Shown here: in pieces, positions 1-64,000 of the stretch
Layout: every line of letters starts with the position of its first letter
Position numbering within the stretch: position 1 is the first letter of the stretch
DNA from: Myxococcales bacterium
Lineage (GTDB): Bacteria > Myxococcota > Myxococcia > Myxococcales > JAJYLH01
NCBI GenBank assembly: GCA_021787845.1
Contig: JAJYLH010000005.1
Span: forward strand, 150,658 to 214,657
DNA: 64,000 nucleotides
Direction of reading: 5' to 3'
The notes under the pieces: generated by a model
What the model was told of the DNA's origin: nothing
Seen by the model: only the letters and a program-made list of their open reading frames with translations
Databases searched by the model: none
Position numbers and translations under genes: made by a program

Positions 1-2
1 AG

Positions 3-407
3 GTCGATCGGCAACCGCTCTTCGTCGCCTCGCTGCACCTGAGCTGGACGGCCGACGGCCGCTCGCAGACCGACCAACTGACCGCGTTTCTTCGCACCAT
101 CGACCCGTTCGACGCGATTCCCTTCGTCGCCGCCGGCGACCTCAACCTCGACGTCCGACGTTGGCCGGTGTGGAGCGAGGTGGCTTCGCGACGCTTCTCG
201 GCAGCGCATCCGCCTGGCGTTCCGACCTGGGCGGCGGGCGGTCGGGCCGGCCGGCTCGACGACATCCTGGTTCGCGGGGTCGAGGTCGTCGACCCGCTGC
301 CGATTCCGCCGCTCGGCCAGCGCCTCGAGCTGCCGAACGAGGTCGAGCCGAGCGACCACGTGCCGCTGTGCGCCGACCTCGCCTTTCGCGATCAGCTCTC
401 GCCTTGA
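3..407 (+). CDS. Endonuclease/exonuclease/phosphatase family protein, C-terminal part (5' truncated by window)
   Basis: Open frame from base 3 reads ...FVAAGDLNLDVRRWPVWSE...EPSDHVPLCADLAF; GDLN and SDH motifs typical of the EEP fold. Confidence 0.75.
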   Translation, partial: VDRQPLFVASLHLSWTADGRSQTDQLTAFLRTIDPFDAIPFVAAGDLNLDVRRWPVWSEVASRRFSAAHPPGVPTWAAGGRAGRLDDILVRGVEVVDPLPIPPLGQRLELPNEVEPSDHVPLCADLAFRDQLSP

Positions 408-413
408 TGGCGC

Positions 414-905
414 TTACGGCGCCGACTTCTCGAACCAGCACGAGTCCTCGTCCGCGCTCGCGAGCGCGAATCCGAGCGATCGCAAGAGGCGGATCGATGC
501 GGCGTTGTCGGGGTGGCATTCGGCGCGAACGGTCCGGGCCTCGTGGTCGAACGACCAGCTCACGACCGCCGCGACCGCCTCGGAGGCGAAGCCACGACGG
601 CGGTGGGCTGGCCGCACGTAGTAGGAAAGCTCCACGGCACCGCTCTCGTCTGGCGGTCCCTTGAAGCCGGCGTCGCCCACGATTTCATCGCCGAGCCAGA
701 CGACCCACGGTCCCCACGGCGCCCGCGCCGGATCCTCCCGCCCGAGGCGCGCCTGCTCGGCGAAGAGCAAGACCGCTTCTGCCTCCGGCCAGTCCGAGGG
801 CAGCCGCACGAGCGGCGAACGAGTCGCCTCGCGAGGCGCCAAGGCCGCAGCCAGCAGGTCCCCGGGGCACGGCTCGAGCGAAAGCCGTCGGGTGGCTATC
901 CGCAT
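414..905 (-). CDS. GNAT family N-acetyltransferase (RimJ/RimL-like)
   Basis: Translation contains VELSYYVRPAHRRRGFASEAVAAVVSWSF...VRAECHPDNAASIRLLRSLGF, typical GNAT acetyl-CoA binding motif. Confidence 0.85.
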   Translation of the reverse strand: MRIATRRLSLEPCPGDLLAAALAPREATRSPLVRLPSDWPEAEAVLLFAEQARLGREDPARAPWGPWVVWLGDEIVGDAGFKGPPDESGAVELSYYVRPAHRRRGFASEAVAAVVSWSFDHEARTVRAECHPDNAASIRLLRSLGFALASADEDSCWFEKSAP

Positions 906-959
906 CCGCCAGAGGTCATATCAAGCGCGCAAACGCGCCGCTTTCGATAAGGTCGCCCG

Positions 960-1379
960 ATGCCGGACGCCTGCACGTTCTGCCGCATCGTCCGAGGCGA
1001 GGCCGAGGCCGACCGCGTCTTCGAGAACGACCACGTCGTCGCCATCCTCGACCGGCGGCCGCTCTTCCCCGGTCACGTGCTCGTCCTTCCGCGCGGTCAT
1101 CACGAGACCTTGGCCGACCTTCCGCCGCGGGAAATCGACCCGCTGTTCGGTCTGGTCCGGCGGCTCGCGATCGCCATCGAGGCGGCGCTCGGCGCCGACG
1201 GCAGCTTCGTCGCCCTCAACAACCGCGTCAGCCAGAGCGTGCCGCACCTTCACGTCCACGTCGTGCCGCGGCGAAGAGGCGATGGGCTGAAGGGCTTCTT
1301 CTGGCCGCGCCACGCCTACCCGAGCGACGAGGCACGCCGCGAGATCGCCGCACGCATCGCGCAGGCGCTCCTCGCTTGA
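960..1379 (+). CDS. HIT family protein
   Basis: CTFCRIVRGE... and HLHVHVVPRR (histidine triad). Confidence 0.93.
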   Translation: MPDACTFCRIVRGEAEADRVFENDHVVAILDRRPLFPGHVLVLPRGHHETLADLPPREIDPLFGLVRRLAIAIEAALGADGSFVALNNRVSQSVPHLHVHVVPRRRGDGLKGFFWPRHAYPSDEARREIAARIAQALLA

Positions 1380-1496
1380 CTCGCCGCGATCGATCGTCCG
1401 CGCCACCGTCGCGCACGCGACCCGCGCCAGGGAGGCCCGCGCGCCCACTCGCTTTCCGGTAGCATCGCGGTCCCTTCGCGCCCTGGAGGCCACCTC

Positions 1497-3497
1497 ATGG
1501 ATCTCGCTCGGCTGCCGGACGATCTGCACGCGCTGTGCGTCAACACGCTCCGGTTTCTGGCCATCGACGCCGTCGAGCAGGCTAGGAGCGGTCACCCTGG
1601 GCTTCCGATGGGCGCCGCCGAAATGGCGTTCACCCTCTGGTCGCGCTTCCACGTCTTCGACCCCGCCGACCCCGCTTGGGTGAACCGCGACCGCTTCGTT
1701 CTCTCCGCCGGCCACGGCTCGATGCTGCTCTACGGCCTGCTCCACCTCTACGGCTACGACCTGAAGCTCGAGGAGCTCGGGCGCTTCCGGCAATGGGGGA
1801 GCCGCACGCCCGGGCATCCGGAAAACGTGCTGACGCCCGGGGTCGAGGTGACGACCGGCCCGCTCGGGCAGGGGTTCGCACACGGCGTCGGGCTCGCGCT
1901 TGCGGCCAAGCACCTCGCGGCGCGCTTCAACACCCCCGAACACCCGCTCATCACCTCGCGCGTGTGGGGCATCGTCTCCGACGGCGACCTGATGGAGGGC
2001 GTGAGCGCGGAAGCAGCCTCCCTCGCCGGACACCTCCAGCTCGACAACCTCGTTTACCTCTACGATTCGAACCACATCACCATCGACGGGTCGACCGAGA
2101 TCGCGTTCACCGAGAACGTCAAAGGGCGCTTTCTCGCCTACGGCTGGCACGTCGACGAGGTGGACGGGCTCGACTCGAACGAGGTCGCGGCCGCGCTCGA
2201 CACCGCGTCGAAGGCGGACCGGCCGGCGCTCGTCGTTTGCCGCACCACCATCGGCTTCGGGTCGCCGAACAAAGCAGGAACGCCGTCGGCCCACGGCTCC
2301 CCTCTCGGTCCCGACGAGGCGAAGAAGACGCGCGAGGCGCTGGGTTGGCCGGAGGAGACGTTCTTCGTGCCCGCCCCGGTCCGCTCGGTCTTCGCGCGAC
2401 GGGTGGAGGAGAACCAGCGCGCGCACGCCGAGTGGACCGCGCTCTTCCAGTCGTGGCGGGCGGCGAATCCCGACAAGGCGGCCGAATGGGACCGGCTCTT
2501 CGCGCCGCTGCCCGACGACCTCGAGACGCAGCTCATCAGCGCTGCCGGAGAGCCCGGGGCCGCGACGCGCGCCATCGGCGGCAAGGTGATCAACCGGGTG
2601 GCGGAAGTGGTGCCGGGCCTCGTCGGCGGTTCCGCTGACCTCGATGAATCCACGTACACGCACCTGAAGGCGTACGAGACGATTCAGCCGGGAAGCTACA
2701 GCGGCCGCAACGTGCACTTCGGCATCCGCGAGCACGCGATGGTCGCCTCGATGAACGGCCTGAGCCTCTTCGATGGCCTGCGCGGGTTCACGGCGACGTT
2801 CCTCGTCTTCTCCGACTACGCGCGGCCGAGCATCCGTCTCGCCGCCCTCGAGCACGCGCCGACGATTCTGGTCTTCACCCACGACTCGGTGTTCTTGGGC
2901 GAAGACGGACCGACGCATCAGCCGATCGAGCATTTCTGGGCGCTGCGGCTGATTCCGAACCTCGAGGTGTGGCGGCCGGCCGACCCGCGCGAGACGGCCC
3001 TCGCCTGGGCTGCCGCCCTGCGGCGGCGCAGCGGCCCCACGTTGCTGATTCTCACCCGGCAGAAGCTCGGCCAGCTCACCGGCACGATGCCGACCCTGCC
3101 GGCGAACGCCGACGAGGCCGCCGCGTACCTCGCGCACGAGCCGGACGGACGGCCCGACGCGGTGCTCATCGCGACCGGGAGCGAGACCGCCATCACCGTC
3201 GAGGCGGCGAAGGCGCTGGCGGACGAGGGCCGGCGGGTGCGGGTGGTGTCGATGCCCTGCGTCAGCCGCTTCCTCGCCCGGCCGGCCAGCGAGCGCGAGA
3301 AGCTCCTGCCGCGCGGGGTGCCGACCGGCGCCGTCGAGACGGGCTCGACGATGGGCTGGCGGCAGTTCACCGGTCCGGACGGGCTCGTCATCGGCATCGA
3401 CGACTTCGGGCATTCGGCGCCGGCGGGCGTCATCGCCGAGCGGCTGGGCTTCACCCCAGCGCAGATCGCCCAGCGCGTCCGGGAGTGGCTGCGGTAG
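1497..3497 (+). CDS. tkt: Transketolase
   Basis: Full-length transketolase translation ([57 protein letters not shown]). Confidence 0.97.
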
Positions 3498-3636
3498 TCG
3501 CTCGCTGCCGGCACCACGGCACCGGAACCGCCGACCTCGAGCGCTCGACGGTGGGTGGTTCCGCGCGCCCGCGCCCATCCCTCGACCGCGCCTGGGCCGA
3601 GCGATGCGGCGGGGTCTCCGAACGCCGACCGATGTT

Positions 3637-4395
3637 TCACCGCTGCGTGATCGACTGAGCTCGCTTCTGGCGCGCGACCTCGGCCTCCGGCGGCCGCAGG
3701 TAGCGCGGCTCCAGGGAGAGGACCCGCGCGAGCTCGAAGACCGGCTCGCGCTCCTGGTGCAACGCGAGGAAGGCGATTTCCGCGGCGCCCGGGTAGCTGG
3801 GCTCTCGCTCCCCGAAACCGCTGCCGACGACCTTCGTGCCAGCCCCGACCGGTTGCGGGCGCGCCTCGTCGGTCGCCAGTAGGCGGAGCACCTCGCTCGG
3901 CGAAGCCGCGGTCGGCGCCACCCGCGTCTCCAGCGCGCCGGTCCGAAAGCGGTGGACCGCGAAGTAGACCTCGCCCTTGCGCGCGTCGAGGATGGGGCAG
4001 AGCCAGTCGGACTCGAGCGGCGCGTCGAAAGGCAGCTCATCGCCGGCCCGAAGCGACGCACGACGCGCGGCCGCGAGCGCCATCGCCTCCAGCGACCCGG
4101 CGCCGACGAGGGGAATCCGCCGCGCGTAGGCGACCGCCTTCATCGTCGCCAGCGCCACCCGCGCGCCGGTGAAGAGACCCGGCCCGAGACCGGCGAGCGC
4201 CACCGCCACTTCGTCCATCGACCGCTGCGCCTCGGAGAGCAGCTCGTCGAACAGGCTCGGCACGACGGTCGAGACCACTGCCGGAGGGCCGGCCGAGCGC
4301 GTCGCGAGAACGCGCATCCCGGTCGCGTCGCGCTCGACCAGCGCGCAGGACAGCACCGGTGTCGAGGTGTCCAGGGCGAGGGCGAGCGCGGTCAT
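3637..4395 (-). CDS. tsaB: tRNA threonylcarbamoyladenosine biosynthesis protein TsaB
   Basis: LALDTSTPVLSCALVERD, GLGPGLFTGARVALATMKAVAYARRIPLVGAGSLEAMA characteristic of TsaB. Confidence 0.92.
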   Translation of the reverse strand: MTALALALDTSTPVLSCALVERDATGMRVLATRSAGPPAVVSTVVPSLFDELLSEAQRSMDEVAVALAGLGPGLFTGARVALATMKAVAYARRIPLVGAGSLEAMALAAARRASLRAGDELPFDAPLESDWLCPILDARKGEVYFAVHRFRTGALETRVAPTAASPSEVLRLLATDEARPQPVGAGTKVVGSGFGEREPSYPGAAEIAFLALHQEREPVFELARVLSLEPRYLRPPEAEVARQKRAQSITQR

Positions 4396-4399
4396 GCGA

Positions 4400-6046
4400 T
4401 CACTGGAACCAGGTGCGGATGATGTCGTTGCGGAAGGCGAGGACCATCAGGGCGACCAGCATCACGATCCCGACGTAGCTCGCGATTTCGCGGAACCGGA
4501 GCGGTACCGCCCGGCGGCTGACCCCCTCGATGCCGCTGACCACGATGTGGAAGCCATCCAGCACCGGTACCGGTAGGAGGTTGACCAGCCCCAGGTTGAT
4601 CGAGATCAACGCGAACATCTTGAGGAATGTCGCCAGCCCCCCCTCGGCAGCGATGCTGGTGAGCTGGTAGAGCAGAATCGGCCCGCCGATGCTCCGGCTC
4701 GAGATGTGCCCGCTGGCGATGCCGATGATGCCGAGGACCATCATCCGGGTCAGGTTGACGGTCTCGTCGAAACCGCGGGCGAGCGCCGCCAGTGGCGGAT
4801 AGCTGATCCGGACCAGCTCGGCGTCCGTGTAGGGCACCGGGTGGAAGACGCGGTAGTCGAAGGCGAAGCCGTAGGCCGGCGCGGTCTGCGGCCCCTCCAG
4901 GAAATCCATGGTCTCTTTCATCGGCGCGGTGAAGGCGACCCGGACCCGCGCGCCGCCGCGGTCGACGACCAGGTCGAGCTTCTGCTGGCCGTCCACCACG
5001 TCGCTGTAGCGGATTTCGTTCTCCACCGGCTTGCCGTCGACCTCGACGACCTTGTCGTCGGGCCTGAGCCCCGCCGCCCAGGCGACGCCGCCGCGCTTCA
5101 CCTCGCGCACGTACATCTGCGGGTCGTCGAAGCCGAGCGGCCCTACCCCCGCGGGGATGCGCAGGGTGAGCGCCTTCGCGGTCGCGACCGGCGCCGTCGG
5201 CAGCTTCACCGCCGCCGTCCGCACGACGCCCAGCGTCACCGCTTCTGCTCCCAGCCCGGCCAGCGCGCGCTCGAGCTGGTAGTCGGTGGCGATCGGCTGC
5301 CCGTCGACCGACGTCACCCGGTCGAAATCCTTCAGTCCGGCTAGCGCGGCACGGCTGCCCGGACGGACCGCGATGTACGGTGGCACCTTCCCCGCGAGAA
5401 TCCCGATGAACCCCTGCTTCTCGGTCTCGACCGGATTCTTCTCGGTGGTGAAGCCAGGGGTGAGGCGCAACGTCAGCCGCCGGCCGGCGCGGTCGACGAC
5501 CAGCACGACGGGCTCCCCACCCCGCTTGACGATCTGCTCTTTCATCTCGTCGAACGAGCGGGTGCGCACCCCGTCGACGCTCAGCACCCGGTCGCCCGCC
5601 CGCACTCCGGCGGCCTGCGCGGCCTCGCCCGGCAGCACGAGCCCCACCACCGGGGGAATCTGCGGCTGCGGCGTCAGGTTGACGAGCGCGTAGACGAGCG
5701 GCGGCAGCAACAGGTTCACCGCTGGCCCGGCGAGAGCGATGATCGCCCTGCGGTAGGGCTTCTGCTCGGAGAAACCGCGTCCCTTGTCCTCGGGCGGCAG
5801 CGGCTGCGACGGGTCCTCGCCCGCCATGCGCACGAAACCGCCGAGCGGCAGCGCCGCCAGCACATACTCGGTCTCGCCGCGCTTGACGCCCCACACCTTC
5901 GGCCCGAAACCGAGGGAGAAGCGCAGCACCTTGACGCCGAAGAGCTTGGCGGCCGCGAAATGTCCGAGCTCGTGGAAGAAGATGAGGCCCCCGAGCAGGG
6001 CGATGAAGGCCGCCACTTGGACGAGGTGCGACATCCTTTGCAGCAT
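4400..6046 (-). CDS. rseP: RIP metalloprotease RseP (site-2 protease) with PDZ domains
   Basis: FFHELGHFAAAKLFGVKVLRFSLGFGPK (HExxH), PDZ-like segments, C-terminal NLLPVPVLDGFHI. Confidence 0.95.
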   Translation of the reverse strand: MLQRMSHLVQVAAFIALLGGLIFFHELGHFAAAKLFGVKVLRFSLGFGPKVWGVKRGETEYVLAALPLGGFVRMAGEDPSQPLPPEDKGRGFSEQKPYRRAIIALAGPAVNLLLPPLVYALVNLTPQPQIPPVVGLVLPGEAAQAAGVRAGDRVLSVDGVRTRSFDEMKEQIVKRGGEPVVLVVDRAGRRLTLRLTPGFTTEKNPVETEKQGFIGILAGKVPPYIAVRPGSRAALAGLKDFDRVTSVDGQPIATDYQLERALAGLGAEAVTLGVVRTAAVKLPTAPVATAKALTLRIPAGVGPLGFDDPQMYVREVKRGGVAWAAGLRPDDKVVEVDGKPVENEIRYSDVVDGQQKLDLVVDRGGARVRVAFTAPMKETMDFLEGPQTAPAYGFAFDYRVFHPVPYTDAELVRISYPPLAALARGFDETVNLTRMMVLGIIGIASGHISSRSIGGPILLYQLTSIAAEGGLATFLKMFALISINLGLVNLLPVPVLDGFHIVVSGIEGVSRRAVPLRFREIASYVGIVMLVALMVLAFRNDIIRTWFQ

Positions 6047-6162
6047 AAGCGCGGCGCTAGCCTGTGGCCAGCCTCAGCCGCGCTCGAAGGGCGTCGGCCT
6101 CGGTCGCCCCGGCCTCCGCCGCGGCGAGCCAGAGGCAGCGGCGCCATCGCTCTCCAGCAGCG

Positions 6163-7059
6163 CTAGTGGATTCGGGGGAGGACCACCAGCTTCGCGTAGA
6201 AGAAGACGAGCGGCGCGTTGACGAGGAGCGCGTCGACCCGGTCGAGCATCCCGCCGTGGCCCGGCAGGAGCCATCCCGAGTCCTTCGCGTTCCAGGCGCG
6301 CTTGAGCATCGACTCGCCGAGGTCGCCCAGCGGCCCCGCGATGCCCCCCAGGACGCCGATGGCGACGCAGTCGAGCGCCCGGAGCCCGAGCCCGGCGAAC
6401 GCCTGGACGGCGAAGGCGAAACCGACGCTCGCCGCCATCCCGCCGAAGAAGCCTTCCCAGGTCTTGGCGGGCGAGACGCGGGGCAGGAGCTTGCGGCGCC
6501 CGAAGAGCCGTCCCGCCGCGTAGGCGCCGGTGTCGCCGCCCCAGGTGATGGCGCACGCGAGCAGCACCCAGCCAGCGGCGGTCCAGGAGTGCGGCTGCCC
6601 TCCCAGGCCCCGCAGGGGCACGACGTAGCCGACGAGCGATCCGTAGATCGCCGCGAAGAGCGTCATCGCCACCTGATTCGCGGCGTTCTGCAGGGCTTGG
6701 TTCCGGAAGAGCCGCCAGGTGAGCACGGTGACCAGGACCGCTGCCCAGAGCCAGTGGAGCTGCCGCTCGGCGTGAAGCGACGGGAGGAAGAAGAACGGCA
6801 TCGACGCCGCGCCGGCGATCGCCACGACGCGCAAGCGGTCTCGCCCGAGCGCCATCGTCGACAGCTCGTACGCGTTCGCCGCCGCCGCCAGCGCCGCCAG
6901 CACGGCGAACGGGAGCCCGCCGTACCACATCAGCGCCAACACCGCCGGCAAGAGCACGAGCGCCGTCGCGACGCGGACCAGCAGGTTTCGGTTCTTCGCC
7001 GCGCGGTCGTCCGGGGAGCCGGCTCTCGTCACGTTGGCCGGAACGTCCTGGCGATCCAC
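6163..7059 (-). CDS. cdsA: Phosphatidate cytidylyltransferase
   Basis: WGGDTGAYAAGRLFGRRKLLPRVSPAKTWEGFFGG and GMLDRVDALLVNAPLVFF signature of CdsA. Confidence 0.95.
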   Translation of the reverse strand: MDRQDVPANVTRAGSPDDRAAKNRNLLVRVATALVLLPAVLALMWYGGLPFAVLAALAAAANAYELSTMALGRDRLRVVAIAGAASMPFFFLPSLHAERQLHWLWAAVLVTVLTWRLFRNQALQNAANQVAMTLFAAIYGSLVGYVVPLRGLGGQPHSWTAAGWVLLACAITWGGDTGAYAAGRLFGRRKLLPRVSPAKTWEGFFGGMAASVGFAFAVQAFAGLGLRALDCVAIGVLGGIAGPLGDLGESMLKRAWNAKDSGWLLPGHGGMLDRVDALLVNAPLVFFYAKLVVLPRIH

Positions 7060-7231
7060 GAGACGCTCCCTTCGCGTCGGGCTCTCGCCGTTCCCACCAA
7101 CTTCGGCGTCCCTCCAGCGGCGTTTCTATACCATCGTTCGTCAGCCTCTCGCTCCGATGCTGGGCGCTTCCCCTCCCGCTTCGAACCGTCGTGCTACCGT
7201 TTGGCGCTCGGCGCTCGAAGGAGGTCTTTCT

Positions 7232-8302
7232 GTGCTCCAGCGGATCGGCCCCTACCGGTTGACGCGAATCATCGGCCGGGGCGGTCTCGGCGTCGTCTAC
7301 CGCGCCCTCGACACCCGCACCCAGGCGGAGGTCGCGCTCAAGCTCTTGACCCAGCCGGCGAAGGACACCACTGCCGCGCGGCGGCTCGCCCGCGAGTTTC
7401 GCGCCCTGAGCGGCATCCAGCACCGCCACATCGTCCGGGTTCTCGACGCGGGCGCCCACGAGGAGATGCCCTACCTGGTGATGGAGCTGGTCGACGGCCT
7501 CCCCCTGCGAGCCTGGCTCGACGCGCGGTTCGACGAGCCCGGCTGGAGACCGAGAGCGCCGCTGGACGACGAAAGCGTCTCCGTGACCCGCTCGGCTTCC
7601 CCTCCGCTGGGGGACGATAGCGGTGCTGGGCTCCATCCTCCCCGCGACGAGGCGACCGCTCCCGAGTCCGCGGAGCCCGACAGCCTTCCGCCGCACCGGC
7701 GCCCCTGGACGAGCCCCCGCCCGGACGCGAGCCACCCGGAACCGGTCCCGCTATCCGTGCGGGAGGCGCTCAACCGACCGCGGCGCGTCCAGAAGCTCCG
7801 CCGTGTCGTCACCCAGCTCGCCGAAGGGCTGACCTGCATCCACGGCCACGGGCTCGTCCATCGCGACCTCAAGCCCTCGAACGTCCTGGTGGCGCCAGGC
7901 GGGTGCGCGAAGCTCGTCGATTTCGGGCTCGTCAAGGTCGCTCGCTCGGGGGGCGACACCACTGCCGCCGGGCACCTGGTCGGGACCTACCGGTACATGT
8001 CGCCCGAACAGGCCAGGAGCGGTCCCGTCGACGGCCGCAGCGACCTCTACGCGCTGGGCAGCGTCCTCTTCGAGATGCTCTGCGGGCGGCCGCCGTTCGC
8101 GCAGCGGCAGGTGACCGCGCTCCTCGAGGCGATCGTGCACGAGCCGCCCCCGGCGCCGGCGACCCTCAATCCGGAGGTCGACCCGGCGCTGGCGGACCTG
8201 GCCTGGGACCTGTTGCGGAAGAATCCGGAGGAGCGGGTCCAGACCGCCGCCGAGGTGGCGGAGCGGTTACGCCCGCCGGGAGGGCCGCAGCCTAGTTGCT
8301 GA
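7232..8302 (+). CDS. Serine/threonine protein kinase with low-complexity insertion
   Basis: From GTG at 7232: LQRIGPYRLTRIIGRGGLGVVYRALD, HRDLKPSNVLV, DFGLVK, GTYRYMSPEQA. ORF track extends upstream to 7034. Confidence 0.93.
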   Translation: MLQRIGPYRLTRIIGRGGLGVVYRALDTRTQAEVALKLLTQPAKDTTAARRLAREFRALSGIQHRHIVRVLDAGAHEEMPYLVMELVDGLPLRAWLDARFDEPGWRPRAPLDDESVSVTRSASPPLGDDSGAGLHPPRDEATAPESAEPDSLPPHRRPWTSPRPDASHPEPVPLSVREALNRPRRVQKLRRVVTQLAEGLTCIHGHGLVHRDLKPSNVLVAPGGCAKLVDFGLVKVARSGGDTTAAGHLVGTYRYMSPEQARSGPVDGRSDLYALGSVLFEMLCGRPPFAQRQVTALLEAIVHEPPPAPATLNPEVDPALADLAWDLLRKNPEERVQTAAEVAERLRPPGGPQPSC

Positions 8303-8313
8303 CCGGCGATGGC

Positions 8314-9516
8314 CTAAGAGCCCACGAGGCGCCGGTGCAGCGCCTGGACCGCGTCGGGCACCTTCTCGCGCTCGACGAAGAGACCGATGCGCTCGGGCGC
8401 CGTTTCCGCCCGGGCGACTTGAATCCTCGCCTCGCGCAGGGCCTCGAGCGCCCGGCGCAGGTTTTCGTGGCTTCCGTTGATGCCGTGGCCGACGCAGGAG
8501 ACGCAGCCGTAACCGTCCTCCAGCCGAAGCCGGTCCGCGAACGCCTTCTTCGCATCCTCGATCACGCGCGGGAGCCGGTGCGCATTCTCCAGCCCGACCA
8601 CCAGGGTCGCGCGCTGGGCGTCGAGCCGCGCCGACTCGGAGGCGAGCCCCTGCCGGTCGGCCAGCTCCGCCAGGGCCGCGAAGTCCTCGGGGGACGCGTC
8701 CCAGACGGTGAGCAGGACCACTTCCGCCTCGCTCGCGATCGCCCGCACCCGGCCCGGCCCCGCCGGCGCATCGAGCCGCCTCAACGGCTCGGCGGCAATC
8801 CGGGTGCCCGGACCGTCGACGAAGGTCGCCCGCGCGTAGAGCGCGATGCCCTTCTCCCGCGCGAACTCCACCGCCTGCGCGTTGAGGACCTTGGCACCGC
8901 TCTCGGCTAGCGTCTGCATCTCCTCGTAGGAGAGGTCCGCGAGCTTCTGCGCCGCCGGAACCACCCGCGGGTCGGCCGAGTACACGCCGTCGACGTCGGA
9001 GCAGATTTCGCAGTACTCCGCCCCGAGCGCGGCGGCGAGGGCCACGGCGGTGGTGTCGCTTCCCCCACGGCCGAGGGTCGTGACCTCCTTTTTGTAGGAC
9101 ACGCCCTGGTAGCCGGCGACGATCACCACGTTCCCGCGTTCGAGCTCGTCCTGGAGCCGGTACGGCCGCACCTCGACGATACGCGCGTTGGCGTGGGAGT
9201 CGTTGGTGATGATGCCGCTCTGGCTCCCGGTGAAGCTCAGGGCGTGGACGCCCAGGTCGTTGAGCGCGAGCGACAACAGCGCCATCGAAATCCGCTCGCC
9301 GGCGGTGAGGAGCATGTCCAGCTCGCGCCGCTCCGGGGTCCCGGTCACCTCCTTAGCGAGCGCGAGAAGCTCGTCGGTCGTGTCGCCCATCGCGCTGACG
9401 ACGACGCAGACCGCGTGCCCGCCCGCGCGCGTGCGGGCGATGCGCTGGGCGACCACCTTGATCTTCTCCGCGTTCGCCACCGACGACCCGCCGTACTTCT
9501 GCACCACGATCGACAT
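8314..9516 (-). CDS. lysC: Aspartate kinase
   Basis: [26 protein letters not shown]..., [38 protein letters not shown]-terminal ACT-like region. Confidence 0.96.
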
Positions 9517-9543
9517 CGGCGTTGCTCCTGATCGGCAGCGATC

Positions 9544-11262
9544 CTATGCAGCGGCTACGGTGCCGGTCTCCGCCAGCGCCGGCAGCCACAGCCGGAAGGT
9601 CGCCCCGCCCCCTGCGGTCTCCTCCACCTCGACGCGCCCCTCGTGCTCCGTCGCGATGCGCTGCACGATCGCCAGACCGAGGCCGGTGCCTTCCACCTTG
9701 GTCGTGTAGTAGGGCTCGAAGACCTTCTGCCTCGAGGCGAGCGGAAGCCCGCGGCCGTGATCGGCGACCTCGAGCGCGACCCCCTCCTGCGCCCGGCGCG
9801 CGCGCAGCTCGATGCGCCCGCCGTCCGGCATCGCCTCGATGGCGTTCTTCACCAGGTTCACCAGGGCCCGCTGAACCTGGTCGCGGTCGACCCGCACCCC
9901 CGGCAGGTCCGGTTCGATCTCTGGCTCGAGGGCGACGCCCCCCGGCGGGCTCGAATAGAGAGCCGCAGCGCTCCTGATGAGCTCAGCCGGGGTCGCCGGG
10001 CTCAACACCGGCTTCGGCCACCGCGCCAGCTCGGAAAACTCGCTCGCCAGCCGCTTGAGCCGCGCCACCTCCTCGAGCACGGTCTGGGTCCCCTCGCGAA
10101 AGAAGCGGTCGAATTCCGGATGCTGCCGGTCGTGGGTGCGCTGCAAGGTCTCGACGGCCATCGCGATCGGCGTCAGCGGGTTCTTGATCTCGTGGGCGAG
10201 CGCCCGCGCGATCTGCTCCCACGCCGCGGTCCGCTCCGCCTGCGCCAGCCGGTCCTGCGCCCGCGCGAGCTTCTCGGTCATCTCGTTGAACGCCGCCACG
10301 AGCTGCCCCAGCTCCGCCGGCGCCCGCACCTCCACCCGATGGGAGAGGTCGCCCTTCGCGAGCTCCTGTGTCGCCGCCAAGAGCGCCTCCACCGGCGACA
10401 CCGTCCGCCGCGCCAGGGTCGCCGCCAGCACCCCGCCCACCGCCAGCGCCAGCGCGAACGCGACGAGCGCCCCCCAGGCGATGTGCTTCTTCGACTCGAC
10501 CAGCGTCGAGTCCGAGAGCCGGATTTCGAAAGTCCGCTCCCCGGTCTCGGCGGGCACCTCGATGCGCCTGAGCGCCCGCACCCGGCCGAGCACCGGCGGC
10601 AACACCCGGCGCCGCCGCGTCTCGCGCGCCCCCTCGTCCGGCAAGAGCGTCACCTCGCCCCGGACGAGGCTGCTCAGGCGCTCGAGCTCCGCCGAGCCGA
10701 CGAGCATCCCGCCGAGCACGAACGCTCCCGGTCGGCGCGCCACCGGAGCCACCCGCACCAGCGCCAACGCCTGCCCGATCTCGCCGCCCCGCTCGACCTC
10801 GACGGTCTCCAGGACCGCTTTCGAGGGGTTGGAACGGGCGAGGGCCAGCGCCGCCGCGTCCTCGTCGCCCAACCGCGCCGGCACCTGCCCGGAGAAGAGG
10901 ATGGTCCCGTCCCGGTCGATCACCTCCAGCACATCGAGACCGCTGTCGGCGAGCAGGCCGCGCGACTCGGCCACGAGGGAAGCCGTGTCGCCGTCGGTGA
11001 GCGACCGGGCGACCTCATCCGCGAGCCGGCCGCCCGCTTGCGCGCGGGTCCGCGATTCGACCTCGGCCCCGAGCCGGTCGAGCTCCGCCTCGACGACCTT
11101 CGCCGCCCCGTCGAGCTCGCGGGCGTAGGCGCGGTCGAAGGAGCCGTTCACCGACCGCAGCACGAGCGGCACGGTCAGGAGCGGCACCGCCGCCACCGCC
11201 GCGAACGCGAGCGCCAGGCGCGTCTGCAGCCGCATATTCGCCCACCGGCTCCGCTCCCGCAT
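9544..11262 (-). CDS. Membrane sensor histidine kinase (NtrY-like, HAMP + HisKA + HATPase)
   Basis: N-terminal TM MRLQTRLALAFAAVAAVPLLTVPLVL, HAMP region, HEIKNPLTPIAM H-box, GRGLPLASRQKVFEPYYTTKVEGTGLGLAIV. Confidence 0.92.
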   Translation of the reverse strand: MRERSRWANMRLQTRLALAFAAVAAVPLLTVPLVLRSVNGSFDRAYARELDGAAKVVEAELDRLGAEVESRTRAQAGGRLADEVARSLTDGDTASLVAESRGLLADSGLDVLEVIDRDGTILFSGQVPARLGDEDAAALALARSNPSKAVLETVEVERGGEIGQALALVRVAPVARRPGAFVLGGMLVGSAELERLSSLVRGEVTLLPDEGARETRRRRVLPPVLGRVRALRRIEVPAETGERTFEIRLSDSTLVESKKHIAWGALVAFALALAVGGVLAATLARRTVSPVEALLAATQELAKGDLSHRVEVRAPAELGQLVAAFNEMTEKLARAQDRLAQAERTAAWEQIARALAHEIKNPLTPIAMAVETLQRTHDRQHPEFDRFFREGTQTVLEEVARLKRLASEFSELARWPKPVLSPATPAELIRSAAALYSSPPGGVALEPEIEPDLPGVRVDRDQVQRALVNLVKNAIEAMPDGGRIELRARRAQEGVALEVADHGRGLPLASRQKVFEPYYTTKVEGTGLGLAIVQRIATEHEGRVEVEETAGGGATFRLWLPALAETGTVAAA

Positions 11263-12512
11263 CACGGCGGCGCTTCCGGTGGTTTGAGCCACGCCCGGGC
11301 GAGGTCCACCCGCCACGGAACCGCCGGCGCCGGCATCATCACCCGCGAGCCGACCGACACCGCTCCTCCTTCCCGGTAGAGCAGCACCGCCCCGACCTGG
11401 CGAGCGACCTCGCGCAAGGGCGCGTCGGCCCGCGCGGGCGTCGCGCCGTTCGCGGCCATCGCCTCGGCCCAGACCCGCGCCGCGGCTGGCGCGCCCGCCG
11501 CGAGCCGGGCGAGCGTCGCCGCTTCCACCCACGGCGGCGCGGTCGGAAGCGCGACCAGGGCGAGGTCGTAGTCGCCGTGCGAGAGCCGCGAAAAGTAGGC
11601 ATCGCGCGGCTCGGCCACGATTCTCGCGCTCATCCCCCGGTCGCGCAGGAGCACCTGGAGCCGCTCGGCGACGGTCCGGAGGTCCCGTTCCGAGTCATCG
11701 GTCGCGATCACCAACGTCTGCCGCGCCGGACGCACGCGCTCAAGCTTCGGCAGGGGCCACCCCGAGGGGAGACGGCCGAAACCGCGCAGGAACAGCCGCG
11801 CCAGCGACTCGCGGTTCAAGCGCGCCAACGCGGATTCGACGGAGGCCGCCGCGTCCGAGCCCTGGTGAACGAGCGCGAAGACATAACGCCCACCCGAACC
11901 GCTCTGGGTGAGCAGGACCCCATCCGCCGGCGGGTCGAGCCGGCGGCCGGAGCGGACCTCGACCCGAAGCTGGTCCAGGTAGGGGCGGCGCGCGGGCGAT
12001 CCGGGCTGCGCCGCGAGCGTCGACGGCGCGAAGGGACCGCCGCGCGACACCCCCAGCCACGGGAGCGAGAAGAGCGGCAGCTTTGTCAGGCGCGAGGCGC
12101 CGTCGATTAGAAGGGTGCGACCGTCGGCGCGAAACGAGAGGTCGGGAAGCGACACGACCGCGTTCCGCGCCGCCTGGTCGAGCGCCTGCGTCAGGTCCTG
12201 CGCGGTCAGAGGCGTTCCATCGGGCCACGTCGCGTCTGCCGGGATCTCGACAGCGCTGCTGCCTGGCGTCCAGCCGAGGTCGGCGAGCGAGAGCGAGGTC
12301 GCGTCGGCGAGCACCAGCTCGAGCGGATTCCACGCCCGCCACGGCTCCGGCGCGACCGGCGATTCCGGCCCCTCCACCACCAACTCGCCGCCGTATTGCG
12401 GCCGCAAGCCCGCGCGGGCGATCGATGGCAGCGCTAGCAATAGAACTATCGCCAGCGCGGCCTGATGACAGCGCCAACGCGGTCGGTTCGGTGGAGCGAT
12501 AGCGAAATCCAT
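11262..12512 (-). CDS. Exported protein resembling a peptide ABC transporter substrate-binding (SBP_bac_5-like) protein
   Basis: Signal-peptide-like N terminus then AGLRPQYGGELVVEGPE..., DLGWTPGSSAVEIPADATWPDGTPLTAQDLTQAL; start inferred at 12512. Confidence 0.6.
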   Translation of the reverse strand: MDFAIAPPNRPRWRCHQAALAIVLLLALPSIARAGLRPQYGGELVVEGPESPVAPEPWRAWNPLELVLADATSLSLADLGWTPGSSAVEIPADATWPDGTPLTAQDLTQALDQAARNAVVSLPDLSFRADGRTLLIDGASRLTKLPLFSLPWLGVSRGGPFAPSTLAAQPGSPARRPYLDQLRVEVRSGRRLDPPADGVLLTQSGSGGRYVFALVHQGSDAAASVESALARLNRESLARLFLRGFGRLPSGWPLPKLERVRPARQTLVIATDDSERDLRTVAERLQVLLRDRGMSARIVAEPRDAYFSRLSHGDYDLALVALPTAPPWVEAATLARLAAGAPAAARVWAEAMAANGATPARADAPLREVARQVGAVLLYREGGAVSVGSRVMMPAPAVPWRVDLARAWLKPPEAPP

Positions 12513-12586
12513 CCCGCTCGATGTCGCCGCCGGTAGCTGACCGCCACCAGTTCCGGTCCACGAAACCGCAGTCGCTGGGCATGACC

Positions 12587-13858
12587 TCATCGCGTCTCCG
12601 GCGGCAGGCGCTGGCCGAACGCGAAGAGGCGCGACCGGACGCCGTCGAACTGCACCGCGACGACGCGCGCGAAGCCCGCCCCGGTGACCGTGCCGATGGC
12701 GCCCAGAACGCCATGAATCGGCGCGGACTCGACCTGGCCGCCGGGCGCCTTCCCCAAGGGCGACACGACCAGCCGGTCGGACCGCGCCGAGCCCGGCCAG
12801 AGCGGCAGCGTCCGCACCAGCTCGGGCACGCCGTCGCGGTTCAAGTCCACCAGCGCGACCCCGTCGCCCGCCCTCATCGGCTCTCCGGTAGCGCCGCCGC
12901 CAACCGTCGCGCCATCCTCGGTCACCGCCGCCCAGCGCGCTGGCGCGTTGGTCGCGCCCGGCACGTACGCGATCGCCGCCAGGTCGCGGTTCTCGTAGCG
13001 CAGGAGGTCGGTCCCCGCAACGCCCTGCGCGACCGGTGCCGCCCCCCGATCGGGCGGCGCGAGGGGAATGCCGTCGACGAGGTGGAAGCGCCCGACGACG
13101 CCGTTCTTGACGCTGACGACCGCGCCGCGGTTCCGATCGTGGATGCCGAAGGCGACGACGAGCGCGCCCTTCTCGGCCCGGCAGCTCGCGGTCGCGCCGG
13201 GCGTGCGCGCGCGGGCGCGCAAGGCCGCCGGCAGCGGCGCCTGCGCGAGGGGCGTCAGGCCGGAAAGCGACCAGCGCAGGACCACGAGCGTGTCGGCGGT
13301 GACGAGCGCGACCTCCGGCGCGCCGTCGCCCTTCACGTCGTCGCCGCACAAGGCCAGGACCTCGCCGTCGACCGCGCCGAGGAGCCAGGTCTCGAGCCCA
13401 CCGCCGGCGCCCGAGAGCCAGGTGGCGAGAACCTTGCCGAGCGGCGCTTCCACCGCGGTCGAGAGGAGAACGGCTGGGCTCTTGCCCGACGTCAGGGGCC
13501 CCAGCACGTCCACCGTCGCCGCGAGCACCGTCCCCGCGACCCGCAGGCGCACCCGCACCGTCCGGTCGGCCGCCGGCGAGAGCGCTTGGCTCGCGGCGCC
13601 GAGGAGGGCTGCGCACCGACCGGCGGCGGCGTCGGAAAGCTCCAGCGCCGCCCCTTCCGCCGAAAGGTCGAGCGAGACCGCTTTCGCACCGCTCAGGCTC
13701 GGGCGTGCCGCCGTGGCGACGGCCGCGCACAGCGCTTCCACGCCCTCCTTGACCGGAGCCGCCGAGCTTCTGAGCGGCAGGACGAAGAGGAGCAGCAGGG
13801 CGCCGACCGTCGACCCGCGCCGGGGCGAAGCGCTGCCGCTACGCGCGGCGGCGGTCAT
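12587..13858 (-). CDS. Exported hypothetical protein with FG-GAP/VCBS-like segments
   Basis: Signal-like N terminus MTAAARSG...LLLLFVLPLRSSA; GDDVKGDGAPEVALVTADTLVV and ALVDLNRDGVPELVRT resemble FG-GAP repeats. Confidence 0.6.
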   Translation of the reverse strand: MTAAARSGSASPRRGSTVGALLLLFVLPLRSSAAPVKEGVEALCAAVATAARPSLSGAKAVSLDLSAEGAALELSDAAAGRCAALLGAASQALSPAADRTVRVRLRVAGTVLAATVDVLGPLTSGKSPAVLLSTAVEAPLGKVLATWLSGAGGGLETWLLGAVDGEVLALCGDDVKGDGAPEVALVTADTLVVLRWSLSGLTPLAQAPLPAALRARARTPGATASCRAEKGALVVAFGIHDRNRGAVVSVKNGVVGRFHLVDGIPLAPPDRGAAPVAQGVAGTDLLRYENRDLAAIAYVPGATNAPARWAAVTEDGATVGGGATGEPMRAGDGVALVDLNRDGVPELVRTLPLWPGSARSDRLVVSPLGKAPGGQVESAPIHGVLGAIGTVTGAGFARVVAVQFDGVRSRLFAFGQRLPPETR

Positions 13859-16662
13859 GGCGCCTGGCTCCGGAAGTAGTCCTCGGTGGTCACCTGGCTG
13901 TCGGGAGGCGAGACCTCGTTCGGCTCGGTGCCGGCGAGGTAGTACTCGGTGGCGACGAAAGGCGAGTGGGGGCCGGCGAGGAGCCCGGTGCGCGGGTCGA
14001 TCTGCGCGGTGACGACGCCGGCGGGCGCCATCCACTCGGCGGGGGGCGCTTGCGCTTCCGCCACCTTCATGAAGCCGAGCCAGATCGGCCCGGCCGTCCG
14101 GGCGCCGGTCTCGCCGTGGCCGAGCATCCCGTGGTCGTCGAAGCCGACCCAGGCGCCGGCGATCATCTCCGGGGTGAAGCCGAGGAACCAGCCGTCCCTG
14201 AGGCCGCTCGAGGTGCCGGTCTTGCCGGCGATGGGCCGCCCGAGCTGCAAGAGGAAGTGCGCGGTGCCGTCGGAGTCCTCCACCACGCCCCGCATCATCT
14301 GGCTCGTGACGAAGGCGACGTCCGGCCGCAGGCCCCGCGGCGAAGGCGGGAACGGCGTCTGTCCCGGCGGCGAAAGCGGCGGCTGCTCCTGGTATTGGGT
14401 GTTATTTTGATAGAGCACTTGGCCGGAGGCGGAGAGCACTTCCTTGATCAGCACCGGGGGAGCGTAGCGGCCCTCCATCGCGAAGGTCGCGTAGGCGTTG
14501 GTCAACTCGAGCGGGGTCACCTCGCCGGTGCCGAGGGCGGCGGTGATGCTGTCGGGGATGCGACTGTCGATGCCGGCGCGGTAGGCGGTCTGTTTGACGA
14601 GGTCGAGGCCGTGCTGCTCCATGTCGTCGAAGGACAGGGGCGTCGCCGGGAGGCAGCCGATGTCGCCGATGAGCTTGACCGCGACGGTGTTCTTCGACTC
14701 GGCGAGGGCCTGCCGCATCGACATCGGACCTTCGAAGACGCCGCGCTCGTAGTCCTGGGGCGACCAGACCTTGCCGGTGAACTTGTCGCGAATCGGCACC
14801 GGGGTGTCGTCGACCGTCGCCCGCGGCTGGAAGACGATGCAGCGTTTGCGAACGTCCTCGGGGGCGCTGGTGGGTAGAAGCGCTCTCGCTTGGCCGACCC
14901 GGAGCGCGGTCGCGTAGACGAAGGGCTTGAACGAGCTTCCCGGCTGGCGCATCGCCTGGGTCGCGCGGTTGAAGGAGGAGAGCGCCTCGTCGTAGCCGCC
15001 CACCAGCGCCACCACCCCGCGGGTGGCGGGGTCGATGGCGACGAGGGCGCCCTGCACTTTCGGAATCTGCTCCAGGGCGACCTCCACCCGGTCGCGGTGG
15101 CAGCGCTTTCGCGCGCGTGCGCGTCCCGCGCAGGGGGTGATGCGGGCGATCCGCACCCGGACGAGGTCGCCGGGCTCGACGAGGTCCCGCATCGAGCGCG
15201 GGCGCGGCGTGTAGAGCGCCGGGTCGAACTTGCGGGCCCAGCCGGAGGTCGAGAGGGGCAGCACCGCTTCCGTGGTACCGAGGTCGACGGTCGCCTGCGC
15301 CGGCGCGACCTCCTCCACCCGCGCCACCACCTCGGTGCCCGTCGCGAGCGGCGCCCACCGGACCTGCCGGGCGAGCGCGGCCAGCAGCTTCGCCGTCGCC
15401 GTGGGGTTACGCTCCTGGTGCTTGAGAGCGGTGAGGTCGAGCGACGAGAGATCCAGCACCGACCTCGGGTCGACCGGGCGCACCTTGCGCGCGATCGCCT
15501 GCTGGAACCGCTTGGCGACGAGCGGCCGGAGCGCGCTCCAGAGATCCTCGTCCAACTGCCCCGACGGCCCCCGGTAGCCCTGCCGCTTGTCGACGGCCCT
15601 CAAGCCCGCCTGCACCGCGGCCTCGGCGGCGCGCTGGAGGGTGGGGTCCATCATCGTCACCACCTGGAGGCCGTCGTCGTCCACCGCTTTCTCGCCGAAC
15701 TTCGCGACCAGCCGCCGCCGCACCTCGTCCAGGTAGTAGGCGCCCACGGGCTTCGGGGGGTCGGGAGCGGTGACGATGGGCCTCGCGATTTCCCGGTCGG
15801 CGACGGCGCGGCTCAAGTAGCCGTTCTTCACCATCTCGTCGAGGACGTAGATCTGCCGGGCCTTGGCGCGCTTCGGGTTCGACTTGGGGTTGAGCCCGTT
15901 CGGGTCCTTGGGTATCGCCGCGAGCGCCGCCGCCTCGCCCACGGTCAGGTCTTTCGCGCTCTTGCCGAAGTAGTAGCGGGAGGCCTCCTCGATCCCGTAG
16001 CGCAGGTGCCCGAAGTAGATCTGGTTCAGGTAGAGGTAGAGGATCTGCTGCTTCGAGAGCTTCTGCTCCAGCCGGTGCGCGAGGATCGCCTCCTTGATCT
16101 TGCGCGACAGGCGGCGCTTGTTGCTCAGGAGCATCGTCTTCACGATCTGCTGCGTCAGGGTGGACGCGCCGCGGATGTGGGCGCCCGGACGCAGGTCGTG
16201 GAGGAACGCCTTGAAGATGCCGAAGTAGTCGATGCCCGCGTGGCGGAAGAAGTTCTTGTCTTCGGCGCTGACGATGGCCTGAATCATCACCGGCGGAATC
16301 TGGTCGATGGGAACGACGGTCCGCCGCTCTTCGAAGAACTCGCCGACCAGGGTCTTCCCGTCGGCCGCGTAGACGTGGGTCGTCTGCAACGGCCGGTAGT
16401 CCTCCATCGTGTCGAACGACGGAAGGCTGCGGCCGTAGTACCAGAAGAGGCCGACCACCGCGCCCGCGCCGAGCACGAGCACGAGGCCGCCCGCGAGGAG
16501 CGCCTGCCAGAGCACCCGCCGCCACCGCGCCCGAGGAGGGCGCGTGCCCTCCCGCCCTGACGCAGCGCTCCAGAGCTCCTCCACGGGCGTGCCCGGGTCG
16601 GTCGTCACATCGGAAGGGTCCAACTCGTTCTCGGGCATCGGCCGCCGGATGCTAACCGTCAC
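13855..16662 (-). CDS. mrcA: Penicillin-binding protein 1A (transglycosylase/transpeptidase)
   Basis: GT51: SAEDKNFFRHAGIDYFGIFKAFL...RGASTLTQQIVKTMLLSNKR; TP: RQPGSSFKPFVYATAL, SKNTVAVKL, KTGTSSGLRDGWFLG. Confidence 0.96.
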   Translation of the reverse strand: MTVSIRRPMPENELDPSDVTTDPGTPVEELWSAASGREGTRPPRARWRRVLWQALLAGGLVLVLGAGAVVGLFWYYGRSLPSFDTMEDYRPLQTTHVYAADGKTLVGEFFEERRTVVPIDQIPPVMIQAIVSAEDKNFFRHAGIDYFGIFKAFLHDLRPGAHIRGASTLTQQIVKTMLLSNKRRLSRKIKEAILAHRLEQKLSKQQILYLYLNQIYFGHLRYGIEEASRYYFGKSAKDLTVGEAAALAAIPKDPNGLNPKSNPKRAKARQIYVLDEMVKNGYLSRAVADREIARPIVTAPDPPKPVGAYYLDEVRRRLVAKFGEKAVDDDGLQVVTMMDPTLQRAAEAAVQAGLRAVDKRQGYRGPSGQLDEDLWSALRPLVAKRFQQAIARKVRPVDPRSVLDLSSLDLTALKHQERNPTATAKLLAALARQVRWAPLATGTEVVARVEEVAPAQATVDLGTTEAVLPLSTSGWARKFDPALYTPRPRSMRDLVEPGDLVRVRIARITPCAGRARARKRCHRDRVEVALEQIPKVQGALVAIDPATRGVVALVGGYDEALSSFNRATQAMRQPGSSFKPFVYATALRVGQARALLPTSAPEDVRKRCIVFQPRATVDDTPVPIRDKFTGKVWSPQDYERGVFEGPMSMRQALAESKNTVAVKLIGDIGCLPATPLSFDDMEQHGLDLVKQTAYRAGIDSRIPDSITAALGTGEVTPLELTNAYATFAMEGRYAPPVLIKEVLSASGQVLYQNNTQYQEQPPLSPPGQTPFPPSPRGLRPDVAFVTSQMMRGVVEDSDGTAHFLLQLGRPIAGKTGTSSGLRDGWFLGFTPEMIAGAWVGFDDHGMLGHGETGARTAGPIWLGFMKVAEAQAPPAEWMAPAGVVTAQIDPRTGLLAGPHSPFVATEYYLAGTEPNEVSPPDSQVTTEDYFRSQAP

Positions 16663-16808
16663 CCGGGGCCGCTTGCATCCCGCGGGCCGTCCGCTTCAGC
16701 CTTCGGCGCGTTGAGGCAAAACGCCCGAGCTGATAACGTCCGCCGACGGCGCCCGAAGCGGCTGTGGACGGCCTGCTCGCCGCCTCTCGAACCCCTCGCG
16801 AGAGAAAG

Positions 16809-18446
16809 ATGTCCAGCTCGCTCGCCACCCAGATCGAGAGCATCGTCGCGCCGCGCCAGGGCGTGGTCCTCGACGACCGGCGACTGCCGCTCTTCAAGCT
16901 GGACCGGCGGCTTCGCGACGGCGAGCACGTCTGCTCCTGGAAAGCGACGGTGGTGGACAACGAGCTGCTCGAGCAGGGCGCGCCGGGCGAGGTGATGCTC
17001 CAGGCGATCGCGCTGCCGCCCGGCCTGCCGCCGATGCAGGTCGCCCGCGCGCTCGAACCGACGCTCATCGACCACCCCCGCATCCAGCTCGTCCACTCGG
17101 CCGCGCTCCCGTCAGCCGTCCTCACCGCGATCCAGCCGGACGAGCCCTCCGGGCTCTTGCCGCCGCTGCACCAGCTTCCCGTCGCCGACGATGTGCCGGT
17201 GGTCTTGCTCGTCAAGGAATGGCTGGAAGCGGTGCCGCTCTTGACCTGGTGGAAGAACCAGGGGGAAGCGCTGCCGCTCAGCGGCATCCTGGACCTCTTG
17301 GACACCGCCGCCGAGGCCCTCGCGGCGCTCCACCGGCGCGGCTTCGCCCACGGCTCGGTGATGCCCGAATCGCTCGGCATGCAAGAGCTCGTCAACCCGA
17401 TCATTCCCGGCTCGGAGCCGGAGAAAGTGTGGGTCCCGAAGCTGTTCGACCTCGGCCTGACGCGGACGCTCGCGCCGCCCGGGAGCTGGCCGAGCGGGCC
17501 GGCGGCCCTCTGGTGCGCACCCGAAGCCTTCGATCCCGATGGCACCGTCGACTGGCGCCGGGTCGACCAGCTCGCGCTCGCCGCCATTCTCTACGCGCTC
17601 TGGACCGACCATCTCCCCTTCGAGAGCCTGCCGGCCGACCCGACCCCGACCGACGCGCGGCAGGCGCGGCGCCGGCAAATAGAAGCGCTCCCGCCACCCA
17701 GGGGCAACCCCCGCGCCCGCCGGCTGGGCGTGACCCCCGCGATGAGCGCGGCCTGCATGCGGGCGATGGCGGCCGACCCGGCGGAGCGGTTCCCCTCGGT
17801 CGACGCCTTCAGCCAGACCCTGCGCCGCGCGACCCGGGAGAACGCCCGGCAGGTCGCGTCGGGCGTGGACACCGGTCCGGGCACCCAGCCGGGCACCTAC
17901 GTCGGAGCCCTGTTCCGCTCTCGCAGTACGGCAGCGGAGCCGTCTAGCGCCGGCGCTGCTCCCCTTCCGGCGCTCGCGCAGCGGCCCGAGCGGCCGGCGC
18001 CCCTCGGGGCGAGGCAAGCGGAGCTGCCCGCCGTGATCGTGGAGGGGGCTGCACCCATGGCTCGGGCCGACGAGCCGGCGCCGGCTCCCCTGGCGCCCAC
18101 CCCGCCCGCGCCAGCCGCGGTCTCGCGGTCGCCCGCGTCGGTCGAGGAGCGCCGGCGCACGAAGATCCTCACCTCGCCCGGCGCCGACACCGGGGACACC
18201 CCGCTGCATCCCGACGAGGAGGAGCGCCGGCAGGCCGAACGCGTGACCTCGCTGCCGGCTCTTCCGGTCTCGCCCTGGGCGTTCAACCGGCTCGCGACCC
18301 TCCTCTTCTTCGTCTGGCTCGCGACCCTCGCCCTGCTCTTTTGGCAGAGCCTCGGCGACTCGCCCCTCCCGCCGGACCCGACCGTCGTCCAGATGCACCG
18401 AGCGAGCGAGCGGGTCCCGTCGACCCGAACCACCTCGGCGCCCTAG
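16809..18446 (+). CDS. Protein-kinase-like (predicted pseudokinase) protein with C-terminal TM helix
   Basis: Kinase-like layout but catalytic loop HRRGFAHGSVMPESL lacks the HRD aspartate and DFG is DLG; C-terminal hydrophobic NRLATLLFFVWLATLALLFW. Confidence 0.65.
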   Translation: MSSSLATQIESIVAPRQGVVLDDRRLPLFKLDRRLRDGEHVCSWKATVVDNELLEQGAPGEVMLQAIALPPGLPPMQVARALEPTLIDHPRIQLVHSAALPSAVLTAIQPDEPSGLLPPLHQLPVADDVPVVLLVKEWLEAVPLLTWWKNQGEALPLSGILDLLDTAAEALAALHRRGFAHGSVMPESLGMQELVNPIIPGSEPEKVWVPKLFDLGLTRTLAPPGSWPSGPAALWCAPEAFDPDGTVDWRRVDQLALAAILYALWTDHLPFESLPADPTPTDARQARRRQIEALPPPRGNPRARRLGVTPAMSAACMRAMAADPAERFPSVDAFSQTLRRATRENARQVASGVDTGPGTQPGTYVGALFRSRSTAAEPSSAGAAPLPALAQRPERPAPLGARQAELPAVIVEGAAPMARADEPAPAPLAPTPPAPAAVSRSPASVEERRRTKILTSPGADTGDTPLHPDEEERRQAERVTSLPALPVSPWAFNRLATLLFFVWLATLALLFWQSLGDSPLPPDPTVVQMHRASERVPSTRTTSAP

Positions 18447-18457
18447 GTTCTCTTTCG

Positions 18458-19300
18458 ATGCGCACGCGACCGTTCGGACCCGAGGCGACGGCGGTGCCGG
18501 TCGTCGGCCAAGGCACCTGGCACCTGGAGCTCGACGACCGGTCCCAGGCGATTCGCGCCCTGCGGGAGGGGCTCGACCTCGGCTTGACGCACCTCGACAC
18601 CGCTGAGCTCTACGGCAGCGGTGAGGCAGAGCGTATCGTCGGGGAGGCGATCGCCGGGCGGCGGGACCAGGTGTTCCTGGTTTCGAAGGTGATGCCGTCG
18701 CACGCGACCGAGGCCGGCACCCGGCGCGCCTGCGAGGCGAGCCTCGAGCGCCTTCGCACCGACCGGCTCGACCTGTACCTGCTCCACTGGCCGGGCTCGC
18801 ATCCGCTCGAGGAGACGATCCGCGCGTTCGAGGACCTGGTCGCGAGCGGGAAGATCCGCGCCTGGGGCGTGTCCAACTTCGACGTCCCGCTGCTCGCGCG
18901 AGCGCGCGACCTCGCGGGCCCCGGGCGAATCGCCTGCGCCCAGGTGCTCTACCACCTGGGCGCGCGGCACCTCGAGGCGGCGGTGCTGCCCTGGTGCGCG
19001 AAAGAGAAGGTGGCGGTGGTAGGCTACAGCCCCTTCGGCTCCGGGGACTTTCCCTCGCCCTCGTCGCCGGGCGGGCGCCTGCTCGCGCGAATCGCGAAGC
19101 ACCATCGCGCGACCGCGCGCCAGGTCGCGCTCTCTTTCCTGCTCCGGCGGGAGCTGTTCCTCATTCCGAAGGCCGCCCGGCCCGCGCACGTCGCCGAGAA
19201 CGCGAAGGCCGCCGACCTCGACCTCTCCGCCGCCGAGATCGACCGGATTGCGGCAGCGTTTCCCCTGGACGAGACCGAGCCCGAGCTCGAGACGCTCTAG
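18458..19300 (+). CDS. Aldo/keto reductase
   Basis: LTHLDTAELYGSGEAERIVGEAIAGRRDQVFLVSKVMP, LLHWPGSHPLEETIRAFEDLVASGKIRAWGVSNFD. Confidence 0.95.
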   Translation: MRTRPFGPEATAVPVVGQGTWHLELDDRSQAIRALREGLDLGLTHLDTAELYGSGEAERIVGEAIAGRRDQVFLVSKVMPSHATEAGTRRACEASLERLRTDRLDLYLLHWPGSHPLEETIRAFEDLVASGKIRAWGVSNFDVPLLARARDLAGPGRIACAQVLYHLGARHLEAAVLPWCAKEKVAVVGYSPFGSGDFPSPSSPGGRLLARIAKHHRATARQVALSFLLRRELFLIPKAARPAHVAENAKAADLDLSAAEIDRIAAAFPLDETEPELETL

Positions 19301-20268
19301 CCGGCCTCGGCCCGCGCGGGGACCCGCGGCGGTGCCGGCCAGAGCCGCCGCACTTCTTGAGCGAGAGCGCTTCGGTCGAGCGACAGCCCTTCCCGTTGGC
19401 AGGACCGGCGCAGCGCGTGGAGGAAGCCGCCCGCGGTCTGGAAGCGCCGGTCCCGGTCCGAGGCGAGCGCGCGCACGCACATCCGCTCGAAGACCACGGG
19501 AATCGCCCGGTCGACCGACCTCAAGGGCGGTGCCGCGCCCTCCGCGACCTGGCGCAGCGTCTCGAACTGGTTCTCCCGTTCGAACAGGGGCCGGTCGGCG
19601 AAGAGCTCCCAGAGGAGGATGCCGGCGGAGAACAGGTCGCTGCGCGGGTCGAGCGCCGGCCGGCCCCTCACCTGCTCGGGCGACATGTACGCCGGGGTTC
19701 CCCGCAGCGCTCCTGCCCGGTGGCGGGGGGTCTCGCCCTGCCGCTCGGCGACCCCGAAGTCGATGAGCTTGGCGACGCCGCCGGGGCTCGCGACCAGGTT
19801 GAGCGGGTTGACGTCGCGATGGATGATCGGCGGCTCGCCGGGGACGCCGGCGCCCGAATGCAAGAAGTCGAGCGCGTCCAACAGGTCCGCCACCGCGACG
19901 AGCCCCGCGGCGAGGTCGAGCCGGCTCCTGCGCTCGCGCGCGCGCGCCGCCAGCGCCCCCAGGGTGTCGCCGCCGACCAGCTCCTGGACGATGAAGTAGT
20001 CGCGCCCGACGCGAAGGAGGTCGTAGGTGCGCACGAGGTTCGGGTGCTGGGCGAGCGCCCCCAGCCGCGCCTCGGCGAGGAAGAGGTCGACGTACGCCGA
20101 ATGGGTCCGGTGCATCGGCAGGAGCCGCTTGAGCACCACCTCCTGCCCCGCCGCCGGACCGGACCGCGCCCGCGCCCGATAGATCTCCGCCATCCCGCCG
20201 ACCGCGAGCCGGCCCAGCACCTCGTAGTCGGTAAGCTCCGGCAGACTCGGCATCGTCTCATTCCGCAT
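19297..20268 (-). CDS. Serine/threonine protein kinase
   Basis: YEVLGRLAVGGMAEIYRARARSG, IIHRDVNPLNLVASPGGVAKLIDFGVAE, GTPAYMSPEQVRG. Confidence 0.93.
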   Translation of the reverse strand: MRNETMPSLPELTDYEVLGRLAVGGMAEIYRARARSGPAAGQEVVLKRLLPMHRTHSAYVDLFLAEARLGALAQHPNLVRTYDLLRVGRDYFIVQELVGGDTLGALAARARERRSRLDLAAGLVAVADLLDALDFLHSGAGVPGEPPIIHRDVNPLNLVASPGGVAKLIDFGVAERQGETPRHRAGALRGTPAYMSPEQVRGRPALDPRSDLFSAGILLWELFADRPLFERENQFETLRQVAEGAAPPLRSVDRAIPVVFERMCVRALASDRDRRFQTAGGFLHALRRSCQREGLSLDRSALAQEVRRLWPAPPRVPARAEAG

Positions 20269-20482
20269 CGGGAGGGCGCGAGGGCCGCCGGTCCGGACGG
20301 GAAGGCTCTTTCGTACCGCGCGCCGGCCTCGGCGTAAAGCGTCTGGCGGCCCTCGATGCGCGGCGCCCGCTTTCGCAATGAGCTCTCACCCGTCGGAGCG
20401 TCTTCGTCCCGTCTGCGAACTTGGCGCGGGGGCTTGCGCCCGCAACCCGATCGATCCGGCTCGGACCAGTAGTGCCGGCCCT

Positions 20483-20520
20483 CTGGCCCGGCACCAGAAG
20501 ATTCTTTCGTGCCGGGCCAG
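20483..20520. terminator. Perfect 12-bp inverted repeat (CTGGCCCGGCAC ... GTGCCGGGCCAG), 14-nt loop; possible terminator/mRNA hairpin
   Basis: Arms 20483-20494 and 20509-20520 are exact reverse complements; located downstream of the minus-strand radical SAM gene. No clear U-tract. Confidence 0.5.
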
Positions 20521-20623
20521 CGGGACCGGGCTCGCTCGAAGACCATGCGGACACCCGCTCCCCGTGCGGCGATTCTGCCCTTCCATCATCCGGATGCTTT
20601 CGAACCTGGCCCGGCCGCCGGTC

Positions 20624-21709
20624 TCACTGCGCGGCAGCGCTCCCGGGTGGCTGGGGCGACTCCGCCGGCACCGGCGCCATTTCGTCCCAACCGCGCCGCC
20701 GGACGTAGTTCGCCCACACGCCTTCGCACACCGCGTCGTAGCGACACCCCCGGCAAGCGTCCCGCTTGACCCGCCGCGCCAAATCGAGGTCCGCGCGCTC
20801 CAGGCGCACGAGCCCTTTCATCACGCCCTCGCCTTCGCGCGGACGCTGGTCGAAGCCTTCGAGCAACTCGCTGCCCGCACCGAGCTGCGCCTCGTCGAGC
20901 CCCCGCTCGTAGTGCAGGTGCTTCTCGATGTAGCCGCGGTGGAAGTCGGGGATGCTTTCGGTCGTGCACAGAGGGATGTCGACGAGAAACACGTTCGGCC
21001 GCTCGCCATCGACCCTCTCCAGGAACTCGCGGAAGGCGGCAGCGGTATCGGTGTACGTCGGGAAGATCTGGTCGAAGTAGGTGTCCGCGCGGCCGTTCAC
21101 CTGCATCACGTTGACGACGACCTGGTCGACGCCGTGCGCGACGAGGAAGCGGAACAGCTCGACGAGATGCGGCAGGTTGCGGCCGGTCAGCACCGTCGAA
21201 GAGTGCAGGTCGATCCCCAAGGGTTTGAGCCTCGCGACCGAGTCGATGCCGGCGACCGTCTGCTCGAACGAGCCGGGCGTGCGGGTGAGGCCCTCGTGGA
21301 GCTTCTTCTCGTGGCCATGAATCGACACGTAGAACCGGTTCATCCCCGCCTTCGCCAGCGCCCCCGCGTACGGCGGGTACGACAGGCGGCGGGCGTTGGT
21401 CATCACGCTGACGCGGGGGTAGCCGAGCTCACGCGCCCAACTCGCGAATCGCGGCAACTCCGGACGCAAGGTCGGCTCGCCGGAGGTGAAGCAGACCTCC
21501 TCGGCGCCCCGGTGCGCCTCGAGAATCCAGCGGACCCGCTCGGAGGTCATCCCCGAGTTGCTCTGGTAGCGCCAATCCCGGTCCTCTTCCATGCAGAAGA
21601 GGCAGTTGTTGTTGCAGGTCGGGCCGATGGAGACGTGCACGCGGGTCTCCCGCGCGCGTAGCCGCTCCACCACGGAACGCTCGGCGACCGGCGGCGATAG
21701 CGACCCCAC
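20624..21709 (-). CDS. Radical SAM protein with C-terminal Cys-rich (SPASM-like) segment
   Basis: IGPTCNNNCLFCMEEDRDW (CxxxCxxC), CFTSGEPTLRPEL, C-terminal CRGCRYDAVCEGVWANYV. Confidence 0.88.
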   Translation of the reverse strand: MGSLSPPVAERSVVERLRARETRVHVSIGPTCNNNCLFCMEEDRDWRYQSNSGMTSERVRWILEAHRGAEEVCFTSGEPTLRPELPRFASWARELGYPRVSVMTNARRLSYPPYAGALAKAGMNRFYVSIHGHEKKLHEGLTRTPGSFEQTVAGIDSVARLKPLGIDLHSSTVLTGRNLPHLVELFRFLVAHGVDQVVVNVMQVNGRADTYFDQIFPTYTDTAAAFREFLERVDGERPNVFLVDIPLCTTESIPDFHRGYIEKHLHYERGLDEAQLGAGSELLEGFDQRPREGEGVMKGLVRLERADLDLARRVKRDACRGCRYDAVCEGVWANYVRRRGWDEMAPVPAESPQPPGSAAAQ

Positions 21710-21805
21710 CCCGCGGATGGTCGGCCGTTTTCGAAATCGCGGTCAAGCGGGAGCGGACCGGCCGGCCGGGCGCTCGACGGCGACCCCGGGGGTCCTCCCA
21801 AAACA

Positions 21806-21869
21806 GGGGGTCGAAGTATACTGCATATTTCGGCGCGGCATCGCCAAGACACGCAGTTTACTGCGACCC
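21806..21869. promoter_or_regulatory. Paired inverted operator-like sites in the divergent radical-SAM/aldehyde-dehydrogenase promoter region
   Basis: GGGGTCGAAGTATACTGC (21806-21823) versus GCAGTTTACTGCGACCCC (21852-21869): inverted repeats matching 16/18; each arm is itself palindromic (AGTATACT; GCAGTTTACTGC). Confidence 0.5.
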
Positions 21870-21943
21870 CGCTTTGGGCGCCTTGCGACCCCGCCCCGCG
21901 CTGGGCTAGGGTCCGCCGCCCCACGGTCGGAAGGAGCTCTTCG

Positions 21944-23428
21944 ATGGCCATCGAGCGGATCGGCAACTTCATCGACGGCGCCTGGGTGCCGCCGACCACC
22001 GGCGAGTACGCGCCGAACGTGAACCCGGCCGACACGAACGACGTGCTCGCCGAGGCGCCCCTCTCGGGCTCCGACGACGCGAAGGCAGCCTTCGACGCTG
22101 CCGAGCGGGCGTTCCCCTCCTGGAGGGCGACACCGCCGCCGAAGCGCGCGCGGTACATCGCCCGGGCCTTCACCATCCTCACCTCGCGCCTGGACGAGGT
22201 CGCCCGCGCGATGTGCCGCGAGGAAGGGAAAGTCCTTTCCGAGGCGAAGGGCGAGGTGCAGAAGGGCCTGAACCTGCTCGAGTTCTACGCGGGCGAGGGT
22301 TTTCGCCTACACGGGAAGACGTTGCCGTCGGAGATGGCGAGAACCTTGACCTACACCCTCCGGGAGCCGGTGGGGCCGGTGGCGCTGGTCAGCCCCTGGA
22401 ACTTCCCGTTCGCGATCCCCGTCTGGAAGTCGGCACCGGCGCTGGTCGCCGGCTGCCCTGTCGTCCTCAAGCCGGCACAGCTCACCCCGCTGTCGGCGAA
22501 GCTGATGGCCGACGCCTATCAGGAAGCGGGGCTCCCCCGGGGGGTGTTCAACCTGGTCTACGGTCGCGGCAGCACCGTCGGGCGGCTCTTGGTCGACGAC
22601 GAGCGGGCGCGGGCGGTCAGCTTCACCGGCTCGAACGAAATCGGCATCGACATCTACACCCGGGCCGCCCGGCGCGGTGCCCGGGTCACCTGCGAGATGG
22701 GCGGGAAGAACCCGGTGGTGGTCCTCGACGACGCGGACCTCGACCTGGCGGTGGAAGGCATCGTCGCCGGCGCGTTCGGGTCGACCGGCCAGCGCTGCAC
22801 CGCGACCAGCCGCCTGATCGTCACCGGCGGCATCCACGACGCGCTGGTCGAACGGCTCAAGAGCCGGGCGAGAGCGCTCAAGGTCGGCAACGGCCTGGAG
22901 CCGGGCGTCGAGATGGGCCCGGCGGTCGACCAGGTGCAGCTCGCGCAGGACCTCGCGGCGATCGAGCAAGCGCAGGGCGATGGGGCGAAGCTCGAGACCG
23001 GCGGCCGGCGCTTGACCGAGGGTGCCCTCCAGCGAGGGTTCTTCGTCGAGCCGACCGTCTTCACCCAGGTGACTCCCGGCAGCGCTCTCGCTCAGGAGGA
23101 GGTCTTCGGCCCGGTGCTGGCGGTCCTGAAGGCCGGCAGCTTCGACGAGGCGCTCGCCCTCGCCAACAACGTCCGCTACGGCCTCGCCTCCAGCATCTAC
23201 ACGCGCTCGGCCAACGCCGCGATGCGGTTCATCGAGGGCTCCGAGGTGGGGATGGTGCACGTGAACCAGGCCACCGTGGGCGGCGAGGCGCAGCTTCCGT
23301 TCGGCGGCGTCAAGAAGACCGGCGTCGGGGAGAAGGAGATGGCCGAGGAGGGCTTGAACTTCTTCACCCACCTGAAGACGGTCTTCTTCGACTACACGGG
23401 CTCACGGCGGGAGACGAACATCTACTGA
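21944..23428 (+). CDS. NAD(P)-dependent aldehyde dehydrogenase (succinate-semialdehyde dehydrogenase-like)
   Basis: [77 protein letters not shown]. Confidence 0.94.
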
Positions 23429-23500
23429 CCGCTGATGGCCTTTCCCCCTCGACGCCGCGGGCGCTTGTGCGTTCGCCCGACCGGACGCAACATCGGCTTC

Positions 23501-24088
23501 ATGACGCGCTCTGGCGCCTTCGCGCTCGCCCTCGTTGTCGTGCTCACGGGCTGTGTGACCACGACCGTGCAAGCTCCGGCCGCGCCGCCGCTGCCGAGCT
23601 ACGTCGCCATCGACGCGGGCCTGATGTCGGCGTACACGAAGAACACCCACCCTCCGAACCCGGCGCAGGACGCGGTGGAGAACCCGGCGGTCGGGCCGGG
23701 CACCAGCATCGCCATCGACTGGGGCGGCTTCCAGAGCAAGTACGTCGCGGCGGGAACCCTCATCGGCATCAGCCGCGCGGTCCCGAGCGACGGGGTGGCG
23801 CTTCTGCTCGGCGGGGGGACCCAGTTCCACATCCCCATCGGGCCGAGATTCCTGCTCATTCCGGCGATCGACCTCGGCTACCGGATCACCGGCGGCGAAA
23901 ACGGCACCCCGGGCGGCTTCGGCCTCGCGACCTACGCTTCCCTCGCCGGCGCCTTCCGGTTCGACCGGAACAAGCTCTACGCCGGGCTCGATGCGGAAAC
24001 GCCTCTGTTCGTTCAGGATCCGGTCAACCAGAAGATCAGCTTCGTGCCAGCGCTCGAGGTGAAAGCGCTGTTTGGATTCTACTACTGA
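23501..24088 (+). CDS. Putative lipoprotein of unknown function
   Basis: ATG at 23501 gives MTRSGAFALALVVVLTGCVTTT (lipobox LTGC) and a continuous 195-aa frame. Confidence 0.65.
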   Translation: MTRSGAFALALVVVLTGCVTTTVQAPAAPPLPSYVAIDAGLMSAYTKNTHPPNPAQDAVENPAVGPGTSIAIDWGGFQSKYVAAGTLIGISRAVPSDGVALLLGGGTQFHIPIGPRFLLIPAIDLGYRITGGENGTPGGFGLATYASLAGAFRFDRNKLYAGLDAETPLFVQDPVNQKISFVPALEVKALFGFYY

Positions 24089-25804
24089 ACGTTCCGCGCC
24101 GGCACGGCCGTCCGGGAGGCGCAAGGTGCAGGCCTCCTCCACCTTGCGGGGCCGGAGCTCGTCCCGACCGGGGCGACAGCGACGGAATTGATCGTCTCGT
24201 TCAAGCCGGATGAACGAAATCGCACGTTGAACGGCCTTCCTTCGCCTCCCCGCGCAAGACACGTCCTCATCGCGCAGGGCTTGGGCGGGCGCGCCGGAAA
24301 CAACCGCTCCGGATGTGGATTCTCTTGAACCGTCGAGCCGGGCGCCAGGCGGACCGTCACCGGTTTGACGGCCGGCGTGTCTGCCGCCTGCTCTTCCGAT
24401 GGTGAGGTGCGCGATTTCAAGTTTGAACGCGAGATGGAGCCGCCTCGTCGTAACGCTGGACGCGCTCGCGTGTCGGTCCGGCGCAGCGCATCGCGTGGAG
24501 GCGGGTGGTTTGACGGAGTTTTCAAGACGCACTGCGGCAATTTCCGGTCGTCTGCGCGCCAGAATCCGGCTGGAGGCCCGTTTGAGGCGCTACAGAGGCA
24601 CTTCCAGCGCAGACCGCGCTGGCGAGCCCAGCTCGGCACGCAACGTGCAAGCTGATCGGGCGTTCGGGAAACCCGCGGCGCGATGAAGCCGATGACGGCC
24701 TCGGGACATCTCAAGGACGCTAAGGCGAGGAGGGGTTGGAATTCCTGTCCGGCCGTCGGGTGTTGCCGGCGTGCGGGCCGAAGGCGACGGCTTTCGACCG
24801 GGACCTCGCTCGCGGAACTCTCAAGGGTGATGTTCGCCGACGCGGACGGTGGTGTCGTTCGAAGGCGTCCGGCGAACCGAAACGGAGCGCGAGAGAAGAC
24901 GAGAAGCGCTCGAAGGAGGCAGCGGCGGGTCGACCGCCGAGACTTTTTCCGGGACGGGCCCGACACCGCGGCCTTGTCCGGAGCAGCCCGGGGCTCCTGC
25001 CATTCCCCGATCGGCTGCTCGCGCGCGAGCTCTCGTGGGTGAAGCTGACCCCTGGGAGCCCCTGCCAGAACGCGCGCCCCGCCCCCCCGTGATGGTCTTT
25101 CACCGGACCTCCGGGGGTGGCGGCGTTTCTCCGGCAGAGCGCCCGAGAAGAGCCCTTCGTCGCACCGCTCTTCCCGCGGGCCGCCCGCCTGCGGGCTTTT
25201 CCCCGCCGTCCTGGGCGAGAGGCGTGGCGAAAGCCTGAACGCCACGCGCACCCCCCGCGGATTTCGGGAAGCCGGGCGGGAGCGCTCCGGGGTCGGTCTT
25301 CGAGGGCGGACTCGTCTCGGTGGCTCCGTCACGCGAGGACGAGGGCCGGCCGCCGGTAGCGCTCCCGCCTGGCGATGCCGACTTCCGGTACCGCTTTCGT
25401 GTAGCGGCTCCGGTGCCGGTAGGCAGTGGCCTTCCGTTCCGCCTCGACGGCAATATCCCATAACAAGAATCAACGCGGGCTCGCCCGCCCTTCCGCCCGG
25501 CCCCTCCCGGAGTGGCGGAGCACACCCTGTGGGTAATCTGGGGATCGACCGGAATCGAACCATCGCCGACACGCGAATCCGGACGCCGCGTCGGGCGTGC
25601 ACCCCATCCGGGCGCGGCGGCCGCCCCTGGTTTTCGAGGGCGTCGCGGGCTCGGAGGCCTCGGTTGTCCCCAGGCGTTCACGACGTGCACACGGCCGGCG
25701 GCCGAGTTCTGCGGATTGTGGACAACTTCCGCCAGGTCTCGCGGCTCCCGGCGGGGGTCGAGCCGGTTCCGCGACCTCGGGCGAGCCGTTCCTCAAGGCG
25801 GCGC

Positions 25805-25833
25805 TTGACAAGGGCGGGCCATCTCTCTAGAAG
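25805..25833 (+). promoter_or_regulatory. Putative sigma70-type promoter of rpsT
   Basis: TTGACA (25805-25810), 17-bp spacer, TAGAAG (25828-25833), ~80 bp upstream of the rpsT start. Confidence 0.55.
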
Positions 25834-25911
25834 GCGCATCCCTTGCTGGCGGGGCGCCGGCCGATCGCTCATCTTCGACGTCGCGCCCTTTTTTCGAGAG
25901 GTGACGAGTCC

Positions 25912-26196
25912 GTGGCGAACATCAAGTCCGCAGCCAAGCGCGCCCGCCAATCGGTGAAGCGGCACGACCGCAACAAGTCGATCTCGTCGGGGGTCAAGGG
26001 TCAGGTCCGCAAGACCCGCGAGGCGATCGCGACCAAGGACGCTGCCGCCATCGACGCCGAGCTGAAAGCCGCGATGTCCTCGCTGGAGAAGGCTGCCTCG
26101 AAGGGCGTGCTCCACAAGCGCAACGCGGCCCGGCGCATCGGCCGGCTCGCCCGCGCCGCTCACGCCGCGAAGTCCGGCGGCCAGGCCCAAGAGTAA
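25912..26196 (+). CDS. rpsT: 30S ribosomal protein S20
   Basis: GTG start at 25912: MANIKSAAKRARQSVKRHDRNKSISSGVKGQVRKTREAI...KGVLHKRNAARRIGRLARA. Confidence 0.96.
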   Translation: MANIKSAAKRARQSVKRHDRNKSISSGVKGQVRKTREAIATKDAAAIDAELKAAMSSLEKAASKGVLHKRNAARRIGRLARAAHAAKSGGQAQE

Positions 26197-26245
26197 AACG
26201 CGCCCGCTCTTCCACCCTCGCGCGCTCGCTGGCCCCTCCCTGGCG

Positions 26246-26719
26246 TTGGTGGCAGGAGCGGTGCTGGTATCCGGTTGCGGTTACGCCTTCGTCGCGGGAC
26301 GCGGCCTCGCGTCGGTGAGCGGCGGGCGGCCGGTGAGGGTCGGCGCCTTCCAGAACGACAGCAGCGACGCGGACGCGGCGGTTTCGCTCGCGCGCGCGAC
26401 CGGGCGGGCGCTGGCGGCGCGCGGGCTCGCCGGACCGGGTGGCCTCTCGCTCTCGGGCGAGGTCGAGGCGGTCGCGAGCTTTCCGGTGGCGGTGAGCGCG
26501 CCGGTGCAGAACCAGAACGTGCAGCTCTGGCGGGCGACGGTGCGGGTGCGATTCGTGCTGAGCGACGCGGCCGGCGCCCGGGTGCTGGCGCGCGCGACGG
26601 TGGCGGAGAGCGAGGACTACCGGCCGGGCGCCGACATCGAGGCGACCGAGGCTGCGCGCAAGCTGGCTCTCGCCCGCGCTTTCGAGCGCTGCGCCGAAGA
26701 CGGCCTCGACCGGCTCTAG
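26246..26719 (+). CDS. lptE: LptE-like LPS-assembly lipoprotein
   Basis: Lipobox VSGCGYAFVAGRG..., short LptE-type architecture; start uncertain. Confidence 0.65.
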   Translation: MVAGAVLVSGCGYAFVAGRGLASVSGGRPVRVGAFQNDSSDADAAVSLARATGRALAARGLAGPGGLSLSGEVEAVASFPVAVSAPVQNQNVQLWRATVRVRFVLSDAAGARVLARATVAESEDYRPGADIEATEAARKLALARAFERCAEDGLDRL

Positions 26720-26794
26720 GCGGCCGCGCACTCGCGGCGAGGGGAAGCCCTGCCGCCCACCGAATCGGCGACCGCGCTGCTTCGCCCTCGCGTC

Positions 26795-26821
26795 GATCGG
26801 ACCGATCGGTCGAATCGACCC
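26795..26821. repeat. 9-bp GATCSGWCS tandem array, locus 1 (degenerate, ~3 units)
   Basis: GATCGGACC GATCGGTCG AATCGACCC between convergent lptE-like and serA. Confidence 0.7.
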
Positions 26822-26835
26822 CAGCGGGCCCAGCG

Positions 26836-28059
26836 CTAGTCGAGAATCCGGGTCCGGATGCTGGTGGGGAGCGCCGCCACCTTCTCGTGCACCTCGGCCG
26901 AGAGGTGCCGGGCGAGGTCCATCACGAGGTAGCCGACCTGGGGATCGGTCGCGAGCACCTGCGCCTCGATGTTCGCGTTGGCGTCGGAGACGATGCGGTT
27001 GATGTCCCGCAGGACGCCCGGAACGTTCTGGTGCACGTTGAGGATGCGGTGGGCGGCAGGGGTCTTGGGCAGCTCGACCTGGGGGAAGTTCACCGCGTGG
27101 GTGGTCGCGCCCGAGGCGAGGAAGCGGGCGAGGCTCGAGCCCACCTCGCGGCCGATCGCCTCCTGCGCCTCCTCGGTGGACCCGCCGACGTGCGGGGTGA
27201 GGATGACGTTCGAAAGACCCCGGAGCTCCGACTCGAACCCGTCCGAATTCCCGCCCGGCTCCTCGGGGTAGACGTCGATGGCCGCGCCGGCGAGCCGCAT
27301 CTCCGCGAGCGCCCGGGCAAGCGCCGGAATCACCACCACGTTCCCCCGGCTCGCGTTGAGTAGGCACGCTCCCGGCCGCATCGCCGCGAGCTCCCGCTCG
27401 CCAATCATCTCCTTGGTCTGCGGTGTCGCCGGCACGTGCAGGGTGACGAAATCCGACTCCCCGAACAGCTCCGGGAGCGACGCGACCGGCCGGTTGTTCC
27501 CCATCGGCAGCTTCGGCGTGATGTCGAAGAACAGAACGCGCATCCCCACCGCCTCGGCGAGCACGCCCACCTGCGAGCCGATGTGGCCGTAGCCGACGAT
27601 CCCCAGGGTCTTGCCGCGGACCTCGTGGGAGCCGGCGGCGGACTTCTTCCACCGGCCGAGGTGCACGTCCCGGGAGAAATCGCCGAGGCGGCGGGAGAGC
27701 GCGATCACCTCGGAGAGAATCAGCTCGGCCACCGACCGGGTGTTGGAGAAGGGCGCGTTGAAGACGGGGACGCCGCCGGCCTTCGCCGCCTCCAGGTCGA
27801 CCTGGTTGGTGCCGATGCAGAAGCAGCCGAGCACCACCAGGTCCGCCGCCCGGGCGAGAACCTCCCGGGTGACGTGGGTCTTCGACCGGATGCCGAGGAG
27901 GTGAACCCCTTCGAGCTTCGCGGCCAACTCGTCCCCCTGGAGCGCTTTCGGGAGCAGCTCGACTTCGAGCCCCTCGGCGGCCAACAGGTCCCGGGCGACC
28001 GGGGAGATGCCTTCCAAGAGCAGGGCGCGCAGCTTCTTCGGTTCGTCGACGGCGGTCAT
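26836..28059 (-). CDS. serA: D-3-phosphoglycerate dehydrogenase
   Basis: [51 protein letters not shown]-terminal ACT domain [25 protein letters not shown]. Confidence 0.95.
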
Positions 28060-28217
28060 GCGTTCTCCGGCGCGGCGAGCGGCAGGCCCGGCGCGAGGGC
28101 CCGAGACTAGCCGATGGGGCGGGCGCCTTCGCCCCGCCGCTTTCGGCCTGTCAGATGTGCGAAGCTCCCCGGTTTGCGAACGCCCTTGGAGCGTCGCCTT
28201 CTTCGAGGAGGTTTTCG

Positions 28218-29342
28218 ATGCGTGTCCTGAATTTCAACCCCGGTCCGGCAGCGCTCCCGCTCCCCGCCTTGGAACGCGCCCGCGACGAGCTGCTCGATTT
28301 CGCCGGCACCGGCATGAGCGTGATGGAGCACAGCCACCGTGGCAAGGATTACGACGCCGTCCACACCGAGGCGATCCTGCTGATGCGCGAATTGTACGGG
28401 GTGCCCGACAGCCACGAGGTGCTGTTCATGACCGGCGGCGCCTCCCAACAGTTCGCGCAGGTGCCGCTGAGCTTCCTGAAACCCGGCGAGAGCGCCGACT
28501 ACGTCGTCACCGGCGCCTGGAGCCAGAAGGCGTTCCAGGAGGGGGAGCGGACGGCGCGGTTCGTCGGCGCGAGCGTTCGCGTGGCGGCCGACACCGGTGT
28601 CGGAGAGGGGAAGGCCCGCAGCTACACGCGCGCGGCCGGGCCGGGCGAGATCGAGGCGGACCCGAACGCCGCCTACCTCCACTTCACGACCAACGAGACG
28701 ATTCACGGCGTCCAGTTCGGCATCGACCCCCGGCGGCCCTTTCCCTCCTCGAAAGCGCCGCTGGTGGTCGACATGTCGAGCGACTTCTTGTGGCGCAAGC
28801 TCGACGTGAGCGCGTTCGACCTCGTCTACGCGGGGGCGCAGAAGAACCTGGGGCCGAGCGGGGTCACCCTGGTCATCGCGTCGAAGGCGTTCGTCGCGCG
28901 CGGGCGCGAAGACCTGCCGAAGATCCTCCAGTACCGGACCAACGCTTCCGAGCGCTCGCTCTACAACACGCCGCCGACCTTCGCCATCTACCTCGTGCGC
29001 AACGTCCTCGCCTGGGTGAAGTCCGTCGGCGGTCTCGAGGAGATAGAGCGCTTGAACCGGGAGAAAGCGGCGCTGCTCTACGACTGTTTGGACCGCTCCC
29101 CGGAGTTCTTTCGCTGCCCGGTCGCGAAGGACAGCCGCAGCGTGATGAACGTGGTCTTCCGGCTGCCGACCGAAGCGCTGGAAGCCGACCTCGTCGCGCG
29201 GGCGAAGGCGAGCGGGATGGTCGGCATCAAGGGGCACCGGTCGGTCGGCGGCCTGCGGGTCTCGCTCTACAACGCCATCCCCCTCGACGCGGTCGAGGCC
29301 CTGGTCGCGCTGCTCCAGGCGTTTGCGAAGCAGCACGGCTAG
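28218..29342 (+). CDS. serC: Phosphoserine aminotransferase
   Basis: [61 protein letters not shown]. Confidence 0.96.
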
Positions 29343-29368
29343 CCGCACTTTCGGGATCGGAGGCTCCG

Positions 29369-29569
29369 ATGCCGATGGATCGCGGCACCACGCGACAGGC
29401 ACGCCGGGTGTTCGGGTCGCGCGACGAAGCGCCCGCGCCGCCGGCCGCCAAGACCCGCGGCGGGGAGGCTCCGGCGCCGCCGCCCGGCCATCCGCGCCCG
29501 GGTCCGAGGCCCGGCGACCTCGGCGGCGAGCTGTTCCCGGAAGGCTCGGACCGTCCGCCGCACCGGTGA
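29369..29569 (+). CDS. Small Pro/Arg-rich hypothetical protein
   Basis: ATG preceded by GGAGG-like RBS (ggaggctccg); MPMDRGTTRQARRVFGSRDEAPAPPAAKTRGG..., 66 aa. Weak. Confidence 0.35.
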   Translation: MPMDRGTTRQARRVFGSRDEAPAPPAAKTRGGEAPAPPPGHPRPGPRPGDLGGELFPEGSDRPPHR

Positions 29570-29674
29570 TGGGTGAACGGCGTCGCCTCGCCCGCCGCCC
29601 TGCGCGATGGAAGGCGGCGAGGCCGGCTACGACCGTTATGTCGTAGCCTGGCGTTCCTTTTGGGGAGGCTTTCG

Positions 29675-30220
29675 ATGCCGCGCGACGACGACGGTTACGA
29701 CGACCGGCCGAAGAAGACCTGGCGGGAGATCGATCAGCTTCGGGACGGGAAGCGCTCCCGCTCGGCGACACCGCCGGCGGAGAGGGCGCGGCTCGAGCGG
29801 TCGGCGAGCTACAGCCGGTACAAGTCGGCGGCCGACAAGTTCTTCTCCGGTGAGCTGCTGCCCGAGGCGCTCGCGGAGAAGGTCGACCCGACCGGCGGGT
29901 CGCGGGCGAAGAAGGACCAGGTGGCGAAGCTGCGCCAGGTCGAGGATTTCCGGGAGTTCGCGACGCTCGCGAAGGCCTACGTCGACGAGCACGGGGTGCC
30001 CGACGACCCTTATGTCGTCGACCGGCTCCTCGGCCATCCGAACGAAGGCGTCGTGCAGAAGACCCTGGACAAGCTCAGCGAGCTGCTCCAAGCGGGCGGC
30101 TTCAAGGTGCCGAAGTCGCTGCCCGAGCGGCTGAAGTCGCTGGAGCTTTCGAGCGACGACCCGGACCTCCAGGACCGCGCCAAGGCGCTCGCGAAGGCGA
30201 TTCGCGACCGGCCGAGGTGA
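29675..30220 (+). CDS. Hypothetical charged protein
   Basis: ATG at 29675 with upstream GGAGG; MPRDDDGYDDRPKKTWREIDQLRDGKRSRS... Confidence 0.7.
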   Translation: MPRDDDGYDDRPKKTWREIDQLRDGKRSRSATPPAERARLERSASYSRYKSAADKFFSGELLPEALAEKVDPTGGSRAKKDQVAKLRQVEDFREFATLAKAYVDEHGVPDDPYVVDRLLGHPNEGVVQKTLDKLSELLQAGGFKVPKSLPERLKSLELSSDDPDLQDRAKALAKAIRDRPR

Positions 30221-30264
30221 CGCCAAGCGGTAGCGCCGCCGCAAGCCGGGAGCCCTGTCGCTAT

Positions 30265-33159
30265 TCAGGTCCGGCCGAGGCCCTCCGGAAAGCTCTTGGC
30301 AAAGAGGCTGGGGAACACCGGGAACACGGGCGGACGTTCTTCGTACAGGTCGAGGAACGCCCGCACCACGTCCGGGTCGAACTGGGTGCCGGCGAAGTCG
30401 CGCAGCTCCTGGATCGCCCGGGCGTGCCCGACCCCACGGCGGTAGGGGCGGTCGCTGGTCATCGCGTCGTAGGCGTCGGCCACCGCGATGATGCGGCTCT
30501 CGAAGGGGATGTCGTAGCCGGCCCTCCGCGTCGGGTAGCCGCTGCCGTCGAAGCGCTCGTGGTGCATGAGGATGCACCGGTTGACGCCGGCGAGCTCCTC
30601 GACGCTCTCGAGGATGCGGTACCCGATTTCCGGATGCTGCCGGACGATCTCCTCTTCTTCGGGCGTCAGGCGGCCTTCCTTGCGCAGAAGCTGCTCGGGA
30701 ATCCCGAGCTTGCCGACGTCGTGGAGCACCGCCGAGATGCGGACGCGCTCGATTTCCAGCTCGGTCATCTCCAGCTTGCGGCCGAGCTCGGTCGCCAGGA
30801 GCGACACCCGGCGCGAGTGGCCGTGGGTGAAGAGGTCCTTCGCCTCGACCGCGAACGCCATCGCCTCGATGGTCTGGAGGAACACCTCCTTCTTCGCCAG
30901 CACCAGCTCGAAGTTCACCTTGGCGAGGTGCTCGTTCTTCTCGGCGAGGCTGCGCTCGAGCGCGCGCAGGTGCAACAGGTGCTTCAAGCGCGCGCGCAGC
31001 TCGAGGAAGTTGAACGGCTTGGTCAGGTAGTCGTCCGCCCCGAACTCGATGCCCTGCACCTTCTGGTGGATGTCGCCCCGGGCAGTGACCAGGATGATCG
31101 GAATCGCCTTGGTCAGCGGGTGCTTCTTCAGGTCGCTGACGAGCGAGAAGCCGCTCTTGCGAGGCATCATCACGTCCGCCACGATGATCTGCGGCAGCCG
31201 CTTCTGCGCCACCTGGAAGGCCTCCTCGCCGTCGGTGGCGGTGATGATGTGGTACTCGCGCCCGAGGATGGTCTTCAGATAGGCGAGCATGTCCCGGTTG
31301 TCGTCGGCGATGAGGACCTTCGCCCGCTCCGGATGCAGCACGAGATCGGTCTCGTCCTCCGGCGGCACTTCCGCTTGGCTCAAGTCCGCGAGGACCAGGT
31401 CGGCCGGGTTCGAGATGACCGTGGCGAGCTTCTTGAGCTCGGCGCCCTGCCGGCGGTCGATCGCCACCTTCTCGTCCACCCGCCGGCGGTCGAGCCGTTC
31501 CTGGGGGTACGCCGCGCGATCGGTGGGGAGGCGAAACTCGAAGGTGGAACCCTGGTCGAGGGTGCTCGAAACCTTCACCTCGCCCCCCTGGAACTCCACG
31601 ATTTCCTTGACGAGCGCGAGGCCGATGCCGGTGCCGCCGTACTGGCGTTGCTCCGACCCGTCGACCTGGTGGAAACGGGTGAAGAGCTGGGGCAGCTCCG
31701 ACGCCGGAATGCCGATGCCGTTGTCCTTCACCCGCACGACGAGCCGCGCCTCCTCGATGCGGGCGAAGACGTTCACCTGCGGCGGCCGCTCCCGGACCTC
31801 GGCGCTGAACTTGATGCCGTTGGAGATGAGGTTGAGCACCGCGCGCTCGAACTTGTCCAGGTCGAGCGGCACCGGGCCGAGCGATTCCGGACAGTCGAGG
31901 GAGAGCTCCACCCCGCGCCGTTGGGCGAGCCCCTTCGCCGAGTCGACGAGGTTGCCGAGGATGTTGGCCGGGTCCGCGTCGTCCAAGGTCAGCCGCATCA
32001 CGCCGGCGTCGTAGCGGGCGAGGTCCAAGAGCGAGTTGACCAGGGCGAGAAGGCGGTTGGCGTTCACCCGGGCGATGTCGAGATGCTTGCGCTGCTCGTC
32101 CGTCAGGTAGCCGTGGTGCCCCACGATCAGATTGTCAACCGGCACGGTGATCAGGTTCAAGGGCGTACGAAACTCGTGGGAGACGTTCTGGAAGAACTCG
32201 GTCTTCAGACGGTCCGCTTCCTTCGCTTTCTCCAGAGCCGTCTGAAGCGCCGCGTTCGCGATAGACAGCTCCTGGGTGCGCTGCTCGACCCGCTTCTCCA
32301 AGGTGGCGTTGAGCTCGCGGATTTCTTCGTAGCGGGACTCGAGGTCAGACATGCTGCCGACGAGTCCCTCGTTCTGAGTTCGGAGCAGCTCGCCCTGGGC
32401 GCGCGAGATCGCGCGATAGCCGAGCACTGCCGCCAGGGAGCCGCCAATCGCAAGGCCGAGGGCCGAGCCCGCCAGGTGTCCTACCGCCGGGGCGAAGAGG
32501 AACCAGGCCAAACTAGCACCGATGATCGCGCCGACCGCGGCGACCAGCAATGGTCGTTGCGCGGGGAGGTTCCATGCGATCTCGTACCGACACTTATCGG
32601 CACCCATGACTTGACAGGACGTTTCCCGCACCCGGGCCGGGGGCAACCCCCAAATGGTCGGAAAGCTCGCAAACTGGCCGATTCGGACATCGCAGATTCG
32701 CCTGTTCGGCTCATGGCGAGTCGACTGGAACGAGAGCTTGAGCCGTCTGTCGGTGAGCTCCTCGATTTCGAAACGCCCGGTACGGTTGTAGCTTGGCCCA
32801 AGCTTCACCACCTGCTGGTAAGCAAGCTTGGGCGTCCCAAGCGCTCTCAACATGTAGTACGCGAATCCCATCGCCTGTGGGGTCGCGATGAAGAGCCCCG
32901 ACTTTCTTGCGAAGTCTGGATCTCCGGAACCATCGGCCAGCAAGTCAACGAAGCGGCAGACGAAGTCAAAGGAGACGAAGTTCTTCTTGTCAAGAACGTA
33001 TTCAAGCGGTAGCGCCGAGCCCAACTGACGGTAGGTTTCCTCGAGGCGATCGCGTCCGTAGATCTTCTCGAAGTAAAGCGCGACCGTCGCGAGTGCTCGG
33101 CAGGAATGTTCCGGTGCCGTGTCCGGATTGTCAAGCGCGATCGTCGTCGGCAACGTCAT
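30265..33159 (-). CDS. Hybrid sensor histidine kinase - receiver - HD-GYP protein
   Basis: HEFRTPLNLITVPVD H-box, NGIGIPASELPQLFTRFHQVDGSEQRQYGGTGIGLALV, receiver VLIADDNRDMLAYLKTIL...KPFNFLELRARL, HD-GYP HDVGKLGIPEQLL...HHERFDGSGYP. Confidence 0.94.
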   Translation of the reverse strand: MTLPTTIALDNPDTAPEHSCRALATVALYFEKIYGRDRLEETYRQLGSALPLEYVLDKKNFVSFDFVCRFVDLLADGSGDPDFARKSGLFIATPQAMGFAYYMLRALGTPKLAYQQVVKLGPSYNRTGRFEIEELTDRRLKLSFQSTRHEPNRRICDVRIGQFASFPTIWGLPPARVRETSCQVMGADKCRYEIAWNLPAQRPLLVAAVGAIIGASLAWFLFAPAVGHLAGSALGLAIGGSLAAVLGYRAISRAQGELLRTQNEGLVGSMSDLESRYEEIRELNATLEKRVEQRTQELSIANAALQTALEKAKEADRLKTEFFQNVSHEFRTPLNLITVPVDNLIVGHHGYLTDEQRKHLDIARVNANRLLALVNSLLDLARYDAGVMRLTLDDADPANILGNLVDSAKGLAQRRGVELSLDCPESLGPVPLDLDKFERAVLNLISNGIKFSAEVRERPPQVNVFARIEEARLVVRVKDNGIGIPASELPQLFTRFHQVDGSEQRQYGGTGIGLALVKEIVEFQGGEVKVSSTLDQGSTFEFRLPTDRAAYPQERLDRRRVDEKVAIDRRQGAELKKLATVISNPADLVLADLSQAEVPPEDETDLVLHPERAKVLIADDNRDMLAYLKTILGREYHIITATDGEEAFQVAQKRLPQIIVADVMMPRKSGFSLVSDLKKHPLTKAIPIILVTARGDIHQKVQGIEFGADDYLTKPFNFLELRARLKHLLHLRALERSLAEKNEHLAKVNFELVLAKKEVFLQTIEAMAFAVEAKDLFTHGHSRRVSLLATELGRKLEMTELEIERVRISAVLHDVGKLGIPEQLLRKEGRLTPEEEEIVRQHPEIGYRILESVEELAGVNRCILMHHERFDGSGYPTRRAGYDIPFESRIIAVADAYDAMTSDRPYRRGVGHARAIQELRDFAGTQFDPDVVRAFLDLYEERPPVFPVFPSLFAKSFPEGLGRT

Positions 33160-33204
33160 TCGCCGTCTCCTTCCTTGCCGAAGCGCTCACGAACAGGACT
33201 CGCA

Positions 33205-35568
33205 TCACGCTTCATCGCCGCCTCTGCGGCAGAGGTCGCCATGTTGTCGGTAAAGCACCTCCCAGGCATCCATGAGGGGACGAAACAGACTTCGATGCAG
33301 CGTGCGGAAGCGAAGGTCAGCCACCCAGGAGAAGCCAGCCCGCTCGAGCGCAGGTCGCGCCGCCGGTTCCCCAAGGGCCACCGCGTGCGTCAGTCCTCTT
33401 TCGTAGGCACTGGACGCGGCATCGAGGGCCAGCGCGAACCGAACCTCGTCGGCAAGACGCCCGTCCACGAACGGATGAAAAGAGGCATGGTTGAGAAACT
33501 CGTTGATCTGAACTGCCTTGGTGCTGGTTTCGACGAGCGCCGCCCCCAAGAAGCGTCCGCCGGCGATGGCGAGCCGAACCCGCCTGCCTCGCTCGAGACC
33601 GACCGCCGCGTAATCCCGTCCAAGTCGAGTAAGGCGCAACCCCTTGGCCGTAAGGTCTTCACTGAGAATGGCCAAGATGGAGTGAGTACGCGCAAGCTGC
33701 GCAGCAACCCATGGCAGCTCGTCGTCCGCGGCCTCCCGAGTTTCGATGGCGTCGTCGCGAGGGGGCAAGGGGCCGTTGGGGCGGAGGAACAGGCCGAGCT
33801 CCCCGGCCTCGGAAAGCGGTGAACGGTCGAGCGCACGGCCAGTCCAACCAAAGAGCCGATTGACGGACTTCTGATCCTTCTTCCATATGAACTTGACGAA
33901 GTCCGCCGTAGCCTTGCCCTCGAGCAAACCAGCCAAGACTCGGCAGAGCGCACGGCTGACGAGCTCCAAATCACCTGCGTGTCGCGTCATCGCCGCCAGG
34001 TGGGTCGCCAGCCAGGCGCGGTCATACGTGCGCAATCCTTGGATGTGACCAAGAATCGCGCCGCCCTCGACGTAGACGATGCTGGTAGAGACCTCGGACC
34101 GCGGGCCGAGGAGCGCGGAGAACGATTGAGCGACCGCCGATTCACTGGCCTCTGAGCCGTCCGCATAAAGATGAAAGCGATGGCCCGCTTGCCCAAACAA
34201 GGCTCGAATTGTCCCGGCGTCTTCGGGTCCCGCGATCGCAACGTTCGCGTGGCTTGCTCCGACCAGCAACCGCTCCAAAGCGTGCCGCGCCAAGCCGTCG
34301 GCCGTAATCTCGATTCCGTAACGGCGACCGCCACGTGACATCAAGGTCGAGCTGCGGACGGTTCCGACCAGGCGGACGGGCCCCTCGGGTGTCTCGATCT
34401 CCAATTCGTCCAGCACCAGCCCGGGAGGCAGGAGCGCTCCCGCATCCCCCACGTGCACCGACAGCCCGGTGGCGTTCAGGTCGACCAGCCCGTAGCGCCC
34501 GTCGACGCCGGTCAGCTTGGAGCGCAGATGGACGAGCCCCACCCGGTCCGCAGGCGGCACCTGCCGGTACGAGCCGCGCCGGTGCTCGACCCGGAGCGAC
34601 TGCGGGAGCCGGACGACGGGCGGCGACTTCGAGACGAGCACGCACAACCCGCTGTGGCTCCGACCCGTGATGTCGAAGGTGAGCCGCAGCGCTTCCGGGG
34701 GGTCGAACGGCGCCTCGAGCGGGCCCTGGAGCACGAGCGTCCCTTCCTTCGCGTCGATGGCCGCGATGTGCAGCTTCACCGGATTCGGGTCGTCCGCCCG
34801 TTCGAGCGAGACCTTGGCCTCCGCCCGCTCGGCCTTGGTCAGGGCCGCCACGATCTGGACCGGCTCGCGCAACACGTTCAGCGTCTGCGCCGGCGACCGC
34901 GGGGGCGCCTCGAACGCCAGCCCGACCTGCAAGACCGGCTCCTCACCGACCACCCGCGTGCGCCGGATGCTCGCCGCCGCCTGCCGCAGGAGCACCCGCT
35001 CGCCGTCGACCAGCTCGATGTCGCTCACCGGGTTCGCGGCGAAGAAGCGCTCCGGCCGGTCCGCCAGCGGCACCTCGAACGACAAGCCCCGATGGGAGAG
35101 GTCGACCGCGGGATGCGAGAACCGGCTCCCCTCGACGACGCCGCGGACCTCGAGCGCGCGCCCCCGCAGGTCGAGCCGCGGCGACTGCCGGGGCAGCAGA
35201 ATCTTGCGCAGCCGCTGCGAGAGCGCCTCGCGCGACAACGACTGCCGGAGGAACTCGAACGAGTAGCCTTCCGCGAAACCGGCGAGCTCGGCGGCCGCCT
35301 CCTCCGGACCCACGATCACGAGCGGCGAGGCCGGCGCCGCCGCGCGCAAGCGGTCCAGGTCCGAGTGCCGGACCCGCTGGGCGTCGAGCACGATGGCGCG
35401 GAAGGCGCGTTCGGCGAGCAGCGCCAGCGCCTCTTCGGTCGTCTCGACTTCGACCAGCTCCGCCGGGACCTCGGCCGCGAGCAGGGTCTCGCGCGCCTGC
35501 GGTCCGAGACCGACGCCCACCAGCGCGCTCGTCGGATGACTCCGCGTTGCTTCCGGCCTGCTGCTCAT
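33205..35568 (-). CDS. Multidomain signalling protein: receiver-like N terminus, PilZ-like segment(s), divergent C-terminal GNAT-like region
   Basis: HRRGSYRQVPPADRVGLVHLRSK...YGLVDLNATGLSVHVGD resembles PilZ (RxxxR ... D/NxSxxG-type); N-terminal ATSALVGVGLGPQARETLL resembles a degenerate receiver. C-terminal assignment tentative. Confidence 0.6.
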   Translation of the reverse strand: MSSRPEATRSHPTSALVGVGLGPQARETLLAAEVPAELVEVETTEEALALLAERAFRAIVLDAQRVRHSDLDRLRAAAPASPLVIVGPEEAAAELAGFAEGYSFEFLRQSLSREALSQRLRKILLPRQSPRLDLRGRALEVRGVVEGSRFSHPAVDLSHRGLSFEVPLADRPERFFAANPVSDIELVDGERVLLRQAAASIRRTRVVGEEPVLQVGLAFEAPPRSPAQTLNVLREPVQIVAALTKAERAEAKVSLERADDPNPVKLHIAAIDAKEGTLVLQGPLEAPFDPPEALRLTFDITGRSHSGLCVLVSKSPPVVRLPQSLRVEHRRGSYRQVPPADRVGLVHLRSKLTGVDGRYGLVDLNATGLSVHVGDAGALLPPGLVLDELEIETPEGPVRLVGTVRSSTLMSRGGRRYGIEITADGLARHALERLLVGASHANVAIAGPEDAGTIRALFGQAGHRFHLYADGSEASESAVAQSFSALLGPRSEVSTSIVYVEGGAILGHIQGLRTYDRAWLATHLAAMTRHAGDLELVSRALCRVLAGLLEGKATADFVKFIWKKDQKSVNRLFGWTGRALDRSPLSEAGELGLFLRPNGPLPPRDDAIETREAADDELPWVAAQLARTHSILAILSEDLTAKGLRLTRLGRDYAAVGLERGRRVRLAIAGGRFLGAALVETSTKAVQINEFLNHASFHPFVDGRLADEVRFALALDAASSAYERGLTHAVALGEPAARPALERAGFSWVADLRFRTLHRSLFRPLMDAWEVLYRQHGDLCRRGGDEA

Positions 35569-35845
35569 GGTCTCACTTCCCTCCTCCGACGTGTCCGTCG
35601 ACTTGCCGTCCCGCCGACCGCCATCCCGAGCCGCCTCACCCTCGTTCTGCCCGCGTCACCCGACCGCGCTGGACAACCGACCTTCGGGGTCTGTGCTGGA
35701 TGGTGATTCGGCACCTCGTCGCCACCTTGAAGCGGAGCCGTCCGTGTTCGCCAGTGTAGCCAATTCCGAAGCCCGTTGACGCCTGACGCGCAAGCGACTA
35801 TCCGACCGAACCGTACATGTCGGCTCGTGAAGGGAGTGTTCGCCA

Positions 35846-37279
35846 ATGTCCGCAATCATCGGCAATTCCTGCGATCTCCTCGTCATCGGCGCCGGGCCGG
35901 GCGGGTACATCGCCGCGATCCGGGCGGCCCAGAACGGGCTGAAGACGGTGGTGGTCGACAAGGACGAGCGCCCCGGCGGCACCTGCCTCCTCCGCGGCTG
36001 CATCCCCACGAAAGCGCTCCTGGAGGCCGCCTCGCTCTTCGAGTCCGTCCAGGGCGCCGCCGAGTTCGGGGTGATGGCCGAGAGGGTCCGCTTCGACTGG
36101 GCCCAGGTCAACCGGCGCAAGGCCAAGGTGGTGGAAAAGAACTCGAACGGCGTCAGGTTCCTCTTTCGCAAGAACCACATCGAGCAGGTGGCCGGGAGCG
36201 CCCGCCTCGCCGGCGCGGGTGAGGTGGAGGTCACCGCTGCCGATGGACAGAAGCGCCGCCTCTCGGCTAGGCACGTGCTCATCGCGTCCGGCTCCGCGCC
36301 GCGCCTCTTGGGGCTGGCGCCGCCCGACGGCCGGCGGGTCTTCACCTCGGACGAGCTCCTGGAAATCGACGAGGTGCCCCGGAGCCTGGTGGTGGTCGGG
36401 GCTGGGGCGGTGGGCGTCGAGTTCGCCTCCATCTACCAGCGGTTCGGCGCGAAGGTGACCCTCGTGGAGATGCTGCCGCGGCTCGCCCCGCTGGAGGATC
36501 ACGAGGTCTCCGCCGAGCTCGAGCGCTGTTTCCGGCGACGGAAGGTCGAGATCCGCACCTCGACCTCGCTCGCCGACGTCCAGGTGGGCGCCGACGAGGT
36601 GGAGCTGACCCTTCAGGCTGAAGGGAAGCCCTCCGAGAGGGTGAGAGCGCAAGCGCTCCTCGTCGCGGTCGGCCGGCGGCCGGTGAGCGAGAACCTGGGG
36701 CTGGAGGAGATCGCCGGCGTGCAGGTCGAGAGCGGTTACGTCCAGGTGGACGGCCTCTGCCGAACGGGAGCGCCGTGGCTCTCCGCCATCGGCGACGTCG
36801 TCCGCGTCGGCGGCCGGCCGCACCCGCAGCTCGCGCACATCGCCTCGGCGGAAGGGGTGCTGGTCGCCGACCGTCTCGCGGGCAAGCCCGTCGAGCCCAT
36901 CGACTACGACCGCCAGACCATCAACGCGACCTTCTCGGACCCGGAAATCGCGAGCGTCGGCTACACCGAGGCGCGGGCGCGGGAGAGGTTCGGCGCGGTC
37001 CGGGTCGGGAAGTTCCCCTACCAGGCCATCGGCAAGGCGGCGGTGACCGGGCGCCACGAGGGCTTCATCAAGGTCGTCGCGGCCGAGGAGCACGACGAGC
37101 TGCTCGGGGTCCACATCATCGGCGAGAGGGCGACCGAGCTGATCCACGAGGCCGCCGTGGCCCTCCGGCTCGAGTCGACCAGCGAGGAGCTGTGGCGCAC
37201 CATCCATGCCCACCCGACGCTGTCGGAAGGCGTGATGGAGGCCGCGCACGCCGTCGGGGGCAAGGCGCTCGGGGCGTGA
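35846..37279 (+). CDS. lpdA: Dihydrolipoyl dehydrogenase
   Basis: LLVIGAGPGGYIAAIRAAQNGLKTVVVDKDERPGGTCLLRGCIPTKALLEA; C-terminal HAHPTLSEGVMEAA. Confidence 0.96.
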   Translation: MSAIIGNSCDLLVIGAGPGGYIAAIRAAQNGLKTVVVDKDERPGGTCLLRGCIPTKALLEAASLFESVQGAAEFGVMAERVRFDWAQVNRRKAKVVEKNSNGVRFLFRKNHIEQVAGSARLAGAGEVEVTAADGQKRRLSARHVLIASGSAPRLLGLAPPDGRRVFTSDELLEIDEVPRSLVVVGAGAVGVEFASIYQRFGAKVTLVEMLPRLAPLEDHEVSAELERCFRRRKVEIRTSTSLADVQVGADEVELTLQAEGKPSERVRAQALLVAVGRRPVSENLGLEEIAGVQVESGYVQVDGLCRTGAPWLSAIGDVVRVGGRPHPQLAHIASAEGVLVADRLAGKPVEPIDYDRQTINATFSDPEIASVGYTEARARERFGAVRVGKFPYQAIGKAAVTGRHEGFIKVVAAEEHDELLGVHIIGERATELIHEAAVALRLESTSEELWRTIHAHPTLSEGVMEAAHAVGGKALGA

Positions 37280-37337
37280 GGTCTCGCTCGGACTCCGGCT
37301 CCCGAGCACCCTTCGTCAGGCACCGGGGCGCCGCGTC

Positions 37338-37386
37338 GATCCGACCGATCGGACCGATCCGACCGATCCGACCGATCGGTCTGATT
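37338..37386. repeat. 9-bp GATCSGWCS tandem array, locus 2 (5 units)
   Basis: GATC at 37338, 37347, 37356, 37365, 37374 in GATCCGACC/GATCGGACC/GATCCGACC/GATCCGACC/GATCGGTCT. Confidence 0.9.
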
Positions 37387-37434
37387 CTCGCGTGCTGTTT
37401 GCGCCTCGCGCGTTTCGTCTCTACAAGAAGGCGC

Positions 37435-38343
37435 ATGAGCCTCGTCCCTCTGGGCACCGTCCGCCGCGAGCCGAAGCCCGGCTGGCTCCGGGTGCGCCTT
37501 CCGGGCGGCGAGCGCTACGCCTTCGTCAAAGAGACCCTCCGGAGCCTGAAGCTCCACACCGTCTGCGCGGAGGCGCAGTGCCCGAACGTCGGCGAGTGCT
37601 GGGGGAGCGGCACCGCTACCGTCATGCTCATGGGCGACGTCTGCACCCGCGGCTGCCGGTTCTGCGACGTGCACAGCGGCCAGCCGGCGCCTCTCGACCC
37701 CGACGAGCCCCCGCACCTCGCCCAAGCCGTGCGGCAGCTCCGGCTCGACTACATCGTCGTCACCAGCGTCGACCGCGACGACCTCCCGGACGGCGGTGCC
37801 GCCCACTTCGCCGAGTCGATCCGCGCCCTGCGCCGCGAGAGCCCGAAGACCCTGGTCGAGGTGCTGATTCCCGATTTCCAGGGCCTGCGCTCGTCGCTCG
37901 AGGCCATCGTCGGCGCGGCGCCCGAGGTCATCGGCCACAACGTCGAGACCGTCCGCCGGCTGTCGCGCACGGTGCGCGACGTGCGGGCGAGCTACCCGCG
38001 GTCGCTCGAGGTGCTGGCCGAGCTCAAAGCCCTGGGCGCGCGCTTCACCAAGAGCTCGCTCCAACTCGGCCTCGGCGAAACGGACGACGAGGTCCGCGCC
38101 TGCCTCGGCGACTTGCGCGCCAGCGGCGTCGACATCGTCACCCTGGGCCAGTACCTGCGCCCCAGCCCGAAACACCTGCCGGTTCGCGCGTTCGTGCCGC
38201 CGGAAGAATTCGCTCGGTGGAAAGAAGAAGCCGAGGCGCTCGGTTTTCTCTTCGTCGCGAGCGGGCCGCTCGTGCGCTCGAGCTATCGCGCCGGCGAGCT
38301 GTTCCTGAAGGCGCGGCTGGGCCGCGGTCAGCGCGCGCCCTGA
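37435..38343 (+). CDS. lipA: Lipoyl synthase
   Basis: CAEAQCPNVGECWGSGTATVMLMGDVCTRGCRFCDVHSG and C-terminal VASGPLVRSSYRAGE. Confidence 0.97.
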   Translation: MSLVPLGTVRREPKPGWLRVRLPGGERYAFVKETLRSLKLHTVCAEAQCPNVGECWGSGTATVMLMGDVCTRGCRFCDVHSGQPAPLDPDEPPHLAQAVRQLRLDYIVVTSVDRDDLPDGGAAHFAESIRALRRESPKTLVEVLIPDFQGLRSSLEAIVGAAPEVIGHNVETVRRLSRTVRDVRASYPRSLEVLAELKALGARFTKSSLQLGLGETDDEVRACLGDLRASGVDIVTLGQYLRPSPKHLPVRAFVPPEEFARWKEEAEALGFLFVASGPLVRSSYRAGELFLKARLGRGQRAP

Positions 38344-38374
38344 GCGCCGGTATCCTCGCCGACGGAGGCGAACC

Positions 38375-38539
38375 GTGCCGAAGCTTCTCGCTCTCATCGT
38401 CGCCTCGATCGTCGCCTACATCCCCGAGATGCTCTTCAAGATGAGCCTCGCGACGGACCTCATCGTTTCGCTCATCGTCGGGTCCATCGCCTACTACGTG
38501 GCGCTCTGGTACTTCAACAAGCTGCGCGGCGGACTCTAG
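38375..38539 (+). CDS. Small membrane protein, 54 aa (absent from the ORF track)
   Basis: GTG at 38375 after GGAGG (gacggaggcgaacc): MPKLLALIVASIVAYIPEMLFKMSLATDLIVSLIVGSIAYYVALWYFNKLRGGL*, two hydrophobic helices. Confidence 0.65.
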   Translation: MPKLLALIVASIVAYIPEMLFKMSLATDLIVSLIVGSIAYYVALWYFNKLRGGL

Positions 38540-38576
38540 GCACGTTCACGCGAGGCTCGTCGCTCCCGGCGACCCG

Positions 38577-39944
38577 ATGCGCATCCGGATGGCGGGAGCC
38601 CATCCGCTCGGCTTTGATGGCTTTCGTCCGATGCACCCCCGCGAGCGCGCCCTGGTCCTCGACGTCGTCTCCCGCGTCTTCGAGCGCGGCGAGCTGGCCG
38701 CCCGCGCCGTCGATCGCGCGGTCCGGGCCAACTCCCACCTCAACAGCCGCACGCGCCACCACCTCACCGACTCGGTCTTCGCCGTCGTCCGGCTGCGCGC
38801 CCGCCTCGACTACCTGCTCGACGCCGCGCTGAAGGACGCCGGTGACCTCCGGTTCGATTCGATCCCCACCCCGGAGCAGAACCGCTTGCGCTTCGCGCTG
38901 GCGCTGGCGACCGAGCTCGGCGTGCCCCTCGCGCAAGCGGTCCAGGACGCGGACGTCGGCCCGCCTCTCGCGCCCGCCGTCGAGCTCGCGGCGACGCGTC
39001 AGCCCGCCTGGCCGGCGGACCCGGTCGCCCGTCTCGCCGCCGAACGCTCGCTTCCCGCATGGCTCGCGCGGCGGCTTCTCGCCGAATACGGGGCGGAAGC
39101 GGACCCGCTCCTCGCGGCGCTGAACGTGCGCGGCCCGGCGTTCGTTCGCGCCAACCTCCTGAAGACCACCCGCGCGGCGCTCGCGCGGGAGCTCGCCGCG
39201 GACGGCGTTCCGGTGACGGCAGGAGCGCTCTCGCCTTGGGCGCTCGAGCTCGAGAAACGTCCGAACGCCTTCGCCCTCCCGTCGTTTCGGGCGGGCCGGT
39301 TCGAGCTGCAGGACGAAGGCTCGCAGCTCGTCGCCGCCGCGACGGGCGCCAGCCCGGGCGAGACCGTCGTCGACGCCTGCGCCGGCGCCGGCGGGAAGAC
39401 CCTCGCCCTCGCCGCGATGATGAGGAACAAGGGCCGGCTCGTCGCCTGCGACATCGCCGGGGAACGGATGAAGGACCTGGGGCCGCGCGCGTCGCGCGCC
39501 GGCGTCTTCAACGTGCAGCCGTTGGTGGTCGACCCGGGTCCGGACGGCGAGCACGTCCTGCGGAAGCACGTCGGCCGAGCGGATGCGGTGCTGGTCGACG
39601 CACCGTGCTCCGGGACCGGCGCCTGGCGGCGAAACCCCGACGCGCGCTGGCGGCTCACCGAAAGCGCTGCCGAGGAGTATCCGGCGCGCCAGCTTTCCAT
39701 CCTCGAGCGCTACGCGCGCCTCGTCGCGCCCGGCGGGCGGCTCGTCTACGCGACCTGCTCGCTCCTGCGGGCGGAGAACGAAGAGGTGGTCGGCCGTTTT
39801 CTCGCCCGCGGCGATTTCGCCCTGGAACGCGCCCCCGTGCCGGAAGCGGCGCTCGACGCGGCGGGCTGCCTGAAGCTCCTGCCGCATCGCCACCGGACCG
39901 ACGGCTTCTTCACCGCGGTGCTCCGGCGGGTCTCTCGGGAATAG
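38577..39944 (+). CDS. rsmB: RsmB/NOL1/NOP2/Sun-family rRNA m5C methyltransferase
   Basis: NusB-like N terminus; VVDACAGAGGKTLALAAMM, VLVDAPCSGTGAWRRNPDARWRL, YATCSLLRAENEEVV. Start could be 38634. Confidence 0.88.
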   Translation: MRIRMAGAHPLGFDGFRPMHPRERALVLDVVSRVFERGELAARAVDRAVRANSHLNSRTRHHLTDSVFAVVRLRARLDYLLDAALKDAGDLRFDSIPTPEQNRLRFALALATELGVPLAQAVQDADVGPPLAPAVELAATRQPAWPADPVARLAAERSLPAWLARRLLAEYGAEADPLLAALNVRGPAFVRANLLKTTRAALARELAADGVPVTAGALSPWALELEKRPNAFALPSFRAGRFELQDEGSQLVAAATGASPGETVVDACAGAGGKTLALAAMMRNKGRLVACDIAGERMKDLGPRASRAGVFNVQPLVVDPGPDGEHVLRKHVGRADAVLVDAPCSGTGAWRRNPDARWRLTESAAEEYPARQLSILERYARLVAPGGRLVYATCSLLRAENEEVVGRFLARGDFALERAPVPEAALDAAGCLKLLPHRHRTDGFFTAVLRRVSRE

Positions 39945-39963
39945 GCCGGCGGGGCGGCGAGAC

Positions 39964-39990
39964 CGATCCGTCGGGCCAACCGATCGGTCC
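39964..39990. repeat. 9-bp GATCSGWCS tandem array, locus 3 (degenerate, ~3 units)
   Basis: GATCCGTCG GGGCCAACC-type middle unit GATCGGTCC, 9-bp register retained (39964, 39973, 39982), between convergent genes. Confidence 0.6.
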
Positions 39991-40010
39991 GGCTCTTCGG
40001 CCCGCGCGCC

Positions 40011-40565
40011 CTACTTCCGGTTCGGCTCCCACTTCGTCTCGGGCACCCGCGCCCGATGGTTCGCGAGGCGCGCGAGGGTGAAGAGGTGGTCGCTGAGCCG
40101 ATTCAGGTAGGCGACCGCGACCGGCGGCACCGCCTCGGTCGCCGCGAGGGTGACCAGCGCCCGTTCCGCTCGGCGGCAAACGGTCCTGGCAACGTGGAGC
40201 GCTGCCGCCAGGCGTGTGCCCGCCGGCAGGACGAACGCCCGCAAGGGCTCGAGCTCCTCCTCGGCGCGATCGATCTCCCGCTCGAGCCGCGTCACGTCCT
40301 CGTCGCAGAGCGCCGGAACGTTCTTCGGCGCGTGCTCCGGCACCGGCGTCGCGAGCATCGCGCCCAGCGTGAACAGCTCGCTCTGCAGCCGTTCGAGGAT
40401 GGCGGCGACCGGCGCGTCCGCGCATTCCGCGCGCGCCAGGCCGAGGAACGCGCTCAGCTCGTCGACGTCGCCGTACGCCGCCACCCGCGGATGGTCCTTG
40501 CGCACTCGCGGCGCGCCGAAGAGCCCGGTCGAGCCGTCGTCGCCGACCTTGGTGTAGACCTTCAT
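40011..40565 (-). CDS. PduO-type cob(I)alamin/cobyrinic acid adenosyltransferase
   Basis: MKVYTKVGDDGSTGLFGAPRVRKDHPRVAAYGDVDELSAFLGLAR; HVARTVCRRAERALV. Confidence 0.94.
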   Translation of the reverse strand: MKVYTKVGDDGSTGLFGAPRVRKDHPRVAAYGDVDELSAFLGLARAECADAPVAAILERLQSELFTLGAMLATPVPEHAPKNVPALCDEDVTRLEREIDRAEEELEPLRAFVLPAGTRLAAALHVARTVCRRAERALVTLAATEAVPPVAVAYLNRLSDHLFTLARLANHRARVPETKWEPNRK

Positions 40566-40622
40566 CGCGCCTCCCTTCGGGCGCATGTTAGTCACCGGCC
40601 GAGGTCTTGAGGTTCCAAGCCC

Positions 40623-41594
40623 ATGCGCCACGTCGTCGCCGGCTTCGCCCATCGACCAGGCATGCACTGCGCCTCGACCGCGATGGCCGACGCGCTCCGG
40701 CCCGCTGGGCTCGACTTGACCGAAGAGCTCGCGCTGGGCCTGGGGGCGGGGCTTTCGTTTCACTACTTTCGATCGCCCGGCCTCTCCCCGACGCGCTTCT
40801 TCCTCGGCCGGAGCGTCTCCTTCGAGCACGACCTGTGCGCTCTGGTCGGCGTCCACTTCGACGAACGGTCGGTGAGCGGCTTCGCTGCCGCTTGGCGCCA
40901 GATCCGCGACTGGCTCGACGCCGACCGCCCGGTGCTCGCGCTGACCGACGTGCGGTGGCTGCCCCACTACGCGTCGAACACGCACTTCAACGGCCATCGC
41001 ATCGTGATCGCCGGCTACGACGGCGGCCACGCGCTCCTCGCGGACTCGCATTTCCCGGGGCTCGTCGAGGTCCCGCTCGCGGACTTGGAGCGCGCGATGA
41101 CCTCCGACGTGGCGCCGGTCATGACGAGCGACTGCATCTTCGGCGTGCTCGACCCGCTCGAACGCCCGCCGCTCGTCCCCGGGCTCGCGCGAGAGGCCAT
41201 TCGCGCGAACGCCGCCGAGATGCTGGTGACGTCCGAGACGACGGGGGTTTCCGGCATCGAGGCGCTCGGCGCGAGCCTGCCGGCCTGGGCCGAGGCGCCG
41301 GACGCGGCCTGGTGCGCGCGTTTTGCCTATCAGGTGATCGAGAAGCGCGGCTGCGGCGGCGGGCTCTTCCGCCGGATGTACGCCCGCTTCCTCGACCAGG
41401 CCGGCCTCCCCGCGCTTTCGCGCCTCGCCTCGGACGCGGCGGATTGCTGGTCGAGGCTGGCAGCGGAGCTGAAAGGCGAGAGCGAAGCCGCTCACCCGCG
41501 CTTCGAGAAGGCGTCCGCCCTCACCCGGCAGGTCGCGCTCGCCGAACGCGCGCTCTGGGAACGGGCGAGCGATACGCAGCTCACGGGAGGATGA
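40623..41594 (+). CDS. BtrH N-terminal-domain-like protein (BtrH_N / DUF4872-like)
   Basis: HRPGMHCASTAMADALR, GLGAGLSFHYF, HFNGHRIVIAGYDGGHALLADSHF; resembles butirosin BtrH-type proteins. Confidence 0.65.
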   Translation: MRHVVAGFAHRPGMHCASTAMADALRPAGLDLTEELALGLGAGLSFHYFRSPGLSPTRFFLGRSVSFEHDLCALVGVHFDERSVSGFAAAWRQIRDWLDADRPVLALTDVRWLPHYASNTHFNGHRIVIAGYDGGHALLADSHFPGLVEVPLADLERAMTSDVAPVMTSDCIFGVLDPLERPPLVPGLAREAIRANAAEMLVTSETTGVSGIEALGASLPAWAEAPDAAWCARFAYQVIEKRGCGGGLFRRMYARFLDQAGLPALSRLASDAADCWSRLAAELKGESEAAHPRFEKASALTRQVALAERALWERASDTQLTGG

Positions 41595-42804
41595 GACCGC
41601 CCGGCGAGGTCTTCTCCACCGGTCCCGCTCCCTTCGCACCGACGGCCGACAGGATCCTCTCGAAGAGCGCATAACAGAAGGTCACGCTCTCCACCGGTCG
41701 GTCCGAATCGAGGTCCAGCGCGCAGGCGAGCGCGAGCGCCGCGTGTTCGAGCCGCTTCGCGCCGTTCAACAGGTAGCCCAGGTCGAAGAGCCGCTCGGCG
41801 GCCCGCCGGCGGCGCTCCCGGGTCCAGTAGTCCCGCACCGCGTCATCGACCGCGCTCCTGAGCCCCTTCTGGCGCTGCGCCTCGTCCAGGTAGAGCGCCG
41901 AAACCTGGATCTCCTCGATCTTCAGGGCGAGGTGCTGCAGAGGCTCCTCCTCCGGCAGCCAGGTTCGCATCTCCCGGATCGCGATCAGCTCGGCCGCACG
42001 GCGAGCGAGGGCGCTCTCGTCTTCCGGCAGCGAAAGCGTCCGGCCGGGGGAGGGCGTCGGCGGCTCGGGCGGCCCCAGGACGAACGCGACCTCCTGGTAA
42101 CCCGCCGGAACCGCGCGCCGGGCGCGGGCGTTCTGGTCGAGCGCCTGGGTGACGAGCCCGCGCGCGTACGAGCGCGGCACCGCGCCGACGAGCACCCCTT
42201 CGGCCTCCGACAGGCCCTTGAGGAATCGGCGAAACTCCCGCCGGGCGAGCGCGAGCAGCCGCGCCTGGAGGACGCCCTCGGTTTCGCTGATCGCGAGATG
42301 GGCGAGGTCGACGCCCTGCCGCGCGGGCCGGGTCAGGAGCACGATGCGCTCCCCGAAGCCGTCAACGTTGGACAGGAGCGCTCCCGGCTCCCCGGCGGAC
42401 GCGCTGGCCGGGGCGGCGGCTGGCCCTCGGGCCGGCGCCGGCGGGGGCTTGGGCGTCTCGACCGCCAGGCCCTTCGCCCGCAGCCGGTGGACGGCGCGCT
42501 TGCCCTCCTTCGCCACCGCCTTGTCGGCAGAAGCGCTCAAGGTGAGCGCCAGCGCTACCGCCTCGCGGGCGACCACCTGGTCCAGCACCAACGCCCGCAG
42601 AGGCGCCGGGAGCGCCGCCACCCGGTCGGCGTCGGCCTCGCGTAGGCCTTCGAGCGCTACCCGTGCCGCGGCGAGCTTCTCGACCGAAAAGGGCGGGGCC
42701 CCGGCGTCCTCCATCTCGGCGGCGATGGCCGTGACGGACACGCTCGCATCGCAGAGGAGCGCCAGGAGCTCGTCGTCGGGAAAGCCGGGCGGGGTCTTGG
42801 CCAT
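41581..42804 (-). CDS. Hypothetical protein (Ala-rich helical)
   Basis: Continuous 407-aa frame MAKTPPGFPDDELLALLCDASVSVTAIAAEMED...; no confident family. Confidence 0.7.
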   Translation of the reverse strand: MAKTPPGFPDDELLALLCDASVSVTAIAAEMEDAGAPPFSVEKLAAARVALEGLREADADRVAALPAPLRALVLDQVVAREAVALALTLSASADKAVAKEGKRAVHRLRAKGLAVETPKPPPAPARGPAAAPASASAGEPGALLSNVDGFGERIVLLTRPARQGVDLAHLAISETEGVLQARLLALARREFRRFLKGLSEAEGVLVGAVPRSYARGLVTQALDQNARARRAVPAGYQEVAFVLGPPEPPTPSPGRTLSLPEDESALARRAAELIAIREMRTWLPEEEPLQHLALKIEEIQVSALYLDEAQRQKGLRSAVDDAVRDYWTRERRRRAAERLFDLGYLLNGAKRLEHAALALACALDLDSDRPVESVTFCYALFERILSAVGAKGAGPVEKTSPGGLILP

Positions 42805-42820
42805 GCGGGCCGCATACTAG

Positions 42821-43918
<1,098 letters not shown>

Positions 43919-44165
43919 CCGTAGCCGCCCGGGGCGAAAGCGTCCGTCCGGTCGATCGCCCCTGGCTTTGCAATTGAACGCCGCTCGCGGGTCGATGTCC
44001 CTCGGCCGCGGGCGGCGTTCTCGTTTCCCTCCGGCGCCCGCAATCGGCAGGACCGGAGCTGCAAGGCGGCTGGGCTCCTGCAAAGCGAGCGGGCCGAAGG
44101 CCGGACCGGCGCGCTGGCGCTCGCCCGAAAGGCCGTGAACGAGGCGGCGTTTTCCTGCGCGCGCC

Positions 44166-44195
44166 TTGACACTGCGCGCGAGCGCGCGGTAGAAA
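44166..44195 (+). promoter_or_regulatory. Putative sigma70-type promoter upstream of the exbB/exbD cluster
   Basis: TTGACA (44166-44171), 18-bp spacer, TAGAAA (44190-44195). Confidence 0.45.
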
Positions 44196-44300
44196 CCGCG
44201 AGCTTTTTTCGTCCCCGCGCGACTAAGAAGAGATAGGTCGCGCTCGACCCCAGTGGCGGGCCCCGAGAAGGAAGGGCCCAAGAGAAAGGTCCTGGACCCG

Positions 44301-44963
44301 ATGAGTGGCATCCTCGACGCGGTGAAGATTCTCCTCACCCATGGCGGGCCGTTCCCGTACATGAACATGTTCGTCCTGGCAGTCTCGCTCGCCACCATCG
44401 TCGAACGGTTCATCTCCCTGACCCGCTACAACATCAGCGGGGAACCGTTCATGAAGCAGCTCATCCGGCTGGTGCGCGAGGGGCAGATCGACCGCGCCCG
44501 CAAGCTGTGCCAGGCGGCCCCGAACTCGGTCCTCGCGAAGGTGATGAAGGCCGGCCTCGACCGCGCCAACCGGGGCGAGGCGGAAATCTCGGCCTCGATG
44601 GAAGAGGCGATGCTGGAGGTCAGCCCACAGGTCTCCCGCCGCATCCCCTGGCTCTTCCCGCTCGCGAACATCGCCACCCTCTTCGGCCTCATCGGCACCA
44701 TCTCCGGCCTCATCAAGTCCTTCGGCGCTCTCGCCCTGGCGAGCCCCGACCAGAAGGGACAGATCCTCTCCACCGGCATCGCCGAGGCCATGTACAACAC
44801 CGCCTTCGGCCTCATCATCGCGGTGCTCTGCCTGATCACCATGCTCTATCTCCAGAGCAAGGCGAAGTCGATGATCGAGGAGGTGGAGTTCAACGCGGCG
44901 CGGCTGGAGAACCTGCTCGCGCGGCGGGCGGCAGGGGAGCTGGAGGGCGACAAGGCCGCGTAG
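44301..44963 (+). CDS. MotA/TolQ/ExbB proton channel family protein
   Basis: MSGILDAVKILLTHGGPFPYMNMFVLAVSLATIVERFISL...FGLIGTISGLIKSF; alternative GTG start at 44253. Confidence 0.92.
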   Translation: MSGILDAVKILLTHGGPFPYMNMFVLAVSLATIVERFISLTRYNISGEPFMKQLIRLVREGQIDRARKLCQAAPNSVLAKVMKAGLDRANRGEAEISASMEEAMLEVSPQVSRRIPWLFPLANIATLFGLIGTISGLIKSFGALALASPDQKGQILSTGIAEAMYNTAFGLIIAVLCLITMLYLQSKAKSMIEEVEFNAARLENLLARRAAGELEGDKAA

Positions 44964-45107
44964 CCTTCGCCTTCGCAAGGGCCGGGAACTTTCCTCGGCC
45001 GCGGCCGGTCCTCGACCGAGGGACGGTGGCGGGCTTTGCGGGTGAACGGGAAGCCGCGCCCTTGGGATGCGACGGGCCGACGAAGAGAGGCTCTACAAGG
45101 GAGCACC

Positions 45108-45674
45108 ATGAAGCGCAGGGCGCATCCGCACGAGCACGAGGCCGAGCTCAACATCATCCCCTACCTCGACATCATGGTGAACCTGGTGATGTTCATGCTC
45201 CTGAGCATGACGGGGTTCATCACCTTCCAGGTGATCAACGTCAACATGCCGGACCTCGCCAATGGTCCGACGGCGATCAAGAGCACCCCTCCGCCCCGGG
45301 CCGACTCGAAGCAGCTCAAGGAGCTGAACGTCTCCATCTCCGCCCGGGGCTTCTACATCGCGGCCCAGGGCGGGGTGCTGCCGGGGATCACGGCAGACCC
45401 CAACGCGCCCAAGGACCCGAAGTCCGCTCCGCCCACCATCCCGTGCAAGGACCCAGCGACGATGCAGAGCCCGTGCAAGCCCGCGCGCTACGACTACGAC
45501 GCGCTGACGATGGAGATGATGCGGATCAAGAAACAGTACCCGCAGACGACGCAGTTCTTCCTCGCGGCGGACCAGGAGGTGGCCTACGAGACCGTGGTGA
45601 AGACGATGGACGCCACCCGCGGCACCGCGAAAGAACCCCTGTTCCAGGACGTGGCCTTCGCGGCCATGCAGTAG
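45108..45674 (+). CDS. ExbD/TolR family biopolymer transport protein (first)
   Basis: AELNIIPYLDIMVNLVMFMLLSMTGF; C-terminal YPQTTQFFLAADQEVAYETVVKTMD. Confidence 0.9.
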   Translation: MKRRAHPHEHEAELNIIPYLDIMVNLVMFMLLSMTGFITFQVINVNMPDLANGPTAIKSTPPPRADSKQLKELNVSISARGFYIAAQGGVLPGITADPNAPKDPKSAPPTIPCKDPATMQSPCKPARYDYDALTMEMMRIKKQYPQTTQFFLAADQEVAYETVVKTMDATRGTAKEPLFQDVAFAAMQ

Positions 45675-45698
45675 CCCTCTCGAGGTCCAAGAGCGCCG

Positions 45699-46325
45699 AT
45701 GGCCGACACGAACCCCAACGCCCGCCCGGTCTCCTTCGCCGACGACGACGCGCGGCAGGAGTATTTCGAGCGCAAAGCCAAGCGCCGGTACCGCTCCGAC
45801 GTGCGCAAGTACCGCCGCGAGGCCGAGGCCGACCACGCCGAGCTGAACCTGACGGCGATGATGGACATGATGACCATCCTCCTCGTCTTCCTCCTGAAGA
45901 GCTACGGCGCGAGCGGCATCAACGTCTCGATGAACAACGACCTGATGCCGCCCACCTCGACCTCGACCCTGATGGCCTTGCCGGCGGTGACGGTGACCAT
46001 CACCCGCAAGGACATCGCGGTAGGCGAGAGGGGTGTCGTTCAGCTCGCCGATGACGGGCAGTCGATTCCGCCCCAGTACATGAAAGGGCTCGTCATCGCG
46101 CCGGTGAAGAGCGCGCTCGACGGGGAAGTGAAGAAGCTGAACAACATCGCCAAGTACAACCCGGCGATGCGAGCGAAAGAAGGCACCGACAAGGACCCGA
46201 CGAAGATGCTGATCATCGTCGGGGACAAGCGGATGCCCTACAAGATACTCTTCAGCGTCCTGGGAACGGCCGGGCTCTCGGGCCTCAAGTACTTCAAGTT
46301 CCTGACCCTCAGCAGCAACTCCTGA
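45699..46325 (+). CDS. ExbD/TolR family biopolymer transport protein (second)
   Basis: AELNLTAMMDMMTILLVFLLKSYGASG; C-terminal IIVGDKRMPYKILFSVLGTAG. Confidence 0.9.
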   Translation: MADTNPNARPVSFADDDARQEYFERKAKRRYRSDVRKYRREAEADHAELNLTAMMDMMTILLVFLLKSYGASGINVSMNNDLMPPTSTSTLMALPAVTVTITRKDIAVGERGVVQLADDGQSIPPQYMKGLVIAPVKSALDGEVKKLNNIAKYNPAMRAKEGTDKDPTKMLIIVGDKRMPYKILFSVLGTAGLSGLKYFKFLTLSSNS

Positions 46326-46340
46326 CCTGGGTCGCCCTCG

Positions 46341-47537
46341 ATGCAGCGCCGCCTCGTGCACCTGCGCTCGGCGGAAGATTCGCGCACCCTCTCGCGTCGC
46401 CTCGCTCGTCCGGTCGAGGACGACAACTTCCGCGGTTTCGCGGCGATGGCGCCGCTGCCATCCGAGGCCACGCTGCATCTCCTGCGCTCGTCGCTCGCGC
46501 GCGCGCCGGTGCGCGTGGTCGCGGGCGCGCGGGGGGTGGCGCTCGTGGGCGACCTGTTCTCGCTCTTCGCGGCCGGACGCGAGCTGAAGGAACGCGAGGA
46601 GCGCGTCGCCGCCGAGCTGGGAGAATGGATCGAGCACGCCGCGGCCGCGATCGACGGGCCTCCGGCACCGCTCCCGCTCGGCGGACGCCGGCTCGACTGG
46701 ACGCGGCCGGTGGTGATGGGCATCGTCAACGTCACGCCGGATTCTTTCAGCGACGGCGGGCGTTTTCTCACGCCCGACGCGGCGATCGCGCACGGCCTCG
46801 AGCTCGCCGCCGAGGGCGCGGACATCCTCGACGTCGGCGGGGAGTCGACGCGGCCACGCGGCCAGACCTACGGCGCGGGCGCGAGCGAAGTGCCGGCGGA
46901 CGAGGAGATCGCCCGCGTGGTGCCGGTCCTGCGCGGCCTCGAGGCGCGAACGGACGTGCCGCTCTCCGTCGACACCCGCAAGAGCATCGTCGCCCAGGCG
47001 GCGCTCGACGCCGGCGCCACGATGGTCAACGACATCACCGGCCTCTTGCACGACCCGGCCCTGGCGCAGGTCGTCTCCACGGCAGGGGTGCCGCTCTGCT
47101 TGATGCACACGCCGGCGGACGTCGAGAGCCTCGCGCACGAGGCGCCGAGCGAGGACGTTCTGGGCGAGGTGCTGAACGGGCTCACGCGATCGATCGATGC
47201 CGCGACGGCGGCGGGCGTCGAACGCGCGCGGTTGATCGTCGATCCCGGGATTGGCTTCGGCAAGACCGTCGCGGGAAATCTGCTGCTCTTGCACCACCTC
47301 GAGGCGATCGCCGCGCTGGGCCTGCCGGTTCTGGTCGGCGCGAGCCGCAAGTCGTCGATCGCCCGCGCGGGCAGCGGGACAGGTGAAGCGCTGCCGCTTG
47401 GCGAGCGCCTCTTCGCGAGCGTCGGCGCCGCGGTGGCCGCCTACCTCGGCGGCGCGCACCTGCTGCGGGTCCACGACGTGCGCGCCACCATCGAAGCGCT
47501 GCGCGTCGCGCAGGCCATTCGCACGGCGTTGGACTAG
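46341..47537 (+). CDS. folP: Dihydropteroate synthase with N-terminal extension
   Basis: VVMGIVNVTPDSFSDGGRF, DVGGESTRP, VNDITG, IVDPGIGFGKT. Confidence 0.95.
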   Translation: MQRRLVHLRSAEDSRTLSRRLARPVEDDNFRGFAAMAPLPSEATLHLLRSSLARAPVRVVAGARGVALVGDLFSLFAAGRELKEREERVAAELGEWIEHAAAAIDGPPAPLPLGGRRLDWTRPVVMGIVNVTPDSFSDGGRFLTPDAAIAHGLELAAEGADILDVGGESTRPRGQTYGAGASEVPADEEIARVVPVLRGLEARTDVPLSVDTRKSIVAQAALDAGATMVNDITGLLHDPALAQVVSTAGVPLCLMHTPADVESLAHEAPSEDVLGEVLNGLTRSIDAATAAGVERARLIVDPGIGFGKTVAGNLLLLHHLEAIAALGLPVLVGASRKSSIARAGSGTGEALPLGERLFASVGAAVAAYLGGAHLLRVHDVRATIEALRVAQAIRTALD

Positions 47538-47582
47538 AGCCAGGAGAAAGCTTGGAGCCGGAGGCGCGTCCAGCTTCCGGTG

Positions 47583-48362
47583 CTACCGGGTCCGCTCCGC
47601 CTCGGCGAGAGCGCCGCCGTGGAACTTCTCGAGGACGGCGTCGAGCGACCCGATGGCGAAGTCCGCTTCGATCTTCACGGGAATCCGGCGGGCGTCGTCC
47701 GAGAGCCACACGGTGATTTCCCGGTCGGACGCGAACTTGCCCTTGAAGAACGTGCGGCAGCGCAGAACCACGGTCGGGAACGAACCGGCGTCGGTCGAGA
47801 CCCGCTCGTGTCCGATGACGCGCGCGTCGAGAAACCACGACTTCGTTCCGGTGAAGATGGGGATACGGACAGCGCTCCCGCCCAGCGGCTCCGACCGCAG
47901 CCGGAAAATCGCCGCCAGCATGTCCATCGCGCCCGGAAGAATCGGCCGGATCGCGATCTTCGCGCGTCCCGCCAGCACCGTGCGCATGAACGCGGCCTGG
48001 CCGAAGTAGCGCGCGTGCTCCTCGTGCGGACGGCCGTGGACCGTGTCTTTCAAGTCGTATCCGAGCGAGTCGTTCGCCGCCGGATCGAAGTGCGACACGA
48101 ACGATTCGTCGAGGGCGTACATCCAGCCGACGAGCCCGGTGGTCTTCAGATGCATCTCGAGCGGCCAGGTCGAGACGCCGTCGAGCTGCCCCTGGCCGAC
48201 CGCGACGCGCAGGTCGCCCGCGGGCAAGCCGAGCAGATGCACCTTCATCACGAAGTCTTCGCCCGGCTCGAACGGAAGCGCCCGCGCGCGCCCCGCCATC
48301 GTCGCGACGCCGAGCAGCAGCGCCGCCATAACGCATCGTCCTGCCGCGCGTCGGGTCACCAT
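47583..48362 (-). CDS. DUF3108-like exported protein
   Basis: Signal-like N terminus; FEPGEDFVMKVHLLGLPAGDLRVAV ... WLSDDARRIPVKIEADFAIGSLDAVLEKF typical of DUF3108. Confidence 0.75.
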   Translation of the reverse strand: MVTRRAAGRCVMAALLLGVATMAGRARALPFEPGEDFVMKVHLLGLPAGDLRVAVGQGQLDGVSTWPLEMHLKTTGLVGWMYALDESFVSHFDPAANDSLGYDLKDTVHGRPHEEHARYFGQAAFMRTVLAGRAKIAIRPILPGAMDMLAAIFRLRSEPLGGSAVRIPIFTGTKSWFLDARVIGHERVSTDAGSFPTVVLRCRTFFKGKFASDREITVWLSDDARRIPVKIEADFAIGSLDAVLEKFHGGALAEAERTR

Positions 48363-48548
48363 CGGCGCCACCACTCTGCCTCTGACGGCGCATCGCCGTC
48401 GGACCTTCAACCGGCCTTTGCGCCAACCGTGCCAGCTTGAAAGCGACGGCCCGCACGCCCCAAATGACGTTAGCCGCGAGCTTTCGAAGTCCACGCGATC
48501 CGTATCACACCGCGGGATCGCGACAGCCAGGTCACAGGGTCGGAACGC

Positions 48549-50588
48549 TCAGGCGCGTTGCTTCGCGAGCGCCATCAGCTTCGCCTGGCTGCCGACGTCG
48601 CGGCTGGCAGCGCTCGGCTGGCGCTGAACGTACGACCCGTCCGCGCGCATGTCCCACGCCTGCCGCCGGTCGCCGAGCTGCAGCGATAGAACCTCCCACA
48701 ACCGCTCGCGCAAGGCGCGGTCGTCGACCGGCACGCACGCCTCGACGCGCGTATGCAGGTTGCGATGCATCCAGTCGGCGCTGCCGATGAAGAACTCGCC
48801 GTCGAGCGGATCCGGCGCGCCCGCGGCGAAGTGAAAAATGCGCCCGTGCTCGAGGAGGCGCCCGACGATGCTGGTGACGCGCAGGTTCTCGGTCAACCCG
48901 CCGACGCCCGGCGGGAGCGTGGCGAACCCGCGAACGATGAGGTCGATGGGGACGCCCGCCCGCGAGGCGGCGACCAGCGCCTCCTCGATCTCGCGATCCT
49001 CGAGGCTGTTCATCTTGGCGACGATCCGCGCGGGCCGTCCGGCGCGCGCGTTGTCCGCCTCGCGGGCGATGCGCTCGAGAAACGCGTCGCGCATGCGCTC
49101 GGGCGCGACGAGGAGCCGCCGGTAGTCGCGGTGCAGCGACCGGCCGGTGAGGTGGTTGAACAGATCGATGGCGTCCTGGGTGAGGTCGGAACGCGCGGTG
49201 AAGAGGCCGAAGTCGGTGTAGAGGAGCGCTGTCTTGGGGTTGTAGTTGCCGGTCCCGATGTGCGCGTAGCTCCGGATGCCCTCCGGCTCCTCGCGCACGA
49301 CGAGCACGAGCTTGCAGTGCGTCTTCAACCCGACGACGCCGTAGACGACGTGGACGCCCGCCTTCTCCAAGGTCCGCGCGACGGCGATGTTGCGCTCCTC
49401 GTCGAAGCGCGCCTTGAGCTCGACGACGCAGACCACCTGCTTGCCGCTCTCGGCCGCGCGCTGCAGATGGGTAAGGAAAGGGCTGCCGTCCCCCGTGCGG
49501 TAGAGGGTCATCTTCAGCGCGCGCACCTTCGGGTCGTCCGCCGCCGTCGCGACGAAGCGCTCGACGGTCTCGGTGAAGCTCTCGTACGGATGGTGGACGA
49601 GGACGTCGCTCGCGCGCAGGGTCGCGAAGATCGACGACTCGGGCCTCGCGAACGCCGGCGGAATCGTCGGCGTCCACGGCTCGTACTTCAGCTTCGGCCG
49701 CGCGAGCTCCACGATCGGCCGCAGCGTCGAGTAGTCGAGCTCGCCTTCCAGCTCGTAGACGTCGTCGGCGCCGAGCTCCAGCTCGGTCTGCAGAAAATCG
49801 AGAATCCGCGGAGGTGGCGCGCGCGCGTGCTCCAGCCGCACCACCGGCGCGAACCGGCGCTCGCGCAGTTCGCCCGCGACCTCTTCCAGCACGTCCGCCA
49901 CGTCGTCGGCGTCGTCGCGCTCGATGTCGGACGAACGCGTCACGCGAAACGGCATCGTCGCGACAACGCGCATCCCGGGAAAAAGGCGGTCGAGATGGCG
50001 GGCGACGAGCTCGACCAGGTTGACGAAATGGACTTCGTCGCCGCGCGATTCGACCGCCACCCAGTGCGGGAGCGAGCGCGGAACTTTCACCCGGGCGAAG
50101 AGCGGCTCGTCGGCGCGGTCGGGATGGTCGAGGAGCACGCCGAGCGAAATCGAGAGGTTCGAGACCAGCGGAAACGGGTGGCCGGGATCGACCGCGAGCG
50201 GCGTCAGCACCGGGAAGACCTGACGGGCGAAGAACGTCGCGGCGGCCTGGCGCTCGGGTTCGTCGAGCGCGTCGTAGGCGAGCAGGTGGATGCCCCTTTG
50301 CGCGAGCGCTGGCCGGATCGATCGCGCGAAGCAGCTCGCCTGGTCGAGGAGCAGCGAGAGCGTCTTCGCGCGCAGGGTCCGGCGCAGCTCGGAGTTGTCG
50401 ACGCCGGCCGCCGCCTGCCGGGCGAGGGCGCCGATGCGCTTCATGAAGAATTCGTCGAGGTTCGAGGTGAAGATGCCGAGGAAGCGCACGCGCTCGAGCA
50501 GAGGCGTGCGCTCGTCCATCGCCTCGTGCAGGACGCGGCGGTTGAACTCGAGCCACTGGACGTCGCGGTCGAGCAGCGGGAGGTCCAC
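48549..50588 (-). CDS. ppk1: Polyphosphate kinase 1
   Basis: DLPLLDRDVQWLEFNRRVLHEA, HHPYESFTETVERFV, ALKMTLYRTGDGSPF, FIGSADWMHRNLHTRVEACVPV. Confidence 0.96.
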   Translation of the reverse strand: MDLPLLDRDVQWLEFNRRVLHEAMDERTPLLERVRFLGIFTSNLDEFFMKRIGALARQAAAGVDNSELRRTLRAKTLSLLLDQASCFARSIRPALAQRGIHLLAYDALDEPERQAAATFFARQVFPVLTPLAVDPGHPFPLVSNLSISLGVLLDHPDRADEPLFARVKVPRSLPHWVAVESRGDEVHFVNLVELVARHLDRLFPGMRVVATMPFRVTRSSDIERDDADDVADVLEEVAGELRERRFAPVVRLEHARAPPPRILDFLQTELELGADDVYELEGELDYSTLRPIVELARPKLKYEPWTPTIPPAFARPESSIFATLRASDVLVHHPYESFTETVERFVATAADDPKVRALKMTLYRTGDGSPFLTHLQRAAESGKQVVCVVELKARFDEERNIAVARTLEKAGVHVVYGVVGLKTHCKLVLVVREEPEGIRSYAHIGTGNYNPKTALLYTDFGLFTARSDLTQDAIDLFNHLTGRSLHRDYRRLLVAPERMRDAFLERIAREADNARAGRPARIVAKMNSLEDREIEEALVAASRAGVPIDLIVRGFATLPPGVGGLTENLRVTSIVGRLLEHGRIFHFAAGAPDPLDGEFFIGSADWMHRNLHTRVEACVPVDDRALRERLWEVLSLQLGDRRQAWDMRADGSYVQRQPSAASRDVGSQAKLMALAKQRA

Positions 50589-50731
50589 GCGAAAACCTAG
50601 GCGCTCGGACCGGCATCGCGCGCGAAGCGCCGGCGCGGCGACGGCCCGCGCCGAGCTGGCGCTCGCGGCTTGAAATCCACTCGGTCTTCGGGTTTCCTCG
50701 CGTGTTCGTCTCTCTTCGCGCGAGGATTTCG

Positions 50732-51733
50732 ATGCCGGCGCTGCAGCTACTGACGGGTTCGCTGACGGGCCAGACGTTCGAGCTGGGCGCGGAGCCGGTC
50801 CTGATCGGGCGCGGGCCGCGCAGCAACATCGTGCTCGGCGACGCCGGCGTCTCCACCCGCCATGCGACCGTCTGGACTCAGCAGGAGCGCTGGTACGTGG
50901 CGGACCTGGGCTCGACCAACGGAACCTTCCTCAACGGGCAAGAGCTGACGGCGCAGAAGGCGTTCGCGCTCCACGACGGCGACCAACTCGCCTTCGGCAA
51001 CGTGCAGGCCGCGTTCGCGCTCGCGCTTTCGGCGCCGGGGCTGGAGGAAGCTTCCGTCGAGGTGCGCGACGACCTGTCGAGCGCGCCCGCGCTCGCGGCG
51101 GATGAGCCGGGACCTTCGCCCTCGGCGACGGCGATCCTCAGCTCGGACGTGCTCAAGCCTCGCGGGAGCGGCGCCGAAGACCCGCAGGTCGCGACGTTGA
51201 AGGCGGAAGTCGCTCGGCTCGAGCAGGCGGCGCGCGAGACCGCCGAGGAGCAAGATCGCGCGCTGTGGAGGCTGCGCGAGGAGCTGGCCGCCCAGGACGC
51301 GGAGCAGCGGGCGCAGCTCGCGGCGCGCACGCAGGCCGCCGAGGAGCGGCAGCGGTCCCTCGAGGCGGAGCTCCAGGAGCTGAAGTCGAAGCCGAGTGGC
51401 AGCGGCGCCGAGGGTTCGAGCCTGGAGCCGTTGCGTGCGTTCTTTTCCGAGGTGCTGGAAAACGTGAACGGCGACGTCAGCGTCCTGCGGCGGAACGCGG
51501 AAATCCTGAAGGGCTACATCGACGACGTGCAGAAAGTGGCGGAGCTCGTGACCGGGCTGGACACGAGCGGTCTCGACCCCGCCGCGCAGGCGCGCTACCG
51601 CGAGGCGGTCGAAGAAATCGCCCCGGACACCATCGCCCAGAACATGCAGGCCATCGGCGTCGAGAACGCAGACACCATCGCGCGCGCCAAGGCGCTCGTG
51701 CAGGAGATGAAGGAAGCGCTGGCCAAGAGCTGA
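50732..51733 (+). CDS. FHA-domain protein with C-terminal coiled coil
   Basis: VLIGRGPRSNIVLGDAGVSTRHATVWTQQERWYVADLGSTNGTFLNGQEL; Glu/Arg-rich helical C terminus. Confidence 0.9.
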   Translation: MPALQLLTGSLTGQTFELGAEPVLIGRGPRSNIVLGDAGVSTRHATVWTQQERWYVADLGSTNGTFLNGQELTAQKAFALHDGDQLAFGNVQAAFALALSAPGLEEASVEVRDDLSSAPALAADEPGPSPSATAILSSDVLKPRGSGAEDPQVATLKAEVARLEQAARETAEEQDRALWRLREELAAQDAEQRAQLAARTQAAEERQRSLEAELQELKSKPSGSGAEGSSLEPLRAFFSEVLENVNGDVSVLRRNAEILKGYIDDVQKVAELVTGLDTSGLDPAAQARYREAVEEIAPDTIAQNMQAIGVENADTIARAKALVQEMKEALAKS

Positions 51734-51758
51734 TGGCTCCCGTGCTACTTTCCTGAGC

Positions 51759-52391
51759 ATGGCATGCACCGTCGTCGGCATCGCGGGAGGCACGGGCTCG
51801 GGGAAGACCACGGTCGCGCAGCGCATCGCCGCGACGCTGCCGCCGGAGAGCGTCTGCATCATCGAATACGACGCCTACTACCGTGACCGGCCGGACCTCT
51901 CGTTCGACGAGCGCGCGCAGCTCAACTTCGATCATCCGGACGCGCTGGAGACCGAGCTGCTGGTCGATCACCTGGAGAAGCTGCGCTCGGGCGTCCCGGT
52001 GGAGGTGCCCAGCTACGACTTCGTCCACCACCGCCGTCAGGCGGAGCACCGGCACCAGAAGCCGACGCCGGTGGTCATCGTCGAGGGCATCCTGGTCTTC
52101 GTCGACTCGCGGCTGCGGCGTCTCCTGGACATCCGGCTTTTCGTCGACACCGACACCGACCTGCGGGTGTTCCGTCGCATCCGCCGCGACCTGGAGCAGC
52201 GCGGCCGGACCTTCGAGTCGATTCGCGACCAGTACTACCGGACCGTCCGGCCGATGCACCAGCAGTTCGTCGAGCCGTCGAAGAAATGGGCGGACCTGAT
52301 CATCCCCGAGGGCGGAAACAACCAGATTGCGCTCGACCTCGTGTGCGCGAAGCTCCAGAGCGTCGTGCGCGAGGCGGCCGAACGCGGGTAG
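51759..52391 (+). CDS. udk: Uridine kinase
   Basis: VVGIAGGTGSGKTTVAQRIA, EYDAYYRDRPDLSFDERAQLNFDHPDA, VVIVEGILVF. Confidence 0.96.
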   Translation: MACTVVGIAGGTGSGKTTVAQRIAATLPPESVCIIEYDAYYRDRPDLSFDERAQLNFDHPDALETELLVDHLEKLRSGVPVEVPSYDFVHHRRQAEHRHQKPTPVVIVEGILVFVDSRLRRLLDIRLFVDTDTDLRVFRRIRRDLEQRGRTFESIRDQYYRTVRPMHQQFVEPSKKWADLIIPEGGNNQIALDLVCAKLQSVVREAAERG

Positions 52392-52438
52392 GCGGCATCT
52401 ATCGTCTCGCGCCCGCGCGCGATTCCCACACATCGCGT

Positions 52439-52480
52439 GATCCGACCGATCCGTCCGATCCGACCGATCGGTCCGATCGG
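52439..52480. repeat. 9-bp GATCSGWCS tandem array, locus 4 (5 units)
   Basis: GATC at 52439, 52448, 52457, 52466, 52475 between convergent udk and asnS. Confidence 0.9.
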
Positions 52481-52566
52481 CGCGCGGGTTCCGCGATCAC
52501 GCCGGCGCCGGTGACTCGCGGATGGCCTGAACCGGAAAGCCGGCCCGCGGCGAAGTCCTGCCCGCG

Positions 52567-53874
52567 CTACGGCTTGAGCCGCTCCATCGTCCGGGCGAAG
52601 GGAATCGTCTCCCGCACGTGATGGATGCCGCAGAGGTACGCGACGGTCCGCTCGACGCCGAGACCGAAGCCGGCGTGCGGCACGGATCCGTACCGGCGCA
52701 GGTCCAGGTACCAATCGAACGCCTCGACCGGCAGTTTCGCGTCGCGGATGCGCTGGACGAGCGTGTCGTAGTCCTCTTCGCGCTGGCCGCCGCCGATGAT
52801 TTCGCCGTAACCCTCGGGCGCGAGGACGTCGAGGCCCAGAGCGTACTTCCCGGTCGCGTCGCGCTTGAAGTAGAACGCCTTCATCTCCGCCGGGAAGTGG
52901 TGGACGATCACCGGCCGGTCGAACATGTTCGCGAGGAGCGTTTCCTCGTCGCCGCCGATGTCGTCGCCCCACTTGATGGGCGTATCCGGCCGCGCCGTCT
53001 TCAACCGGTCGATCGCCTCGTCGTAGGTGATGCGCGGGAACGGCGGGGTCGCGTTTTCCAGCTTGGTCACGTCTCGTTCGAGCACGCTCACCAGCTCCTG
53101 GCGGTGTTTCGCGAGCACCGTCCGGACGACGTGCCCGATGAGCTGCTCCGCGAGCTCCATGTCGCCCGCGAGGTCCATGAACGCGACCTCCGGCTCGACC
53201 ATCCAGAATTCGGTCAGGTGGCGGCGGGTCTTCGACTTCTCGGCGCGGAAGGTGGGCCCGAAAACGTACGCTTTTCCGACCGCCATCGCCGCGGCCTCGC
53301 CGTAGAGCTGCCCCGACTGCGTCAGGTACGCCTTGCCCAGGTCGAAATAAGGCACTTCGAAGAGCGTGCTCGTCCCCTCGCACGCGGCGGGCGTGAACAT
53401 CGGCGCGTCGACCAGGGTGAACCCGCGCTCGTCGAAGAAATCGCGGATGGCCTTGACCACCGTGTGCCGGACGCCGAGGATGACGCGCTGCCGGCTGGAG
53501 CGCAGCCACAGGTGGCGGTTGTCCATCAGGAACGCGACGCCGTGCTCCTTGTGGCCGAGCGGATAGTCGGGCGCGGCCTCGCTGACGACCTCCATCGCCT
53601 TCGCGGAAAGCTCGAAGCCGATGGGGCTGCGCGGGTCCTTCTTGACGACGCCGGTGAGGCTGAGCGCGCTCTCCTGGTTCAGATGGTCGGCGCGCTTGAA
53701 CGTCTCCTCGTCGAAATCGCCCTTGAACAGGACGCACTGGATGCTCCCGGTCCCGTCCCGGAGCTGGAGGAAGTGCAGCTTGCCGCTCGACCGGCGATTC
53801 GCGAGCCAGCCCCGGAGCGTCACCTCTTGGCCTTCGTAGTGGGCGATATCGGCGATGTAGACGTGCGCGGCCAT
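52567..53874 (-). CDS. asnS: Asparaginyl-tRNA synthetase
   Basis: [79 protein letters not shown]. Confidence 0.95.
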
Positions 53875-53998
53875 GGCGTTCCCTCGAAAAAAAGGCGAGG
53901 GAACATAGCGGAAGCATCGCGAGCGCTCAAGCGGCCCGGGCCCGCGGCCGTCTGGCTCGCCCCGGCGTCACTGCGGGGGCTTGGCCGGCACGCGGTCC

Positions 53999-54389
53999 TC
54001 GAAAAGCTCGACTTATCCACAGGCCGCGGTACAAGGTCGTCGAAAGACGTAACTTTTACCGATTGTGCGGCGCAGGCTCCCCGAAAAGCTCGACTTATCC
54101 ACAGGCTGCGCTGCAAGGACCTCGAAAGACGTAACTTTTACCGACCGTGCGCGACGGGTTCCCCGAAAACGACACTTTCCGACGACCTCGCGCCACCGGC
54201 TCCTCGAAAACGACACTTTTCGGCGACCTCGCGCCACCGGCTCCTCGAAAACGATGCTTTTCGACGACCTCGCGCGACGAGGTCCCCGAAAACGACACTT
54301 TTCGACGACCCCGCGCCACCAGCTCCCCGAAAACGACACTTTTCGACGACCCTGCGCGACGAGGTTCCCGAAAACGACACTTTCCGGCG
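53999..54389. repeat. 41-bp tandem repeat array (nine full units plus a split tenth)
   Basis: Units start at 53999, 54040, 54081, 54122, 54163, 54204, 54245, 54286, 54327, 54368 with constant 41-bp spacing; core CGAAAACGACACTTTTCG. Confidence 0.93.
54013..54103 (+). other. Two perfect DnaA-box sequences TTATCCACA (54013-54021 and 54095-54103)
   Basis: Exact match to the E. coli-type DnaA box consensus; 82 bp apart, i.e. two 41-bp units. Confidence 0.6.
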
Positions 54390-54830
54390 GCGGGCATCGC
54401 CGTCGTCGGGTGGATGAGCCGGGCGGGACGCCCCCTCCCCAACCCGTCCCCCGCAAAGTACGCGGGAGAGGGGCTAACTGTGCCTTCGCATAGGCGATCT
54501 TTTCGGCTCCGCGCTGTCCCGCGTGGGTAGTGCGCAACGAGATGGCGTTCATGATCGTGCTCCATCTCGGCCGGAATTGGAGCCGGACACGTGAGTGTCC
54601 GGGTACAGGCACCGCGCACATGCGTTGGCCAAGCCAGCGCCAGGCCGCTGCCAGCGGGCGGATGCCCAGCATGAACCCGGACACTCACGTGTCCGGCTCC
54701 CGCTCCAATTCCGATTCCCACTCGAAACAGCGCGGAGCCAGCTTTTCCTCCCTCTCCCGCGCTCTTGCGGGGAAGGGGTTGGGGAGGGGGGGCGCCGCGG
54801 GCGACAACCCGAGGCGTCTGGATGCCCCCA
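54390..54830. mobile_element. MITE-like nested fold-back element, non-coding, ~441 bp, flanked by 8-bp direct repeat TTCCGGCG
   Basis: TTCCGGCG at 54382-54389 and 54831-54838; imperfect terminal inverted repeats (GGGCATC...CCCCCTCCCCAACCC...CCCCGCAA...GCGGGAGAGGGG); the flanks rejoin into one 41-bp-type unit. Confidence 0.65.
54579..54700. repeat. Inverted pair of REP-like hairpins (BIME-like)
   Basis: GGAGCCGGACACGTGAGTGTCCGGGT (54579-54604) and its exact reverse complement (54675-54700); each arm is itself a hairpin CCGGACAC-GTGA-GTGTCCGG. Confidence 0.85.
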
Positions 54831-54979
54831 TTCCGGCGACCCCGCGCGACCGGCTCTCCGGCGGCGCCGCCAGCCGATGTGATCCGCGTCGCATCTTCTT
54901 TTTTTGACTCCGGCGAGCGTGCGCGGTACCAAGCAAGCGTTCTACGTGCGGTTTGCGGCGGTCGAAGCGAGGCAACGGG

Positions 54980-55741
54980 ATGAAGCTGCGAGTTCTGGGC
55001 TGTCACGGCGGCGAGCTGCCGGGGTTTCGCACCACCTGCCTGCTCATCGACGAGAAGACCGCGCTCGATGCCGGCGCGCTCACGGCGACGCTCGCGCTGC
55101 CCGAGCTGGTGGAGGTCGATGACATCTTTCTCACCCACTCGCATCTCGATCACGTCAAGGACGTCGCGCTCCTCGCCGACCTGCTCATCAGCCAGCGCGA
55201 AACCCCGGTGCGCATCCGCGGCACCAAGGCCTGCCTCGACACCATCGGCGGTTCGCTCTTGAACGACCGGCTCTGGCCCGACTTCACCAAGCTGCCGAAC
55301 GCGAGCCATCCCGTCGTCGAGCTCGTGCCGCTCACGGCCGGCGAGCCGGTCCAGGTCCGCCACCTCTCTTGGACCGCGGTCCCGGTCACCCATCCGGTCG
55401 ACTCGGTCGGCTACGTCATCGCGAGCGGCGGGCGCTCGATCGTGCTCAGCGGCGACACCGGCCCGACCGAGGCGCTCTGGAAAGCGGTCAACGCGCGCAA
55501 CGACGTCGCGGCGCTCTTCGTCGAGCTGTCGTTTCCGAACGAGCTGCAGTGGCTCGCCGACATTTCCGGCCATCTGACGCCGCGGACGCTCGCCCAGGAG
55601 CTCGCCAAGGCGCGCGGCGACATGCCGGTCTTCCTCTACCACCTGAAGCCCGCCTTCCTCGACGTCCTCCGCCGCGAGGTCGAGGAACTGCACAATCCGC
55701 GGCTCGAGATTCTCGAGCTCGACGACGAGCTCGAATTCTAA
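54980..55741 (+). CDS. MBL-fold metal-dependent hydrolase, class II cyclic-nucleotide phosphodiesterase-like
   Basis: LTHSHLDHVKDVALLADLL, GYVIASGGRSIVLSGDTGPTEALW, HLKPAFLD. Confidence 0.82.
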   Translation: MKLRVLGCHGGELPGFRTTCLLIDEKTALDAGALTATLALPELVEVDDIFLTHSHLDHVKDVALLADLLISQRETPVRIRGTKACLDTIGGSLLNDRLWPDFTKLPNASHPVVELVPLTAGEPVQVRHLSWTAVPVTHPVDSVGYVIASGGRSIVLSGDTGPTEALWKAVNARNDVAALFVELSFPNELQWLADISGHLTPRTLAQELAKARGDMPVFLYHLKPAFLDVLRREVEELHNPRLEILELDDELEF

Positions 55742-55748
55742 GAACAGG

Positions 55749-56545
<797 letters not shown>

Positions 56546-56549
<4 letters not shown>

Positions 56550-56914
56550 GATGAGCGGCCGCGGCGCGCCTCTCCGGCGATGAACGGCAGCAGAGCGACG
56601 GCCGCGAGGGCGACCGCGAGCTGGATGGGGCGCGATGCTTCCTTGTAGCCTTCGACGCGGATCTTGTCCTTTTGCTTCGGAGACACGAGCGCGAGCGCCG
56701 AGTCGACTTCAGCCCGATCCGCGAAGGTCCCGATGCCCCCGATGACGAGAACGAGCGCCAGCGGCGCCAGCGCCAAGCCGAGCGTCGCGCGACGCGCGCT
56801 GATCGCGTGCACGAGGCCGCCGACCACCGCGGTGAGGCCGGCAAGCAGGACGAGATACATCCACCAGCCGCCCTCTTTGAAAAAGCGTACGAACTCCTTC
56901 AGAGCTTCAGTCAT
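56546..56914 (-). CDS. Small integral membrane protein
   Basis: MTEALKEFVRFFKEGGWWMYLVLLAGLTAVVGGLVHAIS..., several TM segments; resembles MotA/ExbB N-terminal region. Confidence 0.7.
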
Positions 56915-56968
56915 GGCGGCGACTCTAACATCCTGCGTTCGCACTCTGCCGCGAGGAGCACGAAACCC

Positions 56969-58255
<1,287 letters not shown>

Positions 58256-58325
58256 ACGCCGGCGCCACCGACACATCACCGCGGCTTCCCCGACGCCCGA
58301 TCGCACGCGCATGCCCCCGTGCGGT

Positions 58326-58379
58326 GATCTGTCCGATCAGACCGATCGGTCGGATCCGACGGATCGGTCCGATCGGATA
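58326..58379. repeat. 9-bp GATCSGWCS tandem array, locus 5 (6 units)
   Basis: GATC at 58326, 58335, 58344, 58353, 58362, 58371. Confidence 0.9.
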
Positions 58380-58474
58380 GCCCTGCCGAGAAGTGCCGAG
58401 GCGATCAAACTTGCGCCTCAGTCGCCGCAAAGTTGCGCGCCAGATCGCGTGTGGTACCGTCGATCGGCGCTTTC

Positions 58475-60175
58475 ATGCGTCTTTTTGCGGGAGCGGCTCA
58501 GCGGATGGGAAGAGGGTGGCTCGCTCTGAGCGTGGCGCTTGCGCTGCCGCTCTCCGCTTCCGCCGCCAACTTGCGCCGCCTGGAAAAGGTCGAGCTGAGC
58601 GGCACCGGAATCGCCACCGCGCTCGCCATCACCACCGACGGCCCCGCGAACTGGACGAGCTTCAAGCTTTCCGAGCCGACGCGAATCGTTCTCGACTTTC
58701 CGGAGACGGTCGCCACCGCGCAGAGCTACGAAGTCGCGTCCGACGACCCCGTGACGCGCTGGAGCATCGAGGTCCTGGGCGATCCGCGCTCGCCGACGGC
58801 GCGCCTGACCGTGCAGCTCGCCCGCGACGCGGACTACCTCGTCACGTCGCACGGCTCGACCATCACGCTGAAGCTGCGACCGGCGACCGCGCGGCCACTC
58901 GTCGCGCTGGCGACCGAGAGAGCACGAGCGCAGCCGGCAAGCGCGCCAGCCCCCTCCGCCACCACCGGATGGTCGACAAAGAAGCGCGCGGCGATCGAGG
59001 CGCGGCTCGACGCCAAGGCCAAGACCGAGGCGGCGGATGTGGCCGCCGCGAAGCGCCTCGAGGCGAAACGAAAAGCGGACCAAGCTGCGCGACGCGCGGC
59101 GCAAGAGAAGGCCCGAGAGGCGGCCCAGCTCGCGGCGAAGAAAAAGGCGGAAGCGGCCGCGCATGCGGAGGCGAAACGAAGAGCGGATGAAGCCGCGAGG
59201 CGCTCGGCGCAGGAGAAGGCACGAAAGGCGGCTCAGCTCGCGGCGAAGAAAACGGCGGAAGCGGCCGCGCGCGCGGAGGCGAAGCGAAGAGCGGATGAAG
59301 CCGCGAGGCGCGCGGCGCAGGAGAAGGCTCGCCAGGAGGCGAAGCTCGCGGCGAACGAGAAAGCGGAGGCCGCGGCGCGCGCGGAGGCGAAACGAAGAGC
59401 GGACGAGGCCGCAAAGCGCGCGGCGCGTCAGAAGGCTCGTCAGGAAGCGAAGCTGGCGGCGAAGAAGAAGGCGGAAGCCGAGGCACGCGCGGAGGCGAAA
59501 CGAAGAGCGGACGAAGCCGCGAAGCGCGCGGCGCGTGAGAAAGCGCGAAAGGCGGCCCGGCTCGCGGCGAAAGAGCAAGCGGAAGCCGAGGCGCGCGCGG
59601 AGGCGAAACGAAGAGCGGACGAAGCCGCAAAGCACGCGGCGCGTGAGAAGGCACGAAAGGCGGCCCAGCTCGCGGCGAAAGAACAAGCGGAAGCCGAGGC
59701 GCGCGCGGAGGCGAAGCGAAAAGCGGACGAGGCCGCGAAGCGCCGGGCGGCACGAGCGGCGCGCAAGGCAGAAGCGGTCTCGGGGAGGCGCGCCGCCAAG
59801 CCGCGTCGCACGCTCGCGAGGTTGCGCCCGCTGGGATTCCGGCGCATGGCGACTGGCGACGCCGAGATCCTCATCCGCACGAGCGCGCCGGTGCCGTTCG
59901 CGCTCGACACCCAGGCGCGCGACCAATGCTCCGTCGAGCTGGAAGACACCGTCATCGACGTCGCGAACAATCGGCTGCCGCTCGACACGCGCTACTTCGA
60001 CACCGCGGTCGCGCGGGTGGCGCCGCACGCGAATCGCGCCCATCGGCGCGTGAGCATCGAAATCGATCTCTCCCATCCCGCCATCTGCGCCGTGCGCGCC
60101 GCGGGAAGCTCGTTGCGCGTCGAGGTCCTCGGAAGCGGTGCGGCCTTGCGAGCAGCGATTCCCGGCGGGAGATGA
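58475..60175 (+). CDS. AMIN-domain protein with central 36-aa helical tandem repeats and a C-terminal AMIN-like domain
   Basis: Signal peptide then LRRLEKVELSGTGIATALAITTDGPANWTSFKLSEPTRIVLDFP (AMIN-like); repeats AEAKRRADEAAKRAAREKARKAAQLAAKEQAEAEAR; C-terminal MATGDAEILIRTSAPVPFALDTQ. Confidence 0.85.
   Translation: MRLFAGAAQRMGRGWLALSVALALPLSASAANLRRLEKVELSGTGIATALAITTDGPANWTSFKLSEPTRIVLDFPETVATAQSYEVASDDPVTRWSIEVLGDPRSPTARLTVQLARDADYLVTSHGSTITLKLRPATARPLVALATERARAQPASAPAPSATTGWSTKKRAAIEARLDAKAKTEAADVAAAKRLEAKRKADQAARRAAQEKAREAAQLAAKKKAEAAAHAEAKRRADEAARRSAQEKARKAAQLAAKKTAEAAARAEAKRRADEAARRAAQEKARQEAKLAANEKAEAAARAEAKRRADEAAKRAARQKARQEAKLAAKKKAEAEARAEAKRRADEAAKRAAREKARKAARLAAKEQAEAEARAEAKRRADEAAKHAAREKARKAAQLAAKEQAEAEARAEAKRKADEAAKRRAARAARKAEAVSGRRAAKPRRTLARLRPLGFRRMATGDAEILIRTSAPVPFALDTQARDQCSVELEDTVIDVANNRLPLDTRYFDTAVARVAPHANRAHRRVSIEIDLSHPAICAVRAAGSSLRVEVLGSGAALRAAIPGGR
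59056..59745 (+). repeat. 108-bp (36-aa) in-frame tandem repeats, about six copies
   Basis: Segment gcggaggcgaa(a/g)cgaagagcgga(t/c)ga recurs every 108 bp (around 59164, 59272, 59380, 59488, 59596, 59704). Confidence 0.88.
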
Positions 60176-62541
60176 AGGTGCACCGAGCCCTGCCGCTCGC
60201 CGTGGTGATGGCATCGCTCGCCGCGGCTGCCGCCGAGCGGTCGCCTCCCTTGCGGATCCAGGCCGACCACGTCGAGGCGAGCGGGCTGACCGAGAAGGGC
60301 GACGTCGGGCGCGTCGTCGCCACCGGTCACGTGCGCGCGCGCTCGGGCGCGATGCTCCTGCGCGCGCCCAAGCTGGAGTTCGACCGCCACAAGCGCACCG
60401 CGCTCGTCGAAGGGGGCGTCACCGGCGTCGAGGGGCTTCTCGTCTTCGCCGCCAAGCGGCTATCGCTCGACCTCGACACCCGCACGCTTTCGCTCGACGA
60501 CGGGCGGCTGATCGTCAAGCGCCGCGTTTCTGCCCGCGAGCTGGCGATGCTCGAAAGGAGCGCGAGTCCAGAGGCGGCGCGCGCGGTCGGGCACAACGCG
60601 CTCATCGTTCGCGCGAGGAAGCTCACTCAGCGACCGGACCGCTCCTACAGCGCCGACGACGCCTGGCTCACCACCTGCGACTGCCCCGAGCGCGCGACGC
60701 CGCTGCTCGCGGTCGCCGCTGAGAAGGTCCACATCGTTCCGAACGACCGGGCGACGCTCTACGGCTGGACGTTTCTCCTCCACGGCTTCCGGCTCCCGTT
60801 CAGCCTTCCGATACCGCTGTCGTTTCCCATCGTGCCGCGCAAGAGCGGGCTGCTCTTCCCGAACCTGGTGATCAACGGGCTCGGCGGTTACGGCGTCGAG
60901 CTGCCGCTGTTCTTGACGCTCGGGCGGTCGTGGGACGTGACGCTTCGCGCCCGCTGGTTCAGCGGCAACCCCACCGCCGACTCGCGGGCCGATTCGAACA
61001 TCGGGGTGCGCGGTTTCGGCGGCGAGGCGGAGCTGCGCTGGCGCCCGGCCATCGACTCCACGGGAGCGCTCACGCTCACCGGCCTCGACGACACCTCGAT
61101 GAAGAAGGAAGGCGAGAAGGGCGCGCGCGCGGAAGTCGCTTTCGCCCACGACCAGATGCTCGGCGGCGGCCACCTCGGCCTCCACGCGGACGTCGTCACC
61201 GACAACGCGCTCCTCGTCGACACCGTGACGAACATCGATCGCGCGGCGACGCCGTACCTGCGCGACGAGGCGACCTACTCGCGGGCCTTCGGCGGCCTGA
61301 GCCTCGCCTTCGAGAGCGCGGTGATTCAGGCGCTCAGACGGTTCCCGCTACCGCGCTCGCCCACCTTGGAGCGGTTCGCGCTCGCCGACACGCCCGCGAC
61401 CGTCGCACCGGCGGCCCGGCTCGTCCTCGGCGACACGACCGCGCTGGGCCGGGCGACGCTCGACGAAGCCGCGACGATCGCCTGGGAAGCGCCCACGCCC
61501 GGGCTCGCGCTCGCGCCCGGGCGCTCGCGGCGCCTCGCGACCGATCTCTCGCTCGGACAGACGCTGCCGGTCCTCCACGGAATCGCCGGAACGATCGCCG
61601 TCGAGACCGGCGAGCGGCTGCAGGGCTTCTCCTCTCCTGGAGCGGCGCCGTACGGCCGCCTCGGCGCCTTCGCCGAGCTGAACGGCGAGAGCGTCCTCGA
61701 ACGCGCCTTCCAGAACGGCTGGCGCCACGACATCGAGCCGTCGTTTCGCATCCGCGGATTCTGGTCCGGGGGCTCCGGCGCGTTCGCCCAGAGCGCCTTC
61801 CTTCCGCGCTCGGCGGCGGTGCCGCTGACGAGCTCCTCGCGCGCGCCGCAGAGCGAGCTCGACCTCGCTTTGTTTCCGCAGCCGATGGTGCAGGCGATTG
61901 CGCGCATCGCGACCAGCCTCTCGCACCAGACCTCGACGCCGGTGAGCGTCTACCTCGAGCACCATCTCGCGCTGTGGCCGCTCGAGGCGGGCCAGCTCCA
62001 GGCCGGTTTCTCCGGAACCTTGCCGAAGCGCTTCTGGGAAGCTCACCTCGGTTTGAGCGCCGCGTGGAACGCGAGCGACCAGACCTTCGCCGGCGCCTCG
62101 TCGAGCTTGAGCGCGCACGTTCAGAGCGCGGTCCTCTCCCTCGGGGCCTCCTACGTCGCGGCGAACGGGAGCGACGAATACGACCGCCCCCTCGACCTGC
62201 TCTTCACGCCGCACTCGCTCGGCACCGTCATCCAGAGCTCGACGCCGGTGGTGAGCGGGGTGGCGGCCGCGAGCTGGCAGGCGACGGGCGCGCTCCACCT
62301 CGACGCGGGCGCGGGGCTCACGCGCACCCTGCCGGCGGGCACCACGGCGGCGACCTATTCCCAGCGCTATTCGGCGGCGGTCGCGTACGACGCGAGCGGT
62401 TGTGCTCGGCTTTCCGCGGGGCTCTTGTGGACGCTCGCGCCCGGGGAGCCGACGAGCTGGCCGTCGGCGACCTTGAGCTTCGACTTGGGCGACTTCGCGA
62501 GCGCGCTCGGGTCCGCCTCCGCGTCCACCCGCGCGCCTTGA
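60172..62541 (+). CDS. lptD: LPS-assembly protein LptD (OstA)
   Basis: OstA-like N terminus LRIQADHVEASGLTEKGDVGRVVATGHVRARSGAMLLRAPKLEFD; Cys pair TTCDCPE; beta-barrel-like remainder. Start overlaps upstream stop (ATGA). Confidence 0.88.
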   Translation: MKVHRALPLAVVMASLAAAAAERSPPLRIQADHVEASGLTEKGDVGRVVATGHVRARSGAMLLRAPKLEFDRHKRTALVEGGVTGVEGLLVFAAKRLSLDLDTRTLSLDDGRLIVKRRVSARELAMLERSASPEAARAVGHNALIVRARKLTQRPDRSYSADDAWLTTCDCPERATPLLAVAAEKVHIVPNDRATLYGWTFLLHGFRLPFSLPIPLSFPIVPRKSGLLFPNLVINGLGGYGVELPLFLTLGRSWDVTLRARWFSGNPTADSRADSNIGVRGFGGEAELRWRPAIDSTGALTLTGLDDTSMKKEGEKGARAEVAFAHDQMLGGGHLGLHADVVTDNALLVDTVTNIDRAATPYLRDEATYSRAFGGLSLAFESAVIQALRRFPLPRSPTLERFALADTPATVAPAARLVLGDTTALGRATLDEAATIAWEAPTPGLALAPGRSRRLATDLSLGQTLPVLHGIAGTIAVETGERLQGFSSPGAAPYGRLGAFAELNGESVLERAFQNGWRHDIEPSFRIRGFWSGGSGAFAQSAFLPRSAAVPLTSSSRAPQSELDLALFPQPMVQAIARIATSLSHQTSTPVSVYLEHHLALWPLEAGQLQAGFSGTLPKRFWEAHLGLSAAWNASDQTFAGASSSLSAHVQSAVLSLGASYVAANGSDEYDRPLDLLFTPHSLGTVIQSSTPVVSGVAAASWQATGALHLDAGAGLTRTLPAGTTAATYSQRYSAAVAYDASGCARLSAGLLWTLAPGEPTSWPSATLSFDLGDFASALGSASASTRAP

Positions 62542-62574
62542 CGCGTCAGCCTCGCGCCGCGCATCCTTTTCTCG

Positions 62575-62964
62575 ATGGCCCCGCGCAAGCTCGCAGGCGA
62601 CGTGGTGAAGGACGTCGGCCGCCGAATTCGGCTGCTGCGCACCAGCCGGCCAGGACCGCCGCTGACCCAAGCCGAGCTCGCTGGCCGGGCCGAGGTCAGC
62701 GTGTCGTTCCTGTCGATGCTCGAACGGGGCGAACGCTCGCCGCAGCTTCCGACGCTCGCACGCCTGGCGGAAGCGCTGGAGGTCCCCTTGGCGGAGCTGT
62801 TCGGCTTCGACGCCGACCCGTCGCGGATCGAGAACCTTTATCGCCCGCTCGTCGACTACTGTCGACGGCGTGCCCTGACCCGGCGCGACGTCGAGCGGCT
62901 GGTGGCGCTGGCGAAGATCGTGTTTGGCGAGACACCCTCGCGACGCCTGGGCCAGAACGGCTAG
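62575..62964 (+). CDS. XRE-family helix-turn-helix transcriptional regulator
   Basis: VGRRIRLLRTSRPGPPLTQAELAGRAEVSVSFLSMLERGERSPQLPTLARLAEALEVPLAELF. Confidence 0.93.
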   Translation: MAPRKLAGDVVKDVGRRIRLLRTSRPGPPLTQAELAGRAEVSVSFLSMLERGERSPQLPTLARLAEALEVPLAELFGFDADPSRIENLYRPLVDYCRRRALTRRDVERLVALAKIVFGETPSRRLGQNG

Positions 62965-62991
62965 TCTCCCGACCGGAACCGGAGGCGAGTG

Positions 62992-63765
62992 ATGAGCGAG
63001 CTGGTCGAGACCCGTGCTGGTCCGGTGCTGACCTTGACCCTGTCGCGGGAGGCGCAGCGAAACGCCCTCTCGCCTGGGCTGGTCGAGGAGCTCCTCCAGG
63101 CGTTCGAGCGGGCGGCGGCCGACGCGGAGACGCGGGTCGTCGTCCTCACCGGCGCGGGCGAGAAAGCGTTTTGCGCCGGCGGCGATCTGGGAAGCGGAGC
63201 GGGCGACGGCTTTCTCGCCGGCCATGAGGGCCGCCGTCACTATGGAGCGCTCCTGGAGAGGATCACCGGTCTCGAGAAGCCGACCATCGCCCAGGTGAAC
63301 GGCCTCGCGCTCGCGGGCGGTCTCGGGCTCGTCTTGGCCTGCGACCTGGCCGTCGCCGCCGACCACGCCCAGTTCGGAACGCCCGAGGTCAACATCGGCC
63401 TCTTCCCCTACATGGTGACCGCGCTGTTGTTCCGCGCCATCGCCTCCAAGCACGCGATGGAGCTCTGCCTCACCGGCAAGCGACTAAGCTCCGCCGACGC
63501 CGAGCGAATCGGCCTTGTCAACCGGGTCGTGCCCCGGGCGGAGCTCGACAGCGCCGTCGCCGAGCTCGCGGCTGAGCTGGCGGGCAAGAGCCCTGCCATT
63601 CTCCGTCTGGGGAAGCGTGCCCTGCGCCAGACGCGGGACCTCGCCCTCGGACCCGCCCTCGAGCTCCTGGCGGCGCAGCTTTCGGTCAACAGCCTCGCCG
63701 AGGACGCGATGGAAGGCATCGCCGCGTTCTGGGAGAAGCGCAAGCCGGAGTGGAAGGGGCGCTGA
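62992..63765 (+). CDS. Enoyl-CoA hydratase/isomerase family protein
   Basis: VETRAGPVLTLTLSREAQRNALSPGLVEEL, CAGGDLGSGAG, LALAGGLGLVLACDLAVAADHAQFGTPEVNIGLFP. Confidence 0.95.
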   Translation: MSELVETRAGPVLTLTLSREAQRNALSPGLVEELLQAFERAAADAETRVVVLTGAGEKAFCAGGDLGSGAGDGFLAGHEGRRHYGALLERITGLEKPTIAQVNGLALAGGLGLVLACDLAVAADHAQFGTPEVNIGLFPYMVTALLFRAIASKHAMELCLTGKRLSSADAERIGLVNRVVPRAELDSAVAELAAELAGKSPAILRLGKRALRQTRDLALGPALELLAAQLSVNSLAEDAMEGIAAFWEKRKPEWKGR

Positions 63766-63790
63766 AACGGCGCCGCGTCCAGCGGCGGCG

Positions 63791-64000
63791 TCAGCGGTTA
63801 GCGGGAGCGGTCACCGTGTGCGGCGGCGGTGCTCCTCCGTCCGGGCGCTCGGGGGCTGCCGGCGCGGGAGCGGCCGCCCGGCGCGGGTTCGGCGGGGTGC
63901 CGCCGTCGGGACCGTCGGACGGCCCGGGCGCGGGAGGCAGGACCCGGGCGGCGAGCTGCGCCACCGCGCGCGCGGGAGCGGGCGTGCCGCGCGCGCCCGA
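63791..64000 (-). CDS. Pro/Ala-rich protein, C-terminal fragment (truncated by window)
   Basis: Reverse-strand frame open to the window edge: ...VAQLAARVLPPAPGPSDGPDGGTPPNPRRAAAPAPAAPERPDGGAPPPHTVTAPANR*. Confidence 0.4.
   Translation of the reverse strand, partial: SGARGTPAPARAVAQLAARVLPPAPGPSDGPDGGTPPNPRRAAAPAPAAPERPDGGAPPPHTVTAPANR

Follow-up and report, generated by a model that had tools for sequence, protein, structure and literature searches.

What kind of element is the array of 41-bp repeats lying between the divergent genes for asparagine--tRNA ligase (asnS) and an MBL-fold hydrolase in the genome of a Myxococcales bacterium, and is it tied to either gene? An earlier note, made from the 64,000-nucleotide stretch of DNA analyzed here (herein referred to as the window), took its position as suggesting a cis-acting array, either protein-binding or a structured RNA.

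Architecture of the 41-bp Array

The array consists of nine full units at 53999-54367 and a split tenth. The following features were assigned to the array and its flanks:

52567..53874, minus strand: asnS, asparagine--tRNA ligase, neighbour outside the array
53999..54039, plus strand: unit 1, type A, with a perfect DnaA-box-like TTATCCACA at 54013-54021
54040..54080, plus strand: unit 2, type B
54081..54121, plus strand: unit 3, type A, with TTATCCACA at 54095-54103
54122..54162, plus strand: unit 4, type B
54163..54367, plus strand: type C units 5-9, carrying the dyad CGAAAA-CGACAC-TTTTCG (in variant form in units 5 and 7)
54368..54389, plus strand: left part of unit 10, ending in the first TTCCGGCG copy (8 bp, 54382-54389)
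54831..54857, plus strand: right part of unit 10, with the second TTCCGGCG copy at 54831-54838
54980..55741, plus strand: MBL-fold hydrolase of the Lactamase_B_2 / PDEase_II type, neighbour outside the array

Unit starts (53999, 54040 ... 54327) follow each other in exact 41-bp steps, and the partial tenth begins at 54368. Tandem Repeats Finder reported the 41-bp period together with higher-order rows of 82 and 123 bp over 53996-54383; this and the exact register of 53999-54367 bear out the nine evenly spaced units and the start of a tenth described in the earlier note. The A-B-A-B alternation that it had seen in the first four units was found as well, with identities of 85% between the two A units, 83% between the two B units, and 54-56% between A and B. 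Its assignment of the whole span 53999-54859 to the array was right about the split tenth unit and wrong about the end, since that span takes in an inserted element.

The C units are 78-93% identical among themselves. Their right halves recur at 82 bp, GCGCGACGAGGT being common to units 7 and 9, and the simplest reading of the unit sequences is that the array grew by 82-bp dimers. A 21-bp half-unit was looked for inside the 41-bp unit of the window and was not found. Minisatellites are composed of head-to-tail units of about 10-100 bp, and nine full units of 41 bp with a split tenth correspond to this form.

Inserted Palindromic Element

Unit 10 is interrupted by a nested palindromic element:

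54390..54830, no strand assigned: MITE-like insert, 441 bp, with imperfect terminal inverted repeats
54423..54798, no strand assigned: outer palindrome, arms 54423-54456 and 54765-54798
54505..54739, no strand assigned: inner palindrome, arms 54505-54527/54717-54739 and 54579-54610/54669-54700

The insert is flanked by an exact 8-bp direct duplication, TTCCGGCG, at 54382-54389 and 54831-54838. Both halves of unit 10 fit the unit consensus, and one TTCCGGCG copy with the two flanks makes exactly 41 bp. Judged by its inverted ends (imperfect at the termini, 85-94% complementary in the inner arms), by the 8-bp target site duplication around 54390-54830, and by its multi-copy, non-coding nature, the insert behaves like a MITE. 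Parts of it matched 131 stretches genome-wide, most of them partially, and 61 insert-like clusters, including the window's own, were found in 1.97 Mb of the same genome; none of these 131 stretches and 61 clusters was a second full-length match. The inner palindrome is the part most often met elsewhere in the genome, and there are shorter copies with the outer palindrome and without the inner one. Ten of the 60 other clusters are no more than 150 bp away from a tandem array, while arrays with this margin cover 1.1% of the sequence; this proximity is partly accounted for by arrays made up of the element's motif and by the avoidance of genes by clusters and arrays alike. A whole-genome search for the Y1 transposase family (Y1_Tnp) gave only one match above cut-off, with no link seen to palindromes of the insert type.

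Distribution of the Array and Its Gene Context

In the 6.24-Mb genome, the C core and a two-unit profile gave strong matches at this locus only. Weaker profile matches at other loci looked chance-like on inspection and were rejected. The array was found in none of 145 other genomes of the order, which gave two weak partial matches only, and in none of 196 other genomes of the phylum; among the 60 nearest genomes compared, none belongs to the same genus or family. Collections of plasmids, phages, and viruses contained no match to the array. In a phylum scan, a looser three-unit pattern matched this genome only. The same pattern read backwards, as a control, was matched by a single other genome, which shows that homology is not needed for matches of this kind. 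The two-unit pattern was found in five stretches among 85,462 species genomes, including those of Amphibacillus (41-bp units), a Flavobacteriaceae MAG (40 bp), and a Deltaproteobacteria MAG (39 bp). These stretches were rejected as homologous arrays, having been selected by the pattern and spacing range; on a rough estimate, so short a motif is also expected by chance in a few arrays. In the Amphibacillus species (L077, L079, L081), arrays of 41 bp occur in dispersed form; their dyad, TGCGAAATTCTTACTTTTCG, is similar, and its two halves look like diverged copies of about 20.5 bp.

The immediate neighbours of the array are asnS, udk, the MBL gene, and accD; the MBL hydrolase resembles class-II cAMP phosphodiesterase. 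In none of 29 relatives do the MBL gene and asnS lie 1.5 kb or less apart, which makes the junction lineage-specific. The proposal of a cis-acting array dedicated to this position is not supported, because junction and array are both absent in relatives and because 37 other arrays of the genome lie next to unrelated genes in every orientation. We infer that the array has no regulatory role.

Other Tandem Arrays and Their Periods

Further stretches of the same genome, 1.91 Mb in length (L086-L185; 1.97 Mb with the window), were surveyed with Tandem Repeats Finder and a simple custom codon-usage gene caller. These stretches are not a random sample, some contigs having been chosen for their dispersed repeats. 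Counting those with a period of 19 to 95 bp and 2.8 or more copies, there are 37 further non-coding arrays in the 1.97 Mb. Their periods fall at 20-22 bp (11 arrays), 41-44 bp (13), 63-65 bp (3), and 82-85 bp (4), with 6 others; the window array is outside these counts, the survey having kept its 123-bp row. The 37 arrays are mostly unrelated in sequence and occupy tandem, convergent, and divergent gaps. The genes flanking them are also unrelated and have no common function.

The periods are strongly clustered. After related arrays were merged into families by hand, 12 of the 16 families with a period of 23-62 bp and at least 2.8 copies were found at 41-44 bp (p about 1e-9 against a uniform distribution), as were 14 of 27 at 1.9 copies (p about 6e-8), and a Rayleigh test at 21.2 bp gave R of about 0.73-0.75; the period range and the value of 21.2 bp were picked after the data were seen, so these p-values are optimistic, and the concentration is still large. 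Coding arrays lack this clustering, with only 2 of 50 at 41-44 bp. Several of the 41-44-bp units elsewhere have half-unit similarity at a lag of 20-22, which suggests from the unit sequences that they arose by doubling of 21-bp units.

The controls were 400 kb from two relatives and 700 kb from two high-GC replicons that are unrelated. Together they yielded a single non-coding array with 2.8 or more copies, compared with 37 in 1.97 Mb of this genome, and nine arrays with fewer copies, the periods of which were mostly near 21-23 and 44-46 bp. The clustering may thus be more general than this genome, to the extent that such small controls indicate. A search of openly licensed papers on helical-multiple periods of bacterial tandem repeats gave nothing on point.

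It is conceivable, and we propose it tentatively, that a process in this genome makes or keeps unrelated non-coding arrays mainly at multiples of about 21 bp (21, 42, 63, 84), the 41-bp array being one readout of it. Under such a process, the most likely cause of these multiples would be helix phasing, acting through a coating nucleoid protein or through duplication of whole turns.

Some further observations were made among these arrays. Three unrelated arrays of 42, 42, and 43 bp are present inside 6.6 kb (L087:13168-19774). A motif of about 18-20 bp, GGACYGYCCAWCCYACTGG, is common to arrays at different loci, each with its own remainder of a different length: L124:9669 (28 bp), L150:3188 (30 bp), L178:908 (38 bp), L087:16556 (42 bp), and L101:8305 (62 bp). 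These arrays are built of a constant part and an array-specific filler. Two 43-bp arrays (L167:6276-6636 and L168:14485-14811) have the core CCGTCTGTAYYTTACACA in common and differ in their remainders.

Shared Dyad and Possible Protein Binding

The pattern CGAAAA-N2-11-TTTTCG was found at 11 sites in the genome, four of them in the window array and seven in a family of arrays with a period of 82-84 bp (contigs C55, C95, C116, and C148). The reversed pattern had no match in the whole genome. About 0.2 sites would be expected by chance on a rough composition estimate, so the two families probably share ancestry or a constraint on their sequence. Loci of the 82-84-bp family (L150:5258-5492, L172:5429-5822, L118:1-293, L208, and L209) carry the dyad as CCGAAAACG-N-TTTTCGG, as in the window, and two copies of the family abut the same dispersed palindrome.

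The main alternative to a minisatellite origin is that a dimeric nucleoid-associated protein or regulator binds CGAAAA-N-TTTTCG, the 41-bp spacing (about four helical turns) placing the sites on one face of the helix and allowing polymerisation or DNA looping. No other block of the C units is as well conserved as the dyad: of the 41 circular shifts, only one is as good, namely the dyad itself. Its arms vary least in these units and recur in the second family, and for these reasons the protein-binding part of the earlier proposal could still hold. The confinement of all 11 genomic sites to two tandem array families and the clustering of array periods at helical multiples also agree with a bound protein. 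However, the dyad is not intact in units of types A and B, the sequences of most other arrays are different, arrays are found between convergent genes too, and the flanking genes have no common function. In addition, homogenisation within an array can mimic conservation. On balance, binding of this kind appears unlikely.

Coding Potential and Folding

The earlier note had considered the array non-coding, and codon usage agrees: scores were -19 to -31 in all six frames, compared with +57 for an equal number of codons of the MBL gene. A coding array is ruled out by these negative scores. Other repeats of the window were also recorded. A coding 108-bp repeat (36 amino acids, rich in Ala, Lys, Arg, and Glu, helix-like) occupies 59060-59743; the open frame that contains it lies upstream of an LptD-like gene. 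Near gene ends, at 52439-52478 and 58326-58378, there are short repeats of 9/18 bp, of the GATCCGTCC / GATCGGTCC type; two-copy repeats of 18 bp also occur commonly in other parts of the genome.

The small hairpin CGAAAA-CGACAC-TTTTCG reported in the earlier note is present but weak. The repeated hairpins could form a structured RNA, or an attenuator transcribed ahead of asnS or the MBL gene, and on either strand the whole array does fold better than its dinucleotide shuffles (z -3.4 and -3.9). However, such folding is what the tandem arrangement of a dyad would produce by itself. Folded singly as DNA, only one unit clearly beats its shuffles (z -2.75), and pair counts in the units are not above column shuffles, giving no covariation beyond them. 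Rfam contained no credible match, its only two matches being sub-threshold and at chance level, and the array is not conserved in relatives. Sigma-70-like sites were not found, which says little for this bacterial group. A structured RNA is thus very unlikely, and that part of the earlier proposal lacks specific support.

Possible Replication Site or Assembly Artefact

The two perfect TTATCCACA DnaA boxes, 82 bp apart, could recall a replication-related site with an iteron- or datA-like cluster, and two exact boxes compare with about 0.9 matches expected in the window at up to one mismatch. However, both are located in the duplicated type A units, where the second was copied from the first, so they count as one event. 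Units 5-10 have no box, the window scanned shows no switch of GC skew nearby of the kind that accompanies a box cluster at oriC, and no AT-rich unwinding region or dnaA-type neighbour was seen; a role in replication is highly improbable. An artefactual array or copy number is hardly credible either: the genome is a draft of 153 contigs with several other arrays at contig ends, but the window array lies inside a 215-kb contig, and most of its units are told apart by differences of 7-20% or more, which allows them to be placed by reads; any error would be limited to the exact number of copies.

Proposed Origin of the Array

The array is probably a minisatellite produced by slippage or recombination, grown by duplication of single units and 82-bp dimers and later split by a transposable palindrome. 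An intergenic 41-bp segment would have been multiplied through replication slippage or unequal recombination. Repeated duplication of 82-bp dimers would then have given the A-B-A-B order and, subsequently, C units with alternating right halves. Finally, a nested palindromic MITE-like element would have transposed into the last unit, duplicating 8 bp. The array would be one product of a genome-wide tendency to tandem arrays near multiples of 21 bp (two helical turns), rather than a switch serving asnS or the MBL gene specifically.

This minisatellite reading is based on the higher-order duplication at 82 and 41 bp seen in the unit identities, the 8-bp duplication around a multi-copy insert, the lack of a coding signal, the lack of conservation of array and junction, the 37 other arrays, and the 12 of 16 families at 41-44 bp. 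Against it stands the dyad, best conserved in the C units and found elsewhere only in the 82-84-bp family, which hints at a bound protein. Moreover, periods near 42 bp recur in unrelated arrays, and blind slippage offers no explanation for this. Alone, the 41-bp array would be unremarkable, an intergenic minisatellite that a small mobile element has interrupted; the unexpected regularity is the strong clustering of array periods, independent of sequence. Should finished genomes show this clustering too, it would offer a way into the question of how bacterial minisatellites originate, by helix-phased duplication or protein coating, where the explanation is usually left at "slippage".

Comparison with Known Systems

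Intergenic minisatellites, or VNTR loci, are a known class in bacteria, MIRU-VNTR being an example. Like them, the window array is composed of non-coding tandem units of tens of bp that are partly diverged and have higher-order duplications, and this genome, like others, has many such loci. It differs in that many unrelated loci have periods near 21-bp multiples, and we know of no report of unrelated minisatellite loci sharing such periods.

CRISPR arrays are similar in their regular spacing, the partial dyad in the repeat, and their intergenic position. However, they have unique spacers, which are absent from the window array, where the whole 41 bp repeats; the earlier statement that the array is not CRISPR-like was therefore correct.

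REP and BIME elements are dispersed extragenic palindromes (PMC2817692) and resemble the 441-bp insert rather than the array. The insert differs from them in its greater length (441 bp), its nesting, and the 8-bp duplication on its flanks.

BrickBuilt of Porphyromonas gingivalis is a minisatellite of 23-nt tandem repeats within a MITE (PMC4596501). It is similar in combining tandem repeats with a MITE, in MITE-within-MITE nesting, and in target duplications (PMC4596501). In BrickBuilt, the repeat lies inside the MITE and is copied along with it, in 19 copies (PMC4596501); in contrast, the window array is single-copy, and its MITE-like element was inserted into the last unit.

Follow-up and report, generated by a model that had tools for sequence, protein, structure and literature searches.

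By what steps did a tandem array come to hold 441 bp of fold-back sequence (54390-54830)? Flanking the array and insert are a - strand gene resembling those for asparaginyl-tRNA synthetase and a + strand gene of metallo-hydrolase type, putative names that we take from reading the translations. The window, that is the whole stretch of 64,000 nucleotides analysed here (C128:150658-214657), has a G+C content of 70% and belongs to a draft genome of 6.24 Mb and 153 contigs. A sequence-only reading had described the insert as a nested fold-back MITE. The insertion and the nesting both hold, but the insert is not one fold-back element; it consists of two separate MITEs and a REPIN.

We consider it very likely that an IS1595-type outer MITE entered the array and that a different IS1595-type inner MITE, with the REPIN on board, later entered the outer one. 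This account draws on the structure of the insert, its duplications, related copies, the empty sites of the inner element and the similarity of the ends to IS1595-family elements of the same genome. The most economical history starts with the array, to which first the outer MITE and then the inner one, together with its REP doublet, were added. Since all the layers are of known kinds, novelty is low: the insert is a Russian doll, unusually clean, and no new kind of element. Biologically it is an ordinary accumulation of mobile elements; at the same time it documents successive insertions cleanly, with the duplications still present at two levels.

The array and the outer insertion

The target is a tandem array of 82-bp and then 41-bp units (53996-54383, + strand; Tandem Repeats Finder), present as a single copy in the genome. 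As first read from the sequence, TTCCGGCG stands at both 54382-54389 and 54831-54838 (+ strand), flanking the insert, and the rest of the interrupted last unit follows at 54839-54860 (+ strand). The left copy is in array phase, its start at 54382 lying one exact period past the previous unit (54341+41). When 54382-54389 is joined to 54839, 25 of 30 positions match the array consensus, compared with 13 of 30 for the unjoined sequence; joining the flanks does recreate an array unit, as had been proposed. The window's genome is the sole member of its family and genus among the genomes searched and, because there is no close relative, the window's array itself serves as the empty site for the outer insertion. 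In 60 relatives the two flanking genes have their matches at separate places, and the intergenic region that holds the insert has no counterpart.

Two side observations concern the array. An exact DnaA-box-like TTATCCACA lies at 54013-54021 and at 54095-54103, one per 82-bp unit at the array start, and occurs nowhere else in the window (0 in 100 shuffles). Other short-period tandem arrays of the same genome (L158:860-1180 and L135:3000-3640) have units like CCGACCAAGACCCCTCGCCAA and GGGTCGATGAAGACGTCTTGA, which differ in sequence from those of the window's array.

The outer element has the build of a MITE: terminal inverted repeats, a length of 441 bp without a transposase gene, a target-site duplication (TSD) identical at 8 of 8 positions, and multiple copies in the genome. 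Its left arm (54390-54504, + strand) begins with the end GCGGGCATCGCCGTCGTCGGGT followed by a CCCCTCCCCAACCC hairpin arm, for which the genome holds relatives, and its right arm (54740-54830, + strand) finishes with GTCTGGATGCCCCCA. The arms are inverted repeats with an alignment score of 29.7, while 500 shuffles scored at most 7.9, and the insert strand folds as DNA with z = -14, no shuffle being equally stable. The imperfect terminal repeats of the earlier reading are therefore real, and its statement that there is no transposase frame also stands, the four reading frames of the insert having no Pfam match. Both ends have drifted: the left end is 1 base short and the 3 outermost bases of the right end differ.

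The sequence-only reading had proposed a search for further copies with 8-bp direct repeats, and related copies were found in the genome. A search with the whole insert returned 150 matching stretches and one with the left arm alone 50. Outer relatives share CCCCTCCCCAACCC...GCGGGAGAGGGG arms and tip sequences of type GGCTATCCGGTTCGCTCAGGTTG. Copies with 8-bp TSDs, read from the flanks, lie at L016 (CTCCCGCA), L051 (CTCCGGAA) and L056 (CACCGATA); several other relatives have no recognisable duplication or one end only.

The right end leads to a second, better preserved family. Read inward, the window's right tip is TGGGGGCATCCAGACGCCTCGGGTTGT, and the tip of a MITE of about 256 bp is GCTGGGTATCCAGACATCTCAGGTTGT; none of 2000 shuffles aligned as well, and both tips have the same offset from the duplication. 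The terminal repeat of the 256-bp MITE has 93 matches in the genome at up to 3 mismatches (75 exact; reversed control, 0). Where both flanks are present (16 copies), the 8-bp duplication is perfect in 14 cases and matches at 7/8 in one, so that 15/16 reach at least 7/8. In the order's other genomes (145 including the window's), the end motif has one single match, with 2 mismatches. The family looks recently active. As observations apart, copies at L106, L112, L117, L133, L145 and elsewhere are near-identical and have perfect 8-bp duplications, and copies coincide with many contig ends.

We weighed these data against a different origin, in which GC-rich hairpin repeats dispersed in the genome recombined or slipped and the 8-bp repeat arose by chance within the array. 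The array is indeed repetitive, and an 8-bp repeat by itself is weak evidence because 8 exact ones occur among the 24,000 position/distance combinations near the site (distances 350-549); the remaining 7 fall into a run of 4 (distance 531) and a run of 3 (distance 474). Moreover, TSDs are missing from some of the outer relatives, and the duplication on either side of L003 is longer. What counts is where the duplication lies and that its offset is that of related elements: it sits exactly at the inverted-repeat ends, with the offset seen in 15/16 related MITE copies and in a complete IS1595 element at C83. This makes recombination or slippage extremely improbable. Insertion of about 441 bp with an 8-bp duplication, as initially suggested, is instead supported by the array phase, the inverted-repeat ends and the TSDs of related copies. 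In this first step, a non-autonomous IS1595-type MITE would have entered the last 41-bp array unit and duplicated 8 bp.

The inner element and its empty sites

An inner MITE of 235 bp lies at 54505-54739 (+ strand), with ends GGCTCCGCGCTG and CAGCGCGGAGCC. It is bordered by ATCTTTTC on the left (54497-54504, + strand), where uninterrupted outer copies read GATCTTTTCCTCCCTCTCC, and by AGCTTTTC on the right (54740-54747, + strand), which agrees with the left copy at 7/8 in TSD scoring. Its subterminal hairpin CGAGATGG/CCATCTCG (54538-54569, + strand) is conserved in position in other copies. Both this hairpin and the REP-like pair had been noted before; they are present, but as parts of the separate inner element.

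With GGCTCCGCGCTG ends on both sides, 235 bp without a transposase gene, a TSD of 7/8 and a genome-wide set of about 40 related copies that mostly lie outside outer elements, the inner element is a MITE in its own right. Of 18 inner end pairings, two of which share one right end, 11 have 8-bp duplications at 7-8/8, compared with 3/306 mismatched pairs used as a control.

Several outer copies are uninterrupted at the inner site (L029, L053, L055, L058, L059 and L067), and the empty site GAAGGCGATCTTTTCCTCCCTCTCCCG is found in L029, L053, L058 and L067. Such paralogous empty sites are direct evidence of the inner insertion. They also bear on the idea of a single 441-bp composite that moves in one piece, its inner part being a fixed component and not the product of a later insertion. 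An outer element is likewise combined with an inner one in L003, L006, L007 and L039. Nonetheless, the empty sites largely refute a single composite, most inner copies stand without an outer element and have TSDs of their own, and within outer elements the inner one can point either way, its position varying by 1 bp. We therefore regard the composite as very unlikely and retain the two-step history, in whose second step a different IS1595-type MITE would have entered the centre of the outer element and duplicated 8 bp (ATCTTTTC).

In L003 and L007 inner elements occupy nearly the same outer site as in the window, in L007 in the opposite orientation, so this landing site has been hit at least three times. 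Possibly, then, the inner MITE favours one landing site in the outer MITE (TCTTTTCC, at least three independent hits), which would act as a safe harbour, and the REPIN may gain a DDE-type route of dispersal besides RAYT; we put this forward tentatively and would give it clearly less than even chances. As a separate observation, at L003:1450-2010 the outer-plus-inner composite stands between direct repeats of about 30 bp (CACCAGTGAGTGAAGACGACCACGGAGG), not 8-bp ones.

The REP doublet and a RAYT-like gene

Within the inner MITE, two REP copies form a REPIN-like doublet with their spacer (54579-54700). The first, GGAGCCGGACACGTGAGTGTCCGGGTACAGGC, lies at 54579-54610 (+ strand) and the second, inverted, at 54669-54700 (- strand); the two make up an inverted repeat, and the doublet is able to form a hairpin. 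The REP palindrome has about 344 matches across the genome (control, 0). Inverted REP doublets that form hairpins are known as REPINs (PMC3116915), and RAYT genes are flanked by inverted REPs, with a GTAG/GTGG tag by the palindrome (PMC2817692). The doublet in the inner MITE is of the kind that RAYT transposases spread, and we infer that a RAYT spread it here too. It was probably already part of the inner MITE when that MITE began to spread, because most inner relatives carry one. Doublets without an inner MITE are present at L014 and L035. An inner MITE without the doublet (L019) and one with a single REP (L032) were considered as pre-insertion states and rejected, since their junctions look like deletions.

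A candidate partner gene, Y1/IS200-like (RAYT-like), lies at C84 (L041:1273-2109). Six REP palindromes flank it, two on one side and four, inverted, on the other, and its Y1_Tnp match in Pfam is a weak one that, at 20 bits, falls short of the cut-off. Relatives, mainly from Planctomycetota, can be aligned with most of the protein, their identity reaching about 40%. The protein has a His where the aligned relatives have a conserved Tyr, presumably the catalytic residue, as in the E. coli protein. It may be inactive.

What is shared with REPIN/BIME systems and their RAYTs is the hairpin doublet, REPs in the hundreds and inverted REPs around a RAYT-like gene (PMC3116915, PMC2817692). The system here differs in three respects: the GTAG/GTGG tag is absent from beside the palindrome in the 32-nt REP, the RAYT-like protein has His for Tyr, and a DDE-type MITE carries the doublet. 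This carriage of a RAYT-type REP doublet by a DDE-type MITE is of interest in the locus, as is the tidy record of two successive duplications.

IS1595-family elements and the probable origin of the ends

The search for transposase elements with matching ends, also proposed from the sequence, led to IS1595-family elements in the same genome. At C83 lies a complete IS1595 element with perfect inverted ends GGGTATCGCCTTCGTTCAGG and the 8-bp TSD CAAACCAG. The outer left tip aligns with its end, and 3 of 2000 shuffles aligned as well. At C37, an intact frame encodes an IS1595-family transposase of 321 aa (Pfam DDE_Tnp_IS1595, E = 2e-26; NCBIfam IS1595, 6e-51), 55% identical to that of C83. The gene adjoins a terminal repeat that differs from that of the 256-bp MITE at 3 of 23 positions, a single such repeat being seen before the contig ends. 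The outer insert thus combines an end match to IS1595-family elements with 8-bp direct repeats. Judged by these similarities, the C37 and C83 transposases would be the likeliest sources of mobilisation in trans, with IS1595 transposase so supplied presumably cutting the outer and inner ends. Candidates of the DDE_Tnp_1 type (PF01609) were rejected as a source; their ends show no close match.

For the inner family, the relevant element is a broken one at C153, which contains the relic of an IS1595-family transposase. The left-end consensus of the inner family agrees with the sequence just downstream of this relic at 21/23 positions, much of which rests on similar terminal tips; the window's own copy agrees with the C153 end at 17 to 19 of 23. 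Elements of the ISL3 family also start with GGCTC and make 8-bp duplications, and the inner element, with a GGCTC start and an 8-bp TSD, was first considered to belong there. The genome does contain an ISL3 transposase remnant with an apparent end resembling GGCTCC. Only this remnant is present, however, and no inner-type end (GGCTCTGCGCCGTTTC) with up to 3 mismatches lies near it, whereas the inner consensus has its 21/23 match beside an IS1595-family relic. An ISL3 assignment is thus unlikely, and it was dropped in favour of the IS1595 family on account of the end at C153.

Among known elements, ISApl4, of the IS1595 family, makes 8-bp direct repeats (PMC12561309). Like MITEs derived from this family, the elements here have imperfect terminal inverted repeats, 8-bp repeats, no transposase, and ends resembling those of IS1595-family elements in the same genome. 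What sets the outer element apart from such MITEs is its GC-rich fold-back interior (CCCCTCCCC) and the second MITE that interrupts it. A broader parallel is offered by TIMEs, Tn3-derived miniature elements that form mosaics (PMC4133298). They have in common with the elements here that they are bacterial miniature elements mobilised in trans that form mosaics, and they differ in deriving from Tn3-family transposons, the ends here being IS1595-family-like, with an 8-bp duplication.

Finally, a tandem repeat of another kind lies elsewhere in the window: at 59060-59743, a 108-bp repeat in a coding frame gives rise to an Ala/Lys/Glu-rich repeat protein.
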